Position numbers and translations under genes: made by a program
Notes under the pieces: generated by a model
Seen by the model: only the letters and a program-made list of their open reading frames with translations
Databases searched by the model: none
Told to the model about the DNA's origin: nothing
NCBI RefSeq assembly: GCF_000301055.1
Contig: NZ_JH932301.1
Coordinates: 383,259 to 419,841, forward strand
DNA: 36,583 nucleotides
Direction of reading: 5' to 3'
DNA from: Falseniella ignava CCUG 37419
Lineage (GTDB): Bacteria; Bacillota; Bacilli; Lactobacillales; Aerococcaceae
Shown here: positions 1-36,583 of the stretch, in pieces
Numbering within the stretch: the stretch's first letter is position 1
Layout: the number at the start of each line of letters is the position of its first letter

Positions 1-129
1 AATTAGTAGAACCGTCTGCTTGATCTACTAAACCTAGCATTGAATTAAAAGAATCTGTCGCTCCATCGCCTGTTTTCTTTACTAACACTCACTTTCAGGT
101 ACACTACGGTCAACAGACTTTTAGAGCAA

Positions 130-170
130 GCAAAAAAGCCCAGAGTCTCAATAACTTTAGGCTTCTTTGC
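130..170 (-). terminator. Terminator of the mevalonate operon
   Basis: Two 11-base arms (130-140 and 160-170) pair with one G-U on the minus strand around a 19-base loop. The 3' arm contains six U. It lies 27 bases past the stop of the last minus-strand operon gene (fni). The A-rich opposite side could also let it work from the other direction. Confidence 0.55.
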
Positions 171-196
171 TTCAATTCGTCGTTTCCAAACTCAAA

Positions 197-1309
197 CTAT
201 CGACGTTGTGCGAGTTCTAAGTAATCAATCCCACGAGCGGTCGCCCAGTCTTTCAGTTCACCGGTTAGAACAATCGGGCAGTGTGCTAAATCCGTAACAC
301 ATCGCGCATTTAATAACAAGCAACAATGTCGAATGGCTTCGAGTGTTGATTGGACAAATTCCACGCCGGCAGTGACCCCACCTTGATCAACGAGATGTAA
401 GAGATGGCCGGAAAGTCCAACAGCCCGTGTGCCGAGAGCGAAAGCACGAACGGCATCGTAGTAATGACGGACGCCACCGCTTGCTAGAATTTCCGTTTGG
501 TCTTGATATGGCAGGGATTCCAATAGCGACTCCGCCGTCGTCTGTCCCCAGTTTTCTAATAAAGTAAAGTCGAGATGGTCTCGACGCAAATTTTCAATTT
601 GGGCAAAGTTAGTTCCGCCACGACCGCTAATATCGATGGTTTGTGCGCCGAGTTGAATGAGGTGTGCGATTGATTCTCGGCTCATCCCAAAACCTACCTC
701 TTTAACTACAACGGGAACTCCCACATTTTCAATGATGTTTTGTATGTGGTCTGACCACTTCGAGAAATCGCGGTCACCTTCAGGCATAATCACTTCCTGG
801 GGTCGGTTCAAGTGAATTTGAAGCGCATCCGCTTCTAACCAATCCACTACTTTTTTTGCATCTTCTAACGTCTTGCCAGCACCGAGATTTGCTAAGACAA
901 AACCATTCCGGTGAGTTGAGCGAATCACGGTAAAGGACTCGCGAATTTCGTCATCTGTAGGATTTTTCAAAGTAATACTCATCGAACCGCTTGCCATCGG
1001 TAGGCCTGTTTCACGTGCAATTTCTGCTAGTTGCTGGTTATAACGCTTGGCAGCCGGTGAGCCACCTGTCATCCCATTAATATAGAGGGGGACAGGATGT
1101 TCAGTGCCAGCCCATTGGGTTGAGAGCGAAATCTCACTTTGAGCAATCCCGTCAGTTTGAATCGCATGGTGCACAAAGCGTACATTATCAAAAGAAGACA
1201 CAGGCGAAGTGCTGGTCGATGACGTATTAGCGGTATTCGGACTCACCGCGTGCTGTTTTAAGGCATGAATGAGGTGATCATCTTTACGTTGTTGGTCAAT
1301 TGGCTGCAT
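197..1309 (-). CDS. fni: Type 2 isopentenyl-diphosphate delta-isomerase
   Basis: This 370-residue flavoenzyme interconverts IPP and DMAPP using FMN and NADPH in the cytoplasm, the last step of the mevalonate branch. The N-terminal RKDDH (residues 8-12), the NGMTGGS segment, the LNRPQEVIMPEGDRDFSKW stretch with the conserved Gln-Glu pair, and the glycine-rich SGRGGT and ASGGVR phosphate-binding segments of the FMN TIM barrel are all visible. Length is normal for the family (about 330-370). The ATG is preceded by AAGGAG at good spacing. That Shine-Dalgarno lies inside a small AGAAG/CTTCT self-complementary stretch. It is the last gene of mvaK1-mvaD-mvaK2-fni, 69 bases after mvaK2. Certain by motif content. 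Confidence 0.95.
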   Translation of the reverse strand: MQPIDQQRKDDHLIHALKQHAVSPNTANTSSTSTSPVSSFDNVRFVHHAIQTDGIAQSEISLSTQWAGTEHPVPLYINGMTGGSPAAKRYNQQLAEIARETGLPMASGSMSITLKNPTDDEIRESFTVIRSTHRNGFVLANLGAGKTLEDAKKVVDWLEADALQIHLNRPQEVIMPEGDRDFSKWSDHIQNIIENVGVPVVVKEVGFGMSRESIAHLIQLGAQTIDISGRGGTNFAQIENLRRDHLDFTLLENWGQTTAESLLESLPYQDQTEILASGGVRHYYDAVRAFALGTRAVGLSGHLLHLVDQGGVTAGVEFVQSTLEAIRHCCLLLNARCVTDLAHCPIVLTGELKDWATARGIDYLELAQRR

Positions 1310-1378
1310 AAGAAGACTCCTTCTCTAGTCAAAGTTATTATCAGTATCGATTGATTGAATTTGCAGAATCGCCATCGA

Positions 1379-2482
1379 CTAGCGAATATTTAAAGGACGA
1401 GCGACTTGGTAAGGTAGCAGCTCAATCTCATGATTCCGCCATAATTTAACGAGCAGCGGGCGATTCTTCGGACTAGAACTAATAGCGATACCACAGTCTC
1501 CCCCACCCGCGCCGGACGATTTGGCTGCATAGCCTACGAGTTCACTTTTATCGATAAGTGTCTGCATCTCCTCTGTGATCATCCCTAATTGATAAATCGT
1601 ATCGAGATAAGTTAGAAGTCGACGGTAAATTTCTGCTTCTTTCATAATTTCGGAAGTTTCACCTTGGTCAAAAGCTTGACGCATCTTCGCAAGGCAAACT
1701 TGACTCGCGCGTAAAAATTGTCGATAAGGTGAAGGGTTTTGCGAAATTTGGTGTGAAAGTCGCTCCACAAAATCGTAGGTTGAAGCAGGTTGTCCAGTCC
1801 AGCCGATTGCAAGATTCAGATCGGTCGGCGCTTCGAGTGGTGTGATTTCAAGTTCAGGCCAGTCCATCGCAATGACCGTACTCATTGGAAAAACTTCCAG
1901 TTGTTGGCGAATCCATTCGCGGTCGCAACTGCGATAGTAGACCCATCCTCCCATGGATTCCGCCGCCAAATCGCCAAAACTTCCAGGCGAATCTAAGGAT
2001 AACATCACCATGACGGCCATTTTGTATAAAATAATCGAATTAAAAGGGCGCATATCATAATAATTAGCCAAAGCATGCAAGGTCGCTAGGACTACCGCAC
2101 CACTGGAGCCGAAACCGTACTTGATTCCATTTTCCGCTTCTAACTCAGACTCAAATGATAGCGAGAAAGGTTTTAAGGGGATTTTATGTTCCGCTAAAAG
2201 TTGCTCGAAAAGTTTGATTGATGCACAAACATAACGCCAAGCTGCTGGAACCACAGTATCGGGTTGATACACCAATATCGCAGGGTCTAAACTTTCGGAA
2301 TGCAAGCGAATGGTTTCCTCATCTCCAAGAGGTTTCAGCGTCGCCTTGAGATATTGGTCGATAGTCACCAAAATTGCAGGATAATTAGGCTCGATGACCG
2401 CATATTCGCCCGCAATATAGAGTTTGCCTGGTATCTTAGCTTGCGTAGTCCGGTTCGTATGTACAAATTTAAAAAGGCTCAT
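1379..2482 (-). CDS. mvaK2: Phosphomevalonate kinase
   Basis: GHMP-family kinase that phosphorylates mevalonate 5-phosphate to the diphosphate with ATP. The N-terminal KIPGKLYIAGEYAV motif, the central KYGFGSSGAVV ATP-binding motif and the C-terminal KSSGAGGGDCGIA motif appear in GHMP order. Two in-frame ATGs lie 6 bases apart. The Shine-Dalgarno GGAG is only 2 bases from the first (2488) but 8 bases from the second (2482), so the second is chosen, giving 367 residues. It sits third in the operon, 36 bases after mvaD. Nothing looks damaged. Confidence 0.93.
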   Translation of the reverse strand: MSLFKFVHTNRTTQAKIPGKLYIAGEYAVIEPNYPAILVTIDQYLKATLKPLGDEETIRLHSESLDPAILVYQPDTVVPAAWRYVCASIKLFEQLLAEHKIPLKPFSLSFESELEAENGIKYGFGSSGAVVLATLHALANYYDMRPFNSIILYKMAVMVMLSLDSPGSFGDLAAESMGGWVYYRSCDREWIRQQLEVFPMSTVIAMDWPELEITPLEAPTDLNLAIGWTGQPASTYDFVERLSHQISQNPSPYRQFLRASQVCLAKMRQAFDQGETSEIMKEAEIYRRLLTYLDTIYQLGMITEEMQTLIDKSELVGYAAKSSGAGGGDCGIAISSSPKNRPLLVKLWRNHEIELLPYQVARPLNIR

Positions 2483-2518
2483 CGTCATTGCTCCAATCGT
2501 TGAATCATTTTGTTAATT

Positions 2519-3514
2519 TTAGAAAGGGGTAAAGGCCGGCACCGTATGTGGGGCAGGACCAGGCCCGCTAATAATCAGTTGGGATTCGTTGAGTCCTGCG
2601 GCTTGCATTAACAATTGTTGAATTCGATCCGCCTGACTTAAGCGACAAATCACCTTTATATTCGGACCGGCATCCATGGTAAAGTAACATTCAATACCTT
2701 GTTGACGTAATTGACGAATGCAATCCATAATTTTAAGCGACTCCGCTTGAAAATACGTATAGCTTGGTTTCGATGAAAGCATTAGCGCATGCATTTCCAT
2801 CGCATTGTGCTCGGCAACTTCTCCCAAGGTTGTAAAGTCACGTTGTTCAATTGCTGCTTCCATCAAGGCTAAATCATGTGCCACGACTTCTGGCCAAAGC
2901 TTAAAGAATGGAGAAGTTCGGACCGTCAATGCCATTCCTTCACGACTGCTGATTGATTTTTCTTGGTCATTAAGAACAACGGCAATCATTCCCAAATCCC
3001 AATCCGCCTTATCGATGGGATGGGCGTAGCTTGTCTCTGATACATCGCCTTGTCCAGCTTCCCATTTTACGAAACCACCAAAGAGACTGCGGGTTGCGCT
3101 TCCTGACCCTTGGCGAGCATAGGTTGATAGCTCCCGCGCGTCCATTTGAGTATCGAATAGATCATTGCACGCACAAGCGAGCGCAGCAAAGGCTGAAGCA
3201 GAGGAAGCAAGCCCTGCTGCAGTCGGGACATGATTATAACTTTCAACGCGTACTGGACGGGAACAATGTGTCAGCTCTCGGAAGAGATCAATCAGACGTT
3301 GGACACGATCAATCGGCTGTAATTCACCATTTAATAATAATACGTCTTCAGAGGATGATTCGTTCCATCGAACTTGTGTCTCCGTATAAAATTTGTTCAA
3401 AGTGAGTGACAGACTGCTGGTTACCGGAAGAAATAACGTCTCATTGCGTTTGCCCCAATACTTGATTAGCGCAATATTAGTGTAAGCACGAAATATATGT
3501 GATGGGTCTTTCAT
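2519..3514 (-). CDS. mvaD: Diphosphomevalonate decarboxylase
   Basis: ATP-dependent decarboxylase that makes isopentenyl diphosphate from mevalonate 5-diphosphate. Diagnostic parts are the N-terminal NIALIKYWGKR motif, the AAGLASSASAFAALA phosphate-binding segment, the SGSATRSLFGGFVKW segment, and the DAGPN(I)KV C-terminal motif. An upstream in-frame ATG at 3547 would overlap the end of mvaK1. A strong TAAGGAGG lies 5 bases before the ATG at 3514, so this start (331 residues) is preferred. It lies 22 bases after mvaK1 and is very probably co-transcribed with it. Confidence 0.95.
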   Translation of the reverse strand: MKDPSHIFRAYTNIALIKYWGKRNETLFLPVTSSLSLTLNKFYTETQVRWNESSSEDVLLLNGELQPIDRVQRLIDLFRELTHCSRPVRVESYNHVPTAAGLASSASAFAALACACNDLFDTQMDARELSTYARQGSGSATRSLFGGFVKWEAGQGDVSETSYAHPIDKADWDLGMIAVVLNDQEKSISSREGMALTVRTSPFFKLWPEVVAHDLALMEAAIEQRDFTTLGEVAEHNAMEMHALMLSSKPSYTYFQAESLKIMDCIRQLRQQGIECYFTMDAGPNIKVICRLSQADRIQQLLMQAAGLNESQLIISGPGPAPHTVPAFTPF

Positions 3515-3536
3515 CGTTACCTCCTTAATCGTAACC

Positions 3537-4511
3537 CTACATGGCATTGAGATTCACTAACCATGTCTGTTGGGCACCTGCGTCTAATAAGACGCGTTCA
3601 ATATGTTGCGCATGCGAACGGTTATAAGCTAAAGCAATAATACAGCCGCCCAGACCTGCTCCAGTTAACTTCGCACCGAGTGCATCGGCCATCCATGCTT
3701 GATTCACCAAATGGTCGATGGTAGCGTTGGAAACACCAAGTTGATTTAAATAATAATGGTTGTAAGTCATAAGTCGACCGAGTTCGATAATATCTTGATG
3801 TTGGATGGCTTCGATGGCTTGACTTACAAAGCCACCAATCGCATCCATCATATTGGTGACAAATTCAGGCTTCGCTTCACGCAATTGATGTACTTTGCCT
3901 ACCGCCAGTTTGGTCTGACCGACCATCCCACTATCTGCCACAATTAAGTAGGCATTTAAGTTAAATTGAAATGGAATCGGTGTGGAACTTTTACGATAAA
4001 TGACCGGCGAATCGGTACTAGCTAACAATGTATCCAGCCCACTCGTCCAACCGTGCGCAATAACTTCTGCCTGGTTAGCAATATAGGTCAATTGATGATC
4101 ACTAATCTTAATTTGCATATAATCGACTAAGCTGCGAATTAGCGCAACAGATACCGCAGCGGAAGAACCCATGCCACGTCCGATGGGAATCGAACTTTTG
4201 ATGCGGAAGTGTAACGGGCCTGTTTTTAATTTGCTGGCGGAGTGTGTTAAGTCAATGGCACGGCATAAATTTTGCAGTTCCTCAGGCACTTTGTCGAGCG
4301 GTCCCGTATAAGGCAAGCTCTCAAGCCAATCAACCTGGCGAGAAGATGCCTGGGTTTCAACAGTAACTTTAGCGCCCGGTAGCGGCAAAGCAATCGCTGG
4401 GTAGTCATAGACGACCGAGTGTTCCCCCGCTAAAATAATTTTACCGTGAGCGGTGCCGACGCCTGTTCGAGTTGCGTTCGATGAAATATCCATATTCGGT
4501 TCACGTTCCAT
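3537..4511 (-). CDS. mvaK1: Mevalonate kinase
   Basis: First enzyme of the operon. This GHMP kinase phosphorylates mevalonate with ATP. The GTAHGKIILAGEHSVVYDY N-terminal motif, the PIGRGMGSSAAVS ATP-binding loop and the C-terminal KLTGAGLGGCII motif are all present. Length (324) is normal for bacterial forms. AAAGGAGGG precedes the ATG by about 10 bases. Its first 85 codons and upstream region are duplicated at 6398-6653, where the gene copy is truncated; this copy is intact. It is divergent from guaA, and both are driven from the 190-base gap between them. Confidence 0.95.
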   Translation of the reverse strand: MEREPNMDISSNATRTGVGTAHGKIILAGEHSVVYDYPAIALPLPGAKVTVETQASSRQVDWLESLPYTGPLDKVPEELQNLCRAIDLTHSASKLKTGPLHFRIKSSIPIGRGMGSSAAVSVALIRSLVDYMQIKISDHQLTYIANQAEVIAHGWTSGLDTLLASTDSPVIYRKSSTPIPFQFNLNAYLIVADSGMVGQTKLAVGKVHQLREAKPEFVTNMMDAIGGFVSQAIEAIQHQDIIELGRLMTYNHYYLNQLGVSNATIDHLVNQAWMADALGAKLTGAGLGGCIIALAYNRSHAQHIERVLLDAGAQQTWLVNLNAM

Positions 4512-4556
4512 TAACTTATGTCCCTCCTTTACACAAAGTGAATTAATACTAGCTAG

Positions 4557-4587
4557 ATTGTATCATAAATCTTGATTTTGATTCCAA
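4557..4587 (-). promoter_or_regulatory. Probable promoter of the mevalonate operon
   Basis: On the minus strand TTGGAA (4587-4582) is followed after 19 bases by TACAAT (4562-4557), preceded by TG in extended -10 form (TGATACAAT). The long spacer is a weakness that the extended -10 could offset. It is duplicated exactly at 6699-6729. Confidence 0.4.
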
Positions 4588-4701
4588 AAAAACAAGCAAA
4601 TCCATTTTGAGTATGATATATTATTAACGAAAGAGTTATCGTAAATAAGATAGGATGAGACGCTATCACGATAGAGTAAGGTCCATCAATAAGGAGGAAT
4701 T

Positions 4702-6252
4702 ATGGCTACGAATTTATATGATTTAGAGAAGATTATTGTACTCGATTACGGATCACAATATAATCAATTGATTACACGCCGAATTCGCGAGTTACATGTC
4801 TATAGTGAATTGTTATCACATAAGAAGACGGCGGAAGAGATTCAAGCGTTAGGTAATGTAAAAGGAATTATCTTATCTGGCGGACCTCACAGTGTTTATA
4901 ATGAAGACAGCTTCAAAATTGATCCAGCCATCTATGAACTGGACATTCCAATCCTAGGAATCTGCTATGGGATGCAATTAACGACCGATATGTTGGGTGG
5001 AAAAGTCCAAGCCTCAGATAAACGTGAGTACGGTCAACATGAGATTGAAGTTTCTAATACGACTGATGGTATCTTCCAAGGACTATCTGAACGTGAACAA
5101 GTCTTGATGAGCCACTCGGACCAAGTGACAGAAGTTCCAGCCGGCTTCACTGTGACAGCGCACAGTCCGAATACACCGATTGCTGCGATGGAAAATACTG
5201 AACGCCGTATTTATGGTGTTCAATTCCACCCGGAAGTGAAAGCTTCACTACAAGGCGACCAAATGTTACGCAATTTTGTCTTTAACATTTGTCAAGCGTC
5301 TGGTGACTGGAGCATGGAGAACTTCATTGACCTACAAATTGAACAAATTCGCAATCACGTTGGCGACCGAAAAGTATTACTCGGTCTATCCGGTGGGGTG
5401 GATTCAAGTGTAGTGGGAGTTCTATTGCAACGTGCCATTGGAGATCAGTTAGTCTGTATCTTCGTTGACCATGGCTTATTACGTAAGAATGAAGCTGAAC
5501 ATGTGATGAGCGCATTGCAGCAATTTAACTTAAATATTATTAAAGTTGATGCGAAAGATCGTTTCTTCAGCAAACTTCAAGGAGTCTCAGAACCTGAACA
5601 AAAACGTAAAATTATCGGGAATGAATTTATCGAAGTGTTTGACGATGAAGCTGCTAAATTGGACGGTATCGAGTTCTTAGCACAAGGGACACTTTATACT
5701 GATATTATTGAATCAGGTACTGAAACAGCCCAAACCATCAAGTCTCACCACAACGTAGGAGGCTTACCAGAAGATATGGCGTTCAGCTTGATCGAACCAC
5801 TGAAGACCCTCTTCAAAGACGAAGTCCGTGCATTGGGAACCGCACTTGGAATGCCAGAATCGATTGTATGGCGCCAACCATTTCCAGGACCAGGCTTAGG
5901 TATTCGAGTGCTGGGTGAAATTACGCCTGAAAAAGTTGAAATCGTCCGCGAATCCGATGCTATCTTACGTGAAGAAATCGCACTAAATGGGTTAGAACGT
6001 GACGTATGGCAATACTTCACGGTCTTACCGGATGTTCGCTCCGTCGGTGTTATGGGTGACGTTCGTACTTATGATTATATGTTGGGAATTCGTGCAGTCA
6101 CTTCTGTTGACGGCATGACCAGTGAGTTCGCTCGCTTACCATGGGAAGTCCTACAAAAGATTAGTAACCGAATTATTAACGAAGTCCCACACGTCAACCG
6201 AATCGTTTACGATATTACCGGTAAACCACCAGCCACGATTGAGTGGGAGTAG
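4702..6252 (+). CDS. guaA: GMP synthase (glutamine-hydrolysing), copy 1
   Basis: Converts XMP, glutamine and ATP to GMP, the last step of guanylate synthesis. The 516 residues comprise a class I glutamine amidotransferase domain (about 1-195, nucleophile Cys88 in GICYGMQ, His176 and Glu178 in VQFHPEV), an ATP-pyrophosphatase domain (P-loop SGGVDSS at 230-236), and the C-terminal dimerisation domain ending [16 protein letters not shown] lies 5 bases before the ATG. The last codons (GAG TGG GAG TAG) form the core that guaA-specific integrases use, and copies of that core recur downstream. Full length, no damage, and duplicated at 6844-8394. Confidence 0.97.
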
Positions 6253-6397
6253 GGAGTAGGCCCCAGCGATTTTGAAGACGAAGTCGAAGAAAGAGCTGGT
6301 GGGACTACCCCGGCAAGGTTATCCCGCGAATGAGGAACTGATGTGACGAAATGAGTGGCTGATAACTACTGCCAGAATCCTAGAAGTCAGTATTAAG
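6253..6397 (+). ncRNA. Truncated first copy of the post-guaA structured unit
   Basis: Identical to 8395-8539 and close to 14695-14839. It keeps the first two long hairpins of the unit and is cut by the duplication junction just before the third. The truncation means this copy lacks the 3' half and the terminator. Probably non-functional if the unit acts as an RNA. Confidence 0.45.
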
Positions 6398-6653
6398 TGG
6401 CACGGCATAAATTTTGCAGTTCCTCAGGCACTTTGTCGAGCGGTCCCGTATAAGGCAAGCTCTCAAGCCAATCAACCTGGCGAGAAGATGCCTGGGTTTC
6501 AACAGTAACTTTAGCGCCCGGTAGCGGCAAAGCAATCGCTGGGTAGTCATAGACGACCGAGTGTTCCCCCGCTAAAATAATTTTACCGTGAGCGGTGCCG
6601 ACGCCTGTTCGAGTTGCGTTCGATGAAATATCCATATTCGGTTCACGTTCCAT
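6398..6653 (-). pseudogene. mvaK1: Truncated mevalonate kinase (5' fragment)
   Basis: This copy carries start codon, Shine-Dalgarno and the first 85 codons of mvaK1 with no change seen, then runs into the post-guaA unit, where one foreign codon precedes a stop. Only the first GHMP motif remains, and the ATP-binding loop and C-terminal motif are missing, so it cannot be an active kinase. It keeps a full copy of the promoter and would be transcribed towards the 3' end of guaA copy 1. It is a by-product of the 2142-bp tandem duplication. Confidence 0.9.
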
Positions 6654-6698
6654 TAACTTATGTCCCTCCTTTACACAAAGTGAATTAATACTAGCTAG

Positions 6699-6729
6699 AT
6701 TGTATCATAAATCTTGATTTTGATTCCAA
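6699..6729 (-). promoter_or_regulatory. Duplicated mevalonate-operon promoter
   Basis: Exact copy of the TTGGAA / TGATACAAT promoter at 4557-4587. Here it drives only the truncated mvaK1 fragment, so any transcript converges on guaA copy 1. Confidence 0.35.
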
Positions 6730-6843
6730 AAAAACAAGCAAATCCATTTTGAGTATGATATATTATTAACGAAAGAGTTATCGTAAATAAGATAGGATGA
6801 GACGCTATCACGATAGAGTAAGGTCCATCAATAAGGAGGAATT

Positions 6844-8394
6844 ATGGCTACGAATTTATATGATTTAGAGAAGATTATTGTACTCGATTACGGATCACAA
6901 TATAATCAATTGATTACACGCCGAATTCGCGAGTTACATGTCTATAGTGAATTGTTATCACATAAGAAGACGGCGGAAGAGATTCAAGCGTTAGGTAATG
7001 TAAAAGGAATTATCTTATCTGGCGGACCTCACAGTGTTTATAATGAAGACAGCTTCAAAATTGATCCAGCCATCTATGAACTGGACATTCCAATCCTAGG
7101 AATCTGCTATGGGATGCAATTAACGACCGATATGTTGGGTGGAAAAGTCCAAGCCTCAGATAAACGTGAGTACGGTCAACATGAGATTGAAGTTTCTAAT
7201 ACGACTGATGGTATCTTCCAAGGACTATCTGAACGTGAACAAGTCTTGATGAGCCACTCGGACCAAGTGACAGAAGTTCCAGCCGGCTTCACTGTGACAG
7301 CGCACAGTCCGAATACACCGATTGCTGCGATGGAAAATACTGAACGCCGTATTTATGGTGTTCAATTCCACCCGGAAGTGAAAGCTTCACTACAAGGCGA
7401 CCAAATGTTACGCAATTTTGTCTTTAACATTTGTCAAGCGTCTGGTGACTGGAGCATGGAGAACTTCATTGACCTACAAATTGAACAAATTCGCAATCAC
7501 GTTGGCGACCGAAAAGTATTACTCGGTCTATCCGGTGGGGTGGATTCAAGTGTAGTGGGAGTTCTATTGCAACGTGCCATTGGAGATCAGTTAGTCTGTA
7601 TCTTCGTTGACCATGGCTTATTACGTAAGAATGAAGCTGAACATGTGATGAGCGCATTGCAGCAATTTAACTTAAATATTATTAAAGTTGATGCGAAAGA
7701 TCGTTTCTTCAGCAAACTTCAAGGAGTCTCAGAACCTGAACAAAAACGTAAAATTATCGGGAATGAATTTATCGAAGTGTTTGACGATGAAGCTGCTAAA
7801 TTGGACGGTATCGAGTTCTTAGCACAAGGGACACTTTATACTGATATTATTGAATCAGGTACTGAAACAGCCCAAACCATCAAGTCTCACCACAACGTAG
7901 GAGGCTTACCAGAAGATATGGCGTTCAGCTTGATCGAACCACTGAAGACCCTCTTCAAAGACGAAGTCCGTGCATTGGGAACCGCACTTGGAATGCCAGA
8001 ATCGATTGTATGGCGCCAACCATTTCCAGGACCAGGCTTAGGTATTCGAGTGCTGGGTGAAATTACGCCTGAAAAAGTTGAAATCGTCCGCGAATCCGAT
8101 GCTATCTTACGTGAAGAAATCGCACTAAATGGGTTAGAACGTGACGTATGGCAATACTTCACGGTCTTACCGGATGTTCGCTCCGTCGGTGTTATGGGTG
8201 ACGTTCGTACTTATGATTATATGTTGGGAATTCGTGCAGTCACTTCTGTTGACGGCATGACCAGTGAGTTCGCTCGCTTACCATGGGAAGTCCTACAAAA
8301 GATTAGTAACCGAATTATTAACGAAGTCCCACACGTCAACCGAATCGTTTACGATATTACCGGTAAACCACCAGCCACGATTGAGTGGGAGTAG
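6844..8394 (+). CDS. guaA: GMP synthase (glutamine-hydrolysing), copy 2
   Basis: The protein is identical to the guaA product at 4702-6252, with the same amidotransferase Cys88, P-loop SGGVDSS and C-terminal IEWE, and the upstream region and AAGGAGG Shine-Dalgarno are also identical. Both copies look complete and expressible, so the cell could have double dosage of GMP synthase. This copy is the one joined to the accessory region: its last 12 bases are the first of five att-like cores, followed directly by the complete structured unit. It could be collapsed or inflated in assemblies because the copies are indistinguishable. Confidence 0.95.
8383..8394 (+). other. att-like core 1 (guaA 3' end)
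   Basis: GAGTGGGAGTAG, the last codons and stop of guaA. Near-copies occur at 8691, 14683, 14990 and 21109, each at a junction between sequence units. The 3' end of guaA is a known target of tyrosine-recombinase elements. Confidence 0.55.
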
Positions 8395-8690
8395 GGAGTA
8401 GGCCCCAGCGATTTTGAAGACGAAGTCGAAGAAAGAGCTGGTGGGACTACCCCGGCAAGGTTATCCCGCGAATGAGGAACTGATGTGACGAAATGAGTGG
8501 CTGATAACTACTGCCAGAATCCTAGAAGTCAGTATTAAGTAAATTAAAGTGCGGAGGCGGAGGTTAATTTATTTCTACGTCCGTCCAACGATTGCTAAGC
8601 CGTAAGGCAAAAGCAGAGTTATTGACGGCCCATCTGCGTATCAAGAACAAGCAATGAGACGAAAAGGAGCATTGCGCGGCTTGATGAGAA

Positions 8691-8702
8691 GAATGGGAAT
8701 AA
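8691..8702 (+). other. att-like core 2
   Basis: GAATGGGAATAA, matching the guaA core at 9 of 12 positions. It marks where the structured unit ends and the variable sequence starts, and is followed by the ~80-bp stretch repeated at 21109-21190. Confidence 0.45.
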
Positions 8703-8772
8703 TCGCAAAATTTTCTAAAATGACTTAATTACAAGCTATAAAGAGAATGAAAAATGGCTACTGGTACTCAAA
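8691..8772 (+). repeat. ~80-bp direct repeat, left copy
   Basis: About nine-tenths identical by eye to 21109-21190, including a one-base T insertion and several A/G changes. It ends with GGTACT. The two copies bracket the whole 12.4-kb accessory block. Two GGTACT boxes at 8763 and 8774, 11 bases apart, resemble integrase arm-type sites. Confidence 0.7.
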
Positions 8773-8840
8773 TGGTACTGGAAGTAAAAAAGAATAATTA
8801 AAATAATAGTTCCAAGTGGTTTACATTTGGACAAAAAATT

Positions 8841-8869
8841 AGACCGTAGTTTCAAGCTACGGTCTTTTT
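8841..8869 (+). terminator. Terminator of the structured unit (copy 2)
   Basis: AGACCGTAG, a 7-base loop, CTACGGTCT and then a T run: a perfect 9-bp Rho-independent terminator. The equivalent stem at 15139-15164 has a different sequence but stays paired, which supports a transcribed function. Confidence 0.8.
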
Positions 8870-8880
8870 GCGTATATATT

Positions 8881-9090
8881 ATGAGGATTATTTTATTTAG
8901 AGATATCCAATGGCTACTTTCAAATGCGATAAATAATATAAATCAGAATGCAAAGGCAACTAATACAACGGGAGTAATTTACAAGAATGAAATTGAATCG
9001 ATGAATAGACAGATAGAAAAATTATCAAGAGAAATATGGCAGATCCATTCCCTACTTCTTAATAAATCAAAAGAAAGTTCTGGTGATTAG
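8881..9090 (+). pseudogene. MobC-like relaxosome protein, C-terminal remnant
   Basis: The frame from about 8905 encodes IQWLLSNAINNINQNAKATN followed by TTGVIYKNEIESM, the NxxNQxAKxxN..G pattern of MobC-family mobilisation proteins, which help the relaxase nick oriT. The N-terminal half is missing: the frame starts just after the terminator at 8841-8869 with a few unrelated residues. A second, independently damaged copy lies at 15190-15468. The stop is one base from the ATG of the relaxase remnant, the expected order and coupling for a mobilisation operon. Confidence 0.65.
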
Positions 9091-9091
9091 T

Positions 9092-9300
9092 ATGGCAATT
9101 ACGAAAATACATCCTATAAAATCAACTCTAAATTTGGCAATAGATTATATAACTAAGAGTGAAAAAACTGATAAAAAATTTTAGTATCTTCATTTAAATG
9201 TCATCCATCTACTGCACATATTTAATTTATGAAAACTGGAGAAGATAATGATACTAAAGGTATCGTTCTGTCAAGGAATCTAATACAATCTTTTATTTTC
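9092..9300 (+). pseudogene. Relaxase (MobP/VirD2-like) N-terminal remnant, frameshifted
   Basis: The ATG at 9092 opens MAITKIHPIKSTLNLAIDYI, the typical start of Tn5252-type relaxases of Firmicutes mobile elements. After about 30 codons the frame hits a stop. The homologous protein resumes in another frame (VSSFKCHPSTAHI, stop, FMKTGEDNDTKGIVLSRNL) and then ends near 9300. It therefore carries a frameshift, an in-frame stop, and loss of the rest of the gene, including the catalytic HUH histidines. It follows the MobC remnant directly. Confidence 0.65.
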
Positions 9301-9321
9301 GGGAAGTTTGGTGATATAGAA

Positions 9322-9354
9322 AAGGCTGTGAGTTTAATGCTCACAGCCTTTTTC
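9322..9354. terminator. Bidirectional terminator after the ABC permease
   Basis: AAGGCTGTGAG / CTCACAGCCTT, an 11-bp perfect stem with a 7-base loop, with T runs on both strands. It ends the minus-strand ABC operon and insulates it from the mobilisation remnants. Confidence 0.8.
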
Positions 9355-11850
9355 TTATATACTCTTGAAAGTATTATCTGAGTTTTCGTTTATTGTTTTA
9401 AGACCACTTTTTATTGCAAGTAAGACACCTGCAATTATAAAGACAAATACTAATAATATAGGAGTATAATTCATATTTATTAGCAGTTCTTTTATTCCAA
9501 AGCCTAATTCATAGTTACTCCTATAGGCTCTTAATACAATGCCTATAGAAAACATAAAGATATATGCTAAGAAAATATTTTTAAATAATATTTTTACTTC
9601 AGCAAATACCATCTTTTCCACTTGTTTTTCTGTCATTCCAGTAGTTGATAGAAGTTTAAAATCATTGGCTCTCGCTTTAAGGTTGCCTTTAAAACTATTA
9701 TAGGCATTGGAAAGAGCAATGGTTATAAGAATAATTTGGATGCCAAGATTTAATAGTTTTTCATTTCTCATTTGTTCTTTATTCATAGCAGCTTTTATAA
9801 TTTCTGTAGAAGTGCCATGATCTGATTTTGGAACATAGGTCAAAATCACTTTTTCGGCATCTTCAAATACTTTTTCTTTATTTTTATCGGCTTTGATTTT
9901 TACAAAATAATAATATACAGGATTAGCTTCATCTATTCCGTACTCATCTATAAAATTTCTTAGACTACTTTCACTTGTGTAAATAGCTATTTCATTTGAC
10001 TTATATGCCTCTAATCCATAAGGCATCTCTTCTATAGATTCGTCAATTCTTATTTTCATAGCCTTTGCCTTTTCATTATATTTTAAAGTAATATCTCCAG
10101 ATTCCTTATCAGAAATTTTTATATAATCTCTAAAGGTGTAAGGCGTACTATTATCTTTAGATACTTTGTTCACTAAAACATAAGTCGCATTTGTAATATT
10201 ATTTACTTCTAAAAGGTTTTTAAAATCTTTTTCTGTTAGTGCATAGATACTAGCATAAAGTTTATCACTGGATTTTTTACCACTATCTAGAGAATTTTTT
10301 AAATCTTTAGAAATAAAGTCCTCATTTTCACCAGCATAAAACTTTGTATCTACTCTTTGATAGATGTGTAATTGTTCTATACCTTTAACTTTTTCCATAT
10401 CATTCACAAAATTTTTATTCAAAAAGTCATCTGTATAAATACTAGAGTTAAAATTGTACGGACTTTTATATGAATTATATTTTTCATTTAAAGTTCTATA
10501 TGACTGGCTAACTAAAACTGTTGTCAATACAAAGGCTGATAGAGCCATAGATATAACAATAATTCGATAGGTTGAACGATAGGACCTGTAATAATCTTTT
10601 GCTAAAGTCTTTTCTATAGGTCCATTTATTTTTGACTTACCAAACTTAATGTTTTTTTCTGTAATGCCATTTAATCCCTCAATAACCTTTATCTTTGAGC
10701 TTTTCTTTGCAGGAATCAATGCTGAAAAATAAACCATTAATAAGGATAACAGAATAATTATTAAAATAGATCCAATACTTGGTATTACTAAATTAAAGTC
10801 TGGAGATTTTAGACTTTCTCCTAAAATATTTGACATTTCTTTATAAGAGATAGAATTGTTAAACCACAACAAATATAGGAGCAGATTTGCAAAAGCCCAT
10901 GATAAGACTGTCCCTAAAGCTATTGGCAAGATTGAAAGTTTAATTGCCTTCTTTCGAATCATTTGCCTAACTTGCTTTTTAGTCATCCCAGTACTTTTTA
11001 AAAGAGCAATTTCCTTTAAATCTCTATTATTCCATACATTAAAAGCACCATAGATTATAAAGGCAAAAAGTACGCAGAGAAAGAAAGCCATCCCATATTT
11101 TTCTATAGCTAAATTTACAACACTTTTAGGTGGAATAATTCCTTTAGGATAAACCATACTATGCTCTAAAATATCTTTGTTGTAAAAAACTCTTCCAATA
11201 TCTAAGGCTTGTTTCTCATCAATATTCATTTCAGACAAAATTTTTCGAGTCTTTGTATAGGTGTCCCTTATGCTTTTATACCAAATCTGCGCTTCTATTT
11301 CATCATTGTTTTCAAATAGATAATCCTTTTTATTGCTATCTGCTAAACCTATAAGCATAGTATCTTCAAAAGAATATCCATAATCATCGTAAACACCAAC
11401 TATGGTATATGTCTTTTTATTTTCAATAATCTCAGAACCTAAATCATACTCCTTATTTTTTATTAAAAATCTCTCTGGTACTAAAAGTTCATTTGAATTT
11501 TCTGGTTTTCTACCATTTTTGATTTCATATCCGAGAAGACCTGTAGAATCTCCATTTTCATATATAACTGCATTTAAGTCTGTATTAATGATTTTATTAA
11601 AAGATACTTTTTCTATGTCTGTATCATTTTTTAATTTATCATAAAAACTTTCGTCAATTTCAGATATATCTACATGATAATCTCCAATGGTTTTCTTTAC
11701 ATATTCATACTGTTCAGTGTTCATTGAGTCGAAAATAAAAATAACAGTTCCTAGTAAAATTACTGCCAAAAGTATGGAGATTTTAATGGCTAGGGTGTCT
11801 TTTTTATTATTTTTAACAGCTCCACTGGCAAGATCATTAATAATTTTCAT
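9355..11850 (-). CDS. FtsX-type ABC transporter permease (two FtsX domains)
   Basis: A large membrane protein with one N-terminal membrane segment (about residues 22-42), an extracellular domain, three segments of a first FtsX domain (about 255-390), another segment near 430, a second extracellular domain (about 450-690), and a C-terminal FtsX block with three segments. This is the MacB/LolC-like type VII layout, usually used for peptide export, resistance or self-protection rather than bulk import. Of two in-frame ATGs, the one at 11850 has GGGAG 9 bases upstream and is preferred over 11859. It overlaps its ATPase by 14 bases. The substrate cannot be read from sequence. Proximity to a two-component system suggests antimicrobial-peptide response. 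Confidence 0.85.
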   Translation of the reverse strand: MKIINDLASGAVKNNKKDTLAIKISILLAVILLGTVIFIFDSMNTEQYEYVKKTIGDYHVDISEIDESFYDKLKNDTDIEKVSFNKIINTDLNAVIYENGDSTGLLGYEIKNGRKPENSNELLVPERFLIKNKEYDLGSEIIENKKTYTIVGVYDDYGYSFEDTMLIGLADSNKKDYLFENNDEIEAQIWYKSIRDTYTKTRKILSEMNIDEKQALDIGRVFYNKDILEHSMVYPKGIIPPKSVVNLAIEKYGMAFFLCVLFAFIIYGAFNVWNNRDLKEIALLKSTGMTKKQVRQMIRKKAIKLSILPIALGTVLSWAFANLLLYLLWFNNSISYKEMSNILGESLKSPDFNLVIPSIGSILIIILLSLLMVYFSALIPAKKSSKIKVIEGLNGITEKNIKFGKSKINGPIEKTLAKDYYRSYRSTYRIIVISMALSAFVLTTVLVSQSYRTLNEKYNSYKSPYNFNSSIYTDDFLNKNFVNDMEKVKGIEQLHIYQRVDTKFYAGENEDFISKDLKNSLDSGKKSSDKLYASIYALTEKDFKNLLEVNNITNATYVLVNKVSKDNSTPYTFRDYIKISDKESGDITLKYNEKAKAMKIRIDESIEEMPYGLEAYKSNEIAIYTSESSLRNFIDEYGIDEANPVYYYFVKIKADKNKEKVFEDAEKVILTYVPKSDHGTSTEIIKAAMNKEQMRNEKLLNLGIQIILITIALSNAYNSFKGNLKARANDFKLLSTTGMTEKQVEKMVFAEVKILFKNIFLAYIFMFSIGIVLRAYRSNYELGFGIKELLINMNYTPILLVFVFIIAGVLLAIKSGLKTINENSDNTFKSI

Positions 11851-12526
11851 AAGACTCATCTCCCAAGAAACTTAACCTACCATCCACCATCTTATAAACT
11901 TTATCACATGCATTTGCAACCTTTTCATCGTGGGTGATAATCATAATCGTAGAGTTCAATCTCTTATTTACTAGTCTAAAAAGTCCTGTGATTTCTTCAG
12001 AATTTTTTCTATCGAGATTTCCTGTGGGCTCATCTGCTAAGATTATTGCAGGTCTTGTAATCAAACTTCTGGCAATGGCAACTCTTTGTTGCTCGCCACC
12101 TGATAATTGTTTTGGATACCTATCAAGCTTTCCTTCTATTCCTAGTATCGATAAAATTTCCTTTAAATATTCGTCATCTACCTTTTTATTGTCTAACAAA
12201 AGAGGAAGCAAAATATTTTTTCGAACGTTGATGTTTGGAATCAAATTAAAAAATTGATAGACAACGCCTATATTCCTTCTACGAAAGATTGTCATCTCAT
12301 CGTTGTTAAACTTGGTAATATTTTTATCTTGAATAAAAATATCCCCACTTGTTGGTTTATCAACTCCTGCTAATAGATGAAGCAAGGTAGACTTTCCTGA
12401 CCCGCTATCTCCAATAATGGCGACAAGATCTCCTTTCTCCATTTCAAAATTCACATTTGATAGAGCATGTACTTCTACTCCGCTATTGTAAGTTTTTGTT
12501 AAATCTACTGTTTTTACAATATTCAT
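11837..12526 (-). CDS. ABC transporter ATP-binding protein (MacB/LolD type)
   Basis: 229-residue nucleotide-binding subunit that powers the adjacent FtsX permease. It has Walker A GDSGSGKST near residue 39, the signature LSGGEQQRVAIARS, Walker B IILADEPTGNLD with the catalytic Glu, and H-loop ITHDE. LADEPTGNLD is characteristic of the MacB/LolD/BceA class. AAGGAGGAC precedes the ATG. It has its own promoter region with 11-bp direct repeats (12567-12588) and is separated from the histidine kinase gene by a terminator, so it is a separate transcription unit likely controlled by the neighbouring response regulator. Confidence 0.92.
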   Translation of the reverse strand: MNIVKTVDLTKTYNSGVEVHALSNVNFEMEKGDLVAIIGDSGSGKSTLLHLLAGVDKPTSGDIFIQDKNITKFNNDEMTIFRRRNIGVVYQFFNLIPNINVRKNILLPLLLDNKKVDDEYLKEILSILGIEGKLDRYPKQLSGGEQQRVAIARSLITRPAIILADEPTGNLDRKNSEEITGLFRLVNKRLNSTIMIITHDEKVANACDKVYKMVDGRLSFLGDESYENY

Positions 12527-12554
12527 ATTTAGTCCTCCTTATCTTTCTTAGATG

Positions 12555-12588
12555 ATATTAGACTTAAGTGACTGGAAAGTGACTAGAA
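12555..12588 (-). promoter_or_regulatory. Regulated promoter with 11-bp direct repeats
   Basis: On the plus strand AGTGACTGGAA (12567-12577) and AGTGACTAGAA (12578-12588) form a direct repeat with an 11-base period, one helical turn. On the minus strand TAATAT (12560-12555) is a possible -10 and the repeats cover the place of the -35, which has no good consensus. This is the usual look of an OmpR-family activator site. Confidence 0.5.
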
Positions 12589-12616
12589 AAAAAGACTGTG
12601 CTTTATTTACACAGCC
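12587..12616 (-). terminator. Terminator of the two-component operon
   Basis: On the minus strand GGCTGTG, a 9-base loop, CACAGTC and then seven T. It lies right after the histidine kinase stop and separates that operon from the ABC operon. Confidence 0.75.
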
Positions 12617-12625
12617 ATAATTAAA

Positions 12626-13603
12626 TCAGTTATAAAATCTTAACTCGAAGGCATTTGATTTTTTTCCCTTATGATATAAAAGCGCTCCATTTTGCCTTTC
12701 CATGACAGATTTTGCCATAGGAAGTCCAATTCCATAACCTTTTGAATTTGGATCCATCTTGTAAAAACGTTTAAAAACTTTTTCTAACATTTCACGATCC
12801 AAACCTTTAGAAAAATCTTTCACAAAAATACTTTTATATAGATTTGTTCCTTTAAGTTGAATTTCTATCTGTCTATCTTCTGTAGCTTCTAGACCATTCT
12901 TCATAACATTGAAAAGTGCCTCATAAGTCCATTTCTTATCGCATATAAGATTAAAATCATCTCCATAAAGTGGAATTTCAACATTATCATTAATAAAATA
13001 ATCTTTTAGGTTTTGTATGATATCTTCAATTAATCCTCGAGCAGATATCCTGTCTTTTGCCATTTCTATTGTGCCAGAATCAAGGGCTGCAAGTTTTAAT
13101 AAAATATCAGATAGATTGTAAAGTCTAAGAAGATTGTCCCTAAGTCTAGATATATACTCTTTTGCCGATTCATCTTCTTCATCTTCTAATAAGTCAAGTA
13201 ATAATAGAGATCCGGTTAATGGAGTTTTTATTTGATGAGCAATATCTTCTGTATATTCCCTTAGAATTACTTTATTTTTCTCAGCATTTTCAGCTATTCT
13301 CTTGTTTTCTATAATAATTTTAATAATCTCATCTCTAAGTTTGCCAAATTCATCGTCTATAATTTCATAATTATCTGAGTCAATATCAAGTGAATGGAGG
13401 AGGCTAAATATATTATTAATCTTATCCTCAAGAGCTTTCTCTTTTTTCTTTTCAATTTTTGAAATAATTATAAACAGAATTATATTTATAAGTAAAAAAC
13501 CAAAAAGTGTTAGAATATCAAATCTTGGATTGAGATAAATTACAAGCAAAGACATTATCAAATTTAAAATTAAGACAAGTAAAATATTTTTGTTTTTATT
13601 CAT
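12626..13603 (-). CDS. Intramembrane-sensing histidine kinase
   Basis: 325 residues. Two membrane segments (about 6-24 and 30-48) are joined by only a few residues, so there is no extracellular sensor domain, as in BceS-like kinases that sense through their ABC transporter. The H-box is EDIAHQIKTPLTG with His123. The N-box FNVMKNGLEA and the G2 box GYGIGLPMAKS are clear, whereas the G1 region reads DFSKG rather than DxGxG. It overlaps the response-regulator gene by 8 bases and ends at a terminator. The ABC genes next door are the likely targets and possibly the signal source. Confidence 0.88.
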   Translation of the reverse strand: MNKNKNILLVLILNLIMSLLVIYLNPRFDILTLFGFLLINIILFIIISKIEKKKEKALEDKINNIFSLLHSLDIDSDNYEIIDDEFGKLRDEIIKIIIENKRIAENAEKNKVILREYTEDIAHQIKTPLTGSLLLLDLLEDEEDESAKEYISRLRDNLLRLYNLSDILLKLAALDSGTIEMAKDRISARGLIEDIIQNLKDYFINDNVEIPLYGDDFNLICDKKWTYEALFNVMKNGLEATEDRQIEIQLKGTNLYKSIFVKDFSKGLDREMLEKVFKRFYKMDPNSKGYGIGLPMAKSVMERQNGALLYHKGKKSNAFELRFYN

Positions 13604-14255
13604 TGTCCCACCTGTATCCTATTCCCCTAACTGTTTTTATATGCTCTCCATATTCGCCAAGTTTATTTCGAAGCCTTTTTACAGTTACTGTTAAGGTATT
13701 GTCGTTTACTTCATAAAAATCATAACCCCAAACATAATCTAAAATTCGTTCCCTTAATAGATTTATTTTTTGGTTTTCTAAGAGCATTTCCAATATAGCA
13801 AACTCTTTTAAGTTAAGATCTAAATCTTTTCCATCTATCGAAGCTTGTTTTGATATAAGATCTAGAGATAAATTTTCAAAAGTCAGCTCATTCACTTTTT
13901 TAATTTTCCTACTAAAAACATTGTCCATTCTCGCCTTTAGGACAGGAAGAGAAAAAGGTTTTGTAATATAGTCATCTGCTCCTTGAGAAAGACCTTTTAT
14001 TACATACTCATCTTCGTCTTTTACAGTAATCATTATTACAGGAAGGTCAGAAAATTCCCTCAGCCACTTTAAAAAATTAAAGCCTGACCCATCTGGGAGA
14101 TTAGCATCAAGTAGAATTAAATCAAAATCATTAAAATTAAGATTTTCTGTCTGAGAAAGATTGTTATAAATAATTGTTTCAATATTATGTTTGTTTAGGT
14201 AAGTTTTAACAGCAAAAGCAATTGTGCTGTCATCTTCAATCATTAGTATTTTCAA
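13596..14255 (-). CDS. OmpR-family response regulator
   Basis: The receiver domain begins MKILMIEDDST, with phospho-acceptor Asp50 in LILLDANLPDG and the conserved Lys in ITKPFS. The C-terminal half is a winged helix with NTLTVTVKRLRNKLGE and GIGYRW. Longer frames open as far as 14312, but the receiver fold begins at a TTG (14255) with GGAG 7 bases before it, so the product is taken as 219 residues. The start lies inside the end of an upstream Xre-like gene, so translation may be coupled. It probably binds the 11-bp repeats ahead of the ABC operon. Confidence 0.88.
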   Translation of the reverse strand: MKILMIEDDSTIAFAVKTYLNKHNIETIIYNNLSQTENLNFNDFDLILLDANLPDGSGFNFLKWLREFSDLPVIMITVKDEDEYVIKGLSQGADDYITKPFSLPVLKARMDNVFSRKIKKVNELTFENLSLDLISKQASIDGKDLDLNLKEFAILEMLLENQKINLLRERILDYVWGYDFYEVNDNTLTVTVKRLRNKLGEYGEHIKTVRGIGYRWDNE

Positions 14256-14435
14256 TTCTATACTCCAATATATCCGATATATCACATTTAAAATACTTAC
14301 AAATTCTACCAAGTATTTCCATACTCACATTCTCATCTCGTCCCATTTTAGCTATGGTATGAGGAGTTGTTTGTATGGCTTTTTGTAAGTCTAGTTTATT
14401 AATTTTTTCCATAATTTATCATAGGAAAATCCCAT
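14236..14435 (-). pseudogene. Xre-family regulator, frameshifted
   Basis: The ATG at 14435, with GAGGTGA just upstream, reads MGFSYDKLWKKLIN and then stops. The homologous protein continues in another frame as KLDLQKAIQTTPHTIAKMGR followed by DENVSMEILGRICKYFKCDI and SDILEY. This matches the ~70-residue YozG-like Cro/CI regulators, with a few residues lost at the frameshift. An internal ATG (14411) could still make a 58-residue protein lacking helix 1. It overlaps the response regulator start by 20 bases and resembles the intact Xre gene at 15541-15756. Confidence 0.6.
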
Positions 14436-14478
14436 AACTCACCTCAAATTAATCTTCTACTTTGTACAGTATTTCTAT

Positions 14479-14495
14479 AATATTATACCATGTTT
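14479..14495 (-). promoter_or_regulatory. Extended -10 promoter of the Xre/two-component operon
   Basis: Minus-strand TGGTATAAT, with TATAAT at 14487-14482. No convincing -35 at 17 bases. It lies about 47 bases upstream of the broken xre start. Confidence 0.45.
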
Positions 14496-14555
14496 ATAAG
14501 TGATTTAATCTAATTACATTAAATAAGTCGATTCTTATAATACATTATATTCTCC

Positions 14556-14578
14556 GGTACTGGGACTGGGACGGGACT
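14556..14578 (+). repeat. GGGAC direct repeats near the element A right end
   Basis: The run GGTACT-GGGACT-GGGACGGGACT is an iterated motif. Related GGTACT boxes occur at 14616, 8763 and 8774, and GGGATTAAAATGGGAAC at 15061-15077. Position near the element ends suggests integrase arm-type sites. The function is inferred. Confidence 0.35.
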
Positions 14579-14682
14579 AAAATTGGAAAATGTCCTATAA
14601 TTAGATGGATTTAGTGGTACTACAAAAAAATAGAATTCAGTATTTTGAATAGTTTGAGATAAATCGTACGTTTGGAAAAGAA

Positions 14683-14694
14683 GAATGGGAGTAG
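14683..14694 (+). other. att-like core 3
   Basis: GAATGGGAGTAG, one base different from the guaA 3' end, and followed by GGAGTA exactly as after guaA. It stands at the right end of element A although no guaA coding sequence precedes it. Confidence 0.6.
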
Positions 14695-14989
14695 GGAGTA
14701 TGCCCCAGAGATTTTAAGACGAAGTCGAAGAAAGAGCTGTTGGGACTACCCCGGCAAGGTTATCCCGTGAATGAGGAACTGATGTGACGAAATGAGTGGC
14801 TGATAACTACTGCCAGAATCCTAGAAGTCAGTATTAAGTAAATTAAAGTGCGGAGGCGGAGGTTAATTTATTTCTACGTCCGTCCAACGATTGCCAAGCC
14901 GTAAGGCAAAAGCAGAGTTATTGACGGCCCATCTGCGTATCAAGAACAAGCAATGAGACGAAAAGGAGCATTGCGCGGCTTGATGAGAA

Positions 14990-15001
14990 GAATGGGAATA
15001 A
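14990..15001 (+). other. att-like core 4
   Basis: GAATGGGAATAA, identical to core 2 and at the same place relative to the structured unit. Sequence downstream differs from that after core 2. Confidence 0.45.
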
Positions 15002-15138
15002 TCGCAAAAAATCAAAAACCTTGTAAAATCAATAGTTACAGAAGATTAAAAACTGTAACTGGGATTAAAATGGGAACATTTTTTAAAAAGAATAAATTGA
15101 ATAATAGTTCCAAGTGGTTTACATTTGGATAAAAAATT

Positions 15139-15168
15139 AGGTCATAACTTAAGTGTTATGGTCTTTTT
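15139..15168 (+). terminator. Terminator of the structured unit (copy 3)
   Basis: AGGTCATAAC pairs with GTTATGGTCT (two G-U pairs) around a 6-base loop, followed by a T run. Same position as 8841-8869 with a different stem sequence. Confidence 0.75.
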
Positions 15169-15189
15169 TATTTTATAGGTTGTACAATT

Positions 15190-15468
15190 AAGAGTAACAT
15201 CCAGTATGAAATAGATTTAACAGATGAAGAAAAAATTATGTTGTAGACCAAGAACCATTTAAAGATCTCCAATGGTCACTTTCAAATGCAACAAATAATA
15301 TAAACCAGATCGCAAAAGCTACTAATACAACTGGTGTTATTTATAAAAATGAAAATGACAATATGAGAGAAAAAATAAAAAAATTGGCAAAAGAAATATT
15401 GGATATACATTCCCTGTTATTAAGAAAACTAAATAGAATTTATCCAAAACAAATCTTAGACCTGTAAG
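15190..15468 (+). pseudogene. MobC-like relaxosome protein remnant 2
   Basis: The frame ending at 15468 reads EPFKDLQWSLSNATNNINQI followed by AKATNTTGVIYKNENDNM, clearly related to the remnant at 8881-9090. A piece before it, in another frame, reads NIQYEIDLTDEEKIML and then stops, as expected of the MobC N-terminal part. The gene has thus lost its middle and shifted frame. Unlike the first copy, no relaxase start follows. An Xre gene comes next. Confidence 0.6.
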
Positions 15469-15540
15469 AAGTTTTTTAAAATATGATATAATATATTCAA
15501 ATGAAATGCCGATTTTTAAAATCACAAGGGAGAGAAATTT

Positions 15541-15756
15541 ATGCAAAAATTTGGCAAAATTATTTTTAAAATAGACCAAGTTTTAGAAGAGAAAAATATA
15601 AGCAAAAATAAATTGGAAAAAGAAGCAAATCTTCAAAGGACGCAACTTAATTCTTATTGTAATAACAAAGTGAAAAGAATTGACTTAGAAACTATAGCAA
15701 AGATTTGCTATGTTCTTGAGTGTAAGGTTGAAGATATTATGGACTATGTGAGGTAA
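15541..15756 (+). CDS. Xre-family (Cro/CI) transcriptional regulator
   Basis: 71-residue DNA-binding protein. Helices KIIFKIDQVLEEKNISKNKL, EKEANLQRTQLNSYCNN and IDLETIAKICYVLECKVEDI form an HTH of the small YozG-like type. GGGAGAG lies 7 bases before the ATG, and TGATATAAT at 15484-15492 is an extended -10. It overlaps nothing, and is followed after 4 bases by a GTG that opens a decayed frame. It is intact, unlike its relative at 14236-14435. The operator is unknown. Confidence 0.75.
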   Translation: MQKFGKIIFKIDQVLEEKNISKNKLEKEANLQRTQLNSYCNNKVKRIDLETIAKICYVLECKVEDIMDYVR

Positions 15757-15760
15757 TTAA

Positions 15761-16018
15761 GTGAATAGATACGAAATAATTCAAAAAATAGGTGACATGT
15801 ATCAGATTGGCAATACTGAATCATGAGAATTTAGTTATGTTCAAGTACTTGGAACTGTTGGGAAAAATATAAAAGATTACCAATAAGGAGACACAGATAC
15901 AAACCATCAATACTTAGATAAAAGATTTGAAAATGATAAATTAGTTATATAAGTCGAAACAACAAAAGGATGGAATGATTTAGAAAAATATTACAATAAA
16001 AAACAAGGGAGAGATAAG
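15761..16018 (+). pseudogene. Decayed ORF, possibly a DNA-modification enzyme start
   Basis: From a GTG one frame reads NRYEIIQKIGDMYQIGNTES, stop, EFSYVQVLGTVGKNIKDYQ, stop, GDTDTNHQYLDKRFENDKLVI, stop, [19 protein letters not shown]. Three stops interrupt an otherwise protein-like frame. The wording recalls the N-terminal part of restriction-modification or nuclease-like proteins that begin with a short VETK nuclease-like strand, but I do not recognise the family firmly. It follows the Xre gene by 4 bases, as a coupled gene would, and ends at the GNAT gene. Confidence 0.35.
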
Positions 16019-16019
16019 T

Positions 16020-16565
16020 ATGAAATATACACCAGTGAATTTTGAAATGAAAGATGGTAGGATTTGCGAAATTAGAGAAATTCAAGTAAAAGATGCTGCA
16101 GAGACTATTGAATATTTGAAAACTGTTATGGGAGAATCTAACTTTTTATACTATTATCCAGAAGAAATAACTCTGACTGTTGAACAGGAAGAGAAGATGA
16201 TAAAAAATTTTAATGAATCTGAGGACATTCTTATGATTATTGCAGAGGTTGATGGAAGAATGATTGCAAATGCTCAGATTTCAAGATTTAAAAAAATGAA
16301 AATGCGTCATCGAGGAAATGTCGCTGTTACAGTGCTGAAGGAATTTTGGAACTTAGGAATAGGAAGGAAGATGCTTCTTTGTCTTGAAAACTATGCTAAG
16401 GAATGTGGACTTACCCAAATTGAACTGGATCATTTCTCAGGTAATAAAAGAGGTCAGATTCTTTATGAGAAACTAGGATTCGTCAAAGTGGGGGAAATGC
16501 CAGATGCATTTATTTTGAAAGATGGAACACGATACAATAATATAACAATGGTAAAAAGTATCTAA
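16020..16565 (+). CDS. GNAT-family N-acetyltransferase
   Basis: 181 residues. It is an acetyl-CoA-dependent acetyltransferase of unknown acceptor. The acetyl-CoA loop is [20 protein letters not shown] (V/I-x-x-x-x-R/Q-x-x-G-x-G/A form), with the following helix-strand [20 protein letters not shown] and the [13 protein letters not shown] end that typify GNAT. GGGAGAG precedes the ATG. Complete and AT-rich, it is one of the few intact cargo genes in this stretch. RimI/RimJ-like protein acetylation or detoxification are both possible. Confidence 0.8.
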
Positions 16566-16840
16566 ATAAAATTTATAAAGTATAAATTTTCAGTTAATGC
16601 GATTAACAATCCGACTGAATAGATAGAAAATATAGTGTCTGCAAGCATTAATAATATTATAGGATTTTTCTTGATGCTTTTGTATCATAATAGTGATAGA
16701 GACAAATAGTTGTGTAAATATGAAGTATTACAGCTTCTAGCAAGTTTACAACTCGAAAAATCAATAGTAGGTATGCTGCCTAGAGTAATGATTATATAAT
16801 AACTATTGTAAAGAATACATCAGTATAAGGAGGGGGTAAA

Positions 16841-16992
16841 TTGTCAAAAATAAATAAAGAGCAAATTTCTGCTAAAGGAATTTCAATTCAAATTTATACT
16901 GAAGATTTTAAAAATGATTATATAAGTTTAACGGATATAGCAAAGTATAAAAACACAGATGATCCAAGATTTGTTATCCAAAACTGGATGAG
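16841..16992 (+). pseudogene. KilA-N domain protein, 5' fragment
   Basis: TTG start with AAGGAGGGGG 4 bases before. It encodes KGISIQIYTEDFKNDYISLT followed by DIAKYKNTDDPRFVIQNWMR, the front of a KilA-N DNA-binding domain common in phage and mobile-element proteins. Identity with that family stops at about 16992, where the sequence becomes the transposase remnant in the opposite strand. The rest of the gene is not in the window. The IS insertion or a later deletion probably cut it. Confidence 0.6.
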
Positions 16993-17391
16993 AATCTGTG
17001 AAAAAATTTGTTCGGCGATATTGGTTCCTTCGAAACGTCGCTTATAATTTTTTCCAAATGTTGAAAAATGTGGCACGGCATCCGTAAAAGATAAACCGAG
17101 AAACCAACGATAAGCTACATTTACTTGAATTTCTTGAATCGTTTGACGCATGCTTGGAATCCCGAAGAGATATTGAATGATTGGGATTTTAATCAAAGTA
17201 ACCGGGTCGATACTGGGACGCCCGTTATCAAGGCAATAAACATCTTCGACCAGATCATAGATGAAAGAAAAGTCAATGTAGCGATCAATTTTTCTTAGAA
17301 GATGTTCCTCAGGAACGAGATCTTCAAGCGCATGAAATGCGATTTGGTGACGTGCTTCAAACGTCTTACTTTCAGCATTAATGGACATCAT
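16993..17391 (-). pseudogene. IS1182-like transposase, N-terminal fragment
   Basis: The frame reads ARHQIAFHALEDLVPEEHLLRKIDR, shown here only in part, then GRPSIDPVTLIKIPIIQYLF, GIPSMRQTIQEIQVNVAYRW and FLGLSF. This is the standard N-terminal domain (DUF772-like) of IS1182/IS5-related DDE transposases. About 130 residues remain of a protein normally near 450-550, with no DDE catalytic residues. Three possible starts are close together (GTG 17400, ATG 17391 and 17388). It is truncated at the junction with the KilA-N fragment at 16992. Confidence 0.75.
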
Positions 17392-17422
17392 AGAAATCAC
17401 CCGTTTTCTTTTTATTATATCG

Positions 17423-17466
17423 AAAAAAGCTCATTAAATCACTCGAAAGAAGTGATTTAATAAGCT
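17423..17466 (-). terminator. Hairpin upstream of the IS transposase
   Basis: The 16-base arms at 17428-17443 and 17451-17466 pair with one mismatch. On the minus strand the stem is followed by six T and then by GATATAAT, a -10-like box. Such terminators shield a transposase from outside transcription. Confidence 0.6.
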
Positions 17467-17480
17467 TTGTCTACAGTCTG

Positions 17481-17784
17481 AAGGATATCTAATTAGATAT
17501 ACTTTTTTGTGTATTCATAGTAACGCGCAAGCTTTATTTTTCATTTCAAAAAAATTAAAGCAATAAATTTACTCGATATGTTGGAATATTCTTTATCAAT
17601 TGAAGCGCCTATTATATACTGATATTAACGAAGATTGTTATTAAAGCGTTGGAAAATGCGAGCTAGAGGGAAGATTGCTTAAATATTTATAATAAATACA
17701 ATACTTAATTAAACGGAAATTTCATTTCTCTTGTATTTTCCCCATACTTTTGGATAAAATAGATATACGTAAAAAGGAGGACAT
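17481..17784. other. Gene-free spacer
   Basis: AT-rich DNA between the IS end and trhO. Apart from the trhO promoter at 17731-17760 I see no open frame, repeat or stable hairpin worth naming. Confidence 0.5.
17731..17760 (+). promoter_or_regulatory. Probable trhO promoter
   Basis: TTGTAT (17731-17736) and TAAAAT (17755-17760) with an 18-base spacer, 24 bases before the trhO start. Confidence 0.45.
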
Positions 17785-18759
17785 ATGTCAAAAAAATTTA
17801 GAGTTTTATTATATTATAAATATCAAAATATAGAGAATCCTGAAAAATTCAGGGATGAACATTTAGCATTCTGCAATGAAGTAGGGCTTAAAGGTCGTAT
17901 CATTGTAGGTTATGAGGGAATAAACGGTACTATTTCAGGTACTGTTGAACAGACTGAAAAATATAAAGAGTTTTTACATTCATTAGAAGGATTTGAAGAT
18001 GTTTGGTTTAAGGAAGATGAGGCTGATGATTTTACACATCCAAGAATGTCTGTAAAATTTCGTAAAGAGATTGTATCATTAAATTTAGAAAATGATTTCT
18101 CACCAAATGATACAACTGGGAAATATTTAAATCCTAAGGAATTCAAGGAAGCCATTCTTGATGAGAATACTGTTATTTTAGACACTCGGAATGACTATGA
18201 ATACGATATGGGACATTTTAAAGGTGCTGTTAGACCAGATATCAAAAATTTCAGAGATCTGCCAGAATGGATTAAGGAAAATGAAGAGATGTTCAAAGAT
18301 AAAAATGTTGCAATGTACTGTACTGGTGGGGTGCGTTGTGAGAAATTCTCTGGTTGGATGTTAAGAGAAGGTATCTCAGATAATGTTGCACAACTTCATG
18401 GTGGAATTGATACATATGGAAAAGATCCAGAAGTAAAAGGCGAACTTTGGGAAGGCAGCATGTATGTATTTGATGAGAGAATCTCCGTGCCAATAAATCA
18501 TGTTGATCCAACAATTATAGGTCGTGATTATTATGATGGTGAACCATGTGAAAGATATAGAAACTGCGCGAACCCAGAGTGTAATCGACAAATATTTATG
18601 AGTGAAGAAAATGAACATAAATATTTACGTAGCTGTAGCGAGCATTGTAGAAAACACCCGAAAAATAGATATGCAATAGAACATAATTTATCTATGGAAG
18701 AATGGGAAGAAAGACTTAATGCGATTGGTGAAAGTCTAAAAGAAACCGAAAGAGCATAA
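17785..18759 (+). CDS. trhO: tRNA uridine(34) hydroxylase, rhodanese family
   Basis: 324 residues. TrhO (YceA family) uses oxygen to make 5-hydroxyuridine at the wobble position of tRNAs. An N-terminal acylphosphatase-like domain (about 1-95, with [16 protein letters not shown]) precedes a rhodanese domain (about 120-220) with active-site Cys179 and second Cys185 in [16 protein letters not shown] Cys-rich C-terminal segment (CANPECNRQ...CSEHCRKHP) follows. AAAAGGAGG precedes the ATG. It has its own promoter and terminator. Codon use is strongly AT-biased compared with guaA or pepD, so it probably arrived with the accessory region. Confidence 0.93.
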
Positions 18760-18773
18760 TTTAATAATAATTG

Positions 18774-18819
18774 AAGTGCAATTTATGTCTGATAAATCAG
18801 ATGTGAATGCACTTTTTTT
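18774..18819 (+). terminator. trhO terminator
   Basis: The outer stem AAGTGCA/TGCACTT encloses an inner TCTGAT/ATCAGA stem, and seven T follow. Confidence 0.75.
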
Positions 18820-18825
18820 GAATAG

Positions 18826-19083
18826 ATAATTTATCTAAAGAAATCTGAAAAAAAGGATTTCTATCGAAAAATACTTGGATCAGAACTTAATGATATGAGG
18901 GATAGCATAAATAATATGCGAGATGAAAATGGAGAAGAGCCGTATACTGAAGAAGAATGGTTCCTTTGTAATCCTGATAAAGATTATAATGCTTATGTAT
19001 ATACAGAAAAAGCTCTATCTAAACTTGAAGAATTTCTTGAAACTAATAATTACAAAGATGAATGGATGGTAGCTTGGCATTAG
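18826..19083 (+). pseudogene. C-terminal fragment of an unknown acidic protein
   Basis: Frame open from just after a stop (18823-18825) to 19083, with the first ATG at 18895. It reads EPYTEEEWFLCNPDKDYNAY, VYTEKALSKLEEFLETNNYK and DEWMVAWH. The conserved-looking aromatic and acidic content suggests a real protein end, but there is no Shine-Dalgarno before 18895, so it is probably a 3' remnant. I do not recognise the family. A 62-residue product from 18895 cannot be excluded. Confidence 0.4.
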
Positions 19084-19224
19084 CAAAAATTATGTTACTA
19101 AATTTTTATAGATCTTTAAAATTTTAATTCAAATAAATGTAAAGAAAAATTTACAGATATGAGGGGAGATTCAGCGCTTTTAGGTGTGAGTCGACTGAAT
19201 TTTCTCTGTTCATTCACATCATTT

Positions 19225-19275
19225 GAAAAAAATCTCCCTTGCTATCACTTATCGCTGTGGTAAACAAGGGAGATT
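19225..19275 (-). terminator. Terminator of the YadGH-type operon
   Basis: AATCTCCCTTG (19231-19241) and CAAGGGAGATT (19265-19275) form an 11-bp perfect stem. On the minus strand it ends in a T run. It lies 50 bases past the permease stop. Confidence 0.8.
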
Positions 19276-19325
19276 AAATTATATTGTGCTCTTTTGGGTT
19301 GGATTTGATTGTTATACTGGTTAGA

Positions 19326-20096
19326 TTAGCTACGTAAGCCAATACCACGATCCACTAAATAATATGCTAATGAATACAGTACCGCGATAAAAATGATTAA
19401 TATGGTAATCGACATTGCTATCGGTACATCGCCTATCCCTAAGAATCCGTATCGGAAACCCGAAATCATATAAACGATTGGATTGATTTTCGAAACTGCT
19501 TGCCAAAATGGTGGTAACATTGAAATGGCGTAGAAGACTCCACCTAAATAAGTTAAGGGTTGTAGTACAAACGTTGGCACAATGGAGACATCATCAAAAC
19601 TTCTAGCAAACACACCATTAATTAAACCTGCTAAAGAAAATAAAATCGCAGTCATTAAAATGGTCATCACTACCACTAACCATGAATGAACATGTAATGG
19701 TACAAAGAATAATGACACCGTGGTCACTAACGAAGCGACAATTAAACTCCGTCCAACCCCTCCTAATACAAATCCCCAAATGATAACATGAGTTGGTACA
19801 GGAGCTACTAATAATTCTTCAATATTCTTTTGTAATTTTTGAGAGAAGAATGATGAGGAAACATTGGCATAGGAACTGGTAATCGATGACATCATTATCA
19901 ATCCTGGAACAATAAACTCCATATAACTGAAGCCTCCCATTTCACCAATACGGCCACCAATCATTTTTCCAAAAATTATAAAATAAAGTGAAGTGGTAAT
20001 GACAGGTGGAACTAATGTTTGAACCCAAATTCGCAAATAACGATTGGTTTCTTTCATTACTAAACTTTTTAATGCTGTAAAATATAAACTAAACAT
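19326..20096 (-). CDS. ABC-2 type transporter permease (YadH family)
   Basis: 256-residue membrane subunit with six predicted helices (for example VPPVITTSLYFIIFGKMIGG, a stretch ending in MTAILFSLAGLING, and ITILIIFIAVLYSLAYYLV) and the NPIVYMISGFRYGFLG segment typical of YadH/NodJ permeases. It partners the ATPase encoded just upstream, whose gene overlaps it by 8 bases. It probably exports a drug or polymer, with unknown substrate. Base composition resembles the core chromosome more than the AT-rich cargo before it. Confidence 0.88.
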   Translation of the reverse strand: MFSLYFTALKSLVMKETNRYLRIWVQTLVPPVITTSLYFIIFGKMIGGRIGEMGGFSYMEFIVPGLIMMSSITSSYANVSSSFFSQKLQKNIEELLVAPVPTHVIIWGFVLGGVGRSLIVASLVTTVSLFFVPLHVHSWLVVVMTILMTAILFSLAGLINGVFARSFDDVSIVPTFVLQPLTYLGGVFYAISMLPPFWQAVSKINPIVYMISGFRYGFLGIGDVPIAMSITILIIFIAVLYSLAYYLVDRGIGLRS

Positions 20097-21024
20097 GTTG
20101 ATCCTCCGTCTGATGTTTCTCTTCAGTAATTTTCAGAAATAACTCTTCCAAACGATTCGATTTATTTCGCATCGACAGTACCTTTATGCCTTGTTTTGTT
20201 AATTGAGTAAAAATATCATTAACCCCTTGATTGCGTTCAACTTCGACTTCCAAAGTTTGGTCACCATCAAATTGATATGCATAGCCTGCTAACTTAGGTT
20301 GTTGTTGCGATATATCCAAATCAAAGATAAAAGTTTCATGCTGTATTTTCGATAATAATGCTCTCATACTGGTGTTCTCAATTAGTTGGCCCGCTTGGAT
20401 GATGCCAATATTACGACATAACATCTCGGCTTCTTCAAGATAATGAGTCGTTAAGATAATGGTGGTGCCATTAGCATTTAACTCTTGTAAGAAATGCCAC
20501 ATCCCTCTTCTTAACTCAATATCAACCCCGGCGGTCGGTTCATCTAAAATCAATAGTTTGGGTTCATGCATCAAGGCTCTAGCAATCATCAAACGACGCT
20601 TCATTCCTCCCGATAACATGCGCGCTTTTTCATCACGCTTTCCCCATAAATCTGCCTGTTTTAAATATTTTTCACTGCGCTTGTAAGCTTCTGTACGAGG
20701 CACGCCATAATATCCTGCTTGATTGACCACAATTTGTTGGACGGTCTCAAATGGATTAAAATTGAACTCTTGTGGTACTAAGCCAATTTGTTGCTTTGCT
20801 TTTTCTAACTGAGTATCAATATCATAACCAAATACTTTGACAATCCCAGAAGTTTTATTGACTAGCGAAGTAATTATACCAATAGTCGTCGACTTGCCAG
20901 CACCATTAGGACCTAATAACGCATAAAAATCACCCTCAGAGACCTTTAAATCAATCCCCTTGAGTGCTTGTACGCCTGTATCATAAACTTTCTTTAAATC
21001 CGATATTTCCAATGCATAAGTCAT
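20089..21024 (-). CDS. ABC-2 type transporter ATP-binding protein (YadG family)
   Basis: 311 residues. Walker A GPNGAGKST at 38-46, Q-loop LVPQEF, signature LSGGMKRRLMIARAL, Walker B LLILDEPTAGVD, H-loop TTHYLEEAE. The C-terminal ~80 residues form the extra domain common to YadG/CcmA-like exporters. AAAGGAG lies 11 bases before the ATG. It is transcribed with the permease from a promoter at 21058-21087 and ends at the terminator near 19250. Confidence 0.9.
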   Translation of the reverse strand: MTYALEISDLKKVYDTGVQALKGIDLKVSEGDFYALLGPNGAGKSTTIGIITSLVNKTSGIVKVFGYDIDTQLEKAKQQIGLVPQEFNFNPFETVQQIVVNQAGYYGVPRTEAYKRSEKYLKQADLWGKRDEKARMLSGGMKRRLMIARALMHEPKLLILDEPTAGVDIELRRGMWHFLQELNANGTTIILTTHYLEEAEMLCRNIGIIQAGQLIENTSMRALLSKIQHETFIFDLDISQQQPKLAGYAYQFDGDQTLEVEVERNQGVNDIFTQLTKQGIKVLSMRNKSNRLEELFLKITEEKHQTEDQHV

Positions 21025-21057
21025 ATATAAGAAATCTCCTTTTATTCATCTGATACT

Positions 21058-21087
21058 ATTTTAACATCTATTTAAACATAGGCACAA
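21058..21087 (-). promoter_or_regulatory. Promoter of the YadGH-type operon
   Basis: Minus-strand TTGTGC (21087-21082), 18-base spacer, TAAAAT (21063-21058). Confidence 0.45.
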
Positions 21088-21108
21088 TGGAATGATTATT
21101 ATAAATAT

Positions 21109-21120
21109 AAAGGGAATAAT
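21109..21120 (+). other. att-like core 5
   Basis: AAAGGGAATAAT, followed by CG as in cores 2 and 4 (GGGAATAATCG). It begins the right copy of the ~80-bp repeat and closes the accessory block. Confidence 0.4.
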
Positions 21121-21190
21121 CGAAAAATTTTTCTAAAATGGCTTGATTACAAGCTATAGAGAGAATGAATAATGGCTACGGGTACTCAAA
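21109..21190 (+). repeat. ~80-bp direct repeat, right copy
   Basis: Counterpart of 8691-8772, in the same orientation 12.4 kb away. It includes the AAGCTATAGAGAGAATGA and GGGTACTCAAAT stretches. It is not followed by a MobC remnant. Confidence 0.7.
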
Positions 21191-21301
21191 TCAATACTTC
21201 GCGCTTTTATTTGGAGAAGCTTTTTTATATCATTAGATATGTAAGGATAATTTTGTATCGGTGCGATTATTTCGTGTTCCGAATATATTTGAAAATAAAA
21301 G

Positions 21302-21333
21302 ATAGGGTTGATGAAAAATTACATCAGCCCTAT
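21302..21333. terminator. Hairpin, possible terminator
   Basis: ATAGGGTTGATG (21302-21313) pairs with CATCAGCCCTAT (21322-21333) with one G-U. T-rich sequence follows on the minus strand. The rest of 21025-21428 holds only the upstream promoter and the repeat. Confidence 0.35.
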
Positions 21334-21428
21334 TAATTATAAGCTCTATTAATTTTGTTACTGAGATCGCTTTTATCAATAGATAATAAAATGATTGCAC
21401 GAGATTAGGGCGAAGAAAGGACTCAAAA

Positions 21429-22583
21429 TTGAAACGATTTGAAGATTTAAAAAAATTAGATCAATTAGAAAAAGAACGCGAAAACAAAATTGTAAAAACC
21501 AGTCTGTTTGGCATTATCGGTAACGTGTTGCTTGCAATATTAAAAGGTATTGTCGGAATAAAATCAAACTCCATTGCTATATTGGTAGATGCTGTTAATA
21601 ATTTGGCAGATGGAGGAAGCTCCGTTATTACAATTATAGGTACGAAACTTGCTTCTAAAGAAGCGGATCATAAGCATCCTTTTGGCTACGGAAGAGTGGA
21701 ATACCTTTCTGCCATGATAATTTCAGTGATCATCTTATATGTAGGGATAACCTCTCTAGTTGAGGCGGTTAAGAAAATTCTTAATCCAGTCGAACCTTCA
21801 TATAGCATAATAAGTATCGTTATTGTCTCACTCTCTGTGATCGTAAAAATTGTTATGGCTCATAAATTCAACAAAATTGGTGGAGAGGTCAAGTCAGATT
21901 CGCTTATCAATTCTGGTGAGGATGCAAGATTAGACGCCATTGTCTCCTTATCTATTCTTTTAGCGGCAGGGATGTCTATGTTATTTGATGTATCCCTTGA
22001 AGCCTATCTCGGTGCTATAATATCAATTATTATCATAAAATCAGCAATCGATATGTTAAATAAAACCATATCACAATTGCTTGGAGAGAAGATTGATCCA
22101 CATCTTGCGCAAGATGTCATCAAAACGGTAGAAAACTTTCCGGGTGTAGAAGGAGCAAATGCCCTGGTACTCAATAATTATGGACCTAATAATTGGAATG
22201 GTTCGATTGATATAGGTGTACCAGAGACATATACCGCAGAACAATTGGATGAGATCATTCGAGATATCCAATTGGAGGTATACTATCAATATAAAATAAT
22301 GCTCACAGCTGTAGGAGTTTATCCGATCAATGCCAGAAATCGTCACATTACAAGTATTAAAGATCAGATCAGAGAAATCGTCTTTTCTCACCAATATATC
22401 ACGGGCATCCACGGCCTATATGTCGACGAATTTGACAAAGAGATTAGATTTGATGTTATTATCAGTCTCGATGCTGAAAATCGGCTAGAAGTCTTGCAAA
22501 AAGTTGTTAACGATGTGAGACATCGCTTCCCAGACTATAATATAGAAGCTTTTCCAAATGTAGACTATACGGAAACCTATTAA
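21429..22583 (+). CDS. Cation diffusion facilitator, MntE-like
   Basis: 384-residue efflux transporter that exports divalent metal ions in exchange for protons. Six membrane helices precede a cytoplasmic C-terminal domain (about 230-384). The metal-site residues are N57 and D61 in TM2 (NNLAD) and D165 and D169 in TM5 (DARLD). The NxxxD plus DxxxD set is that of manganese exporters such as pneumococcal MntE rather than the HxxxD zinc type, so Mn(II) is the likely substrate. HKHPFGYGRVEYL after TM2 is a family hallmark. The start is TTG with AAAGGA upstream. No frameshift. Confidence 0.85.
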   Translation: MKRFEDLKKLDQLEKERENKIVKTSLFGIIGNVLLAILKGIVGIKSNSIAILVDAVNNLADGGSSVITIIGTKLASKEADHKHPFGYGRVEYLSAMIISVIILYVGITSLVEAVKKILNPVEPSYSIISIVIVSLSVIVKIVMAHKFNKIGGEVKSDSLINSGEDARLDAIVSLSILLAAGMSMLFDVSLEAYLGAIISIIIIKSAIDMLNKTISQLLGEKIDPHLAQDVIKTVENFPGVEGANALVLNNYGPNNWNGSIDIGVPETYTAEQLDEIIRDIQLEVYYQYKIMLTAVGVYPINARNRHITSIKDQIREIVFSHQYITGIHGLYVDEFDKEIRFDVIISLDAENRLEVLQKVVNDVRHRFPDYNIEAFPNVDYTETY

Positions 22584-22609
22584 CATATTCCAGAAAGTAG
22601 GTGAGAACG

Positions 22610-22930
22610 ATGGCCAAACTCAAGCGGATGTTTCCTTTTTTGATGGTTAATGCATTACTTTTCTATTTAGCGCCGTGGGTGATTCAAGATACAGGCAGTG
22701 GCATGTTGGTGTTGTTAGTCGTATTACCGCTGAGTTGTTTGATTGCCGCTTGGCGATATGGCAGTCGGTATTCATTTGATCTATTATTTCCAATTTTAAC
22801 TGCTTTGCTATTTATTCCGACGGTTTTTATTTTCTATAATTCGAGTGCCATGATTTATGTACTGATTTATGGCGTAGTATCAATGATTGGAAATGCCATA
22901 GGAGCTGGACTTTCATATCAAAATCACTGA
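22610..22930 (+). CDS. Small multi-pass membrane protein
   Basis: 106 residues with about four hydrophobic helices (FPFLMVNALLFYLAPWV, MLVLLVVLPLSCLIAAW, LLFPILTALLFIPTVFIF, AMIYVLIYGVVSMIG). AGGTGA precedes the ATG at 22610; an upstream GTG at 22601 overlaps that site and is less likely. It starts 26 bases after the cation exporter, so may be co-transcribed, and ends at a terminator. No family recognised with confidence. Confidence 0.65.
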   Translation: MAKLKRMFPFLMVNALLFYLAPWVIQDTGSGMLVLLVVLPLSCLIAAWRYGSRYSFDLLFPILTALLFIPTVFIFYNSSAMIYVLIYGVVSMIGNAIGAGLSYQNH

Positions 22931-22950
22931 AATGTCTACTCCCCCACTTT

Positions 22951-22975
22951 ATTTTAGGAGGCCCTAAAATTTTTA
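22951..22975 (+). terminator. Terminator after the small membrane protein
   Basis: ATTTTAGG, 4-base loop, CCTAAAAT and T run: an 8-bp perfect stem. Confidence 0.7.
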
Positions 22976-23051
22976 TCTGAAAGGGGTTCCCTCACCTCAG
23001 TAAAAGGTGTATGATGAAGTTAACAATGATATTTAAAGGAGTGGAAATACT

Positions 23052-24533
23052 ATGGCTTGTACAACATTATTGGTAGGTAAAGGAGCGTCTTACGACGGTT
23101 CAACGATCGTCACCCGGTCGGAAGATTCTCCCTCAGGAATTTTTACGGCAAAACGATTTATCGTGGTGCATCCAGAAGAGCAGCCGCGTCATTATCGCTC
23201 GGTGATTTCGGAATGTGAGGTAGAATTACCGGATAACCCGATGCGCTATACTTGCTTACCAAGTAACGATCCAAAAGATGGAATTTGGGGAGCAGCGGGT
23301 ATTAATGAAGCCAATATTTCGATGACCGCAACCGAGACGATTACCACGAACCCTCGAGTTCAAGGAATTGATCCCATTCTTAAGAATGATCCAAACGGTC
23401 ATAAAGAAGGGGGCATTGGTGAGGAAGACTTTGTAACTTTAGTCTTACCTTACATTCATTCGGCACGTGAAGGCGTCATCCGTCTCGGACAATTGCTTGA
23501 AGAACACGGAACCTATGAGATGAATGGGATTGCTTTCCAAGACGTTGATGAGATTTGGTGGCTTGAGACGATTGGCGGTCATCATTGGATGGCGCGTCGT
23601 GTTCCAGATGATGCTTATGTCGTCATGCCGAACCAATTAGGGATCGATTATTTTGACTTTGAAGATGCCGATGGTGAACAAAAAGACTTTATGTGCAGTA
23701 AAGACTTACAAGCTTTAACGGAGCAGCATCATTTAGATTTATCGAACGACGAAGAGGCTGGATTCAATCCTCGCTTAGCCTATGGTTCAAAATCTGATTC
23801 TGACCATATCTACAATACACCACGCGCTTGGGCAATGTTACGTCACTTTAACCCACATACGTATGTTTGGGATGGACCCGATGCAGAATATACGCCGGAA
23901 GATGATGATCTTCCATGGGCGATGGTACCAGAATTCAAAATTACAGTGGAAGATATGAAATATATCTTATCCCACCATTATCAAGGCACTCCATATGACT
24001 GTTATGGTAAATGGGGTGAAGCGGATCGCCGAGGTATGTACCGTCCGATCGGTATTAGCCGCCAAAACGTCACCGCCTTTACTCAAATTCGCCCGTACTT
24101 ACCTGAAGCAATTCGAAGCGTCCAATGGTTATCATTTGGTTCGAATGCCTTCAATGCAGTGGTACCGTACTATACGAATGTGAATACAACGCCGGATTAT
24201 TTAGCGGATGATTCAACCTTACCGACAACAGATAATTTCTATTGGGCGAACCGGTTGATTGCAGCGCTAAGTGATGCACACTTCCACACAACTAAGATTC
24301 ATATTGAACGTTATCAAGATACCGTGCAAAATAAAGGCCAACAAATATTAGCTGAATTTGATGCGAAGTATACGGCAGGCGACTACGATGCTAAAGACAC
24401 TCAAGCTTTACTCGAAGAAGCGAATGAGGCGATGACTTCGTTCTTAAAAGAACAAACGGACCAAGTCCTTGCGAAAGTCTTACATACAGCGAGCTGCCAA
24501 ATGAAAAATGGTTATGCCCGCAGTGATAATTAA
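23052..24533 (+). CDS. pepD: C69-family dipeptidase (PepD)
   Basis: 493 residues. This cytoplasmic Ntn-hydrolase peptidase cleaves dipeptides. MACTTLLVGKGASYDGSTIV with Cys3 as the likely nucleophile, then TRSEDS, is the signature start of lactic-acid-bacterial PepD. GIWGAAGINEANISMTATET and WWLETIGGHHWMARRVPDDA also match the family. No signal peptide. AAAGGAG lies 9 bases before the ATG. A single-gene unit between terminators. Length is normal (470-500). Confidence 0.93.
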   Translation: MACTTLLVGKGASYDGSTIVTRSEDSPSGIFTAKRFIVVHPEEQPRHYRSVISECEVELPDNPMRYTCLPSNDPKDGIWGAAGINEANISMTATETITTNPRVQGIDPILKNDPNGHKEGGIGEEDFVTLVLPYIHSAREGVIRLGQLLEEHGTYEMNGIAFQDVDEIWWLETIGGHHWMARRVPDDAYVVMPNQLGIDYFDFEDADGEQKDFMCSKDLQALTEQHHLDLSNDEEAGFNPRLAYGSKSDSDHIYNTPRAWAMLRHFNPHTYVWDGPDAEYTPEDDDLPWAMVPEFKITVEDMKYILSHHYQGTPYDCYGKWGEADRRGMYRPIGISRQNVTAFTQIRPYLPEAIRSVQWLSFGSNAFNAVVPYYTNVNTTPDYLADDSTLPTTDNFYWANRLIAALSDAHFHTTKIHIERYQDTVQNKGQQILAEFDAKYTAGDYDAKDTQALLEEANEAMTSFLKEQTDQVLAKVLHTASCQMKNGYARSDN

Positions 24534-24550
24534 GCATTAACCTCAATCAA

Positions 24551-24593
24551 AAAGCCGAGCAATCACAGTGTGTGATTTGCTCGGCTGATTTTG
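24551..24593. terminator. Convergent bidirectional terminator
   Basis: AGCCGAGCAA-TCACA pairs with TGTGA-TTTGCTCGGCT around GTG, with A-rich and T-rich flanks. It serves pepD and the opposing zinc-ribbon gene. Confidence 0.8.
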
Positions 24594-24607
24594 TATTTAA
24601 GTAGTTA

Positions 24608-25591
24608 TTATTTAATCGCGAAATGGATTAAGTTAATAATTAAGGCGTATAGAATGTAGAAAATAAGTGGTGCGAATAAAATAATTAAGTACGGATTGAA
24701 TAGTGCGTTGTTACTTTGTTCTCGATAATGGTTCATTTGTGTTAATACAGCCACAAAGAACATAACAAAGCCATAGAAGATGACGCTCATTGATATAATG
24801 CCACCCGTTAAACCAAGGCCTGTTAAGATAATTAAAATAACCGTTGCAGCAACAACTAAGTGTAAGTATCCAGCAACCTCATTTGTTAGACGATTGTAGC
24901 TTACTTCAACACGGAATAAATATTTAATAATTGAGTATGCAATTCCGATGGTGACGAAATACATCAAAGCTAAGCTTAACCATAATAATAAAGTCATCTT
25001 GAATGGGCTGTGTGCGAAAGAGCTGAGTCCCACGTAATCGTAAAAAGATATACCGCCATGCACTTGCCCAGCAGGGATAACAGTGAATGAACTGATTAAA
25101 CGGTTGACTGCCACTGTACCTAATATAGCGGTAAATAAACTCAATAGTGCAAAAGTAATATGGCCATAATAGCTTGTTTCTTGATGGTGACCAGGACCGG
25201 CATGGACAAGTTTGTCAACAAAGTACTTGAAGTAATTGTTTGCTTCTTTCCAAGATTTTTGAACTTTTTCGTTTTCGCGAATGGTACGGATCGTTGAGTC
25301 AGTAGTCTCTTTCATGGCTGCGACGGCAGAGTCGGTGCTTTCCTTCACGGTGTTCATTGCTGAATCTGCACCTTCTTTAACCGCTTTAACGGTCTTGTCA
25401 AGTGCTTCAGAAGCTTCTTGATGCTGTTTTTCGACTTCTTTTTCTTGGACTTCTTCATCGTTTAAGATAGTTTCAACGTCGGCTGTTTCACGGTCTTCTT
25501 CTGTCACAGGGACAGTTTGATCATGACCGCAGAACGTACAGAATTTGGCGGTATCAGCAATTTCTTTGCCACATTTAATACAAGTTTTCAT
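24608..25591 (-). CDS. Zinc-ribbon membrane protein
   Basis: 327 residues. An N-terminal zinc ribbon, CIKCGK...CTFCGH, with two CxxC knuckles, is followed by a charged helical linker with an imperfect repeat (AVKEGADSAMNTVKESTDSA, VAAMKETTDSTIRTIRENEK), then five or so membrane helices in the C-terminal 200 residues. Two ATGs lie 6 bases apart. AGGGG is only 2 bases before the first (25597) but 8 before the second (25591), which is chosen. Such proteins are common in Lactobacillales, with no known reaction. The zinc knuckles suggest a regulatory or scaffolding role. Confidence 0.8.
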   Translation of the reverse strand: MKTCIKCGKEIADTAKFCTFCGHDQTVPVTEEDRETADVETILNDEEVQEKEVEKQHQEASEALDKTVKAVKEGADSAMNTVKESTDSAVAAMKETTDSTIRTIRENEKVQKSWKEANNYFKYFVDKLVHAGPGHHQETSYYGHITFALLSLFTAILGTVAVNRLISSFTVIPAGQVHGGISFYDYVGLSSFAHSPFKMTLLLWLSLALMYFVTIGIAYSIIKYLFRVEVSYNRLTNEVAGYLHLVVAATVILIILTGLGLTGGIISMSVIFYGFVMFFVAVLTQMNHYREQSNNALFNPYLIILFAPLIFYILYALIINLIHFAIK

Positions 25592-25730
25592 TGTCATTAC
25601 CCCTTTTCAATCGTAATAATTCCTACCTTTAGTATAGCTCATTTTGATTTGAAATTACAGTCTAAGCCTTTAAATCAGAAAAATTCGAGTACTAAAATTA
25701 AATTAAGATTAAAAATATAAAAGAAAACCC

Positions 25731-25759
25731 TTGATTTATCTCATAGTTGGTGTTAGACT
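25731..25759 (+). promoter_or_regulatory. trpP promoter
   Basis: TTGATT (25731-25736), 17-base spacer, TAGACT (25754-25759) preceded by TGT, an extended -10. It stands just upstream of the T-box leader. Confidence 0.5.
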
Positions 25760-25769
25760 AAAAACAATC

Positions 25770-26038
25770 GATATGGAATCGGCATAAGAAGAGTAGCTTC
25801 GGGGAATTCTTACAGGGAGAAAGTGGTCAGTGTGAACTTTCAGAATCCTGAATGTGAATGGGCTTATGTAAACGAAGGTGAAATTTTCTATTTTGGAAGA
25901 GAGTAGCTGGAGGGTGTGCTCACCTTACAGAGCTAGAATATGATTGTATTCGAACGAGATATCTTTAGTGTGCATAAAGATAAAGAGGATGGTACCGCGA
26001 AACTCGCTCCTTAATTGGAGGGGGTATTTTTTATTTAT
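25770..26038 (+). promoter_or_regulatory. Tryptophan T-box riboswitch
   Basis: The T-box sequence TGGTACCGCG is at 25990-25999, followed by the CTCC/GGAG terminator-type stem and a T run (to about 26032). Stem I base CATAAG (25783-25788) pairs with CTTATG (25863-25868). Just before the latter stands GAA-TGG-G, placing the specifier codon UGG (Trp) at 25859-25861. AAGAGTAG on the 5' side is the usual specifier-loop partner. Uncharged tRNA(Trp) should therefore stabilise the antiterminator and turn on trpP. Confidence 0.93.
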
Positions 26039-26073
26039 CAGTAGATTTGTCAGTAATATAAGGAGGAATTAAG

Positions 26074-26595
26074 ATGAAAGTCAGACAATTAACGTTAGGT
26101 GGCGTATTATTAGCAGTTGGATTAGTATTACATTTGGTGATGCCGCCCATCTTTTTAGGAGTGAAGCCGGATTTCCTTTTAGCGATGATGTTCTTTGCGA
26201 TTATGTCCAATCGTGACTTAAAGTCGTCTTTAATTATCGGCCTTGTTGCGGGCTTAATGTCTGCTGCGACCACCGGATTTCCAGGAGGTCAGCTACCGAA
26301 CTTAGTAGATAAAATCATCACCTCATTCGTTATCTATCAATTATGTAAACGAATGGACTTCGAATATTCTACAGTGCGAATTGTGCTCATCAATATTGTC
26401 GGAACACTTTTAAGTGGTGGAATTTTCTTAACATTGGCATTTATGTTGACACAGCAGCTTCACTTATGGGTGCCAAGTATCCCGGTCGTATTACTGGCAG
26501 CCGTTGTAAATACTGGACTGAGTGTCTTTATTTACCATACCTTTGCGACGCGTTCATCATTGCAACGGGCGACAGGACATTCGTTGTCGAAGTAA
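26074..26595 (+). CDS. trpP: Tryptophan transporter
   Basis: 173-residue membrane protein of the TrpP (YhaG) family with about five helices. VLHLVMPPIFLGVKPDFLLA, FPGGQLPNLVDKIITSFVIY and the small size are family marks. It takes up tryptophan. AAGGAGG lies 8 bases before the ATG. The UGG-specifier T-box directly upstream independently supports the substrate. A single-gene unit. Confidence 0.92.
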   Translation: MKVRQLTLGGVLLAVGLVLHLVMPPIFLGVKPDFLLAMMFFAIMSNRDLKSSLIIGLVAGLMSAATTGFPGGQLPNLVDKIITSFVIYQLCKRMDFEYSTVRIVLINIVGTLLSGGIFLTLAFMLTQQLHLWVPSIPVVLLAAVVNTGLSVFIYHTFATRSSLQRATGHSLSK

Positions 26596-26643
26596 TGTTG
26601 TAGTATTGTTTAAGCACTTTGACCGTCATATTTTTGAGGGGTG

Positions 26644-26652
26644 TGCTATAAT
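26644..26652 (+). promoter_or_regulatory. Extended -10 promoter of the acetyltransferase gene
   Basis: TGCTATAAT with TATAAT at 26647-26652. TTGACC occurs upstream but 22 bases away, too far for a normal -35. Confidence 0.5.
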
Positions 26653-26685
26653 GTTGTTACATCTTAAATGTTATGGAGGCGGCCT

Positions 26686-27135
26686 ATGGACGAACAATCA
26701 TTTATTATATGGCAAGTGGGACTTGGCTCGATTGAAGATTTTATTGAAATGGCGGGCACGCTCTTTGAGACGACGACCGATGTTTTGTTGCCTGAATATC
26801 AAGAACTTTTACGTCGAGAAGATGCCGTAATCTTTGTAGCATATGAGGATCAACGAGCGGTTGGCTTTGCCCAGTGTGAGTTACGTAGCGATTACGTTGA
26901 AGGCACGACGACCAGCCCTGTAGGTTATCTGGAAGGGATTTATGTCAAGCCGGAATACCAGAAACAAGGTATCGCCAAGCAATTGTTGGTTCAATGCGAG
27001 AATTGGGCTCGTCAAATGGGTTGCCAAGAATTCGGTAGTGACTGTACGCTAGATAACGAAGCGAGCTATCATTTTCACTTGGCAGAAGGATTCCAAGAAG
27101 TGAATCGCTTAATTACTTTTACGAAAAAATTATAA
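26686..27135 (+). CDS. Aminoglycoside 6'-N-acetyltransferase-like GNAT
   Basis: 149 residues. The segments FAQCELRSDYVEGTTTSPVG, YLEGIYVKPEYQKQGIAKQL and FGSDCTLDNEASYHFHLAEG closely follow the AAC(6')-I enzymes of the Salmonella Iaa/Iy type (RxDYVxGxxxSPVxxLEGIFVxPxxRxxGxAKQL). The acetyl-CoA loop is QKQGIA. GGAGG lies 6 bases before the ATG at 26686; an upstream ATG (26668) in frame overlaps that site. It sits among core genes with core-like composition, so is probably intrinsic rather than acquired. Whether it acts on aminoglycosides cannot be told from sequence. Confidence 0.82.
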   Translation: MDEQSFIIWQVGLGSIEDFIEMAGTLFETTTDVLLPEYQELLRREDAVIFVAYEDQRAVGFAQCELRSDYVEGTTTSPVGYLEGIYVKPEYQKQGIAKQLLVQCENWARQMGCQEFGSDCTLDNEASYHFHLAEGFQEVNRLITFTKKL

Positions 27136-27152
27136 TATATGGTGTGAAGTTC

Positions 27153-27188
27153 AAAGGACTTTTCTTTTTTGGAGAGGTCTTTTTTTAG
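27153..27188 (+). terminator. Terminator after the acetyltransferase gene
   Basis: AAAGGACTTTTC pairs imperfectly with GGAGAGGTCTTT, followed by a T run. Confidence 0.5.
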
Positions 27189-27286
27189 TGGATTAGTGCA
27201 TCAAGCTTCTTCTTTGACATTCCATTACAAAACATCTAAAATAGCTTAATTGACAAAAAATATTACATATAGAAAGGATTGATTCA

Positions 27287-29002
27287 ATGTTAAAAATATG
27301 GCGCAAGATGAATGGCAAGCGCGTCACGATTATCTTGGCATTAATATTATTTGAAGCGTTAATGTTCTTGCTGTTTCCAACTTTAGCCGCTGAGATTCTG
27401 AACGTCAGCTCACTGAACCAGGATCAAGCGATGGTCCAACGAATTGGATTCTTTATGATGAGTGCGAACGTAGTGGCATTAATCTTAGCAATCATTAGTA
27501 CTTATTTATCAGCGCGAGAGTCACAAAATTTAGGACATCAGCTTCGCATGGGAATTTTTAAGCAAGTAATGTCTTTCTCGCGAGATAATATCTCGGAGTT
27601 CGGTACTTCTACGCTACTTACGCGTACGACCAATGATATTATGCAAATTCAATTTATGACGATGATTTCACTTCGTCTGGCAGTGATTAGCCCGATTATC
27701 ATGATTGTCTCTGCCGTCTTTGCGTATCGACAAGAACCACAGTTGGCGTGGATTTTTGCGATTACCTTACCGCTAATTATTATTGGCTTGTATTTTATTT
27801 TCCGTAATGCCAATCCAATCTTTCGCAAGATGCAACGATTAATTGACCAATTGAATAAAGTATTCCGTGAAGGATTAACTGGGATTCGGGTCATTCGTGC
27901 GTTTAATACGCAAGAACTCGAAGAAAAACGTTTTGACGAAGCGAATGTGACGTATCGTGATAATGCGATTCGTGCCTTCAATATTATTAACTTTATGTTC
28001 CCAGTGATGATTGCTATTATCGGGATTTCGAATACTTTGATTTTCACGAATGGGTCACGCTATATTGCTGCAGGCCATATGCAAGTGGGAAGCTTAATTG
28101 CGTTCGTACAATATTCCGTTCAATTACTCTTCAGCGTACTGCAGTTCTCAATGTTACTCTTCTTCTTACCGCGGGCACAAGTTGCGGCAGAACGTATTAA
28201 TCAAGTGATTGAGACAGAATCTTCCATTCAAGATCCGATCGAACCTGTATCGCTTTCAGGACGTCCACTGAGCTTGCAGTATCAAGATGTCGACTTTGGC
28301 TTCGAAGGATCTGAGCGCGATACGCTGATCGATATTAATTTTGAAGCTCATCCAGGCGATACCGTCGCAATTATTGGTGGGACTGGATCGGGTAAATCGA
28401 CCATTGTGAATTTACTAATTCGATTACACGATGCGACTTCCGGTCAAATATTACTGAGTGGGGTCGATATTCGCGATATCACCCAACGTGAACTACGCAG
28501 CCGAATCGGCTATGCACCACAGAAAGCGGTTCTCTTCGCTGGAACCATTCGTTCGAACTTGCTTTATGGAAAGCCAAATGCAACCGACCGAGAGCTATGG
28601 GATGCACTTGAGATTGCACAAGCTGACTTTGTCCGAGACTTACCACACGGATTAGATTCACGAGTGGAACAAGGTGGGGTTAACTTCTCAGGAGGTCAAA
28701 AGCAACGACTCAGTATTGCGCGTGCAATTGTGAGCCAACCCGATATTTATGTTTTCGATGACTCGTTCTCAGCACTGGACTTTAAGACGGATGCGAAGCT
28801 CCGTCAAGCTTTACGTCCGATTACGCGAGAAGCGATTACCATTATTATTGCTCAACGAGTCAATACGGTAATCGACGCCGATACGATTTTAGTGTTAGAC
28901 AACGGACGCGTTGTAGGTCAAGGTACGCATGAGGAGCTTAAAGTAACGAATGAAGTGTATCAAGATATTATTGATTCTCAAATGAGAGGAGAGGATATCT
29001 AA
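27287..29002 (+). CDS. Heterodimeric ABC exporter, degenerate-site subunit
   Basis: 571 residues: six membrane helices, then a nucleotide-binding domain with Walker A GGTGSGKST, signature FSGGQKQRLSIARA and Walker B VFDDSFSALD. Asp492 replaces the catalytic Glu, and Gln523 (IAQRV) replaces the switch His, so this subunit's ATP site is non-hydrolytic, as in TM287-type heterodimers. The stop overlaps the next gene's ATG by one base (TAATG), ensuring paired synthesis. Probably a multidrug, lipid or peptide exporter. The start ATG has AAAGGA upstream. Confidence 0.92.
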   Translation: MLKIWRKMNGKRVTIILALILFEALMFLLFPTLAAEILNVSSLNQDQAMVQRIGFFMMSANVVALILAIISTYLSARESQNLGHQLRMGIFKQVMSFSRDNISEFGTSTLLTRTTNDIMQIQFMTMISLRLAVISPIIMIVSAVFAYRQEPQLAWIFAITLPLIIIGLYFIFRNANPIFRKMQRLIDQLNKVFREGLTGIRVIRAFNTQELEEKRFDEANVTYRDNAIRAFNIINFMFPVMIAIIGISNTLIFTNGSRYIAAGHMQVGSLIAFVQYSVQLLFSVLQFSMLLFFLPRAQVAAERINQVIETESSIQDPIEPVSLSGRPLSLQYQDVDFGFEGSERDTLIDINFEAHPGDTVAIIGGTGSGKSTIVNLLIRLHDATSGQILLSGVDIRDITQRELRSRIGYAPQKAVLFAGTIRSNLLYGKPNATDRELWDALEIAQADFVRDLPHGLDSRVEQGGVNFSGGQKQRLSIARAIVSQPDIYVFDDSFSALDFKTDAKLRQALRPITREAITIIIAQRVNTVIDADTILVLDNGRVVGQGTHEELKVTNEVYQDIIDSQMRGEDI

Positions 29003-30777
29003 TGCAGAACAAAGTAAAACCAACCGATTTATTTAAAACGCTGAGAAAGCTGATTCGCTTTATGGGGAAACGAGCTTGGCTATTATTGCTGACCATTTCA
29101 ATAGCGGGTCTATGGGCCTTCTTCCAATCCCGTATGCCGAGGATGATGGGGAATATTACCAATATTATCTTCGACGGTGTTAAGCAAGGGATGACGGATG
29201 GACAGTTTCCGATTGATTTTGAGGCGGTGCTCCATGCGAGCTTGGTTCTTGCGGGAACTTATGCATTGATGTCGGTCTCACGTTATTTTATGCACTATGC
29301 AACAACCCAAGTCGCACAAAATACAGTCTATAAGTTGCGTTATGAAGTGAAAGCGAAGATGAGTCGCTTGCCAATTGAGTTTTTCGATCAAAATAGTAAA
29401 GGAGACATCCTCTCACGGACGATTAACGATATTGACCAAGTTTCTAACGCACTCGGCCAATCAATTAACCAGATTTCGATGAGTTTGGCGCAATTAACCG
29501 CTGTATCTATTTCAATGTTAACGCTCAGTGGACCGTTAGCGCTAATTGTAGTGGCGATGGCCCCCGTGATTCTAATTATTATTGCAGTCATTGCACCGCG
29601 CGCGCAACGACAATTTGGCAAGCGTCAGCGCGATTTAGGGAAAGTCAATGACTATGCGGAAGAACGTTACGCTGGACAAGAAATCGTGCGCGTCTACCAT
29701 CAAGAAGCGCAAGAGATTGCCGCCTTCGAAGAGCACAGTCAACGATTGAACGAATCATCGTGGCGTGCTGAATTTTATTCAGGGCTGATGAATCCACTTG
29801 TTTTAACCGCCAAGGATACGGCTTATATTACGGTTGCTTTTGTCGGTGGCATGCGGATTATCGCCGGACTTGAGACGATTGGGACGGTCCAAGCCTTCTT
29901 GCAATACGTTAATATGTTTAGTAATCCGTTCCATATGTTAGCGCAATTGGCTAATACCATTCAGATGACTGTGGCTTCGCTCGATCGTGTCTTTGAGATT
30001 TTGGATCATCCAGAAGTGGCTAATCCTGAAGGCCGTGACGATGAAGTAACGGATGCGATTGTGAAGTTCGACCATGTACGTTTTGGCTATTTACCGGATA
30101 AAGTTATCCTAAAAGATTTCAGTCTCGAAGTTGAACCGGGCTCGATGGTGGCGATTGTCGGACCGACTGGTGCGGGTAAATCAACCTTGATTAACTTGTT
30201 AGAGCGCTACTATGATGTTAAAGACGGCGCGATTTTCTTCCAAGGAAAAGATATCCGCAATCTTTCGCGCAACAAGTTGCGTGAACATTTCTCAATCGTA
30301 CCGCAAGATCCATGGTTATTTAGCGGAACGATCTGGGATAATATCCGCTACGGTTCAGAAGGTCGCAGCGATGAAGAAATCTTGCAAGCAGCGAAATCAG
30401 CGCACGTCGATGATTTTGTCCAAACCTTGCCGGACGGTTATCAGACTATTCTCTCTGAAGAAGCGACCAATATTTCTAACGGTCAGCGTCAACTGATTAC
30501 GATTGCGCGTGCATTTTTGCGCGATCCGGACGTGATTATATTGGATGAAGCGACATCCAGTGTGGATACACGAACGGAAGTCATGATCCAACGTGCGATG
30601 CGTAATATCTTAGAAGGGCGTACGAGCTTTGTCATCGCACACCGTCTTTCAACCATTCGCGACGCCGATACTATTATTGTGATGGATCAAGGTGATGTCG
30701 TAGAACACGGTAATCACGACGAACTGATGGCACAAGGCGGCTTCTACGCTAACTTATATCAAGCGCAGTTCCAATAG
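29002..30777 (+). CDS. Heterodimeric ABC exporter, catalytic subunit
   Basis: 591 residues: six membrane helices and a nucleotide-binding domain with Walker A GPTGAGKST, Walker B VIILDEATSSVD with catalytic Glu516, and H-loop His547 (IAHRLST). The signature is altered to ISNGQRQ. In a heterodimer this weak signature faces the degenerate Walker site of the first subunit, while the partner's canonical FSGGQ completes the active site here, so the two sequences fit each other. A strong terminator follows. Confidence 0.92.
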   Translation: MQNKVKPTDLFKTLRKLIRFMGKRAWLLLLTISIAGLWAFFQSRMPRMMGNITNIIFDGVKQGMTDGQFPIDFEAVLHASLVLAGTYALMSVSRYFMHYATTQVAQNTVYKLRYEVKAKMSRLPIEFFDQNSKGDILSRTINDIDQVSNALGQSINQISMSLAQLTAVSISMLTLSGPLALIVVAMAPVILIIIAVIAPRAQRQFGKRQRDLGKVNDYAEERYAGQEIVRVYHQEAQEIAAFEEHSQRLNESSWRAEFYSGLMNPLVLTAKDTAYITVAFVGGMRIIAGLETIGTVQAFLQYVNMFSNPFHMLAQLANTIQMTVASLDRVFEILDHPEVANPEGRDDEVTDAIVKFDHVRFGYLPDKVILKDFSLEVEPGSMVAIVGPTGAGKSTLINLLERYYDVKDGAIFFQGKDIRNLSRNKLREHFSIVPQDPWLFSGTIWDNIRYGSEGRSDEEILQAAKSAHVDDFVQTLPDGYQTILSEEATNISNGQRQLITIARAFLRDPDVIILDEATSSVDTRTEVMIQRAMRNILEGRTSFVIAHRLSTIRDADTIIVMDQGDVVEHGNHDELMAQGGFYANLYQAQFQ

Positions 30778-30812
30778 TCGGGGTCGTGTGGTTTTAGATA
30801 GTTTTTTAGAGG

Positions 30813-30845
30813 GAGTCAAGCCGTTGTGCGCTTGACTCTTTTTTT
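30813..30845 (+). terminator. Terminator of the exporter operon
   Basis: GAGTCAAGC, 8-base loop, GCTTGACTC and a seven-T run: a 9-bp perfect stem. Confidence 0.85.
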
Positions 30846-30886
30846 GAGGGAAAATATTGGGCAGTATAGAGAGGGCTGGCTGGACA

Positions 30887-30942
30887 GAGAATACGAGAAT
30901 GTTGTCGCGGTTCTCGCAACTTTTGCCGGAGAATACGAGAAT
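30887..30942. repeat. Short direct repeat in the exporter-msrAB gap
   Basis: GAGAATACGAGAAT at 30887-30900 and again at 30929-30942, a 42-base period. A GTTGTCG/CGCAAC hairpin follows the first, and CCGGAG/CTCCGG (6 bp) encloses the second. No credible coding frame explains it. Confidence 0.6.
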
Positions 30943-31068
30943 CGCACTCCGGTTGTCCTAATCTCTGCTCCAGCTCTCGCACACCACATTTCCACGCACA
31001 GTTTTTGAGCGTCCATCTATACGGCATCCTTTGATTGTGATATGATTAAGGCAAGAGGAGGGAATACA

Positions 31069-32016
31069 ATGAACCGACAAAAGATTGAAACGATTTATCT
31101 AGCAGGGGGCTGCTTTTGGGGTGTAGAAGGCTATTATCAGCAGTTACCAGGTGTCTTAGAGACGGAGGTGGGTTATGCGAATGGCCAGACTGAGACGACC
31201 ACCTACCAACAATTGAAAGAAACGGACCACGTTGAAGCACTTAAGCTAACTTACGATGCGAACGTGATTTCACTAGAAGAGCTACTGTTGCATCTATACC
31301 GTATTATTGATCCGACCAGTGTGAACCAACAAGGCAATGACCGTGGACGCCAGTATCGAACTGGGGTTTATTCAACCGATGAAGCAACTGTCCAACGTGT
31401 TCAACGTTCACTCGATCAACTCCAACGCCAATACGATCAGCCGATTGCCGTTGAGAATGAGATGCTAGCCAATTGGGTAGATGCTGAAGACTATCATCAA
31501 GATTATTTAACGAAAAATCCGAATGGCTACTGCCATATTAACTTGGCCTTAGCGCGTCAACCTCTCGCAAAATCAGGTGACTATCCGAAACCATCAGACG
31601 AAGAACTACAGGCCAACTTATCACCTGAAGCTTATCGTGTGACGCAACAATCTGGTACCGAGCGCCCTCACAGTCACCCATATGATCAAAATAATGATGC
31701 AGGGATTTATGTCGATATCGTAACCGGCGAACCGCTATTTAGTTCACGCGATAAATACGATGCTGGTTGTGGTTGGCCGTCCTTTACGAAGCCGATCGTT
31801 ACACCGAGTGTGAATTATCTTGATGATTCTTCACACGGTATGCGCCGAGTTGAAGTTCGCTCGCAACAAGGTGACTCTCACTTAGGGCACGTCTTTACCG
31901 ATGGCCCTGTAGAACAAGGTGGCTTGCGCTACTGTATTAATGGGGCAGCGTTACGCTTTATCCCCGTCGAAGAGATGGAAGCGGAAGGATACGGAGAATA
32001 TATTCCGTTCATCTAG
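31069..32016 (+). CDS. msrAB: Methionine sulfoxide reductase A/B fusion
   Basis: 315 residues. The N-terminal MsrA domain (about 1-165, catalytic Cys15 in [11 protein letters not shown]) reduces methionine S-sulfoxide. The C-terminal MsrB domain (about 175-315, catalytic Cys289 in [11 protein letters not shown], with GCGWPSF and HLGHVF) reduces the R form. Together they repair oxidised proteins using thioredoxin. No signal peptide, so cytoplasmic. GAGGAGGG lies 6 bases before the ATG at 31069; a more upstream ATG (31042) precedes that site and is rejected. Confidence 0.95.
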
Positions 32017-32080
32017 CTGACCCTATCGAATCAATGGACTGAACAAATTAACGCAACCGATTGAAAAAGGAGACGATAGA

Positions 32081-32389
32081 ATGAATAATGAAGCACTCGA
32101 ACGCATCCGTAAAATGGAAGCGATGCTAAGCCGCCAACAAGCCTTTATGGACGAGCTCGCTCCCGTGATTGAAAAATTAGAAGCACAAATACCGGAGTAT
32201 CAACAACTCAGCCAATATTATGGGAGCCAAGACTACCTTGACGACCTCGATTTTTCGGAATCAACGGACTTTCCAGCCGATGAACCGCATGGCGTCTTAT
32301 CTGAAGATTTGACTTATAATCTATTAGGAGAATACTATCAACTTGCGGTGCAGATGGTGGATATGGCGGCGCAAATTTTGAAAAATTAG
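32081..32389 (+). CDS. DUF4298 family protein
   Basis: 102-residue acidic cytoplasmic protein, largely helical, ERIRKMEAMLSRQQAFMDEL at the start and the central QYYGSQDYLDDLDFSES..P.GVLSEDLTYNLL typical of DUF4298. AAAGGAGACGATAGA precedes the ATG. It lies 64 bases after msrAB and may share its transcript. No function is known for the family. Confidence 0.8.
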   Translation: MNNEALERIRKMEAMLSRQQAFMDELAPVIEKLEAQIPEYQQLSQYYGSQDYLDDLDFSESTDFPADEPHGVLSEDLTYNLLGEYYQLAVQMVDMAAQILKN

Positions 32390-32411
32390 TCCAATCAAAA
32401 AAATCATCCCC

Positions 32412-32440
32412 TTGCAAACAAGAACATTTGTTCGTATAAT
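32412..32440 (+). promoter_or_regulatory. Promoter with a LexA (SOS) box
   Basis: TTGCAA (32412-32417), 17-base spacer, TATAAT (32435-32440): a near-consensus promoter. The spacer holds AGAACATTTGTTCG (32421-32434), which fits the Gram-positive LexA/DinR site CGAAC-N4-GTTCG at 9 of 10 positions. A repressor there would block RNA polymerase, so the next gene is probably DNA-damage inducible. Confidence 0.75.
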
Positions 32441-32461
32441 GGAACAAAGGAGATGCAAGTG

Positions 32462-32815
32462 ATGGATGAACAAGTATACCGAGACCGTGGCATGATGAAG
32501 TGGCAAGGATTGATTTTGTCCGAGCATCGTGAAGTGCTGGACCAATTGATTGCAGAGCATACTCGAGAGTATGTCGCTCCCATTCAAATGGAGCCCGAGG
32601 AGATCCAAGCGCGCCTTCACTGCGCGTACCATGAAGGCTACCGTGTTTGGTTGGCGCTGAATCAAGTCGATTTAAATGGAATTTATCGTGAACTAGAAGG
32701 ACGCATTCAAGGATATTTCGATCATCGAGTGGTGATTGACCAACAGTGCATCCCATTGGATGAGATTCGTGCCATTGAATTTGTCGAGCGCTTGAAGTTT
32801 TGGCAAGTCGAATAA
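32462..32815 (+). CDS. YolD-like protein
   Basis: 117 residues. The start DRGMMKWQGLILSEHREVL matches the DRGxxKWxxFxLPEH pattern of YolD-like proteins, which in Bacillus sit next to Y-family polymerase genes (UvrX, YqjW) in the SOS regulon. Here no polymerase gene is adjacent. GGAG is 9 bases before this ATG and directly abuts the earlier ATG at 32453, so 32462 is chosen. The LexA-type box in its promoter supports the family call independently. Function is poorly known. Confidence 0.72.
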   Translation: MDEQVYRDRGMMKWQGLILSEHREVLDQLIAEHTREYVAPIQMEPEEIQARLHCAYHEGYRVWLALNQVDLNGIYRELEGRIQGYFDHRVVIDQQCIPLDEIRAIEFVERLKFWQVE

Positions 32816-32823
32816 TTTAATCG

Positions 32824-32855
32824 AGACCTAGCATCTTGTATGTTAGGTCTATTTA
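32824..32855 (+). terminator. Terminator of the YolD-like gene
   Basis: AGACCTA and TAGGTCT arms with inner CAT/ATG pairing, then a T-rich tail. Confidence 0.6.
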
Positions 32856-32908
32856 TCTTGTGTACGCGAGACCGCCTGGCGTTCTGAGCATATTTATCCG
32901 ATTGAACA

Positions 32909-32917
32909 TGGTATAAT
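32909..32917 (+). promoter_or_regulatory. Extended -10 promoter of rlmCD
   Basis: TGGTATAAT, TATAAT at 32912-32917, 45 bases before the gene. No clear -35. Confidence 0.5.
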
Positions 32918-32961
32918 AGAGCTAATCATTCAGCATCTTGTTAATAGAAAGAGAGACTACC

Positions 32962-34332
32962 ATGACACAACCCTTACATAAAAATCAAATTCTAACCGGC
33001 ACGGTTGCCGACCTTACTTCACAAGGAGAAGGGGTCGTTAAAATCGACCATTATCCAATCTTTGTTTCAGAAGCTTTACCCGAAGAAGAAATTCGGTTCA
33101 AAGTCATTAAAGTCGGCAAGAAATTTGGCTTCGGTAAATTATTAGAAATCCTACAACCAAGCCCCGAACGTGTTCCGATTAAGGACCCGAGCGGGCATTT
33201 AGTCGGAACGATGACGCTGCAACACTTAAGTTATCCAGGGCAACTTAATTATAAGCGCAAATTAGTCAAGGATGTCTTCCAACGCATTGGCGGGCAACCA
33301 GATGCAGAGGTCCGTCCAGTATTAGGAATGGACCACCCTTGGGAGTACCGCAACAAAGCACAAATTCCAGTTCGAGAGATTGATGGGCAACTAGAGACTG
33401 GCTTCTTCCGCCGTAATAGTCATGATTTGATTCCGGTTGAACATTATTATATTCAACATCCTGAGATTGATCAGACCATTGTGACACTTCGCAATATTTT
33501 ACGTGAGCTCAATATCGCTCCTTATAACGAGACACAACACACCGGGGTTGTCCGTCATTTAATCGTTAAGCGTGGCCACTATACAGAAGAGATGATGGTT
33601 GTAATTGTAACCAATACGCGAGAATTACCTCAAAAAAATAAATTGGTAACGAAAATTACCGAACAGCTGCCACAAGTTGTCTCTGTGGTGCAAAACGTTC
33701 AGTCAAAACGTACCAATGCCATTATGGGCAATGAAACCCATCTCCTATGGGGTCAACCGTATTACACCGACCAGATGTTAGACTTGACCTTTAAGATTTC
33801 CGCCCGTTCATTTTATCAAGTGAATACTTTGCAGGCTGAGCGACTGTATCAGGAGGCGATTGACGCGGCACAACTGACAGGTACAGAGACCGTTCTCGAC
33901 GCCTATTGTGGAATCGGAACCATTACGCTAGCTTTAGCCCGTCATGCCAAGCAAGTCTATGGGATGGAGATTGTTCCTGAAGCCATTGAAATGGCCCGGG
34001 AGAATGCCCAGCTCAATCAATTATCCAATGCGACGTTTGAAACAGGAAGTGCCGATCATTGGATTCGCCAGTGGCAAGACGAAGGTCTTCACTTTGATGT
34101 GATGGTTGTCGACCCACCACGTAAAGGACTGGATGCGGACTTTATTCAGACAATGATTGAACTCTCACCAGATCGCATCGCCTATGTCAGTTGCAACCCA
34201 GCCACCCAAGCACGTGACGTCAAGCTATTATGCGAAGCTGGCTACCAACTGAACTACGTCCAACCCGTTGATTTATTCCCGCAGACGGTTCATGTTGAGT
34301 GTGTGGTATTGATGGAAAAAGTAAAAGAGTAA
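32962..34332 (+). CDS. rlmCD: 23S rRNA (uracil-5-)-methyltransferase RlmCD
   Basis: 456 residues. It transfers methyl from SAM to C5 of 23S rRNA uridines (U747 and U1939 in Gram-positives with a single RlmCD). It has an N-terminal TRAM RNA-binding domain (about 9-65), then a SAM domain with DAYCGIGTITLALA, VDPPRKGLD, and the catalytic Cys411 in YVSCNPATQARD. The cluster Cys of Gram-negative RumA are not evident. The start at 32962 follows AAGAGAG at good spacing; the upstream in-frame ATG (32938) is less likely. Whether it modifies one or both sites cannot be told here. Confidence 0.9.
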   Translation: MTQPLHKNQILTGTVADLTSQGEGVVKIDHYPIFVSEALPEEEIRFKVIKVGKKFGFGKLLEILQPSPERVPIKDPSGHLVGTMTLQHLSYPGQLNYKRKLVKDVFQRIGGQPDAEVRPVLGMDHPWEYRNKAQIPVREIDGQLETGFFRRNSHDLIPVEHYYIQHPEIDQTIVTLRNILRELNIAPYNETQHTGVVRHLIVKRGHYTEEMMVVIVTNTRELPQKNKLVTKITEQLPQVVSVVQNVQSKRTNAIMGNETHLLWGQPYYTDQMLDLTFKISARSFYQVNTLQAERLYQEAIDAAQLTGTETVLDAYCGIGTITLALARHAKQVYGMEIVPEAIEMARENAQLNQLSNATFETGSADHWIRQWQDEGLHFDVMVVDPPRKGLDADFIQTMIELSPDRIAYVSCNPATQARDVKLLCEAGYQLNYVQPVDLFPQTVHVECVVLMEKVKE

Positions 34333-34345
34333 AATGTTGTTATAT

Positions 34346-34389
34346 CAGCTTTTTGAATGTGTGAGTCATATTCAGAAGGCTGTTTTTTT
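34346..34389 (+). terminator. rlmCD terminator
   Basis: CAGCTTTTTGAAT pairs with ATTCAGAAGGCTG, with a T run after it. Confidence 0.75.
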
Positions 34390-34464
34390 AGTATAATGAA
34401 GGTGAAATCGTTAAAGTTTACGAGTTTTCAATGAAAATTTCTTGGTAGTTTGGGGAAACAAATC

Positions 34465-34504
34465 AAAAAACCGAAGCAAACATCATTCTGTGTATGCTTC
34501 GGTT
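34465..34504 (-). terminator. Terminator of the restriction-modification genes
   Basis: AACCGAAGCA (34469-34478) pairs with TGCTTCGGTT (34495-34504), with a T run on the minus strand, just beyond the methylase stop. Confidence 0.8.
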
Positions 34505-34513
34505 TATAGATAT

Positions 34514-35416
34514 TTAAAATAGATATTCGGTTTTTGAAGGAGTATATGAGTAATAGATTTCATCAAAGGTATCATCTAATCTTTGTTGTAAGTCAGCATC
34601 TATCGGATTTAATTTAAGTTTTTTAACTATTTGATTAATCTTATCTAATTGGCTTTCATTCGGTAAAATAAATGGAATTTTCTTTAAATAGTTCGCAGAA
34701 TTATTTGCAGTAGGATTAATCAGATGAATTATTTTATTACCAATATCTGAATTAATTAGTCCTAGGACGTAATTGAAGTATTTTTCTTTTCTTGGAAAAA
34801 CTCCAACAATACTTTGATCAAATACCATCTTGTTCATTTCTGTTGCTTTTATTACACTGCTTTTGACCATTGGGACTGCAATACCGTGTTTGAAGTAATA
34901 TTGAGAATTTTGAAAACGGGCTTTTTTATCGTTATGATAATAATCGATAGCTTCAGTTGTCCAATCTATTAACCATGGGTTATTGTTTCTTTTATATTTT
35001 ACATCAGAACTGCTTTTTACAATTGGGATATAGCGTTTCCCATTTTTAAGAGGATCGAGTGACATATGGTTCTGATCGATATCTTCGCTAGAAATTATTG
35101 GATATCCTTTAGCGTTTCGTACATTTTCCTTTGTAACTGCCATAAATCTCTTATTGTTCCCTGTATAAATTCCGGTAACACAATCACAAAAATCACCAAG
35201 AGAAAAATCACAATATTTCATTAGTTCCATTAAATCATTATTTAAAATAAATCTATGATTATGATTGCTAAGGATCTCTGATTGCGTTAGATAAATTTTT
35301 TCCAGGGTATTATCGGGTAAGTTTATTTGGTTCACATCAGTAAAATTTTTGACTAACTTTATTTTGTTACCTAAACATTCATTTAAAGAGGAGGATTTTT
35401 TAACGTTATGATGCAT
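34514..35416 (-). CDS. DNA methyltransferase, C-terminal (specificity) part
   Basis: This frame holds the target-recognition half of an N6-adenine methylase: FSLGDFCDCVTGIYTGNNKR, then PIISSEDI, KRYIPIVKSS and AVPMVKSSVIKATEMNKMVF with VFPRKEKYFNYVLGLINSDI, the TaqI-like recognition-domain pattern. Its own start (ATG 35416) has no Shine-Dalgarno and falls inside the N-terminal frame. The homologous protein would run on from 35383-36012 through a one-base shift at the six-A run at 35401-35396 (minus strand). Joined, the enzyme would be about 499 residues, normal for a type II gamma-class methylase. Confidence 0.65.
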   Translation of the reverse strand: MHHNVKKSSSLNECLGNKIKLVKNFTDVNQINLPDNTLEKIYLTQSEILSNHNHRFILNNDLMELMKYCDFSLGDFCDCVTGIYTGNNKRFMAVTKENVRNAKGYPIISSEDIDQNHMSLDPLKNGKRYIPIVKSSSDVKYKRNNNPWLIDWTTEAIDYYHNDKKARFQNSQYYFKHGIAVPMVKSSVIKATEMNKMVFDQSIVGVFPRKEKYFNYVLGLINSDIGNKIIHLINPTANNSANYLKKIPFILPNESQLDKINQIVKKLKLNPIDADLQQRLDDTFDEIYYSYTPSKTEYLF

Positions 35417-36012
35417 AAATTACTATACCCAAAAGAAACTCCAGGGAAAAATTTACTTGGAAAAATTAATATCTCTTCTATAATGGTTTCGGATAATATT
35501 TTTTTTCTAATTTGTTTATGATTATTAAGAAAAAGAAAGGTATCAGGAATTATAAATGATAATTTTCCGTGATTATTAAGGAGTGTAAGGCATCTATATA
35601 AAAATAGAGTATAAGTTTCCTTTGCATATAATCCTTGAAACTTATTTTTGTAAAATTCTCTTTCATCATATTCAAGCCAGCCTCCGTAGGGAGGATTTCC
35701 TATTATTTTTGTATAGTACCCTCCCTTTTCTGAGTAGCTATTTAATAAGTTACTAGTCAAAGTATTAGCATGATAGATAGATATATTAGCAAAGTTCTTA
35801 TATTTATTATTTAATACTTCAATAGCTTCTTCATCGATATCAAAAGTATCGATAGGTCCTTGAAATCCACTAGATATAAGTTCATCAATAAAAGCACCTT
35901 CACCACCACTAGGTTCCAATACATTATCATTTGAATTCAATTCAAGTTTATTTACCATGTAAGACGTAATATCTAAGCTATTTGTGTAATACGATTGGAA
36001 TACTTTCTCCAC
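35383..36012 (-). CDS. DNA methyltransferase, N-terminal (catalytic) part
   Basis: The GTG start has AGGAGG 8 bases before it. Motif I is VLEPSGGEGAFIDEL (SAM binding), and motif IV is IIGNPPYGGWLEYDERE, the NPPY of adenine-N6 methylases. The frame ends in CIITLKNPPL shortly after an A6 run, where the related protein would read CIITLKKSSSLNECLG. The sequence TTA AAA AAT there also fits a -1 slip site (A AAA AAT). It is therefore either a broken gene, a phase-variable gene or one read by programmed frameshifting. It lies 52 bases downstream of the presumed endonuclease. Confidence 0.75.
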   Translation of the reverse strand: MEKVFQSYYTNSLDITSYMVNKLELNSNDNVLEPSGGEGAFIDELISSGFQGPIDTFDIDEEAIEVLNNKYKNFANISIYHANTLTSNLLNSYSEKGGYYTKIIGNPPYGGWLEYDEREFYKNKFQGLYAKETYTLFLYRCLTLLNNHGKLSFIIPDTFLFLNNHKQIRKKILSETIIEEILIFPSKFFPGVSFGYSNLCIITLKNPPL

Positions 36013-36064
36013 ATTATGTTCCTCCTAGAATAAATTTTTTCATGAACAACTTACCTCTTTAATG

Positions 36065-36583
36065 TTACCAAGTCAAGTATTTTAGGAGGTCATATGTTTG
36101 TAAGTAATCTCTAAATTCTGGAGTTATATCCGATTCCCAATCCATATTTTCTATCATCCATTTAGCTATATTAAATCCAGTAAATTCTTCCGTTTTTTTA
36201 TATACTTCTCCGGCACAATAAACTTCCCAAAGACCAGAGTTTTTTAATGTTTGTAAATAGTGATTATTATCCGCTTCTTCTTGTCTAACAAAAATTAAAG
36301 TCTTATGTTCGCTCTCTAGCTGATTGTAAACACTAGCTACCATTAAAAGTCTATTAGTATTTCCTTTTTCATTACTACTGAAACCACTTTTATAATCAAT
36401 ATCGTAGTAAATATCATTTTGTTTGAAATGTAAATCTAAATTTAAGTTAATGGCACCACTATCAACATATCCCCAAATAGATTCAAACATGCTTTTCAGT
36501 GTAGAGTGTTCTTCTTCTGAGATATTTAACTTATCAATGTTAGGAGATAATACATTTGTGACATAAAACAAACAAAAAAAGAG
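36065..36583 (-). CDS. Probable type II restriction endonuclease (5' end outside window)
   Basis: The frame is open to the window edge, so the start is missing; the most upstream possible start inside is a TTG at 36571. DLHFKQNDIYYDIDYKSGFS contains D-x-D-Y-K, which could be the (D/E)xK part of a PD-(D/E)xK nuclease site, followed by GNTNRLLMVASVYNQL. No family is recognised with confidence. Its position directly upstream of a DNA methylase on the same strand is the main argument for restriction. AT-rich like the methylase. Confidence 0.5.
   Translation of the reverse strand, partial: LFFCLFYVTNVLSPNIDKLNISEEEHSTLKSMFESIWGYVDSGAINLNLDLHFKQNDIYYDIDYKSGFSSNEKGNTNRLLMVASVYNQLESEHKTLIFVRQEEADNNHYLQTLKNSGLWEVYCAGEVYKKTEEFTGFNIAKWMIENMDWESDITPEFRDYLQTYDLLKYLTW

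Follow-up and report, generated by a model that had tools for sequence, protein, structure and literature searches.

A gene-less, attachment-site-flanked cassette with compensated hairpins at the 3′ end of guaA in Aerococcaceae

A 36 583-nt stretch of the Falseniella ignava CCUG 37419 genome, here called the window, carries a gene-less unit (8383–8701) between two guaA 3′-end attachment cores. Such units are discrete, are bounded by guaA cores and recur between different neighbours in several genera; their hairpins H0 and H1 are kept by compensatory changes. We consider it likely that the unit is an att-flanked cassette with a selected fold. On balance we favour a fuller reading: 8383–8701 is a microCIME-like cassette within a row of integrative elements at the guaA 3′ end. 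Tyrosine integrases specific for guaA would move it, and it probably has a folded single-stranded form, more likely DNA than RNA. What is new relative to published microCIMEs is the conserved fold.

The unit in the window

The window is part of a 1.77-Mb contig, and guaA is present twice. The downstream guaA copy, an NCBIfam GMP synthase match, stops at 8394 and is followed by unit, element 1, unit and element 2. The features are listed below. Model R1 was made from ten B halves, and model R2 is a version with H0.

4257–8540, + strand: perfect tandem duplication (4257–6398 and 6399–8540) of the mvk start, guaA and the start of the unit
6241–6398, + strand: third copy of the unit, cut (core and first 146 nt), a product of the tandem duplication
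8383–8393, + strand: left attachment core GAGTGGGAGTA, the guaA 3′ end (codons E-W-E-stop)
8394–8515, + strand: A half, with hairpins 8394–8453 and 8454–8515 where simple units of ~150 bp have the H0 palindrome
8537–8574, + strand: A+T-rich hairpin linking the A and B halves
8549–8700, + strand: B half, the part common to several genera (R2 match, E 1.4e-29)
8581–8628, + strand: hairpin H1, with outer stem CCGUC/GACGG and GUAA loop at 8602–8605; one pair is broken in the window copies
8629–8697, + strand: hairpin H2; the right attachment core forms its 3′ strand, and the window copies have one broken inner pair
8691–8701, + strand: right attachment core GAATGGGAATA, a close copy of GAGTGGGAGTA
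8691–14693, no strand assigned: element 1, between the two units, with ABC transporter and two-component genes; its right end (~14556–14682) resembles other such right ends (by eye)
8702–8870, + strand: neighbour outside the unit, the left end of the adjoining integrated element; SpR18 and a terminator-like site lie in it
8728–8860, + strand: SpR18 (RF02446; Rfam covariance model)
8841–8865, + strand: terminator-like site within this first neighbour
14683–15000, + strand: second complete unit, with cores at 14683–14693 and 14990–15000
15028–15158, + strand: SpR18 (RF02446; Rfam covariance model), at the left end of the second element

The duplicated stretch is 2142 bp long, and the two full guaA genes are identical. 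The duplication may be a recent event or an assembly artefact.

An earlier note, made from the sequence alone, had taken 475 nt after guaA as one structured RNA candidate standing at the left end of mobilisable elements. This interval holds two abutting parts, 8383–8701 and 8702–8870: the two complete units (8383–8701 and 14683–15000) are 97.8% identical but their right-hand flanks (8702–8870 and 15001–15170) just 69.6%, with SpR18 lying there. The second copy that the note had seen is confirmed. What looked like one large RNA combines the cassette with its neighbour's left end, and the cassette is separate from the element beside it. The reported Rho-independent terminator corresponds to the terminator-like site at 8841–8865, which belongs to the SpR18 neighbour. 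The note was right that there is no coding frame: stop-to-stop frames overlapping 8395–8705 reach at most 55 aa on the − strand, and those on the + strand have 46 aa (nearly all over guaA, in another frame) and 40 aa. We therefore reject a protein-coding unit, as no reading frame is usable.

Searches of Rfam 15 with gathering and with permissive thresholds gave nothing above cut-off over 8395–8727 or its relatives, in line with the note, which could not match the sequence to RNase P, tmRNA, SRP, 6S, group I or group II introns by hallmark motifs; the rest of its interval holds SpR18 at 8728–8860. The two SpR18 matches score 108.6 and 117.9 bits (cut-off 60) and are confined to the neighbours, with none in the unit. 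We considered SpR18 as part of the unit and rejected it, since each occurs without the other: SpR18 without the unit in G031 and L143, the unit without an SpR18 match in L038 and L042 (G numbers denote genomes and L numbers loci).

SpR18 recurs as the left end of integrated elements in the window, L033, L034, L011, L040 and L143. Such left ends lie at guaA in several loci, directly after it in L143, and one SpR18-ended element (L040) has Tn916-like conjugation genes (by eye). The available part of PMC6212727 does not mention SpR18.

Among the matches listed, all ABC-transporter ATPase and two-component NCBIfam matches of element 1 are below the models' cut-offs, and its large permease-like protein has no NCBIfam match. 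The same cargo (window 9355–14312) is found in the guaA array of Facklamia hominis (L034 868–5825; by eye). Phage_integrase has no match in the window and five elsewhere in the genome. Further right are an SpR18-type left-end fragment (21109–21191, 90% over 82 nt) before a gene that by eye is cation-transporter-like, and an IS1182 transposase fragment (16918–17400, 148 bits, below the model cut-off).

Relatives and their neighbours

DNA searches matched 8 of 76 Aerococcaceae genomes, two of them (G005, G044) over just 24–29 nt, and 9 of 395 genomes at the order level, three of them over just 24–29 nt. With a 22-base pattern, 10 stretches were identified, which belong to six named species (F. 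hominis, F. lactis, Globicatella sanguinis, G. sulfidifaciens, Fundicoccus ignavus and Streptococcus gallolyticus). Three exact patterns, that one included, had no match in IMG/VR, and query 8380–8880 had none in phage and plasmid records. R1 matched 11 of the 395 order genomes and added distant members: two in G021, one each in G024 and G025, a degenerate G. sulfidifaciens copy and a further Fundicoccus unit. R1 matches in G115 and G151 (E 0.57 and 0.27) were taken as chance. R2 matched 21 places in 9 of the 76 Aerococcaceae genomes; leaving out three weak overlaps on the opposite strand, we count 18 units.

Simple units run core, H0, H1, H2, core over 149–153 bp (core to core). For A+B units, the kind found in the window, this distance is 300–308 bp (307–308 bp for the window's own). 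Both cores (≤1 mismatch) were recognised in 11 of the 18 units, seven simple (149–153 bp apart) and four A+B (300–308 bp). In the other seven, one core or both are missing by this measure; in L057 the sole cause is that the locus is cut off.

The neighbours vary on both sides. The unit lies directly 3′ of guaA in six genomes (the window, G025, G029, G030, G034 and G036; guaA outside the window was identified by eye from ORF listings). Other left neighbours are the right ends of other elements and, in G024, an integrase gene. Right neighbours are SpR18-type elements, integrase remnants or another unit; in G034 and G038, PF00589 matches lie immediately to the right of units. Nine further family genomes were tried; the guaA end was found in eight, and all eight lack the unit there. 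In G031 guaA runs straight into an SpR18 match; its congener G029 has the unit between the two. The order is guaA–unit in G025 and guaA–IME–unit, core to core, in G024, so that in G024 the unit's left core adjoins an element with an integrase. This IME of ~9.5 kb has Phage_integrase (PF00589), Rep_OBD/RNA_helicase, Methylase_S and N6_Mtase (Pfam).

The G021 units lie away from guaA (L138 6140–6292 and L139 5921–6066). One of them interrupts a decayed RelE/ParE-like gene downstream of a RelB-type antitoxin (RelB 3.4e-13); the right piece of this gene matches ParE_toxin below cut-off (E 0.018), and its two left pieces have no match.

In S. gallolyticus (L024 1937–2071) the H2 part of a unit stands between an integrase N-terminal fragment (Pfam) and an element end like those right of the window units (the latter by eye). 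Several guaA arrays have likely defence genes (MmeI-type, type I R-M parts, GmrSD) and a KilA-N protein by Pfam (L033 11129–13879, L035 5814–7478, L136 6715–9932, L034 6718–7329). A guaA-array element in L038 (14444–14970) ends in a glmS ribozyme (RF00234), and in L038 and L036 (~2000–2400), by eye, a glmS N-terminal fragment runs into a guaA-like core.

Hairpins and covariation

On the + strand the stretch between the cores of the first unit folds at −101.5 kcal/mol (z −4.8, 100 shuffles), against z −0.6 on the − strand. The earlier note's several long hairpins and its two-part stem at 8640–8685 are confirmed. Its GNRA tetraloop hairpin is present as GCC-GUAA-GGC at 8599–8608, but the loop is not conserved, being GAUA or GAA in some relatives (by eye). 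Relatives also hold covarying pairs, whose lack, together with that of a transcript, the note had named as counting against its structured RNA candidate.

H0 is a palindrome starting in the core (GUAG or GUAA, the guaA stop codon). The H1 outer stem varies by lineage (CCGUC/GACGG, CUACC/GGUAG or CAGCC/GGCUG). H2 begins with GCCC.UCUGC, which is able to pair with a core.

We tested 22 named pairs for covariation on a MAFFT alignment of ten units, which represent about four lineages. The tested structure was derived from the same sequences (RNAalifold and our own choice of H2 pairs). Paired cells make up 98.1% against 88.0% in shuffles (0/500), and double changes occur in 9 pairs and 29 cells against 5.2 and 9.4. 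The covariation score is 0.406 against 0.192. Slid versions of the structure pair in 36–46% of cells, a comparison that favours the unslid structure, since this was taken from the same sequences. The count of further pair types, 17 against 16.3, is not above shuffles (222/500). RNAalifold on the ten units recovers H0 and H1, with double changes in 9 of 21 pairs, and a compensated H0 pair (columns 18–36) differs between B units that are otherwise near-identical.

The third hairpin, H2 with the core as its foot, is well supported, on grounds other than covariation. Its four tested pairs are invariant and therefore uninformative on covariation. RNAalifold pairs the H2 CCC with the left core, leaving H2 open; in single folds the CCC pairs with the right core in seven of ten units and with the left core in two of the others. 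The two cores have the same sequence, so either pairing is possible, and in a circle they are identical.

Among ten close B halves, 2 of 35 pairs have double changes, with a covariation term of −0.05, and 7 of 35 are disrupted in one row or more, including two that are disrupted in the window's own copies. For the window A half (8394–8515) the support is thermodynamic (z −3.6 for 8395–8540), with a weak match of its first hairpin to H1 of model R1 (20.6 bits, E 0.011) and no covariation support: 0 of 54 pairs have a double change in six sequences.

Compared with 60 shuffles per unit, complete simple units fold better whichever strand and whichever parameter set (RNA or DNA) is used. The z-scores are −2.2 to −8.2 (RNA, +), −2.8 to −9.2 (RNA, −), −3.0 to −9.0 (DNA, +) and −2.9 to −9.2 (DNA, −). 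In the window's A+B units the + strand folds better, less markedly so in the second (RNA z −5.2 and −2.4 on +, −1.6 and −0.7 on −). A strand-specific RNA claimed from z-scores alone was rejected, complete units folding on both strands and as DNA. In the ten-unit alignment 12 paired cells are G-U on the + strand, seven of them from a single column, and the four unpaired cells include no A-C; the B alignment has 12 G-U against four A-C cells. These counts lean towards the + strand and are compatible with RNA or single-stranded DNA.

Cassette, RNA or remnant

The use of folded single-stranded DNA has been described for integrons and phage CTX. In integron attC sites the consensus core pair is RYYYAAC ... 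GTTRRRY; it occurs in 0 of 12 units on either strand, and attC membership was rejected. The unit shares with attC, whose sites recombine as folded single strands (PMC2727003), a hairpin with the recombination core as its foot and unpaired bases within that H2 foot; unlike attC, it has a core at its left end too. ICEs and IMEs in the guaA 3′ end have a tyrosine integrase and a direct repeat that is the exact guaA 3′ end (PMC4701971, PMC5704250). The unit has this core in common with them and lacks an integrase, a relaxase or any other gene.

We propose that guaA-specific tyrosine integrases of resident or incoming ICEs and IMEs recombine the two cores of the unit, so that it could drop out, be acquired or travel with other elements, whether in cis by accretion or in trans. 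More tentatively, the fold may act on single-stranded DNA, for example in conjugation or replication. Vibrio elements that circularise with strand bias have been described (PMC9345347). Were the cassette a single-stranded circle, H2 and H0 would flank the core GAATGGGAGTAG, which the arms on either side of H1 (CCCAU and CUAC) would make double-stranded. The cassette would then carry its own folded recombination site, somewhat like an integron attC. We suggest this because in six of ten units circular folds (RNA parameters) show the core paired to either side of the junction; four have no such arrangement, at least one of them from wrongly set unit borders. Action as single-stranded DNA is quite possible, and action as RNA possible to a lesser degree. 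The earlier note's guess of an oriT or recombination structure comes nearest of its guesses, because both ends are attachment cores. For its 'large ornate RNA' nothing shows a large RNA, and full units of relatives fold well whichever strand is taken, with DNA as with RNA parameters.

The strongest alternative, somewhat unlikely in our view, is a structured RNA: a guaA 3′ UTR or processed transcript that would work as RNA, for example in mRNA protection or protein binding, with the att ends merely its means of spread. It would suit the position directly after the guaA stop in six genomes, where the window has no terminator-like site between the stop and the unit, and the better + strand fold of the window A+B units. 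The absence of A-C among unpaired cells of the ten-unit alignment, beside its G-U cells, and a loop GACGAA.AGGA, present in B units as well as G021 and in similar form in two more copies, point the same way. Against it, complete ~150-bp units fold about equally well on the − strand and with DNA parameters, most of the G-U cells (7/12) fall in one column while the B alignment has A-C as well, some units lie away from guaA (G021), and promoters are not above chance (one found, 1.3 expected).

The microCIMEs of Streptococcus salivarius are gene-less, att-flanked stretches of 130–220 bp in tandem with ICEs and IMEs at the 3′ end of a housekeeping gene; they are described as the most decayed elements, always farthest from the target gene (PMC7563491). 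Like them, the units carry no gene, are flanked by att cores matching the guaA 3′ end (the window units, and 11 of 18 overall) and stand in tandem with an ICE, IME or CIME in the window, G029, G034, G036, G038 and G024. The simple units (149–153 bp) are within the microCIME size range and the window A+B units (307–308 bp) outside it. Unlike microCIMEs, the unit often adjoins the target gene, here guaA in Aerococcaceae, as in the six genomes above, and has a fold kept by compensatory changes, which the available text of PMC7563491 does not mention. In the literature searched, with few subscription papers among it, no publication was found that describes a conserved fold for cassettes of this kind.

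Decay, the published microCIME view, would make the unit a decayed remnant, the fused left and right ends of former ICEs or IMEs, with hairpins of no present use. The position in accreted arrays, the truncated copies in G038 and S. gallolyticus, the resemblance of A+B to a fusion of two units (by eye) and some broken pairs in B halves, the window included, speak for this reading. We found no parent ICE or IME of the unit, and its fold is conserved with some broken pairs. Decay would not preserve complementarity amid sequence change, as in the double change at columns 18–36 between near-identical B units, nor a near-constant core-to-core length, and we regard it as distinctly unlikely. Very improbable is a role of the inverted repeats, which do flank recombination cores, as sites for a dimeric integrase or excisionase on double-stranded DNA, since H0 and H1 stems differ between lineages yet stay complementary, which sequence-specific duplex binding would not maintain.

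Gene-less att-flanked scraps at integration hotspots have so far been treated as decay. If the fold is selected, such cassettes are elements in their own right, and the use of folded single-stranded DNA by integrases of Gram-positive conjugative elements becomes testable. A covariance model detects such cassettes without any gene.

A wider family is suggested by R2 over 398 Bacilli genomes, which matched 15 at E ≤ 0.1, mostly weakly. G405, G420 and G641 (L083–L134) have a repeat whose H1 and H2 start are similar to those of the unit (best R2 E 1.7e-6 within one genome, ~7e-4 over 398; rough E-values). Copies with ≤3 mismatches number 84, 7 and 4, respectively, with 0 for reversed-pattern controls in each. 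In 15 of 19 G405 places inspected (of the 84), a hairpin ≤ −7 kcal/mol follows the repeat within 45 nt, and in 16 a convergent frame lies downstream, so these repeats tend to adjoin terminators. Homology with the unit is probable; the ends differ, and terminator-like hairpins adjoin the repeats. By extension, though we think it unlikely, there might be a class of protein-less mobile elements that are solely a folded recombination site, the single-stranded circle making its own double-stranded core and being inserted by guaA-specific integrases of Gram-positive ICEs as integrons insert cassettes, with distant relatives at ~84 places in one Bacilli genome. The G405-type repeat has no match in Rfam and none in phage records; one plasmid record, named Arthrobacter citreus, matches over 46% of the query.
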